A stretch of 64,000 nucleotides of DNA from Sphingomonas panacisoli. Lineage in GTDB: Bacteria > Pseudomonadota > Alphaproteobacteria > Sphingomonadales > Sphingomonadaceae. The stretch lies in the NCBI RefSeq assembly GCF_007859635.1, contig NZ_CP042306.1:868001-932000 (forward strand). The letters are read 5' to 3'. Positions 1 to 64,000 of this stretch are shown in pieces. A program made the translations under genes and the position numbers. Numbering within the stretch: position 1 is the first letter of the stretch; each line of letters opens with the position of its first letter. Under the pieces are notes generated by a model. That model made no database searches, had not been told where the DNA came from, and worked only from the letters and a program-made list of their open reading frames with translations.

Positions 1-1587
1 TGGGCGCAGCCGACGCCGCGGGCCGCGCACCGGCTGCCGCCGCATCGCGAAATGGGCCGGCGGTCGGAAGCCGCCACGCATCCGTTCCGCACGATGCAAG
101 CCGACGATGGTGCGCGGCGCGGCGGAGCCTTGCCGGAGGTCGATGGTGGCGTCGGCTTGTTGGTGCTGGCTTACCGGCAAGGCCAGCGGGAGATCGTCTA
201 CGCCGCGAACGGCGAGGCGCTGGCGGCCGGGCTGACGCCGGGCCTGCCAGTGACGCAGGCGCGTGCCTTGTTTGCCGGTCTCGAGGTGCTGCCCGCGAAC
301 CTGGAAGCCGATCGGGCTGTACTGGACAGGCTGGCGATTCATGCGGTGCGGCACTGGACGCCGATCGCGGCGGTTGCGTCTCCCGACAGTCTCGTCCTCG
401 ACGTGAGCGGAACGACGCATCTGTTCGGCGGGGAAAAACGGTTTGCTCGCCGGCTTGTCGCCTTTCTGCACCGCATCGGTCTCACTGCCTGCGTCGCGAT
501 CGCGGACACGGCGGGGGCAGCGCATGCCCTGGCGCGATTTTCCGGTCGGACGGTGACGATCGCGCCGCCGGGTGGAACGACCGAGGCGATCGCGCCGCTG
601 CCGATCGCCGCGCTCAGGTTCGATGAGCCCGCGCTCGTCGCCGCGAAGCGGTTCGGATTCGAGCACGTCGTCGATCTCTTGCCGTTGCCGCGCGGACCGC
701 TCGCACGACGACTGAGCCGCGCCGCCATCGAGCGGCTCGATCAGGCGATCGGTCGTGTCGCCGAGCCGATCGAGAGCGTCGTGCCGTTCGAGGCGCCGGC
801 CGCCGAACGTCGGCTCCTCGAGCCGATCGGCACGCCCGAAGCGATCGGCCAGGTGATGAGCGATCTGGCGGGCGACCTTGCGAGGGAACTCAGGACGCAA
901 GGGCTGGGGGCGCGGCAGGTCGTGCTCAGGCTGGTGCGGATCGACGGAACCGAACAGGAGGTAGTCGTCGGGCTGGCGCGGGCGACGCGCGATCCGCGGC
1001 ATCTCGCGCGACTGCTGCAGCTTCGGCTCGAACAGATTGCGCCCGGCATGGGTATCGAAGGTGGCAGGCTCGTCGCGGCGCGCGCCGAGCCGCTCGGGGC
1101 GGAAGCCCTTGGCGCGATGCTCGCCGGCGAAGACGCGGCCAGCGATATGGCGCCCCTTATGGACCAGCTGGCGGGACGCATCGGTCATCGCGCGTTGTTC
1201 AAGACGTCGTTGATCGAGAGCGATGTCCCCGAGCGGGCGGTGGCGCAGGTGCCGCCCCTTTCGCAACCCGTCGGCTGGCCGGCGTGGCGGCGGCCGGCGC
1301 GCCTGTTGCACCGGCCGGAGCCGCTTGCTGCGGTCATCGCGTTGCTGCCCGACCAGCCGCCGCGCCGTTTTGCGTGGCGCGGTACCGTGCACGACGTGGT
1401 GGCCGGCGATGGGCCGGAGCGCATTCATGGCGAATGGTGGCGGCGCGACGGCGAAGTCTGGGCCGTGCGCGACTATTACCGCGTCGAAGACAAGGAAGGG
1501 CGCCGGTTCTGGGTGTTCCGGCGCGGCGACGGTGTCGAACCCGAGACCGGGGACTTGAGTTGGTGGATGCATGGAGCATTCGGATGA
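1..1587 (+). CDS. imuB: ImuB, Y-family DNA polymerase-like subunit (5' end outside window)
   Basis: ImuB is the catalytically inactive Y-family polymerase homologue that links DnaE2 and ImuA to the beta clamp in damage-induced mutagenesis. The frame is open from base 1, and the segment leading into REMGRRSEAA resembles the N-terminal third of sphingomonad ImuB proteins. I therefore read this as a partial gene whose start lies upstream, rather than starting at the ATG at 52. The palm-like stretch VLDVSGTTHLFGGE is ImuB-type, and a DnaE2 gene follows. The stop overlaps the next ATG (ATGA), so the genes are probably translationally coupled. ImuA would be expected just upstream, out of view. Confidence 0.9.
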   Translation, partial: WAQPTPRAAHRLPPHREMGRRSEAATHPFRTMQADDGARRGGALPEVDGGVGLLVLAYRQGQREIVYAANGEALAAGLTPGLPVTQARALFAGLEVLPANLEADRAVLDRLAIHAVRHWTPIAAVASPDSLVLDVSGTTHLFGGEKRFARRLVAFLHRIGLTACVAIADTAGAAHALARFSGRTVTIAPPGGTTEAIAPLPIAALRFDEPALVAAKRFGFEHVVDLLPLPRGPLARRLSRAAIERLDQAIGRVAEPIESVVPFEAPAAERRLLEPIGTPEAIGQVMSDLAGDLARELRTQGLGARQVVLRLVRIDGTEQEVVVGLARATRDPRHLARLLQLRLEQIAPGMGIEGGRLVAARAEPLGAEALGAMLAGEDAASDMAPLMDQLAGRIGHRALFKTSLIESDVPERAVAQVPPLSQPVGWPAWRRPARLLHRPEPLAAVIALLPDQPPRRFAWRGTVHDVVAGDGPERIHGEWWRRDGEVWAVRDYYRVEDKEGRRFWVFRRGDGVEPETGDLSWWMHGAFG

Positions 1588-2054
1588 CCCAACGCGACCC
1601 TGCACGCATACCCGCGACGAGCCTGATATTCGGCTACGGCCCGATGCTGCCTTTGGTGGCGGCCGCGATCGCGGCGTGGTGGCTGCCGCCGCCATGGCCC
1701 GATCTCGCGACCGACCTGGCCATTATCTGGGCTGCCTCTCTGCTCGTCTTCGTCGGCGGCGTCCGGCGCGGGTTCGGATTTGGCATGCCCGGGGCTTCGA
1801 CGCGCGTGGCGACCATCGCCATGCTGCTCTATTTCGTGCCGGGCACGGTTGCGCTGGTGCTCGATGCCTTCGGGCAAATTGCGGCCGGGCTCGGGTTCAC
1901 CATAACGGGTTTTGTGCTGGTCGGGCTGCTCGACCCGCGGGCCGCTCGGTACGGACAGGCGCCGGCTCATTTCGCCCGGTTGCGCCCGCCGCAAATGGCG
2001 CTCGGCGCGTGCTGCCTGGCGGCGTTGCTCGCGCGCCTGCTGGCGGCGGGCTGA
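1584..2054 (+). CDS. DUF3429 family membrane protein
   Basis: A 156-residue protein starts at the ATG overlapping the imuB stop codon. It begins with FGYGPMLPLVAAAIAAW-type sequence and has four or five hydrophobic segments, which suits the DUF3429 family of small integral membrane proteins of unknown function. It sits between imuB and dnaE2 with only 3 nt before dnaE2. It is therefore probably co-transcribed with the SOS mutagenesis genes. A membrane protein inside this cassette is unusual, since imuB and dnaE2 are normally adjacent. Family assignment is by recognition of the N-terminal pattern; no function is implied. Confidence 0.7.
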   Translation: MTQRDPARIPATSLIFGYGPMLPLVAAAIAAWWLPPPWPDLATDLAIIWAASLLVFVGGVRRGFGFGMPGASTRVATIAMLLYFVPGTVALVLDAFGQIAAGLGFTITGFVLVGLLDPRAARYGQAPAHFARLRPPQMALGACCLAALLARLLAAG

Positions 2055-2057
2055 CCG

Positions 2058-5000
2058 ATGGCGCGCTACGTCGAACTTCAGGCGACCAGCCATTTCTCGT
2101 TCCTGCGGGGCGCGTCCAGTCCCGAGGAACTGTTCGCGGCCGCGGCGTTGCTCGGTCATACCGCGCTCGGCCTGACCGATCTCGGCACGGTCGCGGGGAT
2201 GGTCCGCGGCTGGGAAGGCCAGAAGGCGACCGGGGTACGGCTCATTCCCGGCACGCGCATCGTGCTCGACGATGGCCGGCAACTCCTGCTCTTCCCGACA
2301 AACCGCACGGCCTGGTCGCGGATGACGCGGTTGCTGACGGTCGGCAAGGCGCGCGCCGGCAAAGGCGGATGCGATCTGCGCTGGGTCGATGTGGCAACGC
2401 ATGCCGAGGGGCTCGTCGCCATTTTGCTGCCGGATCAACCGGGTGTCACGCTCGATCGCGACCTTGCCGACCTGCGCGACGTGTTCGGCAGGCGGGGCTA
2501 TCTTGCGCTGACGCTGCGCCGCCGCCCCGACGATATGGCGCGCGTTCATGCGCTTGCGGCTCAAGCAGCTCGGGCGGGTGTCCGGGCGGTGGTCACGGGC
2601 GATGTGCTCTATCACGCGCCCGAGGCGCGGCTGTTGCAGGACGTGCTGACCGCGATCCGCGAAGGCACGACGGTCGACCGGCTCGGGTACCGCGGCGAAC
2701 GGCATGGTGATCGGCATCTGAAAAGCCCTGAGGAAATGGAGAGACGGTTCGCCGCGTTCCCCGACGCGGTGCAGGCAACCGCCGATATCGTAGCGGCCTG
2801 CACCTTCGATCTCGGCGAGCTAAGTTACCAATACCCGCACGAACGCGTGCTCGAGGGGCTGACCGCGCAAGAAGCGCTCGAGCGGCTGTCGCGCGAAGCC
2901 GCCGAGCGGATGTTTCCTGAGGGCGTACCGCAAGCCCATGCCGATCAGATCACCCATGAACTCACGCTCATCGGGAAACTTAACTATGCGCCTTACTTTC
3001 TGACCGTGAACGCGATCGTCGCCGAGGCGCGCCGCCGCGGGATTCTGTGTCAGGGGCGTGGTTCGGCAGCCAATAGCTGCGTGTGTTTCGTGCTCGGCAT
3101 CACCTCGATCGATCCGATCAAGCACGAATTGCTGTTCGAGCGCTTCGTCTCGGGCGAGCGGCCCGAGCCCCCCGATATCGACGTCGACTTCGAGCACGAG
3201 CGGCGCGAGGAAATCATTCAGTGGATTCACCAGACCTACGGCCGCGACCGTTCGGCGCTGACCGCGGTCGTCACGCGATTTCGCGCGCGCGGCGCGATCC
3301 GCGAGGTCGGCAAGGCGTTGGGCCTGCCCGAAGACCTGACCGCCTCGTTGTCGGGGCTGGTCTGGGGCTGGTCGGTCGAGGGGGTCGGCGAGAAGCAGGC
3401 GAGGGAGCTCAACCTCAATCTTAACGACCGGCGGTTGCGGCTCGCGCTCGATCTCGCGAGCAAGCTGATCGGCACGCCGCGGCATCTCTCGCAGCATCCC
3501 GGCGGATTTGTCCTCACGCACGACCGGCTCGACGATCTCGTGCCCATCGAGCCGGCAGCGATGGCCGACCGTCAGGTCATCGAATGGGACAAGGACGATA
3601 TCGACGCCTTGAAATTCATGAAGGTCGACGTGCTGGGCTTGGGCATGCTCGGCTGCATGAACCGCGCGTTCAACTTGCTCGAGCAGGAGAAGGGCATCCG
3701 GGTCACGATGGCCGACCTCCAGGACGACGATCCTGAGGTCTACAAGATGATCCAGAAGGCCGACACGCTCGGTACCTTCCAGATCGAAAGCCGCGCGCAG
3801 ATGTCGATGCTGCCGCGCATGAAGCCCAAGCAATTCTACGATCTCGTGATCGAGGTTGCGATCGTGCGGCCCGGGCCGATCCAGGGCGATATGGTCCATC
3901 CCTATCTTCGCCGCCGCGAAGGCAAGGAGCGGCCCGAGTATCCGAAAGCCGAATTACGCGCGGTGCTCGAAAAGACGCTCGGTGTGCCGCTGTTTCAGGA
4001 ACAGGCGATGAAGGTCGCGATCGTCGGCGCCGGGTTCACGCCGGCCGAGGCCGACCAGCTGCGGCGCGCCATGTCGACCTTCAAGCTGACCGGCGGGGTC
4101 AGCCATTTCTACGACAAGCTGGTCGGCGGCATGGTCGCAAGGGGCTATCCGCAGGATTTCGCCGAACGTACGTTCAAACAGATCGAGGGGTTCGGCAGCT
4201 ACGGCTTCCCGGAAAGTCACGCGGCGTCGTTCGCCAAGATCGCCTACGCGTCGTGCTGGGTGAAACATCATCATCCTGACGTGTTCTGTGCCGCTTTGCT
4301 CAACGCGCAGCCGATGGGATTCTACGCGCCCGCGCAGATCGTGCAGGATGCGCAGAAGCACGGTGTGGAGGTACTGCCGGTCTGTATCAACAAGAGCCGC
4401 TGGGACTGCACGCTCGAACCTGTCGGCAATCGGCTCGCGGTGCGGCTGGGCTTTCGCCAGGTGCGATCGCTCGCCAACCTGCATGGCGCGGCGATCGTGT
4501 CGGCGCGCGGCGAGGTGCCGTTCGGGTCCGTCGAGGAAGTGTGGCGGCGGGCCGGCGTGCCGCGCGCCGCGATCGAACGGCTTGCCGAGGCCGACGCCTT
4601 CCACGCGCTCAGCGAAGACCGGCGTCAGGGGCTGTGGAAGGTGAGGGGGCTCGGTGAGGCGCCGCTGCCGCTGTTTGCGGCGGCCGACGAGCGCGAAGCC
4701 GAATTCAGCTCCGAAGGTGTGGAGGAAAGCGTCGCGCTCGTGCCGATGACCGATGGCCGCGAAGTGGTGGAGGATTATCGCACCACGCAATTGTCGTTGC
4801 GGGCGCATCCGGTGTCGTTTCTGCGTGAGGAATTGACCAGCCGGCGGATGGTCACGTGCGCCGAGCTACTGTCGATCAAGGACGGCCGCCATGTCGCGGT
4901 CGCCGGGGTCATTCTCGTCCGCCAGAAGCCCGGCAGTGCCAAGGGCGTGCTGTTCATCACCATCGAGGACGAAACCGGTGTCGCGCAGGGCATCATCTGG

Positions 5001-5318
5001 CCCGACCGGTTCGAGAAATATCGGCGCGTGTTGATGTCGTCGTCGATGGTCAGCATGACGGGTCGCCTGCAGAAAGAAGGCGAGGTGGTCCACGTCATCG
5101 TCGACCGCATCGACGATTTGACGCCGTTGTTGCGCCAGGTCGGATCAATGGACTTTCCGCATCGGCCGGGCAGGGCGGATGGCGCGACGCATAGCGGCAG
5201 TCCGGATCGCGGCGACGCCGGCTGGGTGCCAAAACCGGCGGCGCACTATCACCCGCCGTTCGCGGGCGGCGCCGATCCCGAAGACCTGATCAGGGTCCGA
5301 AGTCACGATTTCCATTGA
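2058..5318 (+). CDS. dnaE2: Error-prone DNA polymerase DnaE2 (ImuC)
   Basis: This C-family polymerase alpha subunit performs damage-tolerant, mutagenic synthesis together with ImuA and ImuB. At 1086 aa it has the usual DnaE2 length. The N-terminal PHP domain begins with [20 protein letters not shown]. The palm carries the acidic motif [15 protein letters not shown] near residue 372, and an OB-fold lies near residues 940-1010. The C-terminus is short compared with replicative DnaE1 and lacks the long tau-binding tail, as usual for DnaE2. The gene is co-directional with imuB and the DUF3429 gene with minimal spacing, implying one LexA-type SOS operon whose promoter lies outside the window. Confidence 0.97.
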
Positions 5319-5319
5319 G

Positions 5320-5613
5320 ATGGCGGCTTATCTGTCGCGCCATCAGCGCATTATCATCGATCTCGCGATCCGCATCTTGCGCTCGGCGATGACGCGTTCG
5401 ACCGGCGCCAGGGTCGATACGATCGAGGTTCGGCTCGCGCTGCGTTGTCTGCTCCCGCATTGCCGCGAGCGCTGGCCGCTCGACATGTTTTGGGATGCCG
5501 CCAGCGGAGACAATGACATCGGCCGGGCCCAAGGATGTACCGCCGGGTTCAATGGTATCGTTCGCCAGTTGCGGATGGCCGGCGCGCACGGCGAGCAGAC
5601 ACCGGGCACATGA
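5320..5613 (+). CDS. Small hypothetical protein downstream of dnaE2
   Basis: The ATG lies one base after the dnaE2 stop and encodes 97 aa. The middle part, with CRERWPLDMFW followed by NDIGRAQGCTAGFNGIVRQL, is tryptophan- and charge-patterned like a folded protein and differs from the low-complexity shadows in other frames. I do not recognise a family. The tight spacing suggests co-expression with dnaE2. An antisense frame covers the same bases but has a less protein-like composition. It could alternatively be non-coding. Confidence 0.5.
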   Translation: MAAYLSRHQRIIIDLAIRILRSAMTRSTGARVDTIEVRLALRCLLPHCRERWPLDMFWDAASGDNDIGRAQGCTAGFNGIVRQLRMAGAHGEQTPGT

Positions 5614-5738
5614 TGGGCGGGCAGGGCGGGGGGTATCGCTGCACATCGGGGCGCCTCGCCATCGTGCTCGTTACGCGTGATAGCGACGTGGAGCAGATTG
5701 ACCTTGCCACGTTCGCCCGCGACCGCGAGAATCGCACG

Positions 5739-6672
5739 ATGCGCACCGATCTCGATCACCTTCCGGAGAAACAGCAAGACGAGCTGCGGCGAACGGTCAC
5801 GATCCTACGCGAAGAATTCGACAAGGCGATCGCGACCGCGACGCAGCCGTGGAAGAAGAACGGCAAGATCCTCAAGATCATTCTGTTCGGCAGCTACGCA
5901 CGCGACGATTGGGTCGATGAGCCTGAGAACGGCTATCAATCTGACTTCGATCTGCTGATCGTCGTCAGCCACCCCGATCTAACCGACATAGCCAACTACT
6001 GGTACGTCGCCGACGATCGGATTCTGCACGACGATGCGATCGAGCGGCAGGTCAATATCATCGTCCACTCACTGGACGAGGTGAACCAGTCGCTGACGCG
6101 GGGCGAATATTTCTGGGTCGATATCGCGTGACGGAATTGCGTTGTACGAGTTGCCCGGAAGTGCACTGGCGACGCCGCAGGCGCTGACCTCGGCGGACGC
6201 GTATGAAATGGCGTCGCGGTATTTCAGCGGCAAGCTGGCCGACTTGGATCGCTGGATAAAGACCGCAGAAATTCAACTAGAGCTTTCCAGCGACGACCAG
6301 GGGTTTCGAAAGCTGGCAGCCTTCAACCTACATCAGGCAACCGAGACCGCATACGCTTGCTACTTGCTGACGCGGACACTCTACTTTCCGCGATCCCACA
6401 ATATCAAATTCTTGAGATCCATTTCTGAAGACAAAAATGGGCGCCTCATAAGCGCTTGGCAGCGATCAAATCGCGAAGAAAGACGTCGGTTTGAGCTGCT
6501 GAAACGCGCCTACGTCGAGGCACGGTACTCGGATCAGTATGAGATTTCAGAAAGCGATCTGTCTTGGCTCGCAGACAGTGTCTTGCGCCTTCGGGACGCG
6601 GTAGAGGCGATTTGTCGAGAACGGCTTTCCGAATTGCGAACCGCTGCGGGTCTACAGTCGCCTATGACGTAG
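5739..6672 (+). pseudogene. Nucleotidyltransferase-HEPN protein, split by frameshift
   Basis: Two adjacent frames together encode one NTase-HEPN protein. The first part (ATG 5739, stop 6129-6131) has the nucleotidyltransferase motif FGSYARDDWVD followed by SDFDLLIVV, the GS and DxD metal-site pattern. The second part continues with RDGIALYEL and a helical HEPN domain (NLHQATETAYACYLLTRTLY). Homologues I know run VDI-x-RDGIALYE without interruption. Here GATATCGCG is followed directly by TGACGG, consistent with loss of a CG dinucleotide near 6125-6129. Family members are single-chain proteins of about 300 aa. HEPN domains are often RNases or RNA-binding modules. The split may be a real mutation, a sequencing error or two separately translated chains. 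Confidence 0.75.
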
Positions 6673-6745
6673 ATTGGGCCGACTGCCGACTGGCGGCTTT
6701 TTGCCCGACTGCCCTGTAAGCAGCCGCCTCCTAGTATGAAGTACC

Positions 6746-7216
6746 CTAGCGCTCGACGGTGTCGCGTTTCATCGGTGCGAGCTTGGCAAGGAAGCGGTTC
6801 TGCGCGAACCAGGGCACGCCTTCCTTGCGCATTGCAGCCTGCAGATTTTCGACGAGCGCTCCAACGTCCGCGCTCTGGATGCCCAAATCCTTGTGCGCTT
6901 CCTTCATCGTTCGGCCGCTATAGTCGCAGCCACCGTTGAGGATGAAGCAGAACTGCTCCTTGAGCGTGCGGCGAAGGCGGACGACGTCCTGTGCCTTGAA
7001 GATGTCGGCGATCCGCTTATCGACAACGAGGTGATCGACGAGATCATCTACGATGCGATTGATGCCGTCGCGTCCGTGAAATGCCTTGAGCATTTCGTCC
7101 CCGGAAAACGGCTTGGCACCGGCATTGGCGTTGGACTGGGTGTAGCGCTCGACCGGCTCCTCACCTGGAGGGACAGTCTGAACAGCGGCGGCGGCGGCGA
7201 GAATTATGGACAGCAT
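6746..7216 (-). CDS. Group I truncated haemoglobin, exported
   Basis: This 156-residue protein starts at 7216, preceded by GAGGGA, rather than at the earlier in-frame start at 7294. Its N-terminus (LSIILAAAAAVQTVPPG) looks like a signal peptide or anchor. The globin core starts near residue 45 (GRDGINRIVDDLVDHLVVDK), and MKEAHKDLGI provides the likely proximal haem histidine. Truncated haemoglobins bind O2 and NO and often serve in NO detoxification or redox sensing. It lies 13 nt downstream of the DUF3034 gene and is presumably co-transcribed. It faces a cupredoxin-like and GGDEF/EAL pair, a neighbourhood I have seen in other proteobacteria. Confidence 0.88.
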   Translation of the reverse strand: MLSIILAAAAAVQTVPPGEEPVERYTQSNANAGAKPFSGDEMLKAFHGRDGINRIVDDLVDHLVVDKRIADIFKAQDVVRLRRTLKEQFCFILNGGCDYSGRTMKEAHKDLGIQSADVGALVENLQAAMRKEGVPWFAQNRFLAKLAPMKRDTVER

Positions 7217-7229
7217 AGAAATCCCTCGA

Positions 7230-8111
7230 TCAAAAGCCGCCCTGTAGGGACAAAAATGCGCCGCGCTGGCTGCGGAAAGTAGCGATATCGCCAAGGTCGG
7301 TATAGGCCGCAGTCAAGGTGATGTTGCGCATGAGCGACCACGCCGCAAACAGATCATAGCCTCCCTGTTCGCGTGCGAAGCCGAGATTGTCGGGCTTGGA
7401 CCGATATTCCGCGCCGATCACCAGCCGGGGCGTCAATAGCACAGCCGCGGATCCTTCAAATTGCGGACGATATCGATCCACCTTGTCGCCGCCGAAGCCA
7501 AGCAGGCCAAACTGATTGGCCTTGGTAAGGCGCATCGTGGCGTCGAGCACCAAGCTCTTCGACAGAACCACCTTGGTCGCCGCAACGTAGAAATCGGTGC
7601 CGCGCGACTGACGGCCACCGACCGCGCGGATGATCGCGCCTTGATTGGCTAGCTTGTACTGAACGCCGATCGCGATCTGGGGCAGAATGCGGTCCTGATC
7701 GTAAACTGCATCGCCGATGATCCGCACCTTCGCACCGATAACGTTCTGGTCGAACCGGAAGTTACGGCCGAGCCCCAACGCCGCGCCAGCCTTTCGTGTA
7801 TCGAAAGTTATATGCTGGAAGGACACCTCGACGCGGTCACGCCATCCAATCTTCCCCCCGATCGCGGTGAGGTTGAAGTCCGTCAGTGGAACGTCGGTGA
7901 TGTTGACGCTGGCACCGATCCCGGCATCCGTTTCATTGCCGGTGATGACCGCCCAGGTGGCAAGGCCGCCGCCGGCCGCGCCCTCGACGCTGGTGACGCC
8001 GCCGGTTAGCACAAGCTTGCCGCCAGAGCGCATTTCGTCTGCATGCGCCGACGAGGCCGCCGCGAGAAGGGCGATCGCAATTGTCACGGCGTAAGTCTTG
8101 ACTGTCCGCAT
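7230..8111 (-). CDS. DUF3034 family outer-membrane porin-like protein
   Basis: A 293-residue protein with a clear signal peptide ending near residue 24 (SSAHA). Alternating amphipathic beta segments follow, and it ends in an aromatic Phe (LSLQGGF), as outer-membrane barrels do. The pattern KLVLTGGVTSVEGAAGGGL is typical of DUF3034. Function is unknown. The conserved linkage to truncated haemoglobin and a methylamine-utilisation-type cupredoxin suggests a role around small redox-active solutes, which is inference. It is the first gene of a minus-strand pair and is divergent from the cupredoxin gene across about 110 nt of AT-rich intergenic DNA. Confidence 0.85.
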   Translation of the reverse strand: MRTVKTYAVTIAIALLAAASSAHADEMRSGGKLVLTGGVTSVEGAAGGGLATWAVITGNETDAGIGASVNITDVPLTDFNLTAIGGKIGWRDRVEVSFQHITFDTRKAGAALGLGRNFRFDQNVIGAKVRIIGDAVYDQDRILPQIAIGVQYKLANQGAIIRAVGGRQSRGTDFYVAATKVVLSKSLVLDATMRLTKANQFGLLGFGGDKVDRYRPQFEGSAAVLLTPRLVIGAEYRSKPDNLGFAREQGGYDLFAAWSLMRNITLTAAYTDLGDIATFRSQRGAFLSLQGGF

Positions 8112-8224
8112 GATCTGCGAGGATTCCGCCCTTTGTGTGATGCGGGTTAATCTCCAAAACTGGTTAATTTCTTAACAATATCGGGTTTATGAATTGCCAA
8201 CCCTGGCGAGGGTAAGGAGCGGTT

Positions 8225-8830
8225 ATGCGTATACTTTTTCCGTGCCTTGCGGCCGTGGTCGCGGCGCTAGCGCCAGTATCGGCGTCCGCCGCATCGGCAA
8301 CGATCACGGTGCGCGGAGCGGACGGCCAGCCGCTAGTCGGCGCGGTGGTGATGATCGAGATGGCCCGCCCACCGGCAGGACCGATTAAGTTTCCCTGGCC
8401 CTATGTCATGGCGCAGCAGAACATCGCGTTCGTACCGCATGTGCTGATCGTCCCGGTCGGCGCCACGGTATCGTTCCCCAACCGCGACAAGGTCCGTCAT
8501 CACGTCTACTCGTTTTCTGGCGCCAAAAAATTCGACATGAAGCTTTATGGTCGCGACGAAACGCGCGCCGTGACCTTCGACAAAGAGGGTGTCGTAACCC
8601 TTGGCTGCAATATCCATGACGCGATGAGTGCTTTCATCATCGTCGTCGATACGCCGTTCGCGGCGCAGACCGATACCAGCGGGCGCGTGACCATCGCCAA
8701 CGTGCCGGTGGGTGCGGCGACGATCCGCGTCTGGTATCCTTCGGCCCGCGCCCCAGAAAACATGCTGACGCAACCGGCGGCGGTGACCGCCACAGGCCTG
8801 GACGCGACTTACACAATCCGGCCGCGGTGA
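8225..8830 (+). CDS. Cupredoxin-like periplasmic protein (methylamine-utilisation type)
   Basis: A 201-aa exported protein with signal peptide MRILFPCLAAVVAAL through ASAAS. The region FPNRDKVRHHVYSFS and the later LGCNIHDAM provide His, Cys, His and Met in the order expected of a type-1 copper site in plastocyanin-like folds. A carboxypeptidase-regulatory-like beta domain follows. Such proteins are commonly labelled methylamine utilisation protein although no mau genes are present here. The stop overlaps the GTG of the following GGDEF/EAL gene by 4 nt, so the two are translationally coupled. A periplasmic copper sensor feeding a c-di-GMP enzyme is a plausible reading. Confidence 0.82.
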   Translation: MRILFPCLAAVVAALAPVSASAASATITVRGADGQPLVGAVVMIEMARPPAGPIKFPWPYVMAQQNIAFVPHVLIVPVGATVSFPNRDKVRHHVYSFSGAKKFDMKLYGRDETRAVTFDKEGVVTLGCNIHDAMSAFIIVVDTPFAAQTDTSGRVTIANVPVGAATIRVWYPSARAPENMLTQPAAVTATGLDATYTIRPR

Positions 8831-11201
8831 ACCGTCGCAGCCCACCTCGATTTGCGATGCCAGCGTTCCGTTTCCGACGTCTGAGCACACGCCTGTCGGT
8901 TCTCTACATGGCGCTGTTCGCCGTCGCGCTGATGGTCGTCGCTGTGTCCGCGCAAGTCATGATCCTGGCGCATGCGCAAAGCTCTGTGCGCGCGGAATTG
9001 GCTACCAGCGGCTCTGTGTACGATCGTATCTGGGCACTGCGCGCTCGCTCCCTTGCCGGTTCGGCGAGCGTGCTGGCGCGCGATTTCGGCTTCCGCACGG
9101 CCGTGGCAAGCGGCGACCGCGCGACAATAGACTCCGCAGTCGCGACCCTTCGCGATCGTGCCGAGGTCGCCAATGCCTTTGTCGTCGATCAAGCTGGCGA
9201 CGTGATCGGCGATGGCCCGCCCGCCCTGCAAAAGGCAGTCGCGCGCCTGCCGACCGAATTACCGGCGGGCCGGACCTCGGCGGTAATCGTCGCCGACGGC
9301 CAAGCGTACCGCGTTATCGTTTCACCCATCATGGCGCCCACCGAAATCGGCTGGGTCGTTTTCACAGTGCCGCTCGATCAGGTCGAGATGACGGCGCTTG
9401 AACATCTTTCGGCCATCCCGCTGACCGCGACCATGTTGCGCCGCGACGCGAGTGGCCGCTGGGCGTCGGCCGATGGCCGCGTGTCAGGTAATCCCGCGCT
9501 CGACCAGCTCGTGGCCGGAAGCATAGGGAACTCGGCGAAAACGCCCGCAACGATCGACCTGCCGCAGGGTGACGCGTTCGTCCTGGTCAAGCCGCTCGGC
9601 GGCCGCGGGCCGAGCCCGGAAGCAGCGCTGATGCTCAGTTATCCGCAAGCGCGCGCACTTGCATCGTATCGCTCGCTGCAAATCGGCATCGCGCTCGCCG
9701 GCGTGTTCGGACTCTTTCTCGTGCTGCTCGGCTCGCGTCGCCTCGCACGCTCAATTGCGCGCCCAATCGCGTCGCTCGATGCCGCGGCAAAGTCACTTGA
9801 AGAGGGCGCGCGCACGGAGGTGGAAGTTGCCGGTGCGGACGAAATCGGCCGCCTTGCCGAGAGCTTCAACGTCATGTCCGCCGGGATCATAGAACGCGAG
9901 CATCGCATTACCCACCTGGCTTTCCACGACTCTCTGACCGGACTCCCGAACCGCACTTTTTTCCGTCAGCAACTAGAAGCCGATCTCGGCCGGTCTGGCA
10001 AACTAGGCGAGCGCGTTGCCGTGCTGTGCTTCGATCTCGATGGGTTTAAGGGCGTCAACGATACGCTGGGCCATCCTGTCGGCGACGCTCTGCTGCGGCA
10101 CGTCGGTCAACGGCTGACGGGAATTGCGAGCGATGGCATCGTGTCGCGGCTTGGCGGCGACGAGTTTGCGATCATCCTCAACCTGCGTGACACTGACGAC
10201 GACCGACCCCGTGCGCTTTCGCAGGACATCATCGATGACATGAGAAAGCCGCTGTCGGTCGACGGTCACCAGATCGCGACGGGCGTCAGCATCGGCGTAG
10301 CCATCAGCCCGGGCGATGGCAACGACCCCGATACGCTGCTCAAGAACGCGGACCTCGCACTCTATCGCGCCAAGCAGGACGGACGCGGTGTATTTCGGTT
10401 CTTCGAACCCGCGCTTGACGCAGCCGCCCGTAAGCGCCGACAACTGGAACTTGACCTCAGGCAAGCGCTCCAAGCCGGTCAGTTCCGGCTCAACTACCAG
10501 CCCATCTTTGACTTAAAAGCCGATCGCATCGGTGGTTTCGAAGCGTTGCTGCGCTGGGAGCACCCAACCCGCGGTAATATCCCGCCAATCGAATTCATCT
10601 CAGTCGCGGAGGATACCGGTCTGATCGTCGCGATCGGCGAATGGGTAATGCAGGAGGCCTGTCGCCAGGCAGCGCAATGGCCAGAGCATGTCAGGGTCGC
10701 AGTGAACGTCTCGCCACTTCAGTTCCGCAGCACGGGCTTCTCGAACGTCATCTTCCAAGCGTTGTCACGCAGTGGCTCACGCCGGCTCGGCTAGAAGTGG
10801 AGATAACGGAGTCGATCTTTCTCGAAGACGCTGGATCGGTGGTGACGCTGCTACACCAGCTTCGCGCAATGGGAGTCCGCATTGCGCTCGACGATTTCGG
10901 CACAGGCTATTCGTCTTTGAGTTATCTTCGCAGCTTCCCGTTCGACAAGATCAAGATCGACAAGTCGTTCGTCGATGCGGTGGTGAATGACGACAGCTCG
11001 GCGGCGATCATCAGGGCGATCGTCGATATGGCGACAGCACTACATATGGAAACGACGGCGGAAGGCGTCGAAGATACGGCGCAGCTTGATCGCCTGCGGG
11101 GTCAGGGATGCAGCAGTATTCAAGGTTATCTCTTCAGCCGCCCAGTCGAAGGCAACAAAGTCGGCGAACTGCTGGATCACAAGGGAAGACTAGCTGCTTA
11201 G
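8827..11201 (+). pseudogene. HAMP-GGDEF-EAL protein, frameshifted inside the EAL domain
   Basis: Frame 1 (GTG 8827 to stop 10794) encodes a transmembrane helix near residues 24-49, a periplasmic sensor region, a second helix near 282-303, HAMP, a GGDEF domain with intact RLGGDEFAI near residue 441, and the start of EAL with FEALLRWEHP. The reading breaks after FSNVIFQALSRSG. Frame 3 then continues from about 10776 with LTPARLEVEITES, DDFGTGYSSL, KIDKSFVDAV and TTAEGVED. Restoring one C at 10774-10776 (GGCTC to GGCCTC) would rejoin the domain. As it stands the phosphodiesterase active site is split while the cyclase half is whole. Inactivation or a base-calling error are both possible. Confidence 0.82.
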
Positions 11202-11353
11202 CCGAATGGTATCCTGCGGTCCCAGCGTAAGGGCTGACAGTCGGCCTTCGGCGCACTCAAGTTGGCAAACGTCCCCGCCGCCGCGGGCGCATTGCAGACG
11301 ATAAATACCACGTCCGTGGTGACAGGCGGCTGTCGCTGCATTTTAAGAGAGAT

Positions 11354-11647
11354 CTAGGCAAAGATTGAGAAGGCCGACCCGGGCGAAAATGGCTCGGTTG
11401 CAGCCCCCAACCTGGAATAGCCGACGGTCCTGGTGCTCGCAGCCAGAGCCTTTTCCTTGACGGCGGCAATCTTAACCGGGTCAGCCGCATTCCTCGTCGG
11501 ATCGCTGGCCGCATCGACATTGTTCGCTCCAGAGCGTGGATGGGCGGGATCTACGTTCCGCGCTGCCATGTCGACCTCACCGCAATTTTCGCAAGAAAAG
11601 CCGTGTACACGGACCGGAGTAGGATACGTGATCGTGCCGATTGCCAT
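11354..11647 (-). CDS. Hypothetical protein, 97 aa
   Basis: The ATG at 11647 is preceded by AGAGGA at good spacing, which decides this start over the longer in-frame extension. The protein contains a CxxC pair (FSCENCGEVD), a hydrophilic middle (NVDAASDPTRNAADPVK) and a small-residue C-terminus ending SAFSIFA. I recognise no family with certainty. The CxxC could bind metal or be redox-active. It stands alone downstream of the broken GGDEF/EAL gene in convergent orientation. Confidence 0.5.
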   Translation of the reverse strand: MAIGTITYPTPVRVHGFSCENCGEVDMAARNVDPAHPRSGANNVDAASDPTRNAADPVKIAAVKEKALAASTRTVGYSRLGAATEPFSPGSAFSIFA

Positions 11648-11926
11648 CAAAAATCCTCTGCGCCGACAGATGTACATAAACTTCGCTAATGAAGAATGAC
11701 GTTGGCCACTCAGCCATCTGCTTCGACCGCATTCGGATAGTCTCCACTCAACCTGATCGGCGGAATTTGGTGCGCAACGCCGACCAACAAATGATCGGGC
11801 GCCTGCTTTTCTCAATCAAACTGGCCCTCCGCAGATCCTGCTGACTGCTGGAAAAAATGAAGCGATCGCTCGAAGCCAAATGAGCCGGCGTCCGTAGCTA
11901 ACAAGCGGGAATTTGAAAGGAAGACC

Positions 11927-12163
11927 ATGACCAAGACCATCAACATAATCGCTGCTGCCGCGATCCTCGCAATCTCAGGATCTGCCTCCGCGCAGATGGC
12001 CAGCGGATCGATGTCCAGCGGGAACATGTCGAGCAAGAAAATGTCGATGTCCAAGATGGACATGAAGAAATGGCAGAAGTGCCAAGCCATGTCGAAGGCG
12101 ATGATGATGAAGGACAAGAAGTGCATGGCACTCAAAAAGCACAGCGACATGATGATGAAGTGA
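11927..12163 (+). CDS. Met/Lys-rich exported peptide
   Basis: A 78-residue protein with signal peptide MTKTINIIAAAAILAISGSA. The mature part is dominated by Met, Lys and Ser (SSKKMSMSKMDMKKWQ, KAMMMKDKKCMALKK). It resembles the small periplasmic Met-rich pentapeptide-type proteins (MxKDx-like), which are often linked to copper and to ECF sigma factors. Thioether clusters bind Cu(I), so metal binding is a reasonable inference. It converges with the sigma factor gene across a strong hairpin. AAAGGAAG precedes the start. Confidence 0.65.
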   Translation: MTKTINIIAAAAILAISGSASAQMASGSMSSGNMSSKKMSMSKMDMKKWQKCQAMSKAMMMKDKKCMALKKHSDMMMK

Positions 12164-12168
12164 CGGCT

Positions 12169-12200
12169 CGTCGGACCGGTAGAGCAAAGCCGGTCCGACG
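12169..12200. terminator. Bidirectional hairpin between convergent genes
   Basis: A perfect 11-bp inverted repeat (CGTCGGACCGG / CCGGTCCGACG) with a 10-nt loop lies between the stop of the Met-rich gene and that of the sigma factor gene. There is no U-tract, so it is best read as a strong stem limiting read-through from either side. Confidence 0.55.
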
Positions 12201-12238
12201 CCTACGCGGAGGCGCCACCTTCTACTGGCTTACCTCAA

Positions 12239-12871
12239 TCAGTAAGACCGCGACGCAACGTCATGAGCCCTCTTCGAATGACACTCTTCATTGTGCTGAG
12301 GGGGAACGCCGGCCCGGGCTGCTAGCTGCGCGTAGGTAAGCCCCTCGAAGAAGGCGTCATATATTGCGGCCTGCGTTGTAGAAGGGAGAGTTCCGAAGCA
12401 CTTGCGAAGCGCGTCGCGATCCTGTTGCAGGACGATGCGGTCAACGCACGATGGCGCAGGGTCACGGATAACCTCGATCAGATTGGCCGAAAGAAATTCA
12501 CTCGGTTTCTGCGCTCGCAGCCAGTCGATTGCCCGATTGCGCGTGATGGTGGCGAGCCACGTTATCGGACTGCCCTGCCGGGAACTATAACTTTTGGCGC
12601 TTCGCCAGACTGACACGTAGACGTCAGCAAGGATGTCATCCGCCGCCGCCCGGTCATGACAGACGTTAAAAGCCGTCCCGAACAGTTTGGCCCTTGTGCG
12701 ACGATGAAGCTGATCGAACGCCTTGCGGTCGCCGGCTGCAACGCGATGCATGAGCACTACTAGCTCACGTCGCGCATGATCAGCGACTAATTTGCTAGAG
12801 ATCGAAGGCGAAGCGTCCGGCGGTTCGACGACGGGCGTTTCCAGTTGGCCCGTGGTTTCTTCAACCAGCAT
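12239..12871 (-). CDS. ECF-type RNA polymerase sigma factor with frameshifted C-terminus
   Basis: A 210-residue sigma-70 family protein. Region 2 spans about residues 40-110 (DDILADVYVSVWRSAK, WLATITRNRAIDWLR) and region 4 begins near 165 (TTQAAIYDAFFEGLTYAQLA). After AARAGVP the frame gives a non-homologous tail. The next frame gives STMKSVIRRGLMTLRRGLTD, the expected recognition helix. One extra C in a C5 run (plus-strand G run 12300-12304) explains the shift, and the corrected gene would end at 12235. As read, the -35-binding helix is destroyed. No anti-sigma gene is adjacent, and the Met-rich peptide gene is the nearest candidate target. Confidence 0.8.
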   Translation of the reverse strand: MLVEETTGQLETPVVEPPDASPSISSKLVADHARRELVVLMHRVAAGDRKAFDQLHRRTRAKLFGTAFNVCHDRAAADDILADVYVSVWRSAKSYSSRQGSPITWLATITRNRAIDWLRAQKPSEFLSANLIEVIRDPAPSCVDRIVLQQDRDALRKCFGTLPSTTQAAIYDAFFEGLTYAQLAARAGVPPQHNEECHSKRAHDVASRSY

Positions 12872-13092
12872 CCGCTACCCTTTGTTGCCGCCACTGAACC
12901 GCCCGCGACAGACAGCCCCGACGGATGGACTTGTCATAAATCGGCAAAGGCGGCCGCTCGTTCCGGCGTCAAAAAGATTCAACCTAGGTTATCAATCCAA
13001 GTTTTTCTGAATCGCAGCGAGGTCGCTCGCATCCGCTACGGTTGCACAATCGTATCTCGGCACTTCTCCCGGAAAAACAACAGGATCTTGAA

Positions 13093-13827
13093 ATGGCGCC
13101 GGCGTCTTTGGTGCGAAAATTCGAACTCTGTGGGATTTTGTCGAGCTGCGACCGCGACATGATGACGCGGCTTCTAGGTCCGCCCAAAACGGTCAATCGC
13201 CACGCCGTGATACGGCGCGAGAACGATCCCGTGACGGGCGCCTATTTGCTGGTTGAAGGTTGGGTTTCGAGCAGTACTTTGCGCAACGATGGTGGCGTTT
13301 TCATCAGTCACTTTTACTTGCCCGGCGATATCGTCGGCGCATCAAGTTTGGCGCATTGTTCGGCCAGCGACACGCTCACTGCGCTGTCACCGACAGTCGT
13401 CGCCCCTCTCTCCAAAGCGAGATTGGGCGACCTCTTCGTACAGTCTCCCCGTCTGGCGGCTGTGCTTTACCTCGATGCGATGCGAGAGGCTGTTGCATTT
13501 GCCGATCGCATGGCTGCCGTTGCCCGATCGTCAGCTGAAAGTCGCGTCGCCGCGCTGCTTCTCGATCTCTTCGATCGCGCCTGCACGATCGATGCCGGGC
13601 AGGCAGACCTTTTCGACTTTCCGCTTACTCAGCAGGATATCGGCGACGCACTCGGCCTCACTTCCGTCCATGTCAGTCGCATGATGCGAGGGTTCATCGA
13701 TCGAGCCTGGATTCGACGAAGCGCGCGCGCGTTCATTGTGAAAGACGCGGCCGCTCTACGAGCGCTCGCCGGAATCCCGCGACGGCTCGTCGATACTGGC
13801 GGCGATTGGCTGCCGGCTACGCGGTGA
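13093..13827 (+). CDS. Crp/Fnr-family transcriptional regulator
   Basis: A 244-aa regulator with an N-terminal cyclic-nucleotide-binding-like beta roll (VIRRENDPVTGAYLLVEGWV), a long dimerisation helix, and a C-terminal winged helix (QQDIGDALGLTSVHVSRMM). I chose the ATG at 13093, preceded by AGGATCTTGAA, over an upstream TTG at 13042. Only one cysteine lies near the N-terminus (FELCGILSSC gives a second close by), so an Fnr-type four-Cys iron-sulfur site is absent. It is divergent from the sigma factor gene and 92 nt ahead of a hybrid kinase gene. Ligand unknown. Confidence 0.88.
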   Translation: MAPASLVRKFELCGILSSCDRDMMTRLLGPPKTVNRHAVIRRENDPVTGAYLLVEGWVSSSTLRNDGGVFISHFYLPGDIVGASSLAHCSASDTLTALSPTVVAPLSKARLGDLFVQSPRLAAVLYLDAMREAVAFADRMAAVARSSAESRVAALLLDLFDRACTIDAGQADLFDFPLTQQDIGDALGLTSVHVSRMMRGFIDRAWIRRSARAFIVKDAAALRALAGIPRRLVDTGGDWLPATR

Positions 13828-13844
13828 ACACAGTAAGTAGAAGT

Positions 13845-13866
13845 CCTGGATCGGCCTTGATCCAGG
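13845..13866 (+). terminator. Hairpin after the Crp/Fnr gene
   Basis: A perfect 8-bp stem CCTGGATC / GATCCAGG with loop GGCCTT starts 18 nt after the Crp/Fnr stop and is followed by TTGATTGT. It is terminator-like but lacks a full T-run. It could equally be an attenuator ahead of the kinase. Confidence 0.5.
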
Positions 13867-13919
13867 TTGATTGTGTGGGCGTCGTCTTCGCTTATCGTGA
13901 GTGCGCATAAGGAAAGCTA

Positions 13920-15962
13920 GTGAGCGAAACAGACATGGTTGCCGGCAGACAACTCGGGCTGCACCACGGCATTTTGAGCGAAGACGAACTCGAGTTCGCT
14001 TTGAAAGCCGGGCGTTTTGGCATCTGGTCGCTCGACCTCACGACGGAGGAGCTGACCTCCTCGGAAATCTGCCGGCTCAATTTCGGTCGCGATCCGACCT
14101 TGCCGTTTAGTTATGCTGAACTTCGCGACGCCGTTCATCCCGACGATCGTGAGCGAATGCAAGCGGCAGTTGCCACCAGCATCGCAAGCGGCGACGACTA
14201 TGACATCGAGTACCGGCTCATCACGCCGGGCGGCGATTTACGCTGGGCGCAAATCCGCGCCCAGCCGAGCTATGATGCAAATGGCAGACCTGTGAAGCTG
14301 TCGGGGGTGTCGATCGACATTACGGGGCCGAGATCAGCCGAGCAGACATATCACGACATCGCCGATCGGCTCAATCTTGTGGTCGAACATGCCGAGGTGG
14401 GATTCTGGGACGTCGATCCCATCCATCATCAGTTGGTCTGGCCTGCGAGAACGAAGGCAATGTTCGGGATCTCGCCGGATGTTCCGGTGACGATAGACGA
14501 CTTCTACAATGGGCTGCATGTCGATGATCGGGAGGCGACAAGTTCGGCTTACGCAGCCGCAGCCGACCCCGACCGGCGCGCCCTTTACGATGTCGAGTAC
14601 CGCACGATTGGCAAAGAAGACGGGCTTATTCGCTGGGTCGCGGCCAAAGGCCGTGGGGTATTCAACGACGCTGGCAGCTGCGTCCGGATTGTCGGCACCG
14701 CGATCGATATCACGGCGAAGAAGAAGGCGGAGGAAGCGCTGAGCGTCCTGAATGACACGCTAGAGGCGCGCGTTGCCGAACGAACGGATCAGCTGGAGGC
14801 TGCACACGATCAGCTTCGTCAAAGTCAGAAGATGGAGGCGATTGGCCAATTGACGGGCGGCGTCGCACACGACTTCAACAACTTACTCACGGTAATTCGA
14901 GGCTCGGTCGATCTCCTTCGTCGACCAGACATAACCGCCGAGCGTCGCGAGCGCTATGTGAATGCGATTGGCGAGACAGCTGATCGCGCCGCGAAACTGA
15001 CTGGGCAGTTGCTCGCCTTTGCACGTCGTCAGGCGCTGTCGCCAGAGCTGTTCGACGTGGGTGCCAGCATCGACGATGTTGGGAATATGGTGCGCACATT
15101 GACCGGCTCGAGGATCGCGCTCGATCTCAAGCCGCCTAAAGTGCCATTGTATGTGCTGGCGGATCGAAGCCAGCTCGATACAGCCATTGTCAATTTGGCG
15201 ATCAATGCCCGCGACGCGATGAACGGAGAGGGACGGCTGACGATCGCGGTGGGCGCCGTGTCGAATATTCCGGCGAGACGTTCGCACGATGAAATCGCCG
15301 GAGATTTCGCGGCAATCGCGATTACCGACGAGGGAACAGGAATTGCCGCCGACGACCTCGAGCGCGTGTTTGAGCCGTTTTACACCACCAAAGCTACAGG
15401 CGAAGGCACTGGCTTGGGACTTAGTCAGGTGTTCGGCTTCGTAAAGCAATCGGGCGGCGACGTGACGGTCGAAAGCCAATTGGGGCGCGGTACGACATTC
15501 ACACTTTATCTCCCGCGCGTCGAATCTGACGGCCACCTTGCATCATTTGAAACCAGAGAAGTTCGGGGCGACGGCATGGGGGTGTGCGTCCTGGTCGTCG
15601 AAGACAATGCGAGCGTTGGTGATTTCGCGCTAGCCGCGCTGCAGGACCTTGGCTTCGACAGCGTGCTCGCACGCGATGGCGAGCAAGCTCTTGCGGAACT
15701 TGAGAAAGATTGCGCGCGCTTCCACATACTCTTCACCGACGTAGTGATGCCCGGGATTGGCGGCATCGAACTGGCGCAACGTGTCCGCGCTGATTACCCC
15801 CATTTACCTGTAATCCTAACTAGCGGCTACAGCCACGTTTTGGCTGAAAATGGCGCGCACGGATTCGAACTGTTGCATAAGCCTTATTCTGTCGATCAGC
15901 TCTCAAGGGTGCTTCACAAGGCAATTGCGTGGCACGATCATGTTCGAGAACCGGCACACTAG
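13920..15962 (+). CDS. PAS-PAS hybrid sensor histidine kinase with receiver domain
   Basis: A 680-aa soluble kinase starting at GTG 13920 behind AAGGA. Two PAS domains (about residues 30-135 and 155-270) are followed by a coiled coil (SVLNDTLEARVAERTDQLEA). The HisKA region has GGVAHDFNNLL with phospho-His near residue 317. HATPase_c follows (NLAINARDAM, DEGTGI, GTGLGLSQVFGF), then a C-terminal receiver with HILFTDVVMPG, Asp near 608. This is the architecture of blue-light and general-stress hybrid kinases in sphingomonads, but neither PAS shows the LOV cysteine motif, so the signal is unknown. It is a relative of the LOV kinase at 61.8 kb. Confidence 0.93.
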   Translation: MSETDMVAGRQLGLHHGILSEDELEFALKAGRFGIWSLDLTTEELTSSEICRLNFGRDPTLPFSYAELRDAVHPDDRERMQAAVATSIASGDDYDIEYRLITPGGDLRWAQIRAQPSYDANGRPVKLSGVSIDITGPRSAEQTYHDIADRLNLVVEHAEVGFWDVDPIHHQLVWPARTKAMFGISPDVPVTIDDFYNGLHVDDREATSSAYAAAADPDRRALYDVEYRTIGKEDGLIRWVAAKGRGVFNDAGSCVRIVGTAIDITAKKKAEEALSVLNDTLEARVAERTDQLEAAHDQLRQSQKMEAIGQLTGGVAHDFNNLLTVIRGSVDLLRRPDITAERRERYVNAIGETADRAAKLTGQLLAFARRQALSPELFDVGASIDDVGNMVRTLTGSRIALDLKPPKVPLYVLADRSQLDTAIVNLAINARDAMNGEGRLTIAVGAVSNIPARRSHDEIAGDFAAIAITDEGTGIAADDLERVFEPFYTTKATGEGTGLGLSQVFGFVKQSGGDVTVESQLGRGTTFTLYLPRVESDGHLASFETREVRGDGMGVCVLVVEDNASVGDFALAALQDLGFDSVLARDGEQALAELEKDCARFHILFTDVVMPGIGGIELAQRVRADYPHLPVILTSGYSHVLAENGAHGFELLHKPYSVDQLSRVLHKAIAWHDHVREPAH

Positions 15963-16051
15963 GGGTCGGCTTAGCCTTTCGATCATCTGCGATACACCAA
16001 ACCAATTACGGCAGCTTTTGACTGACGTTTGGCAGCCCGCAGACGACTGAA

Positions 16052-17110
16052 CTTGGGGCGCCTAGCGGCGGCCCTGCCGTAGTTGGCTTTTCCGGGGCCT
16101 GGTCGGGGCGTGATAATTATCAATCAGCCATGGTGAAGTAATTTTCCTCACTCAGTGGCGGCGAGAATTACGGCAATCGTCTCGTCCGGCTGGTCCCACA
16201 TTGGAAAATGTCCGCTGGCCTCGAACCAGTGCAAACTCGCGGAGGGAAAGGCGGCCTTTGCCCGCGCCGCCTGCCTCGGCAAACACAATCGATCATGGCG
16301 GCCCCAACCGATCACAATTCGGTGAGAAGGATCGGCTGCTGGGCCAGTTTGCTCGGGCCCGCTCGAAAGATCACGGACCAATGCGTCGAACGTCGGTGTC
16401 GTGCTTAGACTTTCCAGCTCGGTCGCAACGGTTTTCGGATCAAGCGCCCAGGGACGCGCGGACAGCTGCGCCAGCAACGCCGTGCGTGATGCGGCGTTCT
16501 TGCTAAGCGTCGGCAAGGCTGGCCGGATGGCTCGAAGCAGCCGCCCCGAAACGCCGATGGTAGTCTTGAAGAACGTACGCTCCCAACCACGCCAAAAGCC
16601 GCCAGGATCAAGTGCCACGACATTGCCGACGCGGCCGCGCCGAGCGAGTTCAAGTACGATGCGCGCACCCATCGAGCTGCCAACAACGTCGATGCCGTCT
16701 AGTCCCTTTTCAGCGATGTATCGCTCAACGCTGCCGACCAGGCCGTCAAAGGTTCCACTATTGGGTTCTGCCGGCGTGGCCCCATGTCCAGGGAGGTCAA
16801 TCGCGATCACCGTCTTATCGACGCTGAGTGGCTCCATGACGGTGCTCCACGATGCTCCGCTGCCACCGAGACCATGCACAAGTAGCAGCTTGCGGCCGGT
16901 GCCGCGTTGGACTTCGTTCATTCAGGGGGGCTCCGATGGACTAAGACGTTCAACGATCGAGATCAGTCTTTGGGGCCGACAAGAGCGTCTTTGATTGCGA
17001 CGGCTGTTTTCGGCTCCTCGGGCCTCTAGTTCTGATCGCTAACGAGGCCAAACGAACGGCACCTTTCGGGATCACGACTGAGCCGTGGCAACGACCATAA
17101 TTGGGGCGCG
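16052..17110. repeat. 1.06-kb duplicated block, copy 1
   Basis: This block recurs at 42432-43480 in the same orientation with scattered substitutions and small indels. It contains a complete alpha/beta hydrolase gene plus about 100 nt downstream and 190 nt upstream. Both ends coincide with the small dispersed repeat (core ATTRGGGCGC): CTTGGGGCGC on the left and AATTGGGGCGC on the right. Duplication by recombination between flanking repeats is the simplest inference. Confidence 0.88.
16148..16921 (-). CDS. Alpha/beta hydrolase
   Basis: A 257-aa alpha/beta-fold hydrolase. It has an oxyanion-region HGLGGS motif, a nucleophile elbow GSSMGA near residue 82, a likely acid in GWGRHDRL and a terminal histidine in FEASGHFPMWDQ. 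The catalytic triad therefore appears complete. No membrane or signal segment is seen. Substrate unknown; esterase, haloperoxidase-like and meta-cleavage hydrolase relatives share this pattern. It is the intact member of a duplicated pair whose second copy (42526-43295) has lost the C-terminal catalytic residues. Confidence 0.88.
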   Translation of the reverse strand: MNEVQRGTGRKLLLVHGLGGSGASWSTVMEPLSVDKTVIAIDLPGHGATPAEPNSGTFDGLVGSVERYIAEKGLDGIDVVGSSMGARIVLELARRGRVGNVVALDPGGFWRGWERTFFKTTIGVSGRLLRAIRPALPTLSKNAASRTALLAQLSARPWALDPKTVATELESLSTTPTFDALVRDLSSGPEQTGPAADPSHRIVIGWGRHDRLCLPRQAARAKAAFPSASLHWFEASGHFPMWDQPDETIAVILAATE

Positions 17111-17275
17111 AAGCCGACAGCCTTTAAGAAGGCGATTAGCGGCGCGGCCTTGGTCCGGGCCCTCGCAGTTTATCGCTCTATGCATTAGCGCTGGCTGCAA
17201 CCCAGTCGTTGTCTTAGCAAGCCTGAGTACTGTGTTTGAGAAATCGGCAGTCGGCTAAGAAGGTGGAGACACTCG

Positions 17276-18025
17276 ATGCGTTGTGAAGCATTGCAACTAG
17301 CGTTTATCGCTGCAGTGACGGGCGGCTTCCTCACTGCCCAGATAGCAACCGCGAGGGAAATGCCGCCGCAGAAGTCGGTAGAGCAAATCGGAACGTCGAT
17401 CCGCGATCGGTTTATACAAGCCGCTAGCGCCTGCGGTGCCAGGCTGCCGTTCGAGCCACGCGTGACTGTCGACGCAGGATCGGCGATCGATGTCCATTAC
17501 TCGTTCGATGATCGCGCGATCCACTTCACGGAATGGAAAAATCTCGATCAGGACAGCCAGGGAGCAATTACCGCGTGGGCAGCTAAGGGCACACTCGGTT
17601 TGTCGCCCGAGGGCATGTATCGAGAAATGTTCAACAGCTTTATCGCGCCTCATGAACTCGGTCACTATCTCCAGCAAATATCCGGACGTTACGGAACGCT
17701 GACACCATGGGATGCCGAACTTGAAGCCAACCGGATCGGGATGGCATTCTGGGTTCTTCAACGGGGTGCAGAGGGCAACGTCGAAGGACGCGTTGCCAAC
17801 ATCACGCGATTTCTTGACGGTGTTCCGACCCCAGTGCCAGCGGGTCAGGACGTGAAAGCATTCTTCAACGCGAACTATGCGGCATTTTCAGCTGGCAAAG
17901 ACGGCCCGCTCAACCCGATGAATTACAGCTGGTTTCAGGCCGAGATGATGAAAACAGCGCTTCGTGAGCGCCAGCAATACCCGTTCTGCAAATTGGTCTC
18001 GCTGAACAAGGCCAAAGCTATTTGA
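17276..18025 (+). CDS. Putative exported zinc metallopeptidase
   Basis: A 249-aa protein with an N-terminal signal peptide (AFIAAVTGGFLTAQIATA). It has an HExxH site in FIAPHELGHYLQ near residue 126 and a downstream acidic helix, DAELEANRIGMAFW, that could supply the third zinc ligand as in gluzincin-type enzymes. I do not recognise the exact family. The catalytic histidines and glutamate argue for a real peptidase in the periplasm or outside the cell. It stands alone, with a dispersed repeat on each side. Confidence 0.6.
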   Translation: MRCEALQLAFIAAVTGGFLTAQIATAREMPPQKSVEQIGTSIRDRFIQAASACGARLPFEPRVTVDAGSAIDVHYSFDDRAIHFTEWKNLDQDSQGAITAWAAKGTLGLSPEGMYREMFNSFIAPHELGHYLQQISGRYGTLTPWDAELEANRIGMAFWVLQRGAEGNVEGRVANITRFLDGVPTPVPAGQDVKAFFNANYAAFSAGKDGPLNPMNYSWFQAEMMKTALRERQQYPFCKLVSLNKAKAI

Positions 18026-18083
18026 GGCATGCGCCGCAGCGACGAATGATCGTCCGCTTTAGGCAGTGAGACTTTAGCTGGAA

Positions 18084-18113
18084 ATGGCCGCTAATGGGGC
18101 GCTAAGCCAACCT
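18084..18113 (+). repeat. Dispersed intergenic repeat element
   Basis: TGGCCGCTAATGGGGCGC followed by TAAGCCAACC matches the GGGCGCNWAGC core of the window's dispersed repeat. It lies between the convergent metallopeptidase and esterase-like genes. Confidence 0.5.
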
Positions 18114-18128
18114 GACGTCCGCTAGCTC

Positions 18129-19493
18129 CTACCTGCCCGGCCAAACGCGCGCTGGGGACATCGTACGAAACCAGACGATGACATCGAAGCCACGATCGGG
18201 CGCCTGGGCGCCGCCGTCGTTCTTCTTCTGCCAGTTCGCTGGATCCACCCTCCAGCCCGCCCAACCCCGCCAAGCTGGACGTGCCGCCCAACGATCTAAT
18301 GCTGCGCTGTGCGGTCGCGTCCTCATATCAATCCACCATGCTTCGCCGGGGAGTGCAGAGAATAGATGACCAAGCTCGCCGGGGCGGTCATTGCGCAGCG
18401 GCACATCGCTGTAAACGCGGGTCTCCACCGAGGGATTGCGAGCCGCGTCCGGTAGGTTGACGACATTGAGCGTAGCACGCGACCAAGTGAATCCCACGGT
18501 CTGATAGCCGCCCTTTAACTTCGCTTTGATCGACCAACCCAGATTGCGCCAGCCGGCCTGTTCGTCAGCAGCAGAAAACGCACTCGCGACATGGTTGTCG
18601 TGCGCCCACAGGGCGGTGCGGCCATCCCCGATGCGTTCGACGAGATTTGCAGCCATGAATACATCGCGACGGCTGTAATATTCCGCCTCGTCGAACTTCT
18701 TGTCTGCGCCTTTGTACTCGTGATCAAATTCGAACAGTCCCTGTCGCGCGACTTTCGCAGCATATGTCGCTTCGCTGTAGTCAGGGTCGTCCCGCCATCC
18801 AGCTGGAGCGTCGGCAAGGCGAGTTTCGAGCTCGCCGGCTGCTTTGAAAATCGCATCGAACGTCGCGCGATCACTTTTTGCGATCCAATCGTAGAGGAAT
18901 ACTGGCGTACCGTTGGCATTCGGCAACAGCGCCTGCATCGCATCGCGAAGGCGAACAGCGGTTTGGGAATCGTGGCGCGATAAGAAAGCGAGCGCGACCG
19001 ACGCGTCGACGCCAGTACTTTGATTATCGATCCCGACCACGCGGATTGGCTTGTCCGCCTTTTGGTTCCAGGCCCGCAGCCAAAGCAAGAGACCGCCGAA
19101 CGCATCGTTTCGCCAGATAGAAAAGAAGTTAGGCGACCGAATGAGCGCTGCCGGGTCTCCCTCGCCAAATCGCACGTAGCGATCAAAGCCGTACCCTGCC
19201 GCTCGGTTGCACTCGATTGCGACTGTGTCGATCGTGCCGGCGCGGACTAAGGCTTTGATCAGCTCCGCCTTAAACGCTTCGTCCTGGTGCGTCCCGTGCG
19301 TAGCCTCGCCGATACCGATCACCCGCGCACCGGCCAATCGCTTCACGAGTGGAGCAAGATCGGCAGGGCTGGTCGCAGCCGCATCAAAGCGGTGCCCAGC
19401 TTTCGCGATCCATGCACGAGCAGCCACCTCGTCCGCAGCGTTGTACGGAACTGTAGCGATGGCTGCCGCCGCCGCGATCGAAATCCAACTCAT
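18129..19493 (-). CDS. Erythromycin esterase family protein
   Basis: A 454-aa protein starting at the ATG at 19493 behind GGGGGGATGG; an upstream in-frame start would add 28 unlikely residues. It has a short N-terminal signal-like segment. Ere-family hallmarks are GIGEATHGTHQDEAFKAEL near residue 62, with its catalytic-region Glu and His, and LWAHDNHVAS near 310. Ere enzymes hydrolyse macrolide lactones, but many family members are not resistance enzymes. Their structural relatives include succinoglycan-biosynthesis-type hydrolases. There is no resistance context here, so I call only the family. Confidence 0.85.
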   Translation of the reverse strand: MSWISIAAAAAIATVPYNAADEVAARAWIAKAGHRFDAAATSPADLAPLVKRLAGARVIGIGEATHGTHQDEAFKAELIKALVRAGTIDTVAIECNRAAGYGFDRYVRFGEGDPAALIRSPNFFSIWRNDAFGGLLLWLRAWNQKADKPIRVVGIDNQSTGVDASVALAFLSRHDSQTAVRLRDAMQALLPNANGTPVFLYDWIAKSDRATFDAIFKAAGELETRLADAPAGWRDDPDYSEATYAAKVARQGLFEFDHEYKGADKKFDEAEYYSRRDVFMAANLVERIGDGRTALWAHDNHVASAFSAADEQAGWRNLGWSIKAKLKGGYQTVGFTWSRATLNVVNLPDAARNPSVETRVYSDVPLRNDRPGELGHLFSALPGEAWWIDMRTRPHSAALDRWAARPAWRGWAGWRVDPANWQKKNDGGAQAPDRGFDVIVWFRTMSPARVWPGR

Positions 19494-19691
19494 CCATCCC
19501 CCCGGACCGAATTCAATTGGCAGCCTATACCGACGTTCGGGAAAAACAAACGGGCGGTCGCAACATGCGCCTGTCATCGCCGACCGCTTTTGGCGGCGAT
19601 AGCGCGTTTGCCGAACGGCTTACATGGGGCGCAAAGCCGCTAGATGACCTAAAAGACGGTGGCAGCGGCAAAACGCCGCAGCCACCATCAA

Positions 19692-20429
19692 TCAGCCCTG
19701 TTTTCCGATGCGCGGCGCCAACATACCGGTAGTCCGGCGATAGCGTTGGTAGTCATCGCCGAAGAGCTCTACCAAATCGCGCTCTTCATATTGAATTGCG
19801 ATCAACATGTAGATCGACAGGCCCGCCGCCAAAAGGAGATGGCCAAGCGTCATGCGCGGCGTCGCCCAAAATGCTATGACAAAGCCGCTATAGAGCGGAT
19901 GTCGAACCAGTTTATAAAAGAAGGGCGTCCGGAATTTAGGCGAGGCCGCCATCCGACCACGCGCTTGGAACCAGGCTTGCTGCAGTCCGAACAGCTCAAA
20001 ATGATTGATCAGGAATGTGCTTAGCAGCACGATCAACCAGCCAATTGCAAACAACGCCCACAGCAACGCGGCGCCAACTTTGCCCTCAACATTCCAGACG
20101 TCGCCGGCGATCGGCAGCCAGAATACAAACATCAGGATCAGCATGGCACTCGCCATCAGCACGTAGACGCTGCGTTCGAGCGGTTGCGGGACCAGCCGTG
20201 TCCACGCGCGCTTGAACCCCTGCCGCGCCATCACGCTGTGCTGGACGCCGAACATCGCGATTAGCACAATATCTATGATCAGCGCGACCGGCACTGGTGC
20301 AGACGGTCCCGTATCGACGGTATGGGACAGAACCGGCACGTCTGCGACGAAGCCGATCAGATACAGGAAGGTTGCGAAAAATACCGCATAGCAGGATGCG
20401 GCGAAGACTAAGAAGGATAAGCGTTTCAT
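19692..20429 (-). CDS. mddA: MddA-like methanethiol S-methyltransferase / NnrU-type membrane protein
   Basis: A 245-aa integral membrane protein with about six hydrophobic segments. The motifs FGVQHSVMARQGFKR and FYKLVRHPLYSGF place it in the isoprenylcysteine methyltransferase / NnrU superfamily. The arrangement closely resembles MddA, which methylates methanethiol to dimethyl sulfide. The RPHPLY-type motif (VRHPLYSGF) forms the SAM site. The start is supported by GGGAGGTTACC. It heads away from a tiny membrane ORF and the DUF4242 gene, all on the minus strand. Substrate assignment is inference from family resemblance. Confidence 0.72.
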   Translation of the reverse strand: MKRLSFLVFAASCYAVFFATFLYLIGFVADVPVLSHTVDTGPSAPVPVALIIDIVLIAMFGVQHSVMARQGFKRAWTRLVPQPLERSVYVLMASAMLILMFVFWLPIAGDVWNVEGKVGAALLWALFAIGWLIVLLSTFLINHFELFGLQQAWFQARGRMAASPKFRTPFFYKLVRHPLYSGFVIAFWATPRMTLGHLLLAAGLSIYMLIAIQYEERDLVELFGDDYQRYRRTTGMLAPRIGKQG

Positions 20430-20517
20430 TGGTAACCTCCCGAATGCAAATTCCTTTCAGCCCGACTGGTATGAGTGATGCTGCGGACACTTGATGCCAA
20501 GCGCCCGCAGCGCGCAC

Positions 20518-20646
20518 TCAGGCGAACGCACTGGTCGCGTAGTCGGCAAATAGCTGCGCCACGCAGGCGAGCTGAACGACCGTCGCCATCGTGGCGAGGA
20601 CCAGGTAGGTGACCGGGCCTTTGGCCCGGCCGGCATGGCGTTTCAC
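20518..20646 (-). CDS. Small membrane protein, 42 aa
   Basis: GTG at 20646 follows GGAGATACATT. It encodes a 42-residue peptide with a basic N-terminus (VKRHAGRAKGP), one hydrophobic stretch (VTYLVLATMATVVQLACVAQ) and a short tail. It lies 15 nt downstream of the DUF4242 gene on the same strand, so it may be co-expressed. It is below the length at which genes are usually called; the ribosome site and single-helix character are the evidence. Confidence 0.5.
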   Translation of the reverse strand: MKRHAGRAKGPVTYLVLATMATVVQLACVAQLFADYATSAFA

Positions 20647-20661
20647 AATGTATCTCCTTCG

Positions 20662-20934
20662 TCAGTAGTAAAAGAATGGGTCCAGAACCCGGACTTCGGT
20701 GATGGGCCCGACCGGCAGGCCATTGCGCTCGCCGGCAGTGCGGATGGCGTCGGGGGTCGGCGCGTCATAAATGCAGAAGGTCTTCTGTTTGTCGGCCGAG
20801 ACGAAGCTCTGCACCCAATTTACTGCGTCAGTGGCATTCTGACCGACGACGTTCAAACAGGCGCTGGCGCCATCGTCGTTGCACGGGATGTGAAGACCGG
20901 TGGGGAACGTCCGTTCGACCATGTAGCGTGGCAT
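20662..20934 (-). CDS. DUF4242 domain protein
   Basis: A 90-aa protein beginning MPRYMVERTFPTGLHIP and ending ITEVRVLDPFFYY, the usual span of DUF4242. Family members include the nickel-binding SCO4226 type, with a ferredoxin-like fold. The gene is divergent from the large LuxR-type ATPase regulator across 151 nt. That interval holds three operator-like repeats, so the regulator probably controls this gene. Role unknown. Confidence 0.82.
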   Translation of the reverse strand: MPRYMVERTFPTGLHIPCNDDGASACLNVVGQNATDAVNWVQSFVSADKQKTFCIYDAPTPDAIRTAGERNGLPVGPITEVRVLDPFFYY

Positions 20935-21004
20935 GATGTTTCTCCTTTGCTTGGTTGAGCAAGGATCAGATCGACGAAAATTCGACCTGCAACATCGGCA
21001 GACC

Positions 21005-21057
21005 TCCCCATTTTGCGGGACGGCTGTTCCCTATTTTGGCAGTCCCTATTTTCGGGA
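21005..21057. promoter_or_regulatory. Three operator-like repeats
   Basis: TCCCCATTTTGCGGGA (21005-21020), TCCCTATTTTGGC (21028-21040) and TCCCTATTTTCGGGA (21043-21057) share TCCCYATTTT. Two of them end in GGGA, making imperfect palindromes. They occupy the intergenic space between the divergent DUF4242 and LAL-type regulator genes. An autoregulatory site for that regulator is the natural guess. Confidence 0.55.
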
Positions 21058-21085
21058 GGCGCTTTCTTCTATTGTAGCGCTCGCC

Positions 21086-23644
21086 ATGCTGCTCGAGCGC
21101 GACGCCATTCTCGAGGATTTGGATCGCCTGGCGACCGGTGCGGTTGCCGGCCATGGTCGCGTGGCCTTCATCATCGGCGAAGCGGGTATCGGCAAAACCA
21201 GCGTGCTGCGCGCAGCCGCCACCCGGCTCGAAAGCAAACTGCGGCTGATGTGGGCGGCCTGCGAGGATTGGAGTTCGGCTGCAGCACTCACTGTCCTGCG
21301 CGACTTGCCGATTATCGACGATGCGACGCTGGATAACGCGCAGAGCAGCGGTGCACGGCTCGCTTTGTTCGGCGAGGTGCTTGACCGGCTGAGCGACACG
21401 CCGACCGCGTTGCTGATCGAGGATCTGCATTGGGCGGACGATGGCAGTATCGACCTGTTGCGGTATCTCGGCCGGCGCATCGCCGATCGGCCGCTACTCA
21501 TCATCGTGTCGTCGCGTGACGAGGATCAGGATGCGCGCGGCCGGTTGAGCCGGACGGCCAACGACTTGCCGCCTGCGGTGCGACAACGCATCGAACTCGC
21601 ACGGCTGTCCTCCGTCGCGGTCGGGAAACTCGCCGCCGCGCAGGGCCTGATCGGCTCGGCAATCCACGACGCGACCGACGGCAATCCCCTGCTGGTCACT
21701 GAAATCCTCGCCAATCGTGGCAATCGGTCGAGTTCGATCGATGACCTCGTGCTGGCACGCGCCGAACGGCTCGATCCGGGCGGCCGGTCTTTCCTCGAAT
21801 TCTGCTCGATCATCCCGCGTCGCGTGTCGCTGGCCCAGATCGAAGCGACAGGTGCGGCGGACGCCGATGTGTCCGCATGCATCGATAGCGGATTGCTCCT
21901 GGTCGACGGTGACGGCCTGGCCTTTCGTCACGAGATCACGCGACATGCGATTGCCGATGCGCTGTCGCCGCTCCGTCGCAAGCAGTTGCACGCCCACGAA
22001 TTGGCTCGGCTGGCCGCCGCCGGCGCCAGCGCTGCCCGGCGTCTGCACCACGCGGCCGGTGCGGGGGATATCGCGTCCATCCGCTTGTTCGCCCCGGAAG
22101 CGGCCCGGCAAGCCGCGGCGCTCGGCGCGCATCACGAAGCGGTCGCGGCTTGGCGCGCCTTGTTCGACAACGACGAAGGACAATTTGACCCCGCGTTCGG
22201 CCAGGAGTTCGCGCACGAACTGCATGTGACCGGCGAACTCGCGCACGCGGTCGCCTGGCAGAAACGCGCATTCGCCGCGTACGAAGCTGCGGGCGACCTG
22301 CTGTTGCAAGGCGATGCGTTGCGATTTCTGTCGCGGCTGCATTACCTCAACGGCGACCGCGCGCTTGCCGATCAAGCCGGCGAAGCGGCGGTCGCATCGC
22401 TCGAGGCATATCCGGGTACGCCTGAACTCACCCTCGCGTACGCCAACCGCGCGCAGCTCGCGATGCTAGCTGACGATCCGGACGAAACGGTGCGATGGAG
22501 CGAGCTTGCGTTGCCGATCGCACGCGCGCTGGGCCGGGACGACATCGTTGCGACAGTACTCAACAATTACGGTACCGGGATACAATATGCCGATCTCGAT
22601 CGCGCCATGGCGTTGCTCGATGAAAGCATCGCGCTCGGTATCGCGACCGGCAGCCAGGAACATGTCGCCCGCGCCTACACGAACAAGAGCTGGCTGCTGC
22701 GACAGGCGCGCCGTCTCGATCTCGCGCTGGCGGTGGCAAACGAGGGCGTCGCTTACTGCCGCGAACGCGACCTCGATACGTGGCGCGACTATATGATTGG
22801 CGGGCTTGCGCTGACGTTGCTCGACCTTGGCCGATGGGACGAGGCGGAGGCGACTGCCGAACCAGTAGTGTCGTCGACAACGAACACCCATCTGATGCGC
22901 AACCCGGCGGTGCGCGCGATGACATTGCTGCACATTCGCCGTGGCGATTCCGATCCGGCCGAGCTTATCGCTGAGCTACGTGAGCACATGGCGCGAGGTC
23001 GCGAAGCGCCTCGCTTTTCAAGCCTGGCGCTGATCGTCGCAGAGCAAGCCTGGACTTATGACCTGCCTTCACCGGAGGCCTTGGCGCTGCTCGCCGAGGC
23101 GACCGACTTGGCTTGCCACAATGGCAGCCCTTGGGATCGTGCATTGCTTTGGATGTGGCAACGCAAATTGGGCGGCGAAACCATCCAGCCTGACGATCTA
23201 CCGTTACCGTTTGATCATTTGGCACGAGGGGCGATAGGCGAGGCCGCTACGGCATTTTCAAGTTATGCGATGCCATTCGGCGAGGCACAGACGTTGGTCG
23301 AGGGCGATGAAGCACAAGCGCTCGAGGGGCTGGCGATCCTCGATCGACTGGGTGCAGCCGCCACGGCCTCGCGCACGCGCGCCGAGTTGGCGACGCGTGG
23401 CATGCGAAAAGGGGTCCGGGGACCACGCGCGTCGACCCGCGCGAACAGCTTTGGTCTGACGCGTCGTGAAATCGATGTGCTGGGCGCCATCGACAAGGGT
23501 TGGACGAATAAGCAGATTGGCGAGCGTTTGTTTGTATCGGCAAAGACGGTGGACCATCACGTCTCATCGATCCTCGGTAAATTAGGCGCGCGGACGCGTG
23601 GGGAAGCGGCAGCACGGGCGAGGGATGAAGACTTGATATCTTAA
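21086..23644 (+). CDS. LuxR-family ATPase regulator (MalT/LAL type)
   Basis: An 852-aa regulator taken from the ATG at 21086 (MLLERDAILEDLDRL). Longer starts would run through the operator repeats. The N-terminal AAA/STAND ATPase has Walker A GEAGIGKTSV near residue 32 and Walker B LLIEDLHWADD near 115. The middle is a helical TPR-like sensor array (about residues 330-740). The C-terminal LuxR helix-turn-helix begins near 790 with LTRREIDVLGAIDKGWTNKQ. Such large ATP-dependent activators oligomerise on an inducer. It is divergent from the DUF4242 gene, its likely target. Inducer unknown. Confidence 0.9.
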   Translation: MLLERDAILEDLDRLATGAVAGHGRVAFIIGEAGIGKTSVLRAAATRLESKLRLMWAACEDWSSAAALTVLRDLPIIDDATLDNAQSSGARLALFGEVLDRLSDTPTALLIEDLHWADDGSIDLLRYLGRRIADRPLLIIVSSRDEDQDARGRLSRTANDLPPAVRQRIELARLSSVAVGKLAAAQGLIGSAIHDATDGNPLLVTEILANRGNRSSSIDDLVLARAERLDPGGRSFLEFCSIIPRRVSLAQIEATGAADADVSACIDSGLLLVDGDGLAFRHEITRHAIADALSPLRRKQLHAHELARLAAAGASAARRLHHAAGAGDIASIRLFAPEAARQAAALGAHHEAVAAWRALFDNDEGQFDPAFGQEFAHELHVTGELAHAVAWQKRAFAAYEAAGDLLLQGDALRFLSRLHYLNGDRALADQAGEAAVASLEAYPGTPELTLAYANRAQLAMLADDPDETVRWSELALPIARALGRDDIVATVLNNYGTGIQYADLDRAMALLDESIALGIATGSQEHVARAYTNKSWLLRQARRLDLALAVANEGVAYCRERDLDTWRDYMIGGLALTLLDLGRWDEAEATAEPVVSSTTNTHLMRNPAVRAMTLLHIRRGDSDPAELIAELREHMARGREAPRFSSLALIVAEQAWTYDLPSPEALALLAEATDLACHNGSPWDRALLWMWQRKLGGETIQPDDLPLPFDHLARGAIGEAATAFSSYAMPFGEAQTLVEGDEAQALEGLAILDRLGAAATASRTRAELATRGMRKGVRGPRASTRANSFGLTRREIDVLGAIDKGWTNKQIGERLFVSAKTVDHHVSSILGKLGARTRGEAAARARDEDLIS

Positions 23645-23727
23645 AAGGCCACGAAGGAACCCTCGAGCCAGTGCGGGTACTTCGTGCCAAAAAAACCGTC
23701 GGCTTTCGGGTGGTACGTCGTGGCCAC

Positions 23728-23758
23728 TGAACGACCGAAATTAAGGCGCATTCCAGTC
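23728..23758 (+). repeat. Dispersed intergenic repeat element
   Basis: TGAACGACCGAAATTAAGGC followed by GCATTCCAGTC matches the consensus AAYGACCNNNATTRGGGCGCATAGC with one change in the G run. It lies between the convergent LAL regulator and stress-protein genes. Confidence 0.55.
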
Positions 23759-23806
23759 GCCGAGATTTGCGTGAAAATTCAGTTTGCAAACGCGATCGTA
23801 GTTTGA

Positions 23807-23838
23807 TGACGGCCTGACAACGAACAGCCAGGCCGTCA
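23807..23838 (-). terminator. Hairpin downstream of the general stress gene
   Basis: A perfect 10-bp stem TGACGGCCTG / CAGGCCGTCA with a 12-nt loop sits just after the minus-strand stop at 23844. No T-run follows, so it may act as a 3' stabiliser or a factor-assisted terminator. Confidence 0.5.
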
Positions 23839-23843
23839 CTCAA

Positions 23844-24467
23844 TCAGCCGACAGGCGTAGAGCTGTAACGGTTACGCTCGTCCGCTACCTCTGCTTCGGA
23901 GTAGGTCGGCGCGCTTGCATCAAAAGACGACCAGCCGGACTGGCGATATGCTGCACCGCGAGTGGCAGCGTCGACGGACTTGTTCCGCTGTAGAACTGCC
24001 TCCGCTTCCGCAGCCATCGAGTCCTCAACCTTGGCACTGACCAGCGTTCCGCCACGACGAACGCCCTCAGAATATACGTTGGCGTCGTCGTCGCTGTGCC
24101 CAGCCTCTTTGAGGGCGCCAACGATGCCGCCGGTGGCTGCGCCGCTCGCGGCGCCGATCCCGGCGCCGACGGCAGTCGATGCAAGCCAGCCGGCCGCAAC
24201 GATCGGGCCCAGGCCGGGGATCGCGAGCAGACCAAGGCCCGCGAGCAAGCCGCCGACGCCGCCCAGCACCGCCCCGGTCGACGCGCCGCGCGTGACGTCG
24301 CCGTCATCGTTGACGCCGTCGTTGTCGCGGTCGAGTGCGCCGTCATGGTCGCGGCCATTGGCGACGATGCTAAGGTTGTCGTGCGGAACGCCCAGTTGCT
24401 CGAGCTCGCGCATAGCGTTGGTAGCGTCCGAATAGTTGTCAAAAAGACGCGTTACGGTTTTTGTCAT
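23844..24467 (-). CDS. General stress protein with glycine-zipper segment
   Basis: A 207-aa protein beginning with a YflT/GSP17M-like ferredoxin-type domain (TRLFDNYSDATNAMRELEQL). An acidic linker follows (ALDRDNDGVNDDGD), then a Gly/Ala-rich hydrophobic zipper (residues about 64-120) typical of membrane-associated stress proteins. An extended tail completes it. It lies 23 nt after the PepSY-like gene and is the last of a three-gene minus-strand stress cluster headed by a GlsB-type gene. Role inferred as envelope or osmotic stress tolerance. Confidence 0.78.
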   Translation of the reverse strand: MTKTVTRLFDNYSDATNAMRELEQLGVPHDNLSIVANGRDHDGALDRDNDGVNDDGDVTRGASTGAVLGGVGGLLAGLGLLAIPGLGPIVAAGWLASTAVGAGIGAASGAATGGIVGALKEAGHSDDDANVYSEGVRRGGTLVSAKVEDSMAAEAEAVLQRNKSVDAATRGAAYRQSGWSSFDASAPTYSEAEVADERNRYSSTPVG

Positions 24468-24490
24468 GTTGGAAATCCTAATGTCCGAGT

Positions 24491-24799
24491 TCAGCGAGTG
24501 GTGACGTTGCCCTTGTAATCCAGTCCGACCGCGACCTTCTTGCGGCCGTGCATCGCCCAGCCGCGCCAGACGCCGTTCTGGTCCTTGTTGAGACGCGAGA
24601 CGCTGGAATAGCCGGCCTTGGCGATGCGACCGCGGGCCTGCGCTTCCGTAAACGAATTGCGGCCCTTGGCCGACACGTCGACCCGGGCGACCGAGCTGTC
24701 CTTGATGGCTGGATTGTTCGAGTCCCGGGCGGTAGCCTGGGCCAACGCGCCGCCAGAGATCAGCGCGGCAGCGGCCACGCCAAGGATGAAATGCTTCAC
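24491..24799 (-). CDS. Small exported PepSY-like protein
   Basis: 102 aa with signal peptide MKHFILGVAAAALISGGALA. The mature part (FTEAQARGRIAKAGYSSVSR, then NGVWRGWAMHGRKKVAVGLD) looks like a short PepSY-type alpha/beta unit, with YKGNVTTR at the end. PepSY domains are thought to inhibit or modulate extracytoplasmic peptidases. It lies in the stress cluster between the GlsB-type and general stress genes. Confidence 0.68.
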   Translation of the reverse strand: MKHFILGVAAAALISGGALAQATARDSNNPAIKDSSVARVDVSAKGRNSFTEAQARGRIAKAGYSSVSRLNKDQNGVWRGWAMHGRKKVAVGLDYKGNVTTR

Positions 24800-24828
24800 G
24801 ATGATTTCCGATCGTTGGTAAAAGATAG

Positions 24829-24850
24829 ACCCGCCGGGTTCGGCGGGCCT
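24829..24850 (-). terminator. Hairpin between glsB-type and PepSY-like genes
   Basis: On the minus strand a GC stem (AGGCCCGCCG pairing with CGGCGGGTCT) follows the GlsB-type stop and is followed by ATCTTTTACC. It is a modest intrinsic terminator that may give partial read-through into the downstream stress genes. Confidence 0.55.
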
Positions 24851-24863
24851 TAGGCGTAGTGGT

Positions 24864-25133
24864 TCAGCGAACGGTCCCGCGACGCATAAGGTTCAGAACC
24901 GCCAGAAGAATGACCGAACCGACCAGCGAGATCAGGATCGTCTGGACGTTGATGCCGCCGTTCATGATCGATGCGCCACCGATCAGCGGCGTCACGACAA
25001 ACCCCGCCAGCAACGCACCGACGATGCCGACAACGACGTTGAGAATGATCCCCTGCTGGCCGTCGGTATTCATGATGAGACTGGCGACCCATCCGATGAT
25101 GCCGCCCACGACGAGAAGAATGATGAGGTTCAT
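24864..25133 (-). CDS. GlsB/YeaQ/YmgE family stress membrane protein
   Basis: An 89-aa membrane protein starting at 25133 (MNLIILLVVGGIIGWVASLI), supported by GGAG 9-12 nt upstream; the earlier ATG at 25148 has no ribosome site. It has three hydrophobic helices rich in Gly, and GIVGALLAGFVVTPL matches the transglycosylase-associated / GlsB family. These proteins are typical members of the alphaproteobacterial general stress response. An EcfG-type promoter candidate lies 36 nt upstream. Confidence 0.88.
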   Translation of the reverse strand: MNLIILLVVGGIIGWVASLIMNTDGQQGIILNVVVGIVGALLAGFVVTPLIGGASIMNGGINVQTILISLVGSVILLAVLNLMRRGTVR

Positions 25134-25169
25134 TGACACGCACTCCACATGTTTTCGAGTGGGGTGCTG

Positions 25170-25195
25170 AACCGGTCTGTTAACGATGATGTTCC
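25170..25195 (-). promoter_or_regulatory. EcfG (general stress) promoter candidate
   Basis: On the minus strand GGAAC (25195-25191) is followed after 17 nt by GGTT (25173-25170), close to the EcfG consensus GGAAC-N16/17-CGTT. It is placed 36 nt before the GlsB-type start, a class of gene commonly under EcfG. One mismatch in the -10. Confidence 0.55.
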
Positions 25196-25305
25196 GGATG
25201 CGCTGTGCATCAGCATCGCATCAATTGGTGCTGCTGCACTACAGGGCTTGGTAGTTTGCGGTATGGGACCATGGAACTTGCGGGGGTCGATTGCGCTGAC
25301 GCCGG

Positions 25306-26802
25306 ATGAGAACGCCAGCAACACGTTCGATCCCCGGGCCCACGCTCCATCATCTAGAGCAACTGATGGAGAGCCTGCTGGAGGGCGTCATTCTGATGGA
25401 CCCGACAGGGGTGATCCTTGGCGCCAACGCAGCGGCTCTCAAGATGCATGGGATCAGCAAGGCCGAAGAGTTGGGCGCGACGGCTGACGACTACGCCCAG
25501 CGCTTTTGCCTGCGGTACCGCGACCATCGCCGGCTAACGGCTCGCGAATATCCGTTGATCCGCCTGCTCGCCGGCGAGAGCTTCCCCGATTTGATCGTCG
25601 AGGTCGCGCCGCTGGGGACCAACGAGCCGCGTTGGGTGCACCAAGTGCGCGACGTTGCGATGGACGACGACGGCGGAGAGCCGGACGCCCTTGCGCTCGT
25701 CATCCACGATGTGTCGGAGCGGTTCGATGCCGAGAACCGCTTCGAGGCGATGTTTCAGGCAAACCCGGCGCCGGCGCTGATTATCAGGGTCGCCGATCAG
25801 CGATATGTCCGGGCTAACCAGGGGTTTCTCGACCTGAGCGGCTACAGCCGCGGCCAATTGATCGGCAAACGACTGTTCGATGTCGACATCCTTGCAGACG
25901 TCGAACGCCGCGAATTTGTGAAGGAGCAGGTTGCAGCGGGGAAGGTGGTGCCGCAACTGGAGGCCGAACTTCCGCTGGCCGATGGGCAAAGCAAGCTGGT
26001 CATCCTGGCCGCGCAGCCGATCGAGGTCGCGAACGACCCTTGCCTACTCTTCACGTTCGCCGACCTGGAGCCCCGGCGCAGTGCGGAACGCGCGCTCGAG
26101 ACCAGCGAACGCCACTTCGCGGCCGTGTTCGATATGGCGCCGATCGCGATGGTGGTGACGACCGGCTCCGAGCACCGCATCATCAACGTCAACGACGCCT
26201 TTCGGCGCATGACCGGTTATGCCGGGCAGGACGCCGTCGGCAGGGTCGCCGACGATCTTCAGCTCTGGAACGACGCAGCCCAACGCGCCGGTCTGGAGGA
26301 GCAGATCGACCAACGCGGTGGTTTTCGAGGACACGATGTCCGCATTCTCGGTAAGGACGGGACCGAGATCGATTGCATTGTCTCTGCCGAACAGATCAGC
26401 GTTCACAGCGACGATTGTGTTCTGTGGCTCTATCAGGACATCACCGAGCGACGGCGCAGCGAGCTTGAACTGGTCGAAGCGATCGAAGCCGTCATGAAAG
26501 ACGCGAGCTGGCTTAGCAGCTCGATCATGGACAAGCTGGCCACGCTGAGGAACCCGCGAGGAAAACAAGCGGCCGCCAAGCCGCTCGTTGATATCAGCCC
26601 ACGTGAGCGAGAAGTGCTCGAATTAATTTGCGCAGATATGGACGACGCCGGGATCGCGGCGAAGCTCGGGCTTTCGCGTAATACCGTCCGGAATCATGTC
26701 GCCCGACTATACGCCAAGATCGGTGTCAACCGCCGCAGTGCTGCCGTGGTCTGGGCGCGTGAGCGGGGCGTCGGGCTGAGAACGCCAACCCCTGAAACTT
26801 AG
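25306..26802 (+). CDS. Triple-PAS LuxR-type transcriptional regulator
   Basis: 498 aa. An in-frame TGA at 25297 limits the start to the ATG at 25306 or later. PAS domains lie at about residues 15-135, 145-255 and 262-385 (VFDMAPIAMVVTTGSEHRI). They are followed by a short helix and a C-terminal LuxR helix-turn-helix, ISPREREVLELI with AAKLGLSRNTVRNHVARLY. There is no receiver or kinase domain, so it should act as a one-component sensor-regulator. The stop is only 4 nt before the left end of an IS element. It resembles the larger PAS-LuxR protein at 32.5 kb. Confidence 0.85.
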   Translation: MRTPATRSIPGPTLHHLEQLMESLLEGVILMDPTGVILGANAAALKMHGISKAEELGATADDYAQRFCLRYRDHRRLTAREYPLIRLLAGESFPDLIVEVAPLGTNEPRWVHQVRDVAMDDDGGEPDALALVIHDVSERFDAENRFEAMFQANPAPALIIRVADQRYVRANQGFLDLSGYSRGQLIGKRLFDVDILADVERREFVKEQVAAGKVVPQLEAELPLADGQSKLVILAAQPIEVANDPCLLFTFADLEPRRSAERALETSERHFAAVFDMAPIAMVVTTGSEHRIINVNDAFRRMTGYAGQDAVGRVADDLQLWNDAAQRAGLEEQIDQRGGFRGHDVRILGKDGTEIDCIVSAEQISVHSDDCVLWLYQDITERRRSELELVEAIEAVMKDASWLSSSIMDKLATLRNPRGKQAAAKPLVDISPREREVLELICADMDDAGIAAKLGLSRNTVRNHVARLYAKIGVNRRSAAVVWARERGVGLRTPTPET

Positions 26803-26806
26803 GCTA

Positions 26807-27644
26807 GGGTCAGGACCCATTGATCTGATGGCTGCGATCTGATTCAGGCTCCGTGAGGAGACTGGGTTTTGAGCGATCTATATTGGCTGACGGACGAGCA
26901 GATGGCGCGGCTCGCGCCGTATTTTTTTTGAAGAGCCACGGCAGGCCGCGGGTTGATGATCGGCGTGTGTTGAGCGGGATCATTTTCGTGAACCGCAACG
27001 GGCTGCGCTAGCGCGATGCGCCGAAGGACTATGGCCCGCACAAGACGCTCTACAACCGCTGGAAGCGGTGGGTGAGATGGGCGTCTTCGCCCGGATGATG
27101 GAAGGGCTGTCCTCTGCGGGCGCCGAGCGCAAGACGGTGATGATCGACGCGACATATCTGAAAGCGCACCGCACGGCATCGAGCCTGGCGGTAAAAAGGG
27201 GGATCTCGGCCGCCTGATCGGTCGCACCAAAGGCGGAATGAACACCAAGCTGCATGCCATCACCGATGCCAACGGCCGTCCCTTGAGCTTCTTCATGACC
27301 GCCGGCCAAGTCAGCGATTATATTGGCGCAGCCGCTCTGCTGGACGAGTTGCCGAAGGCTCAATGGCTGCTCGGCGACCGCGGCTATGACGCCGACTGGT
27401 TCAGGGACGCGCTGCAGGAGAAGGGCATAAAGCCCTGCATTCCAGGTCGAAAATCGCGCAACGAGCCCATCAAATACGACAAGCGACGCTACCGTCGCCG
27501 CAATCGCATCGAGATCATGTTCGGACGTCTGAAGGACTGGCGCCGCGTCGCCACACGCTACGATCGATGCCCGACGGTCTTCTTCTCCGCCATCGCCCTC
27601 GCTGCCACCGTCATCTTCTGGCTATGACCTATGAGTCCTGACCC
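26807..27644 (+). mobile_element. IS5-family (IS427-like) insertion sequence, decayed
   Basis: An 838-bp element bounded by 14-bp imperfect terminal repeats, GGGTCAGGACCCAT on the left and ATGAGTCCTGACCC on the right. The flanks CTAG/CTGG are compatible with a short CTAG-type target duplication after mutation. It encodes one transposase with a DDE core but at least four inactivating lesions. It inserted directly behind the PAS-LuxR gene without disrupting it. Confidence 0.87.
26869..27627 (+). pseudogene. IS5-family transposase, multiply frameshifted
   Basis: The sequence begins MSDLYWLTDEQMARLAPYFF from a TTG with GAGGAG upstream. It is lost in a T8 run (26922-26933), then resumes in another frame with a nonsense TAG where GLRWRDAP is expected (near 27008). 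It shifts again near 27070 (RWVRWAS instead of RWSEMG) and near 27190 (SLAVKRGIS). The C-terminal half from 27238 is open and carries DRGYDADWFRDAL and RNRIEIMFGRLKDWRR with the last catalytic Glu. The element cannot move on its own. Confidence 0.88.
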
Positions 27645-27865
27645 TGGCGTAACTTACGCTGGCTGCGGCTAAGCGGGGCAAAATTCCCAAAACGGCACAC
27701 GGACGTGATTTTGGCGTGGCAGATCGCGAAACCTTTACGCCAGATTAACGTATCTATCATGCGGCGTCGAAATCGAACTTTCTCAGCAATTTGCCTTGAG
27801 TTCGTTTCGTCTGCGGTGGTGACCGGTATTTCCGGTTGCGCTCTCCGAAATGACAAGGGGTTTGT

Positions 27866-28570
27866 ATGAAGCGTATCGGACTATTCGCGCTCGCATCGAG
27901 CGTAGCTATCGGACTGGCAACGCCTGCAATGGCGGGACCTCTTTTGCCGGGACAGAGCGGTGTGATCTTTACTCCGTTGGACACCACCACGCGTGGAACG
28001 CAGCTTGCCAGTATCGAAACTGGTACCCTTGGCGCGACCACATATACAGGATTTCTGCGTAGCGCGGTGTACCGAAACACATTCGGGACGCTAGACTTTT
28101 ACTTTCAGGTGGCAATCAGCACAATCGCTGATGGTGACGAAGTGAACAATCTCACGGCGTCCAGCTTCATGGGCTACACCGTTGATGCCTTCGTTGACAC
28201 CACGGATTTCGACGGCGCCGGTTTCTTTACCGCTGCCAACAATCCTAATCTTCAGGGACCTCCTGGATCGACAACAACCGCTTCACGCAACGGCAGCGGT
28301 TCGGTTATCCGTGCCGACTTCGGAGACAACGGACTGGAAGCGGGAGGGCAGACCAGCGCAACCTATATCTTCCGCACGAACGCAACCAATTACAACTTAG
28401 GTGGAACCTTCACTACCCAGGACGGCTCTGTGGCGCAGCGGCCCAATTTCCAAGCCGCCGCGGCAGTTCCCGAACCTGCGACTTGGGCCATGATGTTAAT
28501 CGGTTTCGGCGGCCTTGGTGTGGCGATGCGTCGTAGCAGACCGGCTGTTGTGAGAATTCGCTTTGCCTAA
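27866..28570 (+). CDS. PEPxxWA-CTERM sorting domain protein
   Basis: A 234-aa secreted protein with signal peptide ending near TPAMA. The beta-rich body contains many Thr, Gly and Asn. The C-terminal tripartite sorting signal VPEPATWAMMLIGFGGLG is followed by a basic tail (MRRSR). In sphingomonads this signal is recognised by the exosortase-type system that handles surface or exopolysaccharide-associated proteins. AAGGGG precedes the ATG. The body itself matches no family I know. A rho-independent terminator follows. Confidence 0.88.
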   Translation: MKRIGLFALASSVAIGLATPAMAGPLLPGQSGVIFTPLDTTTRGTQLASIETGTLGATTYTGFLRSAVYRNTFGTLDFYFQVAISTIADGDEVNNLTASSFMGYTVDAFVDTTDFDGAGFFTAANNPNLQGPPGSTTTASRNGSGSVIRADFGDNGLEAGGQTSATYIFRTNATNYNLGGTFTTQDGSVAQRPNFQAAAAVPEPATWAMMLIGFGGLGVAMRRSRPAVVRIRFA

Positions 28571-28591
28571 TTGATTGGTGGAACCGCGAAG

Positions 28592-28621
28592 AGCCGTCGG
28601 CCGACAAGCCGGCGGCTTTTT
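28592..28621 (+). terminator. Rho-independent terminator after the PEP-CTERM gene
   Basis: AGCCGTCGGC and GCCGGCGGCT form a 10-bp stem with one G-U pair around the loop CGACAA, followed by a TTTTT run. It is placed 21 nt after the stop. Confidence 0.85.
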
Positions 28622-28856
28622 GCCGTCAAATTATCGACAAAGAATACAGGCTGCCATGCTGAACCGATGGTACTTTGCGCAGAGATAGCCTCATCCCGCG
28701 CCGCTCAAACTCCGCTCCGAGGGGCGAATACAGTCCTGCCATTTGCGAAGGTCTGCACACGAAGAGAGTGGTAAACTGCGCTTAATCCTCTTTTGGCGGA
28801 ACCGATGTCGGGCATTTGCCTTCAGTGCACAGTGTATCCGCGTAAGGGGGAAAGTA

Positions 28857-29207
28857 GTGGCAAGCCGGCTCGATGCGACGCATCATATGCGTTCAGCACC
28901 CCGCTATAAGTTATTCCAACCTTCAGACATGATCACTGCGGACTCGCTGACGCGCGTTCATTTGTTGAACCTGTCAGTGGGCGGGGCCCTGATTTACGCG
29001 GCCGATCCTCCCGAGCCTGGCACGGCAATTCGCGTGCGGTGCGGGGCCCACTTGTTGCCTGCTCAGGTGGCATGGAAGGACCATCGGCGGTTTGGCGTAA
29101 CGTTTGTTGTTCCGCTTACCGACGCGGATCTGAACAAGACAATCGCAGAGCACGATGCTCGCGTGTCGCCCGGATCGCAATGCGCTCGTTCGGCCGTCGC
29201 GGCTTAG
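28857..29207 (+). CDS. PilZ domain protein
   Basis: 116 aa from the GTG at 28857 behind AAGGGGGAAAGTA; longer in-frame starts lack a ribosome site. The core RSAPRYKLFQPSDM and LLNLSVGGALIYA matches PilZ. The second element corresponds to the DxSxxG motif with N-L-S-V-G-G. The first motif (RxxxR) is incomplete, with APRYK at that position, so c-di-GMP binding is uncertain. A close paralogue of the same length lies at 51614-51967. It converges with ctrA. Confidence 0.75.
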   Translation: MASRLDATHHMRSAPRYKLFQPSDMITADSLTRVHLLNLSVGGALIYAADPPEPGTAIRVRCGAHLLPAQVAWKDHRRFGVTFVVPLTDADLNKTIAEHDARVSPGSQCARSAVAA

Positions 29208-29234
29208 CCTACCGCGATCCTGAGGGAGCCAGCG

Positions 29235-29936
29235 TTATGCGGCGATGTCCAAATGGCCGTCGGCATCTTCCCGCAGGATATAACCACGTCCCCATACCGT
29301 CTCGACATAGTTTACGCCGTTGGTAGCCATCGTGAGCTTCTTGCGCAGCTTGCAAATGAAGACGTCGATGATCTTGATCTCAGGCTCGTCCATCCCGCCA
29401 TACAAATGGTTGAGAAACATTTCTTTGGTCAGCGTCGTGCCCTTGCGGAGCGAGAGCAGCTCCAGCATCGCATATTCCTTGCCGGTCAGGTGGACGCGCG
29501 CGCCGTCGACTTCGACGGTCTTCGCATCCAGGTTCACCGCCAACTTGCCGGTCTTGATCACCGACTGTGAATGACCCTTCGAACGGCGGACGACGGCGTG
29601 GATGCGCGCGGTCAGTTCTTCGCGGTGGAACGGCTTGGTGACGTAATCGTCGGCACCGAAGCCGAACGAGCGCACCTTGCTGTCCATCTCGCTGATGCCC
29701 GACAGGATCAGCACCGGCGTCTGGACACGGGCGACGCGCAGCTTCTTGAGTACGTCGTAGCCATGCATGTCCGGCAAGTTCAAATCGAGCAGGATGATGT
29801 CGTAATCATAGAGCTTGCCGAGGTCCAAGCCCTCCTCGCCCAGGTCGGTCGTGTAGACCGTGAATCCCTCTGTCGTGAGCATTAGCTCGATCGCCTTGGC
29901 GGTCGTAGGCTCGTCTTCAATCAACAAAACGCGCAT
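29235..29936 (-). CDS. ctrA: Cell-cycle response regulator CtrA
   Basis: A 233-aa OmpR-type regulator: receiver (residues 1-120) with [20 protein letters not shown] and phospho-acceptor Asp51 in [17 protein letters not shown], then a winged-helix DNA-binding domain ending [18 protein letters not shown]. This is the canonical alphaproteobacterial CtrA, which directs cell-cycle, motility and GTA-type programmes. A near-consensus CtrA site lies about 40 nt upstream, suggesting autoregulation. The usual CckA/ChpT partners are not in the window. Confidence 0.97.
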
Positions 29937-29975
29937 GCGCTAATCCCCCGTTTGCTGAGCGGTAAACAGGGGTGG

Positions 29976-29990
29976 TTACTAATTTCTTAA
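29976..29990 (-). promoter_or_regulatory. CtrA-binding site candidate
   Basis: On the minus strand TTAAGAAATTAGTAA, i.e. TTAA-N7-GTAA, differs from the CtrA consensus TTAA-N7-TTAA by one base. It lies 40-54 nt before the ctrA start, the expected place for autoregulation. Confidence 0.6.
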
Positions 29991-30133
29991 ATTTGCGAGC
30001 GTGAGGCACCATTGGCAGCTTCGATTTGCGACCCCGGATCGACCCACGCGTACCCGCTAGGCGCCGCGGTAAAGCATCGCGTTCTCAAAGACGTCCTGGA
30101 CGGCCGCTTTTAAGATCGAAGCGTCGACTCTAG

Positions 30134-30161
30134 AACGACCGATATCAGGGCGCATCGCTGA
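30134..30161 (+). repeat. Dispersed intergenic repeat element
   Basis: AACGACCGATATCAGGGCGC followed by ATCGCTGA matches the dispersed repeat consensus nearly fully. It lies between ctrA and the HWE kinase gene. Confidence 0.6.
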
Positions 30162-30207
30162 CGTGCGTTTCGGGGAGGTCCACTATACGCTCAACAAACG
30201 ACTTCGA

Positions 30208-31164
30208 TCATATTGTCGGCAAAAGAATAAGCGCCCGCATGAGGTGCGGCTCGATATCGCGCTTAAAGGTTCCGCCTGCCGTACCGACCAATCGTTCGAT
30301 TAGTCTCAGCCCCTGACCTTCGGGGCGGGGCGCGCCAAATTCCGTATCTTCGGCCCACGCCAATTCTATGCCGTCCTTTTGTAACGCCCCTGAAACCCGC
30401 ACAGGTCTGCCGTCTCGTAGAGCGCCATATTTCAGGCTATTTGTCGCGAGTTCGCCGAAACAAAGGGCCAGCGCCTGCATAGCTCGATGCGTGATCCTGA
30501 CGTCGGGTAGCTCGCCGAATTCCAGCGTCGCCGATTTACCATAAGCTTCGGCGATCAGCGGGACGATTGCCGCGATCCGTGTGTCGGCGTCGGGGTTGAG
30601 AATCTGCGCCTGGACATGACCGAGTTGTCCGAACCTCGTCACGATTTCGTGGGCAAACGCGCTAACGTCCGGACGTCCTCGCGCGCTCAGCATCACAATG
30701 CCGCTCGCCACGGTGAGCGCATTTTTCAACCTGTGCTGCATTTCCAGGCTGATAGCCGAGACGCGCTCGCGCTCTACGGTCTCTGCCGTCATGTCGCGCG
30801 CGATCGTGACAAAATGCGTGATAGTGCCCTCTGCCGTGCGAACCGGGCTTACGGTAACATCCCACCAGCTCGGGTCGCCATTCGGCTGTGGGCGCGATCC
30901 GACAAATCGGCGCAATTCCCCTTGCTGCGCCGCGGCCAAGGCTGCCTGAATTGTTTCTTGCATCTCGACCGGCCAACGGTCGAGATAAGACGCGCCAAGG
31001 AGTTCGGATGGAGAGCTTAACTCCATCGCGGCGGCGCCCTGTCGATTCACATACTCGATGTTGCCGTCCAGGTTCAGCAGCTTGATACAATCATGCGACT
31101 GATCGAGGACCGTTGCCAGGAGCGCGCCTTCACTATCAACCAGCGGCTCAATTTTGCTTTTCAA
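30208..31164 (-). CDS. PAS-HWE family sensor histidine kinase
   Basis: A 318-aa cytosolic kinase with an N-terminal PAS domain (VLDQSHDCIKLLNLDGNIEY). Its phospho-acceptor region EMQHRLKNALTVASGIVMLS carries the H-R-x-K-N signature of the HWE/HisKA_2 class, and the N-box is ELATNSLKYGAL. The ATPase domain is compact (EGQGLRLIERLV). HWE kinases often feed the general stress PhyR pathway or single-domain regulators. It is divergent from a single-domain response regulator 397 nt away, a possible partner. Confidence 0.9.
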   Translation of the reverse strand: MKSKIEPLVDSEGALLATVLDQSHDCIKLLNLDGNIEYVNRQGAAAMELSSPSELLGASYLDRWPVEMQETIQAALAAAQQGELRRFVGSRPQPNGDPSWWDVTVSPVRTAEGTITHFVTIARDMTAETVERERVSAISLEMQHRLKNALTVASGIVMLSARGRPDVSAFAHEIVTRFGQLGHVQAQILNPDADTRIAAIVPLIAEAYGKSATLEFGELPDVRITHRAMQALALCFGELATNSLKYGALRDGRPVRVSGALQKDGIELAWAEDTEFGAPRPEGQGLRLIERLVGTAGGTFKRDIEPHLMRALILLPTI

Positions 31165-31561
31165 TCGTCACCCTTGTTCTCAAAAAGATTACGAACGCTA
31201 GTCCCACACCAATCGATAGATGTCAGGGGGTCGTTTTCCCGGTAGCAATGTCGAAGCCCAGCGTGCGAAGCCACGACCTGATGCCAGCGGCGATCACGGT
31301 GCCCACCAAGCGCGGGCTCCGACGATCAGCATCATTGGAGTTCGCGCGTACATCGCTTCATGGCTCAGCGCACTGATATCAGTCAGGGTTATCACCTTTA
31401 TTCCGACGGTGAGCGACACTGCCGCTGACCGTGGCTGCATCGGCGGCAAAAACTGCTGCAACGGCACTTTTTCCGTTCGCCTCCGTTTCACACATAATTC
31501 TCCGGGGGTGAGGCGCCGTGTGAGAGGCTGTTTGCTTACCTTTTACATCAGGGCATAGAAA
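31165..31561. other. Intergenic region without a recognisable gene
   Basis: About 400 nt between the divergent HWE kinase and response regulator genes. Open frames here have no convincing ribosome site or protein-like composition. It presumably holds both promoters. I saw no EcfG-type GGAAC box or strong hairpin. Confidence 0.5.
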
Positions 31562-31969
31562 ATGGACAATCTTCCTCTCCTGCTGCTCGTGGAAGATGAT
31601 CCCATCATCCGCACTTCACTAGCATCTGCACTCGAAGACGGCGGCTACCGTCTCATCGAGGCTGCTAACGGTACTGAAGCGATCGAGGCAATCGATAGCG
31701 GTAAGCAGTTTTCGGGCGTCGTTACCGACATCCAGATTGGCGCTGGTGTCGACGGTTGGGAAATTGGGCGGCATGCTCGCCATCGATATCCCCAGGTTGC
31801 GGTCGTTTACATGACGGGCGACAGTGCGGCCGATTGGTCCGCCGAGGGCGTGCCGAACAGCATGCTACTGCAAAAACCATTCGCGACCGCGCAGATGATA
31901 ACGGCCGTCTCGACCTTATTGAACGTGGCCGACGTATCTCTGGCCCCATCCAAACCCGCTATCGAATGA
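31562..31969 (+). CDS. Single-domain response regulator
   Basis: A 135-aa stand-alone receiver with acidic pocket LLLVEDDPIIR, phospho-acceptor Asp56 in GVVTDIQIG, the conserved Thr in VVYMTGDSAAD and the Lys in MLLQKPFATAQ. No output domain. It is probably a phosphorelay intermediate or a sink for the neighbouring HWE kinase. The C-terminal 15 residues are disordered. Confidence 0.9.
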   Translation: MDNLPLLLLVEDDPIIRTSLASALEDGGYRLIEAANGTEAIEAIDSGKQFSGVVTDIQIGAGVDGWEIGRHARHRYPQVAVVYMTGDSAADWSAEGVPNSMLLQKPFATAQMITAVSTLLNVADVSLAPSKPAIE

Positions 31970-32145
31970 GCTGACGCATCGTCGTTATATATCCGACCGG
32001 CACCCAGTCTCGACAGACGGCTGCTTTCGGCGGGCGCGAAGCGGCCCACAGCTGCAGGATCCATGATTGCCGGGCGGGTCGTTTTGAAACTCACAAAGCC
32101 ACACCGGTAACGGCGTTTCGGGTGCCAGTTTTGGTTGTTGAGCGT

Positions 32146-32382
32146 TCATTCTAAGAGAGAGATCGCCGATTGAATCTCCCTCGAGGACGCTTTGTGTGGC
32201 AGATGCGGACCGGATAGCGGCAATTTCCTTGAGACGGCCACAGGCAGAGTCGTCGGCAGGCGCTCGGCATAGAGCCGAGCGAGTTCAAGATGCACGGACT
32301 GTGCGCAGACGTTCTTTGCGGAACTGGCGCGTTCAAGCTCCTCTAACGAACGCTTTGTCAGGTAGTCATGATCTGAGCACAT
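32146..32382 (-). CDS. Small hypothetical protein (helical, 78 aa)
   Basis: Start 32382 is preceded by GGGAGGATGAACG. The first half (YLTKRSLEELERASSAKNVC and HLELARLYAERL) is a helical hairpin seen in many small sphingomonad proteins of unknown function, including the 54-aa protein at 58082-58246. The second half is less ordered. No function is proposed. Confidence 0.65.
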   Translation of the reverse strand: MCSDHDYLTKRSLEELERASSAKNVCAQSVHLELARLYAERLPTTLPVAVSRKLPLSGPHLPHKASSREIQSAISLLE

Positions 32383-32458
32383 CGTTCATCCTCCCGAAGG
32401 TGGTGCGTTGATGTGTCGCGCATCCGCTCCACAGTGCATCCGGACGATTCTTAAGGAA

Positions 32459-34282
32459 TTACCGCTGCTTGTGGTCCGTACCGATCGACGGTGCGATACC
32501 TGCGGCGAGTGCAACTCGAAGCATCTCGGTCAGGCTGCTGGCGTTCAGCCGGTTCATCACCTGGGCGCGGTGCAACTCAACAGTTCGAGGACTGAGGCCA
32601 AGCTTTTGGGCGATCGACTTGTTGGTGCCACCCTCAATCAGACCCACGAGCACATCGCGCTCTCGCGGTGTCAACCTGGCCACGCGAGCATCGGCGTTCT
32701 CGTCGCGCGTCGTTGGCCGTACGGCGCCATGAGACTCTGCTATCGTCTTCGCCAACTTGGCGCGCAGCGATGCCTCGTCTTTTACGATCACGTAATCGAC
32801 CGCGCCGGCCTTCATCGCAGCGACCGCCGCGGTGACGTCGGCGCTTGGTGCGTCTAGGGCGATCACCGGCAATGTGACCGAGCGCGCCTTCAACTCGCGC
32901 GGGATTGCAAGACCTTCGCTCCTCGACTTTCGAAGGTCGACGAGCACGCATCCTGGCGCAAGCACGGGTGCCACTTCGAGAAAGGCAGCCCCGATTTCGA
33001 ACATTCGTGCACGATAGCCAAGTCCCCGAACGAGGCCTGCCAGCCTGCGTCCTTCGGCGACCCTGGCACTGAAGATATAGACTTGCCGAACGTCGGCTTG
33101 GGTCAAGTCTTCGGTGATCCCGCCAATACGGGCTACCGCGCCATTATCGTCTGGAATGGGGAAGCTCGTGTCGCGGAGCCAGCGGACAGCGCCGTCCCCC
33201 GGCCGGATGATGCGATACTCGACCTGCGCAACCTCTCCGGCCTGAGCGCTCGCAAGAGCGTGCTCGACCTGCTGCCGATCGTCAGGGTGGACGTCCTTCA
33301 TCCACTCGGCCAGCGCGGTGGGCGCCTCCCCACACGGCACCCCCCAAATCCGCTCGTAGGCAGCGCTGCGGTAGATGATTGTTCCGTCTGCCGGATCGCC
33401 GATCCAGATCAGGTTGCTGCTATGGGCCGCGAAGCTGCGGAACTGCGCTTCGCTCGCCCGAACCGCGGCTTCGGTGCGGCGCTGGGCGGTGACGTCGATC
33501 GCGGCACCGATGAAGCCCACCGCTTGACCGTCCACGAAAGTTGCCTGACCCGAGGTGGCGATGGTCCGCGTGACGCCGTCGTCGCGTCCAATCACCCGAT
33601 ATTCGATAGTGTACCGGCCGTCCCCGGCTGGGTCCACGCAGGCCGCGATCGCCCGCTGCACGCGGAGTAGGTCGTCTGGATGGATTCCGGCCTCGTATAC
33701 GGCGAGATCGACAGCGGCATCGGACGGCAGGCCCCACATCGCGCGCAGTCGGTCATCCCAGTTGAGCGCCCCGGATCTGGGGTCCCAAGAGTAGATGGCC
33801 AGACCGACCAGGTCGCTCGCGGCTCGAAGGCGAGCCTCGTTCTTCGCGACAGCTTCCTCGATTGCCCGGCGTTCGCTGGTGTCGCGCGAAACGTATGCGG
33901 CAACGCCGACCAGCTTGTCGGCGGCGTCCTTCAGCGTGAAGGCGGACCAACGTACCTCGGTCTCTCGTGACGGATCGGTGAAATGTCGGAAGGCCAATTC
34001 CCATTCCCAATGCCCTTCGCGCAGCAGCGTCGAAAGGACGACAGCTTCGACGATCGGGCGGTGCTCGGAGGTGAAGAAATCGAGAATAGTATGATTGGTG
34101 ATGTCCGCATCGGCGGATACACCGACCAACTTACGGCCCGCGGCGTTGAGAAAGACAGGTTGGAAATCCGCGTCGCACAGGCCGACGAAGGTTGTGGCCT
34201 GGCAGACCACGAGCGACGCGATTGCGTCGAAAGCAGCTGCGTTGTGGTTCGACTCCACCGATGGTGGCGCGACGTCCGTCAT
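32459..34282 (-). CDS. Multi-PAS regulator with degenerate receiver and LuxR HTH
   Basis: 607 aa from the ATG at 34282. Three PAS domains occupy about residues 25-150, 155-275 and 280-400 (HSSNLIWIGDPADGTIIYRS). They are followed by a receiver-like domain near 415-530 and a C-terminal LuxR helix-turn-helix (LTPRERDVLVGLIEGGTNKS, SPRTVELHRAQVM). The receiver keeps CVLVDLRKS at the acceptor position but begins VYIFSARVAEGRRL, lacking the usual acidic pair, so phosphorylation is doubtful. It looks like a FixJ-type output fused to its own sensors. It is divergent from the HbpS-like gene. Confidence 0.85.
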   Translation of the reverse strand: MTDVAPPSVESNHNAAAFDAIASLVVCQATTFVGLCDADFQPVFLNAAGRKLVGVSADADITNHTILDFFTSEHRPIVEAVVLSTLLREGHWEWELAFRHFTDPSRETEVRWSAFTLKDAADKLVGVAAYVSRDTSERRAIEEAVAKNEARLRAASDLVGLAIYSWDPRSGALNWDDRLRAMWGLPSDAAVDLAVYEAGIHPDDLLRVQRAIAACVDPAGDGRYTIEYRVIGRDDGVTRTIATSGQATFVDGQAVGFIGAAIDVTAQRRTEAAVRASEAQFRSFAAHSSNLIWIGDPADGTIIYRSAAYERIWGVPCGEAPTALAEWMKDVHPDDRQQVEHALASAQAGEVAQVEYRIIRPGDGAVRWLRDTSFPIPDDNGAVARIGGITEDLTQADVRQVYIFSARVAEGRRLAGLVRGLGYRARMFEIGAAFLEVAPVLAPGCVLVDLRKSRSEGLAIPRELKARSVTLPVIALDAPSADVTAAVAAMKAGAVDYVIVKDEASLRAKLAKTIAESHGAVRPTTRDENADARVARLTPRERDVLVGLIEGGTNKSIAQKLGLSPRTVELHRAQVMNRLNASSLTEMLRVALAAGIAPSIGTDHKQR

Positions 34283-34476
34283 TACGCCGGCCCTCCAAAT
34301 CAGGCTGCCGGCGTAACGGCAACGTCCGCTACCCTCGGGATGTTCCCTAGGGATGGCCCTTATGCCGAAGAGGTGTGCGACGACATAGGGATCGCTGTCG
34401 GCCCGGCGCGTTTTACTCGTGCAGGTTTCTGACGCCACTCCAGAGCGGTCACCGCAGCCCAAAAAAGGAGTACGTC

Positions 34477-34890
34477 ATGACGCTCACGCAAGAATCCGTG
34501 TCGCTCGAGGATGCTCAGCGCGTGATCGCCGCCGGTCAAGCCAAGGCCGAAGAGATCGGGTCGCCGAGCAACGTGGCGGTGGTCGACGCGGGCGGCAACC
34601 TCGTCTCCCACATCCGCATGGACCAGGCGTGGGTGGGCAGCGTCGACATCTCGATCAACAAGGCTTTCACGGCGCGCGCGTTCGACATCGCCACCAAGGA
34701 CCTGGCCGAGAACGCTCAGCCCGGTGCGCAGTTCTACGGCATCCATAACTCCAACCACGGCCGGGTGATGATCTTCGCCGGCGGCATCCCACTCCGCCAG
34801 GACGGCCAAGTCGTCGGGGCGGTGGGAGTGAGTGGGGGCAGCGGCGAGCAGGATCAGACCGTCGCCGAGGCGGCCGCAGCCGCGTTCTGA
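34477..34890 (+). CDS. GlcG/HbpS family protein
   Basis: A 137-aa protein from the ATG at 34477 behind AAAAAAGGAG. The fold-defining stretch SNVAVVDAGGNLVSHIRMDQ and the C-terminal VVGAVGVSGGSGEQDQTVAEA are typical of the GlcG/HbpS family. Members bind haem or cobalamin, or act as small-molecule-handling octamers. First of a plus-strand run with ABM, aldo/keto reductase and UvrA2-like genes, whose common denominator may be oxidative stress. Confidence 0.87.
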   Translation: MTLTQESVSLEDAQRVIAAGQAKAEEIGSPSNVAVVDAGGNLVSHIRMDQAWVGSVDISINKAFTARAFDIATKDLAENAQPGAQFYGIHNSNHGRVMIFAGGIPLRQDGQVVGAVGVSGGSGEQDQTVAEAAAAAF

Positions 34891-34929
34891 TCTTCGCAGC
34901 AACACGAATTAGGCAAGGAGAGATTCAAG

Positions 34930-35238
34930 ATGGCAACGCAGGTCAGCAAAGCGGTTCTGGTACGCCTCGAAGCACTACCCGGTAGGGAGGAAGACGTCCG
35001 CGCCTTCTTGAACCAGGGGCTGTCGATCGTCGAAGGAGAGCCCAAGACTGTCAGGTGGTTCGCAGTCCAGTTCGGACGTTCGTCGTTCGGGATCTTCGAC
35101 GCCTTTCCCGACGAAGATGGGCGCCAGGCGCACCTGTCGGGTGAGGTCGGGAAAGCCCTGGGTGAGAACACGGGTGTGCTCTTCGAGAAGCCCACGATCG
35201 AACAGCTTGATGTCGTTGCGGAGAAGCAGCCGGCATAG
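34930..35238 (+). CDS. Antibiotic biosynthesis monooxygenase-like (ABM) protein
   Basis: A 102-aa dimeric alpha/beta-barrel-type protein (SKAVLVRLEALPGREEDVRA, FGIFDAFPDEDGRQAHLSGE) of the ABM family, which includes quinol monooxygenases and haem-degrading enzymes. AAGGAGAGATTCAAG supports the start. It lies 39 nt after the HbpS-like gene, most likely in one operon. Confidence 0.82.
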   Translation: MATQVSKAVLVRLEALPGREEDVRAFLNQGLSIVEGEPKTVRWFAVQFGRSSFGIFDAFPDEDGRQAHLSGEVGKALGENTGVLFEKPTIEQLDVVAEKQPA

Positions 35239-35487
35239 GACGGATGGCGCTGCGAGTGCGGTGCGTATCAAGCCAAAACCTGCACGACGGGCAAGTTTGA
35301 ATAGGGGCAAGGTCAGCGTTGCCGTCCGGACGACATCCTGCGCGGGACAGACGATTAGCTGGTTGAAGCGTTCGCGGTAGATGAAACGAATTTCGAAGCG
35401 ACGTCTTCGTGTGGGAGTTGGAGAGATGGCGAACGAGACTCTCATCGGCTTGCAGGTTGAGCAGGTGTCTGCGCAGGCGGTGACCAC

Positions 35488-36378
35488 ATGACATTCGCCG
35501 CCGCGCAGCAGGGCCCGTCTTCGCCGGGACCGGAGATCATTGAGCGGCGCCCATTCGGCCCCGTCGCGCGCGAGGTTTCGCTGATTGGTCAGGGAACCTG
35601 GTACATCGACGACGCGCACCGGCCGACCGCGGTCGCCGCTCTACGCCGCGGTCTCGATCTTGGCATGACCCACATCGACACCGCCGAGATGTACGGTGAC
35701 GCCGAGCTCGTGGTCGGCGAGGCCATCGCGGGGCGGCGGGACGAGGTATTCCTCGTTTCCAAGGTGCTCCCCAGCAACGCATCACGCAGCGGGACGGTCG
35801 CCGCCTGTGAGCAATCGCTTGCGCGCCTACGCACCGATCGGCTGGACTGCTACCTCCTCCATTGGCGAGGGTCGCACCCGTTGGAGGAGACCTTCGCGGG
35901 CTTCGCGCGGCTCCGCGAACAGGGCAAGATCCTGTCGTGGGGTGTCAGCAATTTCGATGTGCCCGACCTAGATGCGGCCTGGAAAGCCGATGGCGGGGGC
36001 CAAATCGCCTGCAATCAGGTCCTCTATCATCTGGGCGAGCGCGCGATCGAACACGCTGTCATGCCGTGGTGCGAAGAACACGGCGTGGCCGTGGTCGCGT
36101 ACAGCCCGTTCGGCCATGACGACTTCCCCGGCCCGCATACGCCGGGCGGCCGGCTGTTGGAGGAAATTGCCGCAAACCACGGTGCGACCGCACGCCAGGT
36201 CGCGCTCCGCTTCCTGCTGCGCGCCCCAAATGTGTTCGCGATCCCCAAGTCGTCGAGCCCAGACCACGCCGCCGAAAACGCCAGCGCCGGTTCGCTGCAG
36301 CTGACGCAAGCCGAGCTCGCCCGAATCGATGCGGCGTTCCCGCTCGGGTCCAAGCCGTCCCGGCTGCCGATGCTATAG
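35488..36378 (+). CDS. Aldo/keto reductase
   Basis: A 296-aa NADPH-dependent reductase. The catalytic tetrad is visible: Asp in [10 protein letters not shown], Tyr in the same motif, Lys in [10 protein letters not shown] and His in [10 protein letters not shown]. Cofactor-site motifs include [10 protein letters not shown] and [15 protein letters not shown]. About 250 nt separate it from the ABM gene, with no gene between. It probably reduces aldehydes; substrate unknown. Confidence 0.92.
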
Positions 36379-36433
36379 CAGGCCGTGCAACCGGGTCGAA
36401 TGCCTGGGCGTATCAAGAAGCGAGGAGGTTCGT

Positions 36434-38980
36434 ATGCAAGATACCAAGGCCTCCGGCTTCGTCCGCGTCCGCGGCGCGCGCGAGCACAATCTTAAGAATG
36501 TCGATGTCGACATCCCGCGCGACGCGCTCGTCGTGTTCACCGGCGTGTCGGGATCGGGCAAGTCGTCGCTTGCTTTCTCCACCCTCTATGCTGAGGCGCA
36601 GCGACGCTATCTCGAATCGGTCTCGCCTTATGCGCGCCGTCTGTTCCACCAGATGGAGGTGCCCGAGGTCGACGAGATCGAGGGCCTGCCGCCAGCGGTG
36701 GCGCTGCAGCAGCAACGCGGATCGCCGACCACTCGCTCGTCGGTGGGCAGCGTCACCACGCTCTCCAACCTGCTGCGCATGCTCTATTCCCGCGCCGGCG
36801 ATTATCCGCCGGGCCAGCCCCTGCTGTACGCGGACAGCTTCTCCCCGAACACGCCTGACGGCGCCTGTCCGCGCTGCCACGGCCTCGGCCGGATCCACGA
36901 GGTCACCGAAGCTTCGATGGTGCCCGATCCTGCGAAAACCATCCGAGAGCGCGCCATCGCCGCCTGGCCGATGGCGTGGGGTGGCCAGAATCTGCGCGAC
37001 ATCCTGATCAGCCGTGGTGTCAACGTCGACACGCCGTGGCGTGATCTGCCGAAAAAGGTGCGCGACTGGATCCTTTTCACCGAGGAACAGCCGCAGGTGC
37101 CGGTCTATCCTGGCTGGAGCCACGATGAGATCCAGCGCGCGATCCGCCGCAAGATCGAGCCGGCCTACATGGGCACTTTCTCGAGCGCGAAGCGCCATGT
37201 CACGCATAGTTACGCGACCACCCAGAGCACGATGATGAAGAAGCGCGCGGCGCGCTTCATGATCGCCCGGCTTTGCCCGCTTTGCGACGGCAAAAGGTTG
37301 CGCCGCGAAGCCCTGTCGGTCCGCTTCGAGGGCCTCGATCTGGCTGAGATGAGCCGCCTGCCCATCGCGCGCTTCTCTAAAATCTTCGCGCCTTATGCCG
37401 AGGCGAAGGCCGGTAAGCTCAAGGCACTGCGCAATACCTATCCGGAGAAGGCGCTGGTGGTCGAGCGCATCGCTGGTGATCTGTGCCGCCGGCTGTCGGT
37501 GCTGCTCGACCTCGGCCTCGGCTACCTCACTCTGGAGCGAAGCACCCCGACGCTGTCGCCGGGCGAGCTGCAGCGGTTGCGGCTCGCGACCCAGGTCGTC
37601 TCTAACCTTTTTGGGGTAGTCTATGTGATGGACGAGCCGTCGGCCGGGCTGCATCCCGCCGATACCGAGGCGCTGCTGCGGGCACTCGATGGTCTGAAGG
37701 CAGTCGGCAATTCGCTATTCATCGTTGAGCACGAGATGGATGTCGTCCGCCGCGCCGACTGGATAGTTGATGTCGGTCCTGCCGCCGGCGAGCATGGCGG
37801 CGAGATTGTCTATAGCGGCCCGGTCGATGGCCTGCACGCGGTCGCGGCGTCGGAGACAAGGCGCCATCTGTTTGACGAAGGCGGCGGAATGCCGAGCCGG
37901 CAGCGCCAGCCCACAGCCTGGCTGAAGCTGGAAGGAATCTCGCGCAACAATTTGAAGCAGGTCGATTGCACAATCCCGCTCGGCGTGATGACCACGGTCA
38001 CGGGGATCTCCGGCTCGGGGAAATCAAGCCTAGTCAGCCAAGCATTGGTCGAGCTGGTCGCGGCCGCGCTCGGCACCCCGGTCGCAGCCGAAGAGGAGGC
38101 GGATGCCGAAGCCGCGCTCGAGGACCGCCCCACCGACGCGACCGAAGGCCGGATCGCCGGCGGCCTCGAAGGGATCAGGCGGCTGATCGAGGTCGACCAG
38201 AAGCCGATCGGCCGCACTCCGCGCTCAAACCTCGCCACCTACACCGGCCTGTTCGACCATGTGCGCGCGCTGTTCGCAGCGACCCCCGAGGCGCGCAAAC
38301 GCCGCTATGATGCCGGCCGTTTCTCGTTCAACGTCGCCAAGGGCCGCTGCCCGCGCTGTGACGGCGAAGGCTTCGTTATGGTCGAACTGCTCTTCCTGCC
38401 GAGCGTCTACGCCCCGTGCCCGACCTGTCACGGCACCCGCTATAACCCCAAGACGCTCGAAATCCGCTATCGCGGCAAGACCATCGCCGAGGTGCTCGCG
38501 CTGACCGTCGAGGGGGCATGGGAGTTCTTCGACGACGCTCCCAATGTTTGCCGGTCGCTAAAAGTACTCCGCGAGGTCGGGCTCAACTATCTCCGCTTGG
38601 GCCAGCCCGCAACCGAGTTTTCGGGCGGCGAGGCGCAACGGGTGAAGCTCGCCACCGAGCTGCAGCGCGCGCAGCGCGGCGGCGCACTCTATGTGCTCGA
38701 CGAGCCGACCACTGGCCTCCACCCAACCGATGTCGAGCGCCTGCTAGGCCAGCTTCACGCCTTGGTGGACTCGGGCAACAGTGTCGTCCTGGTCGATCAC
38801 GACATGAAGTTGGCCGCGGCGAGCGACTGGGTGATCGACATAGGCCCCGGCGCCGGCGACGAAGGCGGGCGGATCGTTGCGAGCGGGCCGCCGGCGAAGG
38901 TCGCTGCCTGCGGCGCAAGCCGCACCGCACCCTACCTCAATCGCGCACTCGCCAACGGGCCGGTCGCCAGGGTCCGCTGA
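36434..38980 (+). CDS. UvrA2-like excinuclease ATPase
   Basis: An 848-aa class-II UvrA homologue starting at 36434 behind GAGGAGG. Two ABC ATPase modules carry Walker [11 protein letters not shown] near residue 38 and [10 protein letters not shown] near 520, with signatures [12 protein letters not shown] and [12 protein letters not shown]. Zinc-finger Cys pairs are CPRCHG, CPLCDG and CPRCDGEG with CPTCHG. It is about 100 residues shorter than UvrA1, consistent with loss of the UvrB-binding domain. UvrA2 proteins occur with resistance or export loci and contribute to tolerance of DNA-binding compounds. Co-directional with the aldo/keto reductase 55 nt upstream. Confidence 0.92.
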
Positions 38981-39108
38981 GTGTTGATCGGTCACAGCTT
39001 GGCAGCGGGTTTAAGCTGTCAGCGGATTGTCGGTTTTTAGGGTGGATGAATATGCCTGCCTTGCCTCACGCGCAGCAACCTCCACAAACAACAGGAGTCC
39101 GATAGAAC

Positions 39109-39819
39109 ATGGCTCAGCACGCTCACGCAAAAACGTACGGTGCCGAGCGCGGCCTCAGCCGCTTCGAAGGGTTCAGCGACGCTGTCTTTGCGATCGCGCT
39201 GACGCTCCTAACAGTCGAAATCAAGGTTCCCGGCGCTCCCGACGGTCCGCAGGGTTATACCGATCTAGGCCTCGCCATGGCGGAGCAATGGCGCGAACAT
39301 CTGGCGCTGATCCTCTGTTATGTCGTGATCGGCGCATATTGGCTGCAGCATCATTATTCGGGCCGGATTTATGCCCGAAGCGACCACTGGCTCGGTGCGA
39401 TCAACCTTCTCTTTCTGTTGGCCATCGTGGTCATTCCCTATCCTATCCGCATCTGGTGCTTCCACCTCGGCACCCGCTTCGCGGATGTCGGATCGGTGGT
39501 GCTGGTAGCCGCGCTTGCCCTCACCGCATGCACTTGGATGGGCAAATGGTGGTACGGCATGTCCGATGGGCGATTAATGGACGAGCGCCTGGCGCCCGAT
39601 TTCCTCCGGCAGATGTGGCGCCGGTACGGCATCGGGGCTCTGATCCAGGTCGCCGCCGTGCCGATCGCGGTTGTGGCCCCAACAATCGGGGTGGCGACTG
39701 CGCTGCTATGCGTCGCGTTCTTTCTGCTGCCGCAACCAAAACCGCGCTACAAATCCGATGAAGCGCCGCATAGCTATGACAAAGTGGAAACTCAGCGAAG
39801 TCAGTCCACTCTGAATTGA
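39109..39819 (+). CDS. TMEM175-family (DUF1211) membrane protein
   Basis: A 236-aa integral membrane protein. RFEGFSDAVFAIALTLL near residue 18 is the pore-helix signature of TMEM175 potassium channels (FSD motif). Five or six hydrophobic segments follow. Bacterial members have one repeat per chain and form tetrameric K+ leak channels. Stop overlaps the ATG of a 52-aa ORF (TGATG). Confidence 0.9.
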   Translation: MAQHAHAKTYGAERGLSRFEGFSDAVFAIALTLLTVEIKVPGAPDGPQGYTDLGLAMAEQWREHLALILCYVVIGAYWLQHHYSGRIYARSDHWLGAINLLFLLAIVVIPYPIRIWCFHLGTRFADVGSVVLVAALALTACTWMGKWWYGMSDGRLMDERLAPDFLRQMWRRYGIGALIQVAAVPIAVVAPTIGVATALLCVAFFLLPQPKPRYKSDEAPHSYDKVETQRSQSTLN

Positions 39820-39977
39820 TGGCGATATTCCGGTTCCCGACCCGCAAGGTGACCATGTTCGCCCCGAAGGACGTGCACTCGCTCGAAATTTCCGATAATG
39901 GACGCGTTGTGCGAGGCCAACCGCTTTACGAATTATGCGTGGTGGCGGAAACCAAAGACCCGATCCGCTATGCGTAG
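39819..39977 (+). CDS. Small ORF with lipoyl/biotinyl-like segment, 52 aa
   Basis: An ATG overlapping the TMEM175 stop opens a 52-codon frame. TMFAPKDVHSLEISDNGRVV followed by RGQPLYEL follows the barrel-sandwich pattern found in HlyD/AcrA-type adaptors and biotinyl-like domains (AP-x-D-G-x-V ... G-x-x-V-x-x-GQPL). It is too short to be a complete adaptor. It may be a coupled micro-protein, a fragment of a membrane-fusion protein, or chance. Confidence 0.4.
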   Translation: MAIFRFPTRKVTMFAPKDVHSLEISDNGRVVRGQPLYELCVVAETKDPIRYA

Positions 39978-40261
39978 GGTCCGCGGATCGTGCCCGACTG
40001 GGCGATCGGTAATTTTTCGCCCATGCTCGCACCTTTGTCGTCGTTGGGAGCTATGGTCTTCCCCACCGACCGAGCAGCCGGTAGTTCATCTCGAACGGCT
40101 GGCCGCCCTAGTCCCCGCGCTCAAGACGTTAAAGACCCGCTTAATTGCCGCCGTTAGAGTAATCGTGCTCCGTCTCGGAAGCGATCCTACCGCTTCGACA
40201 ACGTAATCTTGGGCGAAAGGTTTTGCATCATCCCGTACCGTGTCTCTGCACGGGGGATGGA

Positions 40262-41593
40262 ATGCCGTTGTTCAACAGGTTGTTGATACTGGGTCTGGCC
40301 GTCTGGCCACTGCCGGCCGTCGCTCAAGATAAAGACGGGCTTGATCTCTCAGGTACGATCCGATTGCGCTACGAAGCGATCACCGATCAATCACGCACGG
40401 GCTCCAATCGAAACGACAATCTGATCAATTTGCGAACGACGTTGCTCGCCAGTTATCAGAGCGGGCCGTTCACCATCGCCGGAGAATTGTGGGACAGCCG
40501 GGTCTATGGCGAAAACGGCGGCACACCGGTCACGACGGGCGAGGTCAACACGTTCGAGCTTGTCCAGGCCTATGTCGGCGTGAAAGGCAGCATCGGCAAG
40601 GCCAAGCTATCCGCGCAGGCAGGCCGGTTCACGCTCAACATAGGCTCTCGTCGGCTGATAGCCGCGGACGATTATCGCAACACGACCAACGGGTTTACCG
40701 GCCTGCGTGCAGATCTCGCGACGACCGACGGCTTCACGGCAACGGCGATCTATGTCTTCCCGCAGCAACGTCGTCCCGACGATGCCACGTCGCTCCGCCG
40801 CAACACGGTGGTCTTCGATCACGAAGGGTTTGACCTCGTGCTCTGGGGCGGCACCGCCGCTTGGGCAAAGGCGTTTGGCCCGGTTACTGCCGAAGCCAGC
40901 TTCTATCATCTGGGGGAGCGCGACACGCCCGGGCGGCCGACGCGCGACCGCTCGCTCAATACCTATGGCGGCCGCCTCTTTCGCGACCCCGCCGCGGGAA
41001 AGGCCGACGGCGAAGTCGAGGCATTCTATCAATCGGGCTCGATCAGCGCCTCCAGCACGGCCGGTGCTGCCGCCCTGCCGGTGTCGGCCTGGTTCATTCA
41101 TGCATCTGCCGGTTACACGTTCGCCGGGCCGATGAAAGCGCGGCTGTCGTTGCAATACGATCGCGCAAGCGGCGACCGCACAGGTGGAAAGTACGGCCGG
41201 TTCGACACGCTGTTCGGTATGCGCCGAGCGGAACTTGCTCCCGCCGGTCTCTACAATGCGGTTGGTCGTGCGAATATTTCCTCGCCCGGCATCAGGCTCG
41301 AAGTCGCGCCATCGAAACGATGGGATGCGTTTCTGTCGTATCGCGCATTATGGCTTGCGGAGCGCACGGACAGCTTTTCGACGACCGGCGTCCGCGACGC
41401 GAGCGGACGATCCGGCGCGTTTGCGGGCAATCAATTCGACGGCCGCTTCCGTTGGTGGGTACGCCCGGCAAAACTCCGATTTGAAGTCGATGGCGTTATC
41501 CTCGAAAAAGGGCGTTTCCTTGAACACGCACCGAACGCGCCGGCAGGAGGCACGACGGCCTATGTGTCTTTCAACCTCACCGCATCGTTCTGA
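40262..41593 (+). CDS. Alginate-export-family outer-membrane porin
   Basis: 443 aa from the ATG at 40262 behind GGGGGATGGA. A signal peptide (LLILGLAVWPLPAVA) precedes a long series of amphipathic beta strands (LSGTIRLRYEAITDQS, FDGRFRWWVRPAKLRFEVDG) ending in Phe. This is typical of the AlgE-like 18-stranded porins (Alginate_exp domain). No alginate biosynthesis genes are nearby, so it more likely transports another anionic solute or polymer. About 280 nt of apparently non-coding DNA precede it. Confidence 0.85.
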   Translation: MPLFNRLLILGLAVWPLPAVAQDKDGLDLSGTIRLRYEAITDQSRTGSNRNDNLINLRTTLLASYQSGPFTIAGELWDSRVYGENGGTPVTTGEVNTFELVQAYVGVKGSIGKAKLSAQAGRFTLNIGSRRLIAADDYRNTTNGFTGLRADLATTDGFTATAIYVFPQQRRPDDATSLRRNTVVFDHEGFDLVLWGGTAAWAKAFGPVTAEASFYHLGERDTPGRPTRDRSLNTYGGRLFRDPAAGKADGEVEAFYQSGSISASSTAGAAALPVSAWFIHASAGYTFAGPMKARLSLQYDRASGDRTGGKYGRFDTLFGMRRAELAPAGLYNAVGRANISSPGIRLEVAPSKRWDAFLSYRALWLAERTDSFSTTGVRDASGRSGAFAGNQFDGRFRWWVRPAKLRFEVDGVILEKGRFLEHAPNAPAGGTTAYVSFNLTASF

Positions 41594-41715
41594 AGTGTGA
41601 TAGATATTACGGCCGTGTGCCGATGCCTTAAGCAGACTGTCGCCTAGCCACTTATAAAGGTGATTAGCGCGACAACTAAGCAAATGGCGGCTTTTGGGCA
41701 TCGACGATTGAATGC

Positions 41716-41750
41716 TGAATGACCGGGATGGGCCGCAAAGCTGACTGGCG
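41716..41750 (+). repeat. Dispersed intergenic repeat element
   Basis: TGAATGACCGGGATGGGCCG followed by CAAAGCTGACTGG resembles the repeat consensus with a changed core. It lies between the porin and NTF2-like genes. Confidence 0.45.
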
Positions 41751-41856
41751 GCTAACGACCCAATTTCTGACATAGCTTCCTCTCCGCTCAACTCTGGGTT
41801 GCGTCTGCCGGCTGCGTGCGGCACCCCCTGGGTCGACCTACCCGGAGATCGAGCCA

Positions 41857-42306
41857 ATGAAACTCATGTGCGTCGCCTTAGCGCTCGCTTCGATACCTAC
41901 AGTCGCGATCAGCCAGACATCGCCCGGCGTTCGTATGCCGCCAGAGATTGGCGCAGCTTACGGGCGGCTTGGCAAAGCGATTATGGCGCATGACGCCGCT
42001 GGTGTGAAATCAGTCTGGGCGGACGACTTTGTGGTAAATTCACCGAACAACGAAGTGCTCAATCGAGACCAGGTTATCGCCGTGATGGAACGCGACTTCC
42101 TGGACTATAAGGATTTCCGCAAGCACATCACGTTCATCGGCGAAAAACCTGAGATGACGGTCGTCATGGGCTACGACACAATGATCCCGCTGAAGGGGCC
42201 CGGAGCGGGTAAACAGGTCATGCGGCCTTTTACCGACGTCTGGGCGAAACGGAGCGACGGCTGGAGGCTCGTAGCGCGTCAGGCAACCATCGCAGTCGCA
42301 AACTGA
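41857..42306 (+). CDS. Exported NTF2-like (SnoaL/DUF4440 type) protein
   Basis: A 149-aa protein with signal peptide MKLMCVALALASIPTVAIS. The NTF2-like fold is marked by LGKAIMAHDAAGVKSVWADD, VNSPNNEVLNRDQVI and the terminal RPFTDVWAKRSDGWRLVARQ. Such domains are enzymes or binding modules for small hydrophobic ligands. It is followed by a dispersed repeat and the second copy of the duplicated hydrolase block. Confidence 0.8.
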   Translation: MKLMCVALALASIPTVAISQTSPGVRMPPEIGAAYGRLGKAIMAHDAAGVKSVWADDFVVNSPNNEVLNRDQVIAVMERDFLDYKDFRKHITFIGEKPEMTVVMGYDTMIPLKGPGAGKQVMRPFTDVWAKRSDGWRLVARQATIAVAN

Positions 42307-42431
42307 CGCTTACTGATCCGCGATCACTGGCGGGATAAGACGACCGCTTTCCACCCAACTGCGGTCATTAGCTGCGGCTCAGCCGAACGGCGGCTATTGG
42401 GATCCGCGGCCCGGCTGTTCAATGACCGGGA

Positions 42432-43480
42432 TTAGGGCGCATAGCGGCGGCCCTGCTGAAGTTAGCTTTTCCGGGGCCTGCTCGGGGCGTGATAATTATT
42501 TATCAGCCATAGTTAGCAATTTTCGTCACCCCGTGGCGGCGAGAAATTACGGCAATCGTCTCGCCCGGCTGGTCCCACATTGGAAAATGTCCGCTGGCCT
42601 CAAACCAGTGCAAACTGGCGGAGGGAAAGGCGGCCTTTGCCCGCGCCGCCTGCTCGGCAAGCATAGTCGATCATGGCCCAACCTATCACAATTTGGTGAG
42701 AAGGATCGGCTGCTGGGCCAGTTTGCTCGGACCCGCTCGAAAGATCATGGACCAATGCGTCGAACGTCGGTGTCGTGCTTAGACTTTCCAACTCAGTCGC
42801 AACGGTTTTCGGATCGAGCGCCCAGGGACGCGCGGACAGCTGCGCCAGCAACGCCGTGCGTGATGCGGCGTTCTTGCTAAGGGTCAGCAAGGCTGGACGG
42901 ATAGCTCGAAGCAGCCGCCCCGAAATGCCGATGGTAGCCTTGAAGAACGTACGCTCCCAACCACGCCAAAAGCCGCCCGGGTCAAGTGCCACGACATTGC
43001 CGACGCGGCCGCGCCGAGCGAGCTCAAGTACGATCCGCGCACCCATAGAGCTTCCAACGGCGTCGATGCCGTCCAGCCCCTTGTCAGCAATGTATCGCTC
43101 AACGCTGCCTACCAGGCTGTCAAAGGTTCCGCTATCGGGTTCTGCCGGCGTGGCCCCATGCCCAGGAAGGTCAATAGCGATCACCGTCTTATCGACGCTG
43201 AGCGGCTCCATGACGGTGCTCCACGATGCTCTGCTGCCGCCGAGACCATGCACAAGCAGCAGCTTGCGACCGGTGCCGCTTTGGACTTCGTTCATTCAGG
43301 GGGCTCCAATGGACTAAGACGTTGAACGATCGAGATCAGCCTTTGGGGCCGACAAGAGCGCCTCTGGATGTGGTTGCTGTTTTCGGTTCTTCGGGCCTCA
43401 AATTCTGATCGCTAGTGAGGCCAAACGAACGGCAACTTTCGGGATTACGACTGAGCCGTGGCAACGACCATAATTAGGGC
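42432..43480. repeat. 1.05-kb duplicated block, copy 2
   Basis: The second copy of the block at 16052-17110, same orientation. Its left end ATTAGGGCGCATAGCGGCGG and right end CATAATTAGGGCGCATTGC are again members of the dispersed repeat. It carries small indels relative to copy 1 that disable the hydrolase gene. Confidence 0.88.
42526..43295 (-). pseudogene. Alpha/beta hydrolase, frameshifted duplicate
   Basis: The N-terminal 200 residues closely match the intact gene at 16148-16921 (HGLGGSRASW, GSSMGARIVLELARRGRVG). After IVIGW the frame is lost: relative to copy 1 there is a 4-nt deletion near 42674 and a 1-nt deletion near 42652, neither restoring the frame. The reading ends in an unrelated tail at 42600. 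The region of the catalytic acid and the final His (SGHFPMWDQ in copy 1) is therefore missing. A stop equivalent to copy 1 lies at 42526-42528. Confidence 0.85.
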
Positions 43481-43587
43481 GCATTGCAGTCGGTTTGTCG
43501 GCGCTCATGGCGCCGATGGCGCGGCCATCGTTTCTATCACATCGGCCCGTTGACCGCGCGGTCTTGATCTGGAATTCGCCTATCCAA

Positions 43588-44008
43588 ATGCGCCAGGCAA
43601 CCACCCTCATCGAATTTTCGACGGCTCGGTAGGGTTTGATCGAAGTCACCCACCCGATTGCCGAGTGGACTGCGTCTATCGGGATTTCCGAAGGCCTACT
43701 TACTGTGTTCTGCCGGCATACCTCCGCTTCTTTGCTGATCAATGAGAATGCCGCGCCTGAGGTCAGGACCGATCTCGAAGCCTACTTTGCGCGGATAGCG
43801 CCTGAAAATCCCGACGCCTACGCTCACGACGATGAAGGCCCCGATGACATGCCCGCACATTCTTCGCTCAGCGCTCACGCAAACCCAGCTCACCATCCCG
43901 ATCATCAGTGCCAAGCTTGCCCTGGGGACTTGGCAGGGCATATTTCTGTTCGAACACCGCCGCCGACCACACCGGCGCAGTCTTGCTTTACATTTGCTGG
44001 GGGAGTGA
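43588..44008 (+). pseudogene. yjbQ: YjbQ/UPF0047 family protein, nonsense and frameshift
   Basis: Reading from ATG 43588 gives MRQATTLIEFSTAR, then TAG (43630-43632) where Gln is expected, then GLIEVTHPIAEWTASIGISE and the conserved VFCRHTSASLLINENA with catalytic-type His. After DDMPAH the frame shifts by +1 near 43858-43864. The next frame continues LRSALTQTQLTIPI, LALGTWQGIFLFEHR and LALHLLGE to the stop at 44008. Intact YjbQ proteins (about 140 aa) have thiamine phosphate synthase-like activity. A nonsense change plus a frameshift indicates genuine decay rather than a single read error. Confidence 0.85.
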
Positions 44009-44093
44009 GACTCCCCTTCTCAGTACCTTTCCGACGCCGACGGTGAACTGAACCGGCGCATGTTGGTTTGTCGAGGGCAACTCGGAGAACTCG

Positions 44094-44726
44094 ATGCTTG
44101 AACATGTTCCCAGCTGGCTCGGCACGCTCATGCGTAATTTCCGGGCCGGACATGATAAGCTGGTGGTGGCTCATCGTGGGATCGCTCTTGCCGAAGAACG
44201 GATCGAGCTGACCAGTCCCGCGTTCAAAGATGGCCAGCGTCTTCCGACCAGGTTTACGGCTGACGGCGATGGGATCTCGCCGCCATTGATGTGGGGTGAC
44301 GTCCCAGTGGGCACACGCTCGCTTGTTCTGATCGTGGAGGACCCCGACGCGCCGACGCCAAATCCTTTAGTGCACGCTGTGGTACTGAACATCCCAACGG
44401 ATCAGCGTAATCTACGGGAGGGTGCGATCGTGGCCGACGAGCACGAGCGCGGCGGCAGCCAGTCTATCGGTCGCAACAGCTATTTTTCTGAAAGCTGGCT
44501 GCCGCCAGACCCGCCCACCGGGCACGGCGAACACGACTATGTTTTCCAGCTGTTCGCGCTGGATGTAGTACCTGAGATCGGGCCGAACAGCGGCCGTGGT
44601 GACGTCGTGGCAGCTATCGCGGGTCATGTTTTGGGGACGGGCCTTCTCGTCGGAACCTACTCCCGCGATGCGTCTGAACTAAGCCAAGCAGCGAATGGAG
44701 AAGCGGCAATCTCGCCAGCGGCCTGA
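44094..44726 (+). CDS. YbhB/YbcL-type PEBP (Raf kinase inhibitor-like) protein
   Basis: A 210-aa phosphatidylethanolamine-binding-protein homologue. DGDGISPPLMWGDVPVGTRS, VEDPDAPTPNPLVHAVVLNI and HDYVFQLFALDV form the anion-binding pocket, with the DPDxP-type motif complete. N-terminal 35 residues extend beyond the core. Bacterial members are cytosolic and of uncertain function. It abuts an HxlR remnant 41 nt downstream. Confidence 0.88.
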   Translation: MLEHVPSWLGTLMRNFRAGHDKLVVAHRGIALAEERIELTSPAFKDGQRLPTRFTADGDGISPPLMWGDVPVGTRSLVLIVEDPDAPTPNPLVHAVVLNIPTDQRNLREGAIVADEHERGGSQSIGRNSYFSESWLPPDPPTGHGEHDYVFQLFALDVVPEIGPNSGRGDVVAAIAGHVLGTGLLVGTYSRDASELSQAANGEAAISPAA

Positions 44727-44767
44727 AGCATCGCTCAAGGTTCGAACCGGCCTTTGCCCTCTCGATC

Positions 44768-45208
44768 GTGGATGTAATGGCGGTCGTCGATGCCATGGGT
44801 GACTGGGGCCATCGCTGGGTGACGACGCAAGCGACGATGGCGCATCTAGATGTCAAACTGTTGATGTGGAACATGCGCCGCAAGATCAACCCGGACCCGA
44901 TGCCGCGGCGTCGCAGCATCATTCAGATCATCTACCGCGACTTATCTCTTCAAAGCCGCAACTGGTGGCTGATCGCAGAACCCGGCAGGGACGTCGACCT
45001 GTGTTTGGTCGATCCGGGTTTCGACGTGGACCTGTATATTACGACCGACCTGCGCACGATGACCGAAGTGTGGATGGGCTATCGGCCTATAGCGGGCGCG
45101 ATTGACGGCGGCTCGCTGGTGCTGGTCGGCAACCGCGAGCTGGAGGCCACGTTCCAGACCTGGCTGGGTGCCAGCCGATACGCGGCCATGGAGAAATGCG
45201 TGGCTTGA
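44768..45208 (+). CDS. N-terminally truncated HxlR-type regulator (SCP2-like domain only)
   Basis: 146 aa whose body (AVVDAMGDWGHRWV, DVKLLMWNMRRKI, DPGFDVDLYITTDLRTMTEV) matches the C-terminal SCP2-like half of HxlR-family regulators. In those, a winged helix of about 80 residues normally precedes the MGxWGxRW helix. Upstream sequence (FEPAFALSIVD in frame) does not encode that domain and soon meets the PEBP stop. The DNA-binding part has therefore been lost, probably by deletion or rearrangement near 44770. It may still produce a small ligand-binding protein from GTG 44768. Confidence 0.7.
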   Translation: MDVMAVVDAMGDWGHRWVTTQATMAHLDVKLLMWNMRRKINPDPMPRRRSIIQIIYRDLSLQSRNWWLIAEPGRDVDLCLVDPGFDVDLYITTDLRTMTEVWMGYRPIAGAIDGGSLVLVGNRELEATFQTWLGASRYAAMEKCVA

Positions 45209-45417
45209 CCGAGAAAACGACGGGAGTTCGGCGATACCGAGTTTACAGCCGCAATGCTGCAGTTAGATCGCGAGGCACCGGCCGGCCAACATTCGAGTCA
45301 GGACGGTCAGAGGACGATCGCTCACGAGACCGTGACAATCTTGCCTTAAAGACAACTCAGGGCCGGGTAACCGAACGGGTATAGTTTACGACCATCAGGT
45401 TGCCCCGCCTCAATCAA

Positions 45418-45450
45418 GTAAAAAGGGGCCCGCCCAAGCGGCCGGGCCCC
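45418..45450 (-). terminator. Rho-independent terminator of groEL
   Basis: On the minus strand GGGGCCCGGC and GGCGGGCCCC pair around GCTTG and are followed by TTTTTA, 8 nt after the groEL stop. A strong intrinsic terminator. Confidence 0.85.
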
Positions 45451-45457
45451 ACCCCGC

Positions 45458-47083
<1,626 letters not shown>

Positions 47084-47126
47084 TTACTCCTTTTTCAAAT
47101 CCTTTGAAGTTGATTGATTAGCGGAC

Positions 47127-47441
47127 TTAGGCGGCCCGCTTGAGCTCAGCCTGGCGCTCGATCACGCCGAGGATGTCGCTCTCTTTCATGATGAGCAGAT
47201 CCTCGCCGTCGACCTTCACTTCTGTGCCGGACCATTTGCCGAACAGGATGCGGTCACCCGCGTTGACCGACAACTCGACCAGCTTGCCGCTGTCGTCGCG
47301 AGCGCCTGGTCCGACCGCGACGATCTCGCCTTCCTGCGGCTTTTCCTTGGCGGTGTCGGGAATGATGATGCCCCCGGCGGTCTTCTCGCCGGCCTCGATA
47401 CGGCGGACGACCACACGGTCGTGCAAGGGGCGGAAATGCAT
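47127..47441 (-). CDS. groES: Co-chaperonin GroES
   Basis: A 104-aa Hsp10 cap ([20 protein letters not shown], mobile loop [20 protein letters not shown]). It is about nine residues longer than the usual 95, the extra C-terminus being RQAELKRAA. That fits a divergent groESL set. GGAGGTTTTGC precedes the ATG. No CIRCE inverted repeat is visible upstream. Confidence 0.96.
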
Positions 47442-47511
47442 GGCAAAACCTCCAGTTGCAGTTGCAATGTTAAAAGCCAGCGCGCTCTCAAAAAGCGCCG
47501 GGCGGCGGCGA

Positions 47512-47539
47512 ATTAGGAAAGCAGATTTTCTCGTTCAAG
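47512..47539 (-). promoter_or_regulatory. RpoH (heat-shock) promoter candidate for groESL
   Basis: On the minus strand CTTGAA is followed after 16 nt by CCTAAT, resembling alphaproteobacterial sigma-32 promoters (CTTGAA ... CYTATNT). It lies 70-100 nt before groES. The same CTTGAA-N16 arrangement precedes hsp20. Confidence 0.6.
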
Positions 47540-47711
47540 ACCCGCAACAAAAATTTTTCGTGCCTGCTCTGGAGGCCGTCTCGCTACTCGTCAGGGGCGC
47601 AGTCGAGCATCGTTCAACGGGGGTCTTGACGACGAGGATTCTGCGAACAATTTCTTGAGCCGGGCCCAACCGGCCCATGAGAAGCAGCGACAAAAATGGA
47701 AGGAGGATGTC

Positions 47712-47945
47712 ATGTCGCAGCCAGTCTCCCGCACTTTGCACCCCTTCGATATCGCTGCACGTCCCGACCTCGAGCCTGAGGTCAAACGCGCCATCCTGGC
47801 CCGGTGGGCATCCGACCGATACGCGGTCGACGGCAAGCCCGCCCTTCGTCGACCTCCCGGGACGCGGAATCCCGTTCCGATCGACGACGTCTTCGCGGCA
47901 TTGCGCTCGCTGGATCGGCCAAACCGCGCGCCCAGGAGAGGGTGA
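47712..47945 (+). CDS. Hypothetical protein upstream of usg
   Basis: 77 aa from the ATG at 47712 behind AGGAGGATGTC. HPFDIAARPDLEPEVKRAIL and ALRRPPGTRNPVPIDDVFAA suggest a small helical protein of the type seen near stress genes in sphingomonads. No function known. Its TGA overlaps the GTG of usg, so the two are coupled. Confidence 0.7.
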   Translation: MSQPVSRTLHPFDIAARPDLEPEVKRAILARWASDRYAVDGKPALRRPPGTRNPVPIDDVFAALRSLDRPNRAPRRG

Positions 47946-48217
47946 TCGTGACCGACCGGGCTTTCATCGCACAGCTCGACGGATATAGTCTGACGACGGC
48001 TGAAGTTCACTATTATCGCCCTGATGCTCCGTCGCTGTTGCAGCTGTTCGTCTGGCAGGAATACGATCTCGCACCGGATTTTCCCGCGCTGTTCGCGTTC
48101 CTCGAATATTGGCGTCGCGAGATCGATGCCGCACTCCATTCTGTCCGCATCGCCCACGATCAGCTGATCCGGCCGGCGGAATGGCGCGCGAGCGACGCCG
48201 TCATCTCGATCCAATGA
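47942..48217 (+). CDS. usg: Usg family protein
   Basis: 91 aa starting at GTG 47942 (or 47948). FIAQLDGYSLTTAEVHYYRP, LLQLFVWQEYDLAPDFPALF and ALHSVRIAHDQL match Usg, the small protein named from a gene near tryptophan biosynthesis genes in alphaproteobacteria. Its biochemical role is unsettled. Here it is not with trp genes but in a trio with two hypothetical genes, each overlapping the next by 4 nt. Confidence 0.85.
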   Translation: MIVTDRAFIAQLDGYSLTTAEVHYYRPDAPSLLQLFVWQEYDLAPDFPALFAFLEYWRREIDAALHSVRIAHDQLIRPAEWRASDAVISIQ

Positions 48218-48633
48218 GACGGGGCCCGCTCGCGCGGTGGCAGCAGCGCGGCGGGCGCACCGTCCGCCTGCTGCTGACCTTCGAAGACATCATGGAATTT
48301 GCCCTGGCGTTGCTGTCAGTATCGCCAGCGGAGCTCCGGGACCTTGGGTGGACGTTTGCAGACCGAAAGCGGCTGCTCGATCACTTCCTCGCCTCGGGGA
48401 AGGAAGCGCAATTGGCTGCCCCAGAGCAGCTTCGCGCGATGCCCATCGAGCTTGTCGTGCCGCAGCGCGATGTCGATCGATTGCTGCGGTTTGCTCGAAA
48501 AGAGCTGCCCAAAGCGGCAAGCAACGCTGCGATGCTCGATCGCGTTCTAAAATCGTTGGAGGCGGGATCGCATCGGCCCGAAGTTCGCGCTGAGCCGAAT
48601 CCGTTACGCGTGCAAGAGAGCCGCCTGCGCTAG
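48214..48633 (+). CDS. Hypothetical protein downstream of usg
   Basis: 139 aa from the ATG overlapping the usg stop (ATGA). The first 20 residues are basic (RRGPLARWQQRGGRTVR). A mostly helical body follows (FEDIMEFALALLSVSPAELR, LLRFARKELPKAASNAA). I recognise no family. Its 3' end overlaps the convergent MarC gene by 30 nt. Confidence 0.65.
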   Translation: MRRGPLARWQQRGGRTVRLLLTFEDIMEFALALLSVSPAELRDLGWTFADRKRLLDHFLASGKEAQLAAPEQLRAMPIELVVPQRDVDRLLRFARKELPKAASNAAMLDRVLKSLEAGSHRPEVRAEPNPLRVQESRLR

Positions 48634-49236
48634 ACCGTCGAAGATAAATTGGACGGCAAGTCCCGCCAGGAGAATGCCGGAAATGCGGCTCACTACGTCG
48701 GCGCCGGTCGCACCGAGAAGCGCGATCAGGCGTTCCGCCATCCGCATGGCGCCCAAGGTCAGCAGCAAACAAATGATCAGCATGGCAATGACGCCGCTTG
48801 CTTCCACCCAGCCGTCGGTACGACCCATGACGAGGACGGCGGCTGACAGGCTGCCCGGCCCCGCTATTAGCGGGAAGGCGAGGGGAAAGACGGCGATGTC
48901 GCCTGGCTGTCGCGCGTCATGTTTCTCACTCTCTGACAGTGTGGAGAGGCCTGGACTTGAGAAGGTCAGCGTTAATGCTTGAAGGAATAACAGTACGCCA
49001 CCGGCCACCCGAAAGGCAGGTAGCGAGATATGGAGCAAGGCTAGCGCCAACGCGCCACCCACCGCGAAGAGGAACAGCACGACCCCAGCGATCGCGACCG
49101 ACCGTAACGCCAGGCTACGCCGCTGTTCGCGATGGATACCCGCGGTCAGGCTGGCGAACACTACCGCTGTTTCGACCGGTCCGATGGTTACGAACAGCGT
49201 GACGAAACTCGACAGGATACTAGGTGCAATATGCAT
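48604..49236 (-). CDS. MarC family membrane protein
   Basis: A 210-aa protein with six hydrophobic segments, starting at 49236 (MHIAPSILSSFVTLFVTIGP). FPLAFPLIAGPGSLSAAVLV is the MarC signature. Despite the name, MarC proteins are not drug exporters by current evidence, and their function is unclear. Upstream lies a large inverted repeat and then hsp20. Confidence 0.9.
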   Translation of the reverse strand: MHIAPSILSSFVTLFVTIGPVETAVVFASLTAGIHREQRRSLALRSVAIAGVVLFLFAVGGALALALLHISLPAFRVAGGVLLFLQALTLTFSSPGLSTLSESEKHDARQPGDIAVFPLAFPLIAGPGSLSAAVLVMGRTDGWVEASGVIAMLIICLLLTLGAMRMAERLIALLGATGADVVSRISGILLAGLAVQFIFDGLAQAALLHA

Positions 49237-49297
49237 AGAGCTGATCGCGAACGGATTTGCTGCCCAAAATTCAACGGCCTTACGCGATGAATAAAGT

Positions 49298-49355
49298 GTG
49301 CAGGCGCTCGACGAGCACCCTCGGCCCCCGACCAGGCCAAGCCGAGCGCCTGCAC
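49298..49355. repeat. 13-bp perfect inverted repeat between marC and hsp20
   Basis: GTGCAGGCGCTCG (49298-49310) and CGAGCGCCTGCAC (49343-49355) are perfect complements separated by a 32-nt GC-rich loop. Together with the adjacent hsp20 terminator they form two consecutive hairpins in an otherwise gene-free stretch. This could be a structured RNA or a marC leader element. Confidence 0.6.
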
Positions 49356-49375
49356 GGTCCAAACGTAGAGAAGTT

Positions 49376-49399
49376 GGCTCGCCCCGGTCGGGGCGAGCC
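49376..49399 (-). terminator. Hairpin terminator of hsp20
   Basis: A perfect 10-bp stem GGCTCGCCCC / GGGGCGAGCC with loop GGTC begins 5 nt after the hsp20 stop on the minus strand. The downstream tract is CAACTTCTCT, not a true T-run, but the stem is very stable. Confidence 0.7.
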
Positions 49400-49404
49400 A
49401 GTAT

Positions 49405-49884
49405 TTACGCCGCCTGGCGGTTTGCTTCGGACGGCGCTTCGAGCCGATCATTGGCCGCTGGCACGGTCGCGCTGATCTCGATCTTGCGCGGCTTCATCGC
49501 CTCCGGAATTTCGCGCTTGAGCGAAATACGGAGCAGCCCGCTATCGAAGCTCGCGTCTTCCACCACAACGAAGTCGGCGAGCTGGAAGCGACGCTCGAAC
49601 GCGCGGGTGGCAATGCCGCGGTGCAGATAGCGGCCGGTGTCGGCCTCTTCCTTGCGCTTGCCGGTTACCGTCAGCTGGTTGTTCTGCGCGACGATCTCGA
49701 TCTCGTCGGGGCGAAAACCGGCGACGGCCAACGTGATGCGATACTGATCCTCACCCTGCTGTTCGATATCGAACGGCGGATACGTCTCGGTGTCGGCGCG
49801 CGCGCTCGTTTCGAGCAGATCGAACAGGCGATCGAAACCCACCGTCGAACGGCGGTACGGCGTGAAGTCGAAATTGGTCCTCAT
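49405..49884 (-). CDS. Small heat-shock protein Hsp20 (IbpA-like)
   Basis: 159 aa from the ATG at 49884 behind GGAGGATTTGGAT; a longer frame lacks support. The alpha-crystallin domain spans about residues 38-135 (YPPFDIEQQGEDQYRITLAV, GLLRISLKREIPEAMKPRKI), and the N-terminus TNFDFTPYRRSTVGFDRLFD is of the IbpA class. It is an ATP-independent holdase against aggregation. A heat-shock-type promoter candidate like that of groESL lies about 100 nt upstream. Confidence 0.94.
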   Translation of the reverse strand: MRTNFDFTPYRRSTVGFDRLFDLLETSARADTETYPPFDIEQQGEDQYRITLAVAGFRPDEIEIVAQNNQLTVTGKRKEEADTGRYLHRGIATRAFERRFQLADFVVVEDASFDSGLLRISLKREIPEAMKPRKIEISATVPAANDRLEAPSEANRQAA

Positions 49885-49984
49885 ATCCAAATCCTCCATT
49901 GAGCAATCTGAGCACAAGGAGCACCGGGAGAGAGCCGGTGCCCTCAAGTCGTCACCGGACCGAAATTCGCGTCCGGCGGCGGGC

Positions 49985-50013
49985 TAAATAATTTGACCCC
50001 AACGCGGTTCAAG
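49985..50013 (-). promoter_or_regulatory. RpoH promoter candidate for hsp20
   Basis: On the minus strand CTTGAA then 16 nt then TTATTTAG. The -35 hexamer and spacing repeat those in front of groES. It is 100-130 nt before the hsp20 start. Confidence 0.6.
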
Positions 50014-50099
50014 AGGGGGTTTCGAAAATTTTTTGCGCCCCCTTTGACGAGAAAGTCTCGCCGAATGACCACCTTACGAGCAAGTCGCGAGCACCCAGA

Positions 50100-50127
50100 A
50101 ACGAGCGACTTTAGGGCGCGTTATCGT
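50100..50127 (+). repeat. Dispersed intergenic repeat element
   Basis: AACGAGCGACTTTAGGGCGC followed by GTTATCGT matches the dispersed repeat around its TTAGGGCGC core. It lies upstream of the hsp20 promoter and downstream of the aspartyl protease gene. Confidence 0.5.
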
Positions 50128-50178
50128 CGAGCTGGACCGCTGGCTGGCTCAAATCGACGCGGCAACAGGTAAATAATG

Positions 50179-51345
50179 TCAGCGGGCGGAGGACGGTTCA
50201 GCAGCTAGAGTCATCGTCGCAAAGTCGATCGTAAGTACTTTAAGTTGGGGCAGGATGTCGCTCCCCACACGACCGGCACTGTCCGCGTTTTCCTCGATAG
50301 TGACCTTTTGCGATTCGAGCGCCGCGCCCGCTAGAGTGTACGAAAATTTGGGCAGGACGCGCTGCTTCACGCTGATGTAGCCACCCGCGCCACCCAGAGT
50401 GCCATTTCGCTCGGTGGCGCTGTCGATCTGCTGCTTGGTGAGCAGAGCAAGACCTGGCTGGCGGAGAGACGTCGCGTTTGCACCGCTATCGAACTGAGCG
50501 CCTGCCGTGCCGAGCGCCGTTTTCAGGGGAATACCGAGTCCAGACTCGTGCCAGTAAACGCGATCGACTTTGCCTGAGGGTTTCGGGGCGTCCATTCCAA
50601 GCGCCAGCCTCGTGCCGCCATCCAACCATGCAATCCGCCCGGTCGCGGCAATCGCCGGCAAACCAAGGATCCCTGGAATGACATAATCTTTGGCCAGCCG
50701 GAGCATTTCGTCGGGCAAGACCAACACCTGGATGTGACGGATCGTAACACCGCCGATCGTCGCCGTGTCGATAACGCCGAGCTTACCCTTAACGCTGCCC
50801 ACGGAAGTCCCGACGTCGGCCGTGCCAGCCACGAACTGCACACCGATCTTGGCAGCGGTGCTAGCCGGCAACGTCGTGATTTCGGCGCCCGTATCGACGA
50901 TCCACTGGAGAGCCGTGCCTTCGACCGTCACTTCTGCACTTCGGCTGCCCAGTGGGTTCGCCACCAATGATACGGTTGTTTGCCCCCTTGCGGTGGTCGC
51001 GGGCGTATCGCGGAACGCGGTCGCGATATCGAAATCACTTTTGTCTTCACTATCACCAGTGAGCTTGACCGCGTTGGCGCATGCGGTCACCCGGCGGATA
51101 CCGCCGACCCGCACGCCGAAGTCGTTGCATAGGCGGTGCCAAAGAAGTGCGCGCTGTCGGGCAGGTGCGTCTAAATGTGTTGCCAGCCATGCCTCGATCG
51201 CCGCGTCCTCCTTCTCGCCGCCAAGTTCTGCGTCGTAGGCCAATCGCTCAGCGGTGCCGGCGGCCGGAGGTGGACCATAAACGTTGGGCTGGGTCGGAGC
51301 AGCAGCGAGCGCGGCAAGAAGAAGCAAGGGCGTACGGACAGGCAT
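50179..51345 (-). CDS. Retropepsin-like aspartyl protease, two-motif
   Basis: A 388-aa exported protein (signal peptide LLLLAALAAAPT). Two aspartic protease signatures are present: WIVDTGAEITTLP near residue 148 and AQFDSGANATSLRQP near 285. This bilobal arrangement recalls pepsin-type proteins, although sequence style is retropepsin-like. An N-terminal domain of about 110 residues of unknown type precedes. Two catalytic Asp in one chain would allow monomeric activity. Family members with a single DTG act as dimers. Confidence 0.8.
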   Translation of the reverse strand: MPVRTPLLLLAALAAAPTQPNVYGPPPAAGTAERLAYDAELGGEKEDAAIEAWLATHLDAPARQRALLWHRLCNDFGVRVGGIRRVTACANAVKLTGDSEDKSDFDIATAFRDTPATTARGQTTVSLVANPLGSRSAEVTVEGTALQWIVDTGAEITTLPASTAAKIGVQFVAGTADVGTSVGSVKGKLGVIDTATIGGVTIRHIQVLVLPDEMLRLAKDYVIPGILGLPAIAATGRIAWLDGGTRLALGMDAPKPSGKVDRVYWHESGLGIPLKTALGTAGAQFDSGANATSLRQPGLALLTKQQIDSATERNGTLGGAGGYISVKQRVLPKFSYTLAGAALESQKVTIEENADSAGRVGSDILPQLKVLTIDFATMTLAAEPSSAR

Positions 51346-51420
51346 GGCCCAACCAGCCCATTCATTGGGACGAAGTCAACATGGCCGCGAAGCTGTAGCG
51401 CTATCGCGGCCTTTTAAAAT

Positions 51421-51513
51421 TCACGGTTGATAGCGCGCACGGCCATCATAGGTCGTAGCGGTGCCGACTAAAATATTAGACTCGAAGGCACTATCTCGAG
51501 TCGCGTATCCCAT
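51421..51513 (-). CDS. Possible 30-aa peptide
   Basis: ATG at 51513 follows an excellent ribosome site (GAGGAGAGGGATC) and opens a 30-codon frame MGYATRDSAFESNILVGTAT to a TGA at 51421. No hydrophobic helix and no recognised family. The strong initiation context in an otherwise empty 268-nt gap is the only evidence. A leader peptide or a chance frame are alternatives. Confidence 0.35.
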   Translation of the reverse strand: MGYATRDSAFESNILVGTATTYDGRARYQP

Positions 51514-51613
51514 GATCCCTCTCCTCGACCATTAGGTGGCGAAGAAGGTCGAGCCCGTATGCTGCACTGAGACTATTTTGCACCGCTGCCTCTGGGACCG
51601 CGCCGCGCCACCG

Positions 51614-51967
51614 TTACTCCGCTGGACTGCGGAGAAGCCTTCTGGCGGTTTTAAGGGCAAGGGCTGCATCTTGGGCCGCGACAAGGGCGCTGACATAAGT
51701 ATCGGTCAATGGCCATAAAAATGCAGCGCCCAGTCGATCATCCTTAGTCCAGATCACGCGCGCGCGGAGCGTCTTTCCGCCACATTGGACCTCTAGGACG
51801 GTGTCCTGCGCAGGTGGCTCGCTAACGGAAACCAACACTCCCCCTGCCGAGAGGTTCAGGATGTGAGCCCGAGCGACGCGCTTCTCGACGGTTATCTCGG
51901 TCGGCTGAAAGAGCTTATAGCGGGGAGTGGCACGCAGATGATGCGCTCCATCGATCTCGATCATCAT
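51614..51967 (-). CDS. PilZ domain protein (paralogue)
   Basis: 117 aa taken from 51967 to match the paralogue at 28857-29207. The shared core RATPRYKLFQPTEIT and HILNLSAGGVLVSVSEPP marks PilZ. As in the paralogue, the first arginine motif is imperfect. It follows the CHASE2-EAL gene on the same strand by about 145 nt, so it may read out c-di-GMP from that locus. Confidence 0.72.
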   Translation of the reverse strand: MMIEIDGAHHLRATPRYKLFQPTEITVEKRVARAHILNLSAGGVLVSVSEPPAQDTVLEVQCGGKTLRARVIWTKDDRLGAAFLWPLTDTYVSALVAAQDAALALKTARRLLRSPAE

Positions 51968-52111
51968 CAGTACCCGCTCACGCCAACGTCGCGCGTTCAA
52001 AGCGCGCGGCACTCTGTCGGTTCCCCGGAAAAATCCCTAATGATACGTTGGTATTCTCCATCGCTGCCGACTGAAGTGCGGAGACAGCGTCGCGCTGTTC
52101 CAGCGTTCCGC

Positions 52112-54421
52112 TCATGCGGCCTGCCGCGCACCGATATCGAGCAAGACGGCGATCGAAGCGGCGTCGATCGGCTTGCTGATGAGATAGCCCTGCGCGAGAT
52201 CGCAATCGACCGACGTCAAGAATTTTAGACATTCCTCGGTTTCGACGCCTTCGGCGACGACCTTCAACCCAAGTTCGTGGGCGAGGTCGATCGTCGATCG
52301 TACAAGCACAGCGTCGCCGCGGTTCTGGTGTGCGAATTCGACGAAGCTGCGATCGATCTTGAGTTCGTCGAGCGGCAGCTTTTTCAGATAGGTTAGCGTC
52401 GACTGGCCCGTGCCGTAATCATCCATCGAAATCGCCACACCCAACGATTTGAATCTACCAAGCGCCGCCGCGGCGACATCGGGCGCGTGCATCGCCGCCG
52501 ACTCCGTCACCTCGAAAATCAGCAATCGGGGATCGACGCCGCTACCGCGTATGAGGTCCTCCAGTTGATCGATGAATGCCGTCGACTCCAGCAAGGTTGC
52601 CGACAGGTTGACGGCCGTGGTCACCTGATGACCGCGTGACCGCCACCGCTCGACATCGCGGATCGCGCAAGTGACGACGTGAAGCGTCAAGCTCGCGATG
52701 CGCCCGGCGCGTTCGAGCAGGGGAATGAAATGATCTGGCCGCAACATGCCATGGGTGCGATGGTTCCAACGGACCAACGCTTCCACGCTGGCGATTTCGC
52801 CCGTTCGAAGGTTCTTCTTGGGCTGATAGAGCGGGTAGACGTCGCCTGTCGCGATGGCGTCGTCCAGATCGCTGGCCAAGGACAATTCCGTGCTTGCTGC
52901 CTCCGCATCGGATGTCGCGTGCAAGTGCCAGCCGATGCCGCTGGTGAGCGCCAGGTCGGCCGCCATCGACGCGTTCGCAATCGCTGGATAGGCCCCGTCC
53001 GCCGCGACAATGGCCATGCCCGTCGCCACAGACACGTCAACTTTGCGGCCGGCCACTTCCACCGGCGTGAGCATCAACGCGCGCAACTGTTCATGTCGCA
53101 CGGCCAGCTGGTCGGCTGGCGCGACCGCCTGCCACGCAAGCACGCGGTCATCGACACGGTAAAGGGTGATACCGCCCGCGAGCACGCTGATTCTGTCGCG
53201 CACACGGCAAATCAAATCCGCGATTCCTCTCGCGCCGAGGGTCGCCAGCAAGCGGTCGTAATCGGCGATGCGAACGGCAGCAATTGCCGTGCCATCTTTG
53301 TTAGCAAGAGCTGCGGCCAAAGCGTGCTGATTAGGTAAGCCGGTCGCATCGTCGATCGCGCGACGAGTGGCCAACCAAGCATTCGCACGCACGACGGCTG
53401 CCCAGGTAATCGTTGCGTAAAGTGCGACGAGGCTGGGAACGAGCGAGGCCTCCAGCCCGGCGGAGCCGGCGATAGTGGATGCCGCAAACAGACCCAGGGT
53501 CGCGGCAGCAGAGCCTGCTGCCAGCAGAAGGGTCGATCGAACGCGCAGCAGCAACGAGCCTAGCAGGATCGCAAGGCACAACGGGCCGAACCAACCAGCC
53601 CGACTTGGGATGCCGCTTTCCAGGGTCAGCGCAGCAAGTGCCTGTATAACGACACCTGGAATAACACCGAAACGCGGCACGCCGTAGCGGTCGCCAATTT
53701 CGATCGCGGTGGCGCCGATGAGGACTTTTTTACCGCGGAGCAATGCAGGGTCGACCTTGCCGTCACGGATGTCGATGAAGCTAAAGCGTGGGATCGACGC
53801 TGGATCGATGGAATAATCGATCGGAAATTCAGCCCCCGCACTGCCGTTGCGTCCGGCAATCATCGCCGCGAGAGAGGGCCGCGGCAGGCCGTTGGTGATC
53901 TCTCCCAACGGGACATTGCGCACCTTGCCATCGGCGTCAGGCAGGACGCTGACAGTGGCGGCCAGGCTGTGCGCTCGCAGCTCGGGGATCGGCAAGGAGT
54001 CGATATAGCCATCACGTCGGTTGTCTGCGGCCTGACGGAACGTCGGCAACGTAACCAAGCCATCAGCCCGCGCGAGTGAAGCACCAAACGCTAAATCTTC
54101 GGCAGGGTTCGACGATGCCGAGAAATCAACGTCGAATGCTATCGACGCGACGCCAGCCAAGCGCAGACGGTCGACAGCAGAGGCGTAATTGTGTCGCGGC
54201 CATGGCCAGCGGTCGATCGCCGCGATGCTGCGCGCATCAACTTCTACGATGACAACGTCGCCAGTCGACTGATGATGGCGAAGGGCATAGCGGGCCTCGG
54301 CCAGACCATGTTCAAGCCCTTGGCCCAGCCCGGACCAACCCGTCATGAGGCCGATCAACAAGGCCCCGAGGAGAGTGAATAACCGCCAACGCCTGACGAG
54401 TTGTGGAATTGCTGTCGTCAC
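52112..54421 (-). CDS. CHASE2-GGDEF(degenerate)-EAL membrane phosphodiesterase
   Basis: 769 aa from GTG 54421, preceded by GAGGGCGGAGCG; a TTG 13 codons upstream is less likely. After an N-terminal helix the extracytoplasmic CHASE2 domain spans about residues 35-265 (VVIVEVDARSIAAIDRWPWP). Three membrane helices follow (270-340). The GGDEF-like domain has lost its signature (ITLYRVDDRVLAW in place of GGDEF). EAL is complete: VEALVRWNHR, IFEVTESAAM, DDYGTGQSTL, KIDRSFVEFA and VAEGVETEEC. It should degrade c-di-GMP in response to an external signal. It is 67 nt downstream of the FecR gene, likely one operon. Confidence 0.92.
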   Translation of the reverse strand: MTTAIPQLVRRWRLFTLLGALLIGLMTGWSGLGQGLEHGLAEARYALRHHQSTGDVVIVEVDARSIAAIDRWPWPRHNYASAVDRLRLAGVASIAFDVDFSASSNPAEDLAFGASLARADGLVTLPTFRQAADNRRDGYIDSLPIPELRAHSLAATVSVLPDADGKVRNVPLGEITNGLPRPSLAAMIAGRNGSAGAEFPIDYSIDPASIPRFSFIDIRDGKVDPALLRGKKVLIGATAIEIGDRYGVPRFGVIPGVVIQALAALTLESGIPSRAGWFGPLCLAILLGSLLLRVRSTLLLAAGSAAATLGLFAASTIAGSAGLEASLVPSLVALYATITWAAVVRANAWLATRRAIDDATGLPNQHALAAALANKDGTAIAAVRIADYDRLLATLGARGIADLICRVRDRISVLAGGITLYRVDDRVLAWQAVAPADQLAVRHEQLRALMLTPVEVAGRKVDVSVATGMAIVAADGAYPAIANASMAADLALTSGIGWHLHATSDAEAASTELSLASDLDDAIATGDVYPLYQPKKNLRTGEIASVEALVRWNHRTHGMLRPDHFIPLLERAGRIASLTLHVVTCAIRDVERWRSRGHQVTTAVNLSATLLESTAFIDQLEDLIRGSGVDPRLLIFEVTESAAMHAPDVAAAALGRFKSLGVAISMDDYGTGQSTLTYLKKLPLDELKIDRSFVEFAHQNRGDAVLVRSTIDLAHELGLKVVAEGVETEECLKFLTSVDCDLAQGYLISKPIDAASIAVLLDIGARQAA

Positions 54422-54488
54422 CGCTCCGCCCTCGTTCGAATGGGCGGTATTAGCCCTCAATCACCTAAAATTCCGTCAAGCACGACCT

Positions 54489-56006
54489 CTACTTCTTGCC
54501 GCCTCTACCTTTGTTGATCCCCGCACCGATGTCTTTGCCGCCAAGGCCGACATCCACGTCTACCAACCCCCCGACGTCGATATCGACAGCGGGACCGTTC
54601 CCACCTCCATTGCCTTTTGGGTTGCCATTGCCATTAACGTTGCCCGGTTCGGGCTTGGCATCGTTACCCTTACCGGGATCGGGCTTGGCATCGTTACCCT
54701 TACCGGGATCGGGCTTGGCATCGTTACCCTTACCGGGATCGGGCTTGGCGTCGTTGTCCTTGCCGGGATCGGGCTTGGCGTCGTTACCCTTGCCGGGATC
54801 AGGCTTGGCGTCGTTACCCTTGCCGGGATCAGGCTTGGCGTCGTCACCCTTGCCGGGATCGGGCTTGGCGTCGTTGCCCTTGGCGGGGTCGGGCTTCGCG
54901 TCGTTGCCCTTGCCTGGGTCGGGCTTGGCGTCGTTGCCCTTGCCCGGGTCGGGCTTGGCATCGTTACCCTTGCCAGGGTCGGGCTTGGCGTCGTTGCCCT
55001 TGCCGGGGTCGGGTTTGGCGTCGTTGCCCTTGCCAGGGTCGGGCTTGGCGTCGTTGCCCTTGCCGGGATCGGGTTTGGCGTCATTGCCCTTGCCGGTGTC
55101 GGGCTTGTCGTCACTGCTATTGCCGGGCTCGGGCTTGGCATCGTTGCCTTTGCCCGGACCCACGGCAGGACCGGGGGCGACAGGCACCGCAGCCGACATC
55201 GCTACGGTAGCGCTGGCGCTGCCGTTGCTCACGAGCCCACCGGTCACGGTTTCCAAATCGACGGGCTTCGCTTCGACGGGGGCGCCGACAACACTGTTAG
55301 ATACCTCGCTCCAGGCGAAGTCGTCATTGCTCTTCGCAGTCGTTCCGGACCCATTGTTCGTGGGCGTGGGAGCGGTTTCGCCGATCTTCGGCGAGTCTTC
55401 CGCTGTCGCCGGAGTCCGGCTCCCGCGCATCGGCGAGTCGATCACTCGACTGTTCTGACCCTGAATAGTCAAACGATACTGATCGCCGGCACCGACCACG
55501 GCGACCATGCCGGGGCGGATCAATTCGTTGGCGCCGCCATCGTTTGTCGCGACACCGACCGCCCCGTCGAGCACTTGCAGCGAGCTACCGTCCTGACCGA
55601 CCGTGACCGTGAATGTCGTGCCCTTCACCACGGCCGCGAGATATGGCGTCTTCACGCCGAAATGCGGTTTGTCGGTATGCTTCACCTTGAATAGGCCAGT
55701 GCCCCATTCCAGGAACATCTGGACCATCGACGGCGATTTGGCGTCGGGCACGCGAACGCGGCTCGCTGCTGAAACCGTGACGAAATCATCACCGCGCACC
55801 AGCACGGCGCGGGCCCCGGCACCGGTCACGACCGTCGCTCCCGCAGGAATGATGGAGCCGCGCGCGATCGGGTGGTCGCCGCTGGCGTCGCGCGTCACCA
55901 CGCGTCCGCTCGCTTCGCTTACGGTCCAATCGGCGCCCGCGGCCCATGCCGGTGCGGAAAGACACAGTGCGAACGTGCTCAGCGTGATCTTGAACGATTT
56001 GTACAT
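54489..56006 (-). CDS. FecR-domain protein with PGKGNDAKPD repeats
   Basis: A 505-aa exported protein: signal peptide to about residue 23 (SAPAWA). A FecR domain occupies residues about 55-165 (VSAASRVRVPDAKSPSMVQM, VVKGTTFTVTVGQDGSSLQV). A linker, about 17 copies of a ten-residue repeat (PGKGNDAKPD) at about residues 283-455, and a Gly-rich tail (GLGGKDIGAG) follow. It has no inner-membrane helix after the signal, so it is periplasmic or secreted rather than an anti-sigma factor. It pairs with a CHASE2 protein and a TpsB transporter, a recurrent trio. The repeats may span the envelope or bind polyanions. Confidence 0.87.
   Translation of the reverse strand: MYKSFKITLSTFALCLSAPAWAAGADWTVSEASGRVVTRDASGDHPIARGSIIPAGATVVTGAGARAVLVRGDDFVTVSAASRVRVPDAKSPSMVQMFLEWGTGLFKVKHTDKPHFGVKTPYLAAVVKGTTFTVTVGQDGSSLQVLDGAVGVATNDGGANELIRPGMVAVVGAGDQYRLTIQGQNSRVIDSPMRGSRTPATAEDSPKIGETAPTPTNNGSGTTAKSNDDFAWSEVSNSVVGAPVEAKPVDLETVTGGLVSNGSASATVAMSAAVPVAPGPAVGPGKGNDAKPEPGNSSDDKPDTGKGNDAKPDPGKGNDAKPDPGKGNDAKPDPGKGNDAKPDPGKGNDAKPDPGKGNDAKPDPGKGNDAKPDPAKGNDAKPDPGKGDDAKPDPGKGNDAKPDPGKGNDAKPDPGKDNDAKPDPGKGNDAKPDPGKGNDAKPDPGKGNDAKPEPGNVNGNGNPKGNGGGNGPAVDIDVGGLVDVDVGLGGKDIGAGINKGRGGKK
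54640..55165 (-). repeat. 30-bp coding minisatellite (about 17 units)
   Basis: A tandem array with unit TCGTTGCCCTTGCCGGGATC plus GGGCTTGGCG on the plus strand. Units differ by synonymous and a few replacement changes. The 30-bp period is a multiple of three, so unit gain or loss keeps the FecR protein in frame. It also leaves several other frames open, producing long spurious ORFs. Confidence 0.95.
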
Positions 56007-56144
56007 CCCGGACTCCCCGATTCCGGACCGGCGTATCTGGAAGGTCCTGCAACGAGCTTAGTTTTTAGGGTTAAAATCCCGGAAGGTTTTGACGATTTTG
56101 TAACAACTTGATGACTACCCACGGTCATTCGGAAGGGGTGTCGT

Positions 56145-57797
56145 GTGAAGCGTTGTCTTGTCGATTATGTGCTATCCGCTGCGATGACTGCGGCCTTAGC
56201 GTCGCCCGCTACGGCGCAAACAACGCTCGACCGTGTGGCGCCTCCTTCGCGCGCCCCCGACCCGGCACCCGAATCAGTGGCTTCGACCCTGCCGCCTTTG
56301 ATCCGAGACAATCCGACCGCCACGCTCGCCCCCGAAATAGGCGGCACAGTCACGGTGGGGGCCATTTCGCTGTCTGGCCTGACAGTGTTGAGCGCGGATC
56401 AGTTCAGCGACATTCTGACGGACTTTGTCGGCAGATCGCTGGGATCGAACGATCTCGCCGCGCTGACCGATCGCATCGCCACGCGCGCGCGCGATCGCGG
56501 ATACGTTTTCGCGACGGCACGCATCATGCCGCAACGGCTAACGGCTGGTGTGCTGATCGTCGCTGTCGACGAAGGCCGCATCGATCGCGTGGATGTCGAT
56601 GGTAGCGACAATCGAGCGGTCCGCGCTGCGCTCGCACCACTTGCCAACGGGCAGCCCGTGACCCTGGGTGCACTGGAGCGCCGGTTGCTGATTGCCGGCG
56701 ACATCGACGGTATCCGCGTACGCCGCGCCAAGCTCGTCCGCGATGGGAGTGTGGGAGCCCTGGTCGTGACCGTCGCGCAAGACAGGGTTTCCGCAAGCCT
56801 TTCGCTCCGCAACGACGGTACCCGGCCCATCGGCCCGATCGAGCTCCACGCCAGCCTCATGATCGCGCAACTGTTCGCGGCGGACGATTCAGTAACGTTC
56901 GGTTACTCGACCTCGCTCGTCCAACCCCGTGAGCTCCAATATGGACGGGTTCGGTATCAGAAGCAGATCGGTACCACGGGCACGGCATTGTCGATCGCGT
57001 CGACCTATTCGGTGATCCAGCCAGGGTCGTACCTTTCATCGTACGACATTCTCGGGCGTAGCTGGTCGCAGTCGCTTGGCCTGCTACAGCCACTGTATCG
57101 TCGCCGCCATTCGAGCCTTTGGTTGACCGGCTCGTTAGAGGTAGACAATCTCACTCAACGTCGCGGGAGCACGGAGGTCAGGCGCGACCGAGCGTCCGTC
57201 GCGCGGGTGGGCCTATACGGCTATGACGACATGCTGGGTGGCCGGCTCCGCGTGAGCGCGATCCTGTCGCAAGGGGTTGATCTGTTCGACGCGACAGGAC
57301 GAAACGACCCCCTCGCTTCGCGGTTTGACGCCGATGGCACTTTTACGGCTGCAAACGTCTGGATCGAATGGACCCGACCGATGGGCTCGGGGTTCAGCAT
57401 CCGATTGGCCGGCGATAGCCAGATCGCGTCGCAGCCTTTGCTCGTCGGCGAGGAAGTGTCGCTGGGCGGGAGTACGTTCTTGCGCGGCTATGACTGGAGC
57501 GAACGCTCCGGCGATCAGGGCGCAATGGGCTCCGCCGAGCTGCGCTGGGATATCAAACGCCCGTTTGGTATCGCCAGGCGCGCGCAGCTTTACGCCTTTG
57601 GTGACGGTGGTGTGGCGCGAAACCTGTCCAATGGCTTCGGCGGCGGCTCGCTGGCATCCGTTGGTGGCGGGCTACGGGTAGATATCACGCGATCGTTCGG
57701 CGCGACGGCGGAAATCGCAGTGCCCCTGTCGGGAGTGCGCTATGACACGCGCAATCGCCAGCCGCGCGTCAACCTAGGAATCTCCACCTCGTTCTAA
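56145..57797 (+). CDS. TpsB-type two-partner secretion transporter (ShlB/FhaC/HecB)
   Basis: A 550-aa Omp85-superfamily transporter. A signal peptide (MTAALASPATA) precedes a short N-terminal region with POTRA domains (about residues 65-215; VTVGAISLSGLTVLSADQFS). The 16-strand barrel has the conserved FLRGYDWSERSGD motif near residue 445 and terminal Phe. TpsB proteins export large TpsA exoproteins, but no TpsA gene is visible. The gene is divergent from the FecR/CHASE2 operon, starts at GTG 56145 behind GGAAGGGG, and is probably part of the same functional module. Confidence 0.9.
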   Translation: MKRCLVDYVLSAAMTAALASPATAQTTLDRVAPPSRAPDPAPESVASTLPPLIRDNPTATLAPEIGGTVTVGAISLSGLTVLSADQFSDILTDFVGRSLGSNDLAALTDRIATRARDRGYVFATARIMPQRLTAGVLIVAVDEGRIDRVDVDGSDNRAVRAALAPLANGQPVTLGALERRLLIAGDIDGIRVRRAKLVRDGSVGALVVTVAQDRVSASLSLRNDGTRPIGPIELHASLMIAQLFAADDSVTFGYSTSLVQPRELQYGRVRYQKQIGTTGTALSIASTYSVIQPGSYLSSYDILGRSWSQSLGLLQPLYRRRHSSLWLTGSLEVDNLTQRRGSTEVRRDRASVARVGLYGYDDMLGGRLRVSAILSQGVDLFDATGRNDPLASRFDADGTFTAANVWIEWTRPMGSGFSIRLAGDSQIASQPLLVGEEVSLGGSTFLRGYDWSERSGDQGAMGSAELRWDIKRPFGIARRAQLYAFGDGGVARNLSNGFGGGSLASVGGGLRVDITRSFGATAEIAVPLSGVRYDTRNRQPRVNLGISTSF

Positions 57798-58081
57798 GAC
57801 AGCAGGTATTAGGCGGCAGCCGCACTCGACAAACCGAACGAATACCGCTCACGAGGAAATGATACGACATCCTTCGATGCCCACTGGCTGCTTCTATGAT
57901 CAGATCAATGTAAACTCACCAACCTGACCGCTGGCAGCTCTTTATACTTCGTTCCGGTTCGGAAAATAATCGGAATTGGTGCGCGAAATAGCCTGTTGCC
58001 GGCGCACGATAGCGTAGGCGGCACCTTTTGAGGATCTGAAATTCCTTCGCGGCCGGCATGCCCACAAGGAAACGCTAAAGA

Positions 58082-58246
58082 TCAACCCCGAACAAGGCGC
58101 TGCGCTCTTTTGTCGTATTCCTCAGCCATCTTTAAATGAGCCAGTGCCGCAGCATTGTCTTCGCAGGTTGCCGCTATTTTTCGTTCTTCACGAGCGCGCT
58201 GAGCGAAATAGGCTCGATCCTCGATAACCTCTCTTACAGGCATCAT
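58082..58246 (-). CDS. Small helical protein, 54 aa
   Basis: The tandem ATGs at 58246 and 58243 follow GGAGGCAAT. VREVIEDRAYFAQRAREERK and LAHLKMAEEYDKRAQRL form a helical hairpin of a type common in sphingomonads, with relatives such as the 78-aa protein at 32146-32382. Function unknown. Confidence 0.65.
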   Translation of the reverse strand: MMPVREVIEDRAYFAQRAREERKIAATCEDNAAALAHLKMAEEYDKRAQRLVRG

Positions 58247-58357
58247 ATTGCCTCCAATGACGCGCCCCCGCGCCCTGGCAGGAGGAGAATGCAGAGAATC
58301 AAAGCGTTTTTCAATCCCGCAAAGTCCGCTATCGGCATTTGCAACGTTCTGCGGGGG

Positions 58358-58384
58358 GCGGCCTATTGGGGCGCATTTGAGACG
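58358..58384 (+). repeat. Dispersed intergenic repeat element
   Basis: GCGGCCTATTGGGGCGCATT with TGAGACG matches the ATTGGGGCGCAT core of the dispersed repeat. It lies between the small helical protein gene and the next hypothetical gene. Confidence 0.5.
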
Positions 58385-58487
58385 CGGGCGCGAGGTCCTG
58401 CGCACGCCCGCGTGTCCCCAGTCGATCTACGCTGAAGCTTTGGAAACTAACCTTGCGACACGCTCTCGCAGTTCGCATCTTACGCCA

Positions 58488-58778
58488 ATGAAGTTGGAAG
58501 AAAGTCTACAAGGCGAGTGGCTGGTCTGCGTTGATGAGCAGTGCCTCGAGGAGGCATGGTCGGTCGATGTTCGTGGGCATCAAATTGATTTTGAGGGCGA
58601 CATCGGGGCATTGTTGTTTGCCGGCGAGGAAGCGCGGCTCGACTTGAAGAACGGTGACCGCCTAATCATCAATCGTCGATGGGCGCCGGACGCAGATTCC
58701 CGCGTCCCGGAAATCCCCGTCGTCATCGAGAATGCGCTCGGCACGATCCATACAGGGTGGATGTTCCGGCACGCTTGA
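58488..58778 (+). CDS. Hypothetical protein, 96 aa
   Basis: The frame from ATG 58488 encodes LEESLQGEWLVCVDEQCLEE, DFEGDIGALLFAGEEARLDL and IPVVIENALGTIHTGWMFR. Acidic, with alternating hydrophobics as in a small beta fold. No family recognised and no strong ribosome site. It converges with the glycosyltransferase gene. Confidence 0.5.
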   Translation: MKLEESLQGEWLVCVDEQCLEEAWSVDVRGHQIDFEGDIGALLFAGEEARLDLKNGDRLIINRRWAPDADSRVPEIPVVIENALGTIHTGWMFRHA

Positions 58779-58824
58779 TGCTCGCGTCAGGACTCGATGC
58801 CAGAAGCGTCCGTACGTCACGGGT

Positions 58825-59871
58825 TCAAAGAGGCGCCGCTGCCCCTGAGCCCGGCAACCGCAGTCGCTTACCGCAGACGTCGCGATATAATTTGATATAC
58901 TGATCGGCCATACGTTCGATCGAGAAACGCTCAACCACCATTCGTCGGCAGTCTGCTCGGTCTATCTCGTCACAGCGCGCGATCGCGGCGATTGCTTCGT
59001 CAAAGCTGTCCACGAGAAATCCATTAACGCCATCCTCGATCAGCTCGGGCATCGATCCCCGCCGATTAGCGATGACGGGTGTTCCGCAGGCCATCGCCTC
59101 AATCACGGAAAGGCCAAAGGGTTCGTCGAAGTTGATGAGGTGGAGCAGCGCGCGCGCGTTTCCTAGTGCGCGCACACGCCCAGTACCCCCAACGGACCCG
59201 TGATAACGAATGGAATCAGAAAGATGCGGCAGGACCGCGCGCTCGTAATAGCCTCGATCTTGAACGACGCCGAATAGGTCAAGTTCGCGATCGGACGCCT
59301 GCGCCGCAGCGACAGCCTCTGCTGCTCCCTTATCGGGGTGGATGCGACCAAAGAAGAGCAAGGTGGGACTGCCGTCTCCTTCAAACGGGAAGTCTTCCAG
59401 CTTGATGCCATGATGGATGGTCGCGGCGTATTTGAGCGAAGGGTGTCGGTCAGCATTGCTGATGGCCACGTAGTGCACACTATCCTGAAACGGTTGGTAC
59501 ATCGGCAGGATGCGCTCTGAGCCAAAGCCGTGAATGGTGGTTACCATCGGTGTGTCGATCAGGGGCGTAAACGCGTGCGCCGGGAAATCCGCCTGGTTAT
59601 GGATGACGTCGAATTCGCCAGCCTGGGAGAAAACGTAGCTCAAGTGGCGGTACTCCCACACTTTCGCATCGACCGAGGGATCTTCTTCGTATCCAGCCGG
59701 AACGACACCATCGAGCTTACCCCGCGTCAGGCTGTCGAGGGTCGCGAAAAGGGTCACGTCTACGCCTCGCGCGACAAGCTCCTCCGTCAGCAAGCTTGTG
59801 ACAAGTTCCCATGGTCCGTAGGCGCGCGGTGGCGTACGCCACGCGATGGGCGCGAGCATCGCAATCCTCAT
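58825..59871 (-). CDS. Glycosyltransferase family 4 protein
   Basis: A 348-aa retaining GT-B glycosyltransferase. The N-domain begins MRIAMLAPIAWRTPPRAYGP. The donor-site motif FDEPFGLSVIEAMACGTPVI with its EX7E glutamates lies near residue 250, and LLFFGRIHPDKGAAEAV marks the second Rossmann domain. The start overlaps the stop of the GH13 gene by 4 nt, so the two are coupled. A GT4 and an alpha-glucosidase-type enzyme together suggest trehalose- or glucosylglycerol-like metabolism; this is inference. Confidence 0.9.
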   Translation of the reverse strand: MRIAMLAPIAWRTPPRAYGPWELVTSLLTEELVARGVDVTLFATLDSLTRGKLDGVVPAGYEEDPSVDAKVWEYRHLSYVFSQAGEFDVIHNQADFPAHAFTPLIDTPMVTTIHGFGSERILPMYQPFQDSVHYVAISNADRHPSLKYAATIHHGIKLEDFPFEGDGSPTLLFFGRIHPDKGAAEAVAAAQASDRELDLFGVVQDRGYYERAVLPHLSDSIRYHGSVGGTGRVRALGNARALLHLINFDEPFGLSVIEAMACGTPVIANRRGSMPELIEDGVNGFLVDSFDEAIAAIARCDEIDRADCRRMVVERFSIERMADQYIKLYRDVCGKRLRLPGSGAAAPL

Positions 59872-61439
59872 CCGACGATGACCCCCTCGTTGCCACGCAG
59901 TTCGCCGGACGCCCCGACACCCTCAAGCGTCGAAAGAATCACTTTGCCTCTTGCGGAATCGATGCGCCGCGGCTCGTTGCTAAAATTGAGCGCGATCGTC
60001 CGGCGAACTCGCCCGAGCTTGCGCTCGAACATCAACACGTCATTGTCCGCTCGGATCAAGGTAAAGGTGCCTTCATTGAGGGCCGGTGTTGAGCGCCGCA
60101 CGGACAGCAGCCGCCGGTAGAGGGTCAACATTGAACGTGCCTTATCCGCTTCTGCCGCCACGTTGCGTTCTTTCCAATCGGAGTTGAGTGGCAGCCACGG
60201 TTCCACCGAACTAAAGCCGGCGTGGCAAGATCCATTCCATGGCATAGGCGTGCGCGACCGATCACGACCAAGGCCAAGACCCGGCTGGCGAAGCTCTTGC
60301 GGGTCACGCACGCGGTCTGGCGGAATATCAACTTTGCCGATACCTAATTCGTCCCCCTGGTAAAGCGTCGGCGTCCCCCGCAACGTCAGCAGCAGCATGG
60401 CGGCGACGCGCGCCTGTGCCTCGCCGATTCGGGCTGCGATCCGCGGGGCGTCGTGACTGCCGACTACCCAGTTCGGCCAGCCATCTGCTGGGAGGGATGC
60501 CTCATAATCGATGATCAGTTGCCCTATACGCTCCGCATTCCACTCGTTTTCGATCAGCTGAAAGTTGAACGGCAGGTGCACTTCTGGGCGATCAGGCGTG
60601 CCGAACCATTTTGCGTGACGCTCGTTGGGCAGGAAGATCTCCCCGATCAACACGCGCGCGCCGTAACTGTCGGCAAGCGCCCGCATTTCGGCCGCGATCT
60701 GATGCGCTTCGGGCTGGTCCGTTGAATACTTTTGGAACACTTGGTCGCGCGCATTCATTTCGGGCGTCCAACCGGGATTGACCGGATTATCGGGAAAGCC
60801 CTTCGCTTTTACGATGTGCCAAAGCACATCGATACGAAAGCCATCTACGCCGCGATCGAACCAGAAGCGCATGGCATCGAACATTGCTGCCTTGAGCGCA
60901 GGGTTGCGCCAGTTGAGGTCTGGCTGCTCTTTGAGAAAGGCGTGAAGGTAAAATTGCTCCGTCCGTGCATCCCACTCCCAGGACGAGCCAGCGAAGTCGC
61001 TTATCCAATTGTTGGGCGGTCCACCGTCTGGCCCCGCGTCGGCCCAGATGTACCAGTCGCGTCTGGGATTGTCGCGTGACGACCGGCTCTCGACAAACCA
61101 GGGATGCTGGTCCGACGAATGATTAGGCACGAAATCGAGGATGATCTTCAGACCGCGCGCGTGCGCCGCTGCGACCAACCGGTCGAACGCGACGATATCG
61201 CCGAACATCGGATCGATTCCGCAATAGTCCGCTACATCATAGCCGAAATCTGCCATCGGTGACGGGAAGATCGGGGACAGCCAAATCGCATCGACCCCTA
61301 GGTCGAACACATAATTCAAACGCCGCTCGATCCCCGCGAGATCACCGATGCCGTCGTCGCCCGAGTCTTGGAACGAGCGCGGATAGATTTGATAGACCAC
61401 GCCGGTTTCCCACCAAGGGCGATTTGGAGTTCGCTGCAT
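59868..61439 (-). CDS. GH13 alpha-glucosidase / alpha-amylase family enzyme
   Basis: 523 aa from ATG 61439; an upstream TTG would add 14 residues. The (beta/alpha)8 motifs are all visible: region I DFVPNHSS, region II GFRIDVLWH with nucleophile Asp, region III IGEIFLP with the acid Glu, and region IV VGSHDAPR with the third Asp. YQIYPRSFQDSGDDGIGDLA is the oligo-1,6-glucosidase / alpha-glucosidase N-terminus. No signal peptide, so it acts in the cytosol. Region IV usually reads xNHD; here it is SHD, an uncommon variant. Confidence 0.92.
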   Translation of the reverse strand: MQRTPNRPWWETGVVYQIYPRSFQDSGDDGIGDLAGIERRLNYVFDLGVDAIWLSPIFPSPMADFGYDVADYCGIDPMFGDIVAFDRLVAAAHARGLKIILDFVPNHSSDQHPWFVESRSSRDNPRRDWYIWADAGPDGGPPNNWISDFAGSSWEWDARTEQFYLHAFLKEQPDLNWRNPALKAAMFDAMRFWFDRGVDGFRIDVLWHIVKAKGFPDNPVNPGWTPEMNARDQVFQKYSTDQPEAHQIAAEMRALADSYGARVLIGEIFLPNERHAKWFGTPDRPEVHLPFNFQLIENEWNAERIGQLIIDYEASLPADGWPNWVVGSHDAPRIAARIGEAQARVAAMLLLTLRGTPTLYQGDELGIGKVDIPPDRVRDPQELRQPGLGLGRDRSRTPMPWNGSCHAGFSSVEPWLPLNSDWKERNVAAEADKARSMLTLYRRLLSVRRSTPALNEGTFTLIRADNDVLMFERKLGRVRRTIALNFSNEPRRIDSARGKVILSTLEGVGASGELRGNEGVIVG

Positions 61440-61791
61440 GCTAGAACTCTGGCTGGAGACGACACCATTGGCTAGGCGCAATAGGCACCAACGTCGCTCA
61501 TAAGTTTGGCGGCTGCTTCTAGTTAGCGCTGATCGCGATTTGATGTGGGGTTATAGGGCGCAGGGCAGCCCTCGGCTGCGCGCATGGGTGTAAGGCTGCC
61601 CTTGGCGGTTTCTAAGTTCGCTTCAGCAATTCGCTCGTAAACGTTCTCTGTTGCCTGGAGCCCATGGTCTTTCTGTGAAGCGCCAAGATCGGCGCAGGAT
61701 GTGCAGCGTTCAATTTGGTTGATCCATATGTGCGACAAATTTCTCGCTAGATCGTTACGGGATCGGCGAATCAACTTCTTGGACGAACTGA

Positions 61792-63531
61792 GTGGCAGAC
61801 GACGAACACGAAGCGATCGAAAGCGAAGGCAACGGTCAGATACTCGGCATTCCCGCAGGAAACGCGCTTTCGAATGATGGCAGTGACCCGACTGGCGGAA
61901 CCGCCAAACGACATTGGCGCGAAAGCGTGATCACAAAGCCAGGACTGGACGATCGTGGCGATGTTTTTTTCGCCGCGATCGAAATGACGCGCATGCCGAT
62001 GATTCTCACAGATCCCAACTTGGACGACAATCCAATCGTTTTCGCAAATAAGGCGTTTCTCGATCTTACCGGTTATGAGGAGGCCGAGATCATAGGCCGC
62101 AACTGCCGTTTTCTGCAGGGAGCCCAGACGGACCGAGAGCAAGTGACGGAGCTGCGCGACGCTGTGGCGCGCCGAGACTCGATTGCGCTCGAAATCCTTA
62201 ACTATAAGCGCGACGGCTCGCCCTTTTGGAACGCGGTGTTCATCGGCCCCGTCTATGACACGCAAGGCACGTTGCTATATTTTTTCGCCAGCCAACTCGA
62301 TGTGACGCGGCGCCGCGAAAGCGAGCAGGCGTTCCAGCAATCGCAGAAGATGGAAGCGATCGGGCAGCTGACCGCTGGTCTCGCGCACGACTTCAACAAC
62401 CTGCTTCAAGTCGTCACAGGGAGCCTGGAGCTCCTGGCTAACCATGTCGATGGAGACCGGCCAAAAACGTACCTCGACCGCGCGCGAAGTGCCGCAGGAC
62501 GCGGCGCAAAGCTGACGGGGCAGTTGCTCGCGTTCGCTCGCAAAACGCGCCTTGATCCTCGCGTCATCGATGTCAGCGGCTGCATCGCCGGATTCGCGGA
62601 CATGTTGGAAAGCTCGTTGGGGCGCGGTGTTGAGCTCCACCTCAGTCTGCGTCGTGGTCTGCCGGGCGCATCGCTCGACGTCGAGCAACTTGAGATGGCG
62701 ATCCTAAATGTCGCGTTGAACGCCCGTGATGCCATGCCGAACGGCGGCTTGCTTACCATTTCGACACGCAAGATTACACTGAATGGCGATGCAGCCGCTC
62801 GTCAGCTTTTGCCAGGCGAATATGTCGTGGTCGAAGTGCGTGACGAGGGTAGCGGCATGCCTCCACACGTGCTGGCGCGGTCTGTCGAGCCGTTCTTCAC
62901 GACCAAGCCTACTGGTAAGGGAACCGGCCTGGGGCTCGCCATGGCAAGCGGTTTCGTGCAACAATCCCGTGGTCGCCTCGAAATTGAAAGTGAAGTCGAC
63001 AAGGGTACAGTCATCCGCATGATGTTTCCGGCATCCGTCGGGATAAAGCCGGAAGTGTCTGCCTCTAACAACGTCGCGCCGACCATCGCTACCGCGGTCG
63101 GAAATCAAAATCACATTCTCCTAGTCGAAGATAGTTCGGACGTCCTCGCGCTCGCTCGCGAGAACCTGGCTGACGCGGGCTATCGCGTCACGACCGCGGA
63201 AAACGGCGAACTTGGCTTGGCCGCATTCGAGCGCGCGCTTCCAGACGATCCAGTCGATCTGTTGTTCACTGACCTGGTAATGCCGGGTAGCATGAACGGC
63301 ATCATGCTGGCGGAAGAAGTGACGAAGCGCGATCCCACCGTCGCGGTCCTCATGACGACCGGATACAATGAGGAGCTAGTTGTCGACGAGCCGGCCCGAG
63401 CAGGACGCGATGTTCTCGGTAAGCCCTACCGCCGCGTCGATTTGCTGGACCGAGTGGCTCAAGCGTTGGCGAACCGTGGGGCTTCGCCAATCAGGCGCAA
63501 CGCTTCCGAATTTGGCGCGGCAGAGGAATGA
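61792..63531 (+). CDS. LOV-domain hybrid histidine kinase with receiver
   Basis: 579 aa from GTG 61792. The N-terminal LOV domain (about residues 55-165) contains GRNCRFLQGAQTDREQV with the flavin-adduct Cys at residue 105, so blue-light sensing is expected. HisKA has LAHDFNNLLQ (His about 199). The ATPase domain has NVALNARDAM and GTGLGLAMASGFVQQS. The C-terminal receiver carries LLFTDLVMPG with Asp about 494. LOV-HK-REC proteins link blue light to the general stress response in related genera. It is a structural relative of the PAS hybrid kinase at 13.9 kb. Confidence 0.94.
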   Translation: MADDEHEAIESEGNGQILGIPAGNALSNDGSDPTGGTAKRHWRESVITKPGLDDRGDVFFAAIEMTRMPMILTDPNLDDNPIVFANKAFLDLTGYEEAEIIGRNCRFLQGAQTDREQVTELRDAVARRDSIALEILNYKRDGSPFWNAVFIGPVYDTQGTLLYFFASQLDVTRRRESEQAFQQSQKMEAIGQLTAGLAHDFNNLLQVVTGSLELLANHVDGDRPKTYLDRARSAAGRGAKLTGQLLAFARKTRLDPRVIDVSGCIAGFADMLESSLGRGVELHLSLRRGLPGASLDVEQLEMAILNVALNARDAMPNGGLLTISTRKITLNGDAAARQLLPGEYVVVEVRDEGSGMPPHVLARSVEPFFTTKPTGKGTGLGLAMASGFVQQSRGRLEIESEVDKGTVIRMMFPASVGIKPEVSASNNVAPTIATAVGNQNHILLVEDSSDVLALARENLADAGYRVTTAENGELGLAAFERALPDDPVDLLFTDLVMPGSMNGIMLAEEVTKRDPTVAVLMTTGYNEELVVDEPARAGRDVLGKPYRRVDLLDRVAQALANRGASPIRRNASEFGAAEE

Positions 63532-63674
63532 TAATCTGATCAACTTTAAGGGCCACCGCCGCCACATCGCGGGGGTTCCAGATTGTCAGCTTTCTGCTGT
63601 GTCGGAAGGCCGCCACCTCTTCGTCAGGGTCAGCGCCGACATCGGGTGAAGCTGGATCGCCTTATCAATCGACA

Positions 63675-63971
63675 TCACCCGTTCCCGTTTTTGCGTCTGG
63701 TCTCCCATCCTTTTTTCGCGGCGGCAGATCGTTTTTCGGCGCTCTGCGATGACCCACCCTTGCGCCCGCCTTTTCGTGAGCTTTCGTGATTTTCCGCCTT
63801 GCCGCGTCCCGAACCGGACTTCTTGCCCCCACCGGACTCCTTGTTCACCGTCGCCCATGCGCGGCGCTCCGCTTCTCTTTTTCCAACGCCCCGATCCTCA
63901 TAGCCTTCTTCAATATGCTCGGCCTTACGCTTCTGCTTGTCCGTGTAGCTGGATTTGTCGCCACGGGGCAT
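63675..63971 (-). CDS. Small basic Lys/Gly-rich protein
   Basis: 98 aa, start at 63971 behind AAGGAGACGAACG. The N-terminus PRGDKSSYTDKQKRKAEHIE and EREAERRAWATVNKE-like helix belong to a family commonly labelled plasmid stabilisation protein without evidence. The C-terminal half (GGGKKSGSGRGKAENHESSR) is disordered, KGG-type. A nucleic-acid-binding stress protein is plausible. Nothing plasmid-like surrounds it. Confidence 0.72.
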   Translation of the reverse strand: MPRGDKSSYTDKQKRKAEHIEEGYEDRGVGKREAERRAWATVNKESGGGKKSGSGRGKAENHESSRKGGRKGGSSQSAEKRSAAAKKGWETRRKNGNG

Positions 63972-64000
63972 CGTTCGTCTCCTTTCGCTCTGGCGTCGAA

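What the first reader, a model, noticed from the sequence alone, without database searches (positions are those of the whole stretch)
52112..57797. FecR / CHASE2-EAL / TpsB locus with no TpsA partner: candidate envelope signalling-secretion system
Seen: an exported FecR-domain protein with about 17 decapeptide repeats and a membrane CHASE2 protein with a complete EAL domain sit in one orientation, divergent from a TpsB-type transporter. Known: TpsB normally exports an adjacent large TpsA, and FecR domains normally sit in sigma/anti-sigma relays; neither partner is here. Inference: the periplasmic FecR protein may be the TpsB client or a plug, and CHASE2 may couple occupancy to c-di-GMP turnover, with the PilZ gene at 51.6 kb as read-out.
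Basis: partly seen in the sequence, partly recalled or inferred. Interest (0 to 1): 0.8.

Follow-up and report, generated by a model that had tools for sequence, protein, structure and literature searches.

The report
TpsA-less TpsB–FecR–CHASE2 envelope signalling module
Three neighbouring genes (an outer-membrane export pore, an exported FecR-fold protein with a long floppy tail, and an inner-membrane sensor that should destroy the messenger c-di-GMP) stay together in many alphaproteobacteria without the pore's usual cargo, which points to an undescribed way of linking the cell surface to the cell interior.

The parts
52112..54460 (-). Inner-membrane receptor: CHASE2 ectodomain (residues 37-292), degenerate GGDEF-like stretch without Pfam match, complete EAL phosphodiesterase domain (531-764)
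   Evidence: Pfam; key EAL residues invariant in 7 of 7; a CHASE2 relative in 58 of 58 TpsB-bearing loci whose contig runs past FecR, with EAL in the same ORF in 55
54489..56006 (-). Exported FecR-domain protein: signal peptide, all-beta N-domain (about 24-190), low-complexity tail
54640..55158 (-). 17.3 tandem copies of a 30-bp unit coding for the decapeptide repeat of the FecR tail
   Evidence: TRF; tails in relatives are other low-complexity sequences
56145..57797 (+). TpsB-type Omp85 transporter (POTRA_2 + ShlB barrel), divergent from FecR
56007..56144 (.). 138-bp divergent intergenic region between the FecR and TpsB genes
   Evidence: sequence read; no sigma-70-like site found in it
51614..52012 (-). 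PilZ-domain gene downstream of CHASE2-EAL; optional neighbour, not part of the conserved core
   Evidence: Pfam; PilZ-like ORF in 8 of 80 related loci

Best explanation
A three-part trans-envelope signalling module built on a TpsB that has no TpsA. SHOWN (sequence, conservation, models): the three genes form one conserved module; the FecR-type protein begins with a signal peptide, has a PupR-like beta domain without anti-sigma, membrane or STN parts, and ends in a long low-complexity tail; TpsB models with the CdiB/FhaC fold; the receptor has an intact EAL domain here and a histidine kinase in the five trio loci scanned in other families. INFERRED: the FecR protein goes to the periplasm by Sec, its folded N-domain stays at the inner face of TpsB while the floppy tail enters or passes the barrel towards the surface; the CHASE2 ectodomain senses whether the N-domain is held by TpsB or free, and this sets the EAL activity and so c-di-GMP (or a kinase elsewhere). 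TpsB thus serves as anchor or gate of a sensor protein rather than as exporter of a large adhesin.
Against: No direct evidence of contact, threading or secretion. FecR with similar tails and a CHASE2 kinase or EAL occurs in G144, G343, G145 and G189, which have no match to this TpsB profile (E<=1e-6) anywhere, so the tail is not explained by TpsB alone. Retention-module likeness is below the curated cut-off (23.3 of 50 bits for the window) and its fold match is middling; another profile, Lsa33 (a surface adhesin by its name), matches 88 of 88; for the window protein it too is far below its cut-off. No LapG protease in 8 of 8 trio genomes. FecR-TpsB tree agreement may reflect common vertical descent while CHASE2-EAL is exchanged; no species-tree control was possible. 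In the 44 loci with FecR and CHASE2-EAL in one operon the plain correlations are closer (FecR-CHASE2 0.65, POTRA-CHASE2 0.77, FecR-POTRA 0.74 at equal columns). The 80 loci are the closest of 314 relatives; in the class set TpsB adjoins only 12 of 24 FecR loci.
Confidence: 0.45

Rival explanations
1. FecR stays wholly periplasmic and acts as a relay: TpsB is an outer-membrane receptor or gauge whose POTRA domains touch FecR (as a TonB-dependent transducer's STN domain touches PupR/FecR), and FecR passes the state to CHASE2. The tail is a spacer in the periplasm; nothing is exported.
For: FecR domain has the PupR CJM fold used in outer-membrane-to-inner-membrane relays; FecR-CHASE2 pairs exist without TpsB beside them, and seven FecR-bearing genomes have no match to this TpsB profile at all; Burkholderia relatives carry a LysM peptidoglycan-binding domain (PMC5192318, passages).
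Against: The STN subdomain that PupR also needs for binding (PMC7186176, passages) was not found; a pure relay does not explain why FecR has a 200-550-residue tail that differs so much between species.
Confidence: 0.3
2. TpsB exports a different, unrecognised substrate encoded elsewhere, and FecR/CHASE2 is a sensor of that secretion or of envelope stress.
For: Nine further ShlB-CHASE2 loci exist in the family set, six of them with a TpsA-type hit right behind TpsB, so CHASE2 may watch secretion in general; only one of the nine was checked by Pfam.
Against: No TpsA by PF05860 or by a family-specific TpsA profile in four trio genomes; no gene family other than the trio in more than 12 of 80 loci, and only seven ORFs over 1100 aa chosen in the 80 loci, one of them a FecR ORF.
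Confidence: 0.15
3. Unrelated neighbours or shared synteny of close relatives.
For: The 80 named loci are nearly all Sphingomonadales by their titles (three are titled only Alphaproteobacteria and one Proteobacteria).
Against: The surroundings vary, the trio survives rearrangement, FecR-TpsB adjacency recurs in ten other family codes; 15 of 54 ShlB hits lie within 6 kb of a CHASE2 where 0.37 is expected.
Confidence: 0.02

Closest known systems
FecR + CHASE2 operons (Burkholderia BiofilmReg, PMC5192318; Campylobacterota CHASE2 cyclase/FecR/TPR/PDE cluster, PMC9239204)
   Same: Exported FecR-domain protein encoded beside a CHASE2 receptor; variable output domain
   Different: No TpsB mentioned in the passages read; LysM on FecR or a TPR partner; outputs are kinase or adenylate cyclase
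Cell-surface signalling PupB-PupR / FecA-FecR-FecI (PMC7186176; 6ovk)
   Same: FecR domain has the PupR juxta-membrane (CJM) fold; outer membrane to inner membrane logic
   Different: No anti-sigma domain, membrane helix or STN subdomain found; no TonB-dependent receptor or sigma factor among the scanned neighbours
Two-partner secretion (FhaB/FhaC, CdiA/CdiB; CdrA/CdrB, name recalled, for c-di-GMP control)
   Same: TpsB with POTRA and ShlB barrel, CdiB/FhaC fold; a c-di-GMP link as for the P. aeruginosa type Vb adhesin described in PMC13090378
   Different: No TpsA or TPS domain; the adjacent exported protein is FecR-type
LapD/LapG/LapA adhesin retention (PMC13090378)
   Same: N-terminal domain with weak likeness to a retention module, repeats after it, c-di-GMP protein in the inner membrane
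   Different: No LapG; EAL intact, not catalytically dead; TpsB instead of TolC-like LapE; low-complexity tail
PUMA3 (VreA/VreI/VreR) of P. aeruginosa (PMC2729926)
   Same: FecR-type signalling tied to a TPS system
   Different: Sigma/anti-sigma transcription control of a complete TpsA/TpsB pair
RcsF in BamA (entry 6t1w listed; biology recalled)
   Same: Precedent for a periplasmic sensor held in an Omp85 barrel
   Different: Different proteins; threading here is only proposed

Membership tests
Two-partner secretion (type Vb) | TpsB with POTRA_2 and ShlB domains and FhaC/CdiB fold | tested here: met
Two-partner secretion (type Vb) | Cognate TpsA with TPS domain, usually adjacent | tested here: not met
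   0 in own genome and in 3 other trio genomes with PF05860 and with profile A6; genomes outside the profile (G033, G031) ring
Cell-surface signalling (FecR/PupR type) | FecR periplasmic beta fold (CJM) | tested here: met
Cell-surface signalling (FecR/PupR type) | Anti-sigma domain and membrane helix in the FecR protein | tested here: not met
   protein begins with a signal-peptide-like helix (3-15), then the beta domain; only FecR in Pfam
Cell-surface signalling (FecR/PupR type) | STN domain in regulator or outer-membrane partner | tested here: not met
   no STN in Pfam scan of FecR or TpsB at E<=0.01; TpsB carries POTRA
Cell-surface signalling (FecR/PupR type) | Adjacent ECF sigma factor | tested here: not met
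   nine neighbouring window ORFs between 48.6 and 63.5 kb scanned, no sigma domain; relatives' neighbours were clustered, not all named
FecR-CHASE2 pair | Exported FecR-domain protein next to a CHASE2 receptor | tested here: met
   literature
LapA/LapD/LapG-type retention | Retention module at the N-terminus | tested here: inconclusive
LapA/LapD/LapG-type retention | LapG protease (Peptidase_C93) | tested here: not met
   0 of 8 genomes, control Caulobacter rings
LapA/LapD/LapG-type retention | Catalytically dead GGDEF-EAL receptor | tested here: not met
   EAL key residues invariant in 7 of 7
TpsB client | FecR protein secreted or threaded by TpsB | not testable with these tools
   needs experiment; indirect support

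The most novel reading that the evidence does not exclude
A new class of outer-membrane-to-cytoplasm signalling in Alphaproteobacteria in which a TpsB has no adhesin cargo and instead carries the tail of a periplasmic FecR-fold sensor through the outer membrane; the CHASE2 receptor, with interchangeable EAL or kinase output, reads whether that surface-exposed 'dipstick' is seated.
Probability: 0.35. Interest if true: 0.88.

Novelty: new variant of a known kind. Interest (0 to 1): 0.72.

Why it matters
What CHASE2 domains recognise was called unknown in PMC5192318 (2016), and I know of no assigned job for a TpsB without a TpsA (recalled, not searched beyond). A conserved trio gives a concrete, testable partner for both: a candidate protein ligand for CHASE2 and a candidate non-adhesin client for a TpsB. 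If right, it would be another way, besides TonB-dependent transducers and RcsF-type lipoproteins, to carry information across the outer membrane, tied in sphingomonads to c-di-GMP.

Tried and rejected
Distant TpsA: looked for with PF05860 (own genome; 59 genomes) and, because PF05860 missed the large ORF behind the TpsB of G042, with a profile of five TpsA N-termini from the family. G042 and G050 lent sequences to that profile, so their hits are partly by construction; G033, G031, G041, G023 and G070 did not. None of the hits lies beside a trio TpsB.

PilZ as fixed read-out: rejected as a core part (8 of 80 loci), kept as an optional neighbour.

Unknown ~250-aa protein of the CHAT/CHASE2-cyclase/TpsBA locus as a hidden FecR: not supported, hhalign probability 9.5% for a 12-sequence alignment of such proteins.

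LapG-type cleavage: no Peptidase_C93 in 8 of 8 genomes. A scan of viral contigs with patterns from this TpsB gave no relative. Promoter and terminator patterns came out near chance. Rfam found one element in 48-60 kb, a ROSE element by the Hsp20 gene. A literature search for 5IX9 gave 0 papers, so its identity as an ice-adhesin anchoring domain is recalled. That the trio is not in print rests in the held library; most subscription papers and preprints were not searched.

Control limits: the tree comparisons lack a species tree. (55 loci; FecR-TpsB 0.94, FecR-CHASE2 0.66, EAL with all others under 0.2) is not used because its EAL rows could come from another protein than its CHASE2 rows; one search takes both from one ORF and keeps 53 of 80 loci (dropped: loci lacking one gene, with X, or with a short TpsB or receptor). 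Both structures are predictions. The Foldseek and VIA lists are capped. Neighbour genes come from a simple ORF chooser of mine. The expectation assumes uniform placement.
Full report
WHAT IS THERE. The three genes are real and placed as reported: CHASE2-EAL 52112-54460(-), FecR 54489-56006(-) with 17.3 thirty-base repeats at 54640-55158, TpsB 56145-57797(+). FecR and CHASE2-EAL are 28 bp apart, FecR first. The divergent gap to TpsB is 138 bp. The window lies in one 3.40-Mb contig. The closest named FecR relative is from Sphingomonas asaccharolytica (75% over residues 6-211).

IS IT CONSERVED? Yes, and this is the main result. In one genome per genus of the family (59 genomes), coordinates of CHASE2 and ShlB and gene reading show divergent TpsB / FecR / CHASE2-EAL in six; a seventh, G023, is split over two contigs that both break inside the FecR repeats. 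In GTDB contigs 314 stretches encode FecR relatives; of the best 80, 77 have TpsB divergent from FecR. In 19 of these 77 the contig ends inside FecR, probably because of the repeats. In the other 58, CHASE2 lies behind FecR (49), behind TpsB on the other strand (8) or convergent with FecR (1); EAL is in the same ORF in 55, while L177 and L187 are cut by contig ends and L192 has CHASE2 and EAL in two ORFs. The three loci without TpsB are L196 (FecR + CHASE2-EAL), L197 and L220 (FecR alone). Clustering of all 1106 chosen ORFs, the trio included, gives the three families (76, 58 and 45 loci by whole-length clustering) and then nothing above 12; one member each of four of the next families was scanned: acyl-CoA dehydrogenase, enoyl-CoA hydratase, pyruvate kinase, YbjQ. 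In 101 genomes of the window's genus, 30 have FecR; 30 of 31 matches had loci, and TpsB is divergent beside 29, the other being cut by a contig end.

WIDER DISTRIBUTION. In 289 genomes of the class, 23 have a FecR match (24 loci): TpsB adjoins 12, nine of them outside the family; CHASE2 lies in the 1.5-kb flank of 19. In 398 genomes of the phylum, 40 match; of 25 further loci looked at (of 45 matches), TpsB adjoins 14, eleven outside the family, and CHASE2 lies in the flank of 15. Together FecR-TpsB adjacency is seen in ten other family codes, with CHASE2 visible in nine (in f107 the contig ends in FecR). The eight FecR loci looked at outside the class have no TpsB beside them. Ten CHASE2 proteins from outside the family were scanned and all ten are histidine kinases, five in trio loci and five without adjacent TpsB; the receptors of the loci were not scanned. 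EAL outputs occur in G196 and G189 by my own profile and on a Bosea plasmid, annotated ShlB / FecR / EAL in the same layout. Two annotated Rhizobium plasmids have FecR + EAL genes and no TpsB next to them (CHASE2 and EAL checked in one). So FecR-CHASE2 is the broader pair and TpsB joins it in many lineages.

NO TpsA. PF05860 finds nothing in the own genome although 28 of 59 family genomes ring. A profile from five TpsA N-termini of the family also finds nothing in G000, G044, G051 and G055; in G041, G050 and G023 every hit sits beside another TpsB; G042, G033 and G031 ring, of which G042 is in the profile. The own genome has a second TpsB at 683.7-685.2 kb, also without TpsA, beside a Ser/Gly-rich protein with a lipoprotein-like signal.

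WHO GOES WITH WHOM. Over 53 loci, FecR and TpsB distances correlate at 0.90 (partial 0.86), FecR-CHASE2 at 0.54 (partial 0.15), TpsB-CHASE2 at 0.57 (partial 0.02), CHASE2-EAL of one protein at 0.71 (partial 0.60); in the 44 loci where FecR and CHASE2-EAL are in one operon, FecR-TpsB partial is still 0.79 against 0.12 for FecR-CHASE2. With 160 columns each, all 53: FecR-barrel 0.82, FecR-POTRA 0.77, POTRA-barrel 0.82, FecR-CHASE2 0.49; in the 44: 0.83, 0.74, 0.82, 0.65, and POTRA-CHASE2 0.77. FecR and TpsB look inherited as one unit; lacking a genome tree I cannot separate coevolution from common descent.

MECHANISM. The data fit best a TpsB that handles the FecR protein, with the folded domain periplasmic and the tail in or through the barrel, and a CHASE2 receptor that reads the state. 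What speaks against threading as the whole story: G144, G343, G145 and G189 have FecR proteins with the same kind of tail, a CHASE2 partner, and no match to this TpsB profile. Direction of the signal is unknown.

KNOWN OR NEW. FecR-CHASE2 operons are in print (PMC5192318 and PMC9239204, passages read); what CHASE2 recognises is called unknown in the first. PMC5498481 (passages) names both domains; the passages do not pair them. c-di-GMP control of a type Vb adhesin with a periplasmic retention part is known for P. aeruginosa (PMC13090378, passages; the name CdrAB is recalled). PUMA3 ties FecR-type signalling to a TPS (PMC2729926, passages). No held paper combines the words CHASE2 and two-partner secretion (0 papers), and the searches gave no report of the trio (listings only, apart from the papers named).

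RELATED PATTERN. In the same 59 genomes 15 of 54 ShlB hits lie within 6 kb of a CHASE2, 0.37 expected. Six are trios (the split one in G023 is not counted); nine are loci of another type, six of them with a TpsA-type hit directly behind TpsB, exemplified by G050: CHAT-TPR, a 250-aa protein, CHASE2-cyclase, TpsB, TpsA. CHASE2 receptors may thus watch two-partner secretion more generally.

Noticed in passing
L126 (G050:C2:30000-48000); similar by position L121-L125, L129: CHAT-TPR protein, ~250-aa protein without Pfam match, CHASE2-cyclase, TpsB and large TpsA in one cluster; nine ShlB-CHASE2 loci of this non-trio type by position, one checked by Pfam.
   Followed up: partly
L130:7688-10561 (G000:C1 about 683.7-686.6 kb): Second TpsB of the own genome, also without TpsA, next to a Ser/Gly-rich protein with a lipoprotein-like signal (P0121); in same-genus G070 the second TpsB has an adjacent TpsA-profile hit.
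   Followed up: partly
49878-49976 (-): ROSE RNA thermometer (Rfam RF00435, 60.8 bits) at the start of the Hsp20 gene 49405-49947.
   Followed up: no
L211, L214, L219, L224-L228: Subgroup where CHASE2-EAL lies behind TpsB and the FecR tail is Ala-rich (helix-like) instead of Gly/Asn-rich.
   Followed up: partly
L273, L270, L191: Two tandem FecR genes beside one CHASE2 or TpsB.
   Followed up: no
L153, L158, L159 (behind TpsB); L197, L214, L222, L226 (behind FecR); L209: PilZ-like ORFs close to the module at different positions, 8 of 80 loci; possibly an optional c-di-GMP read-out.
   Followed up: partly
50179-51345 (-): Retropepsin-like aspartic protease (Asp_protease_2), apparently exported, two genes downstream of CHASE2-EAL.
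   Followed up: no
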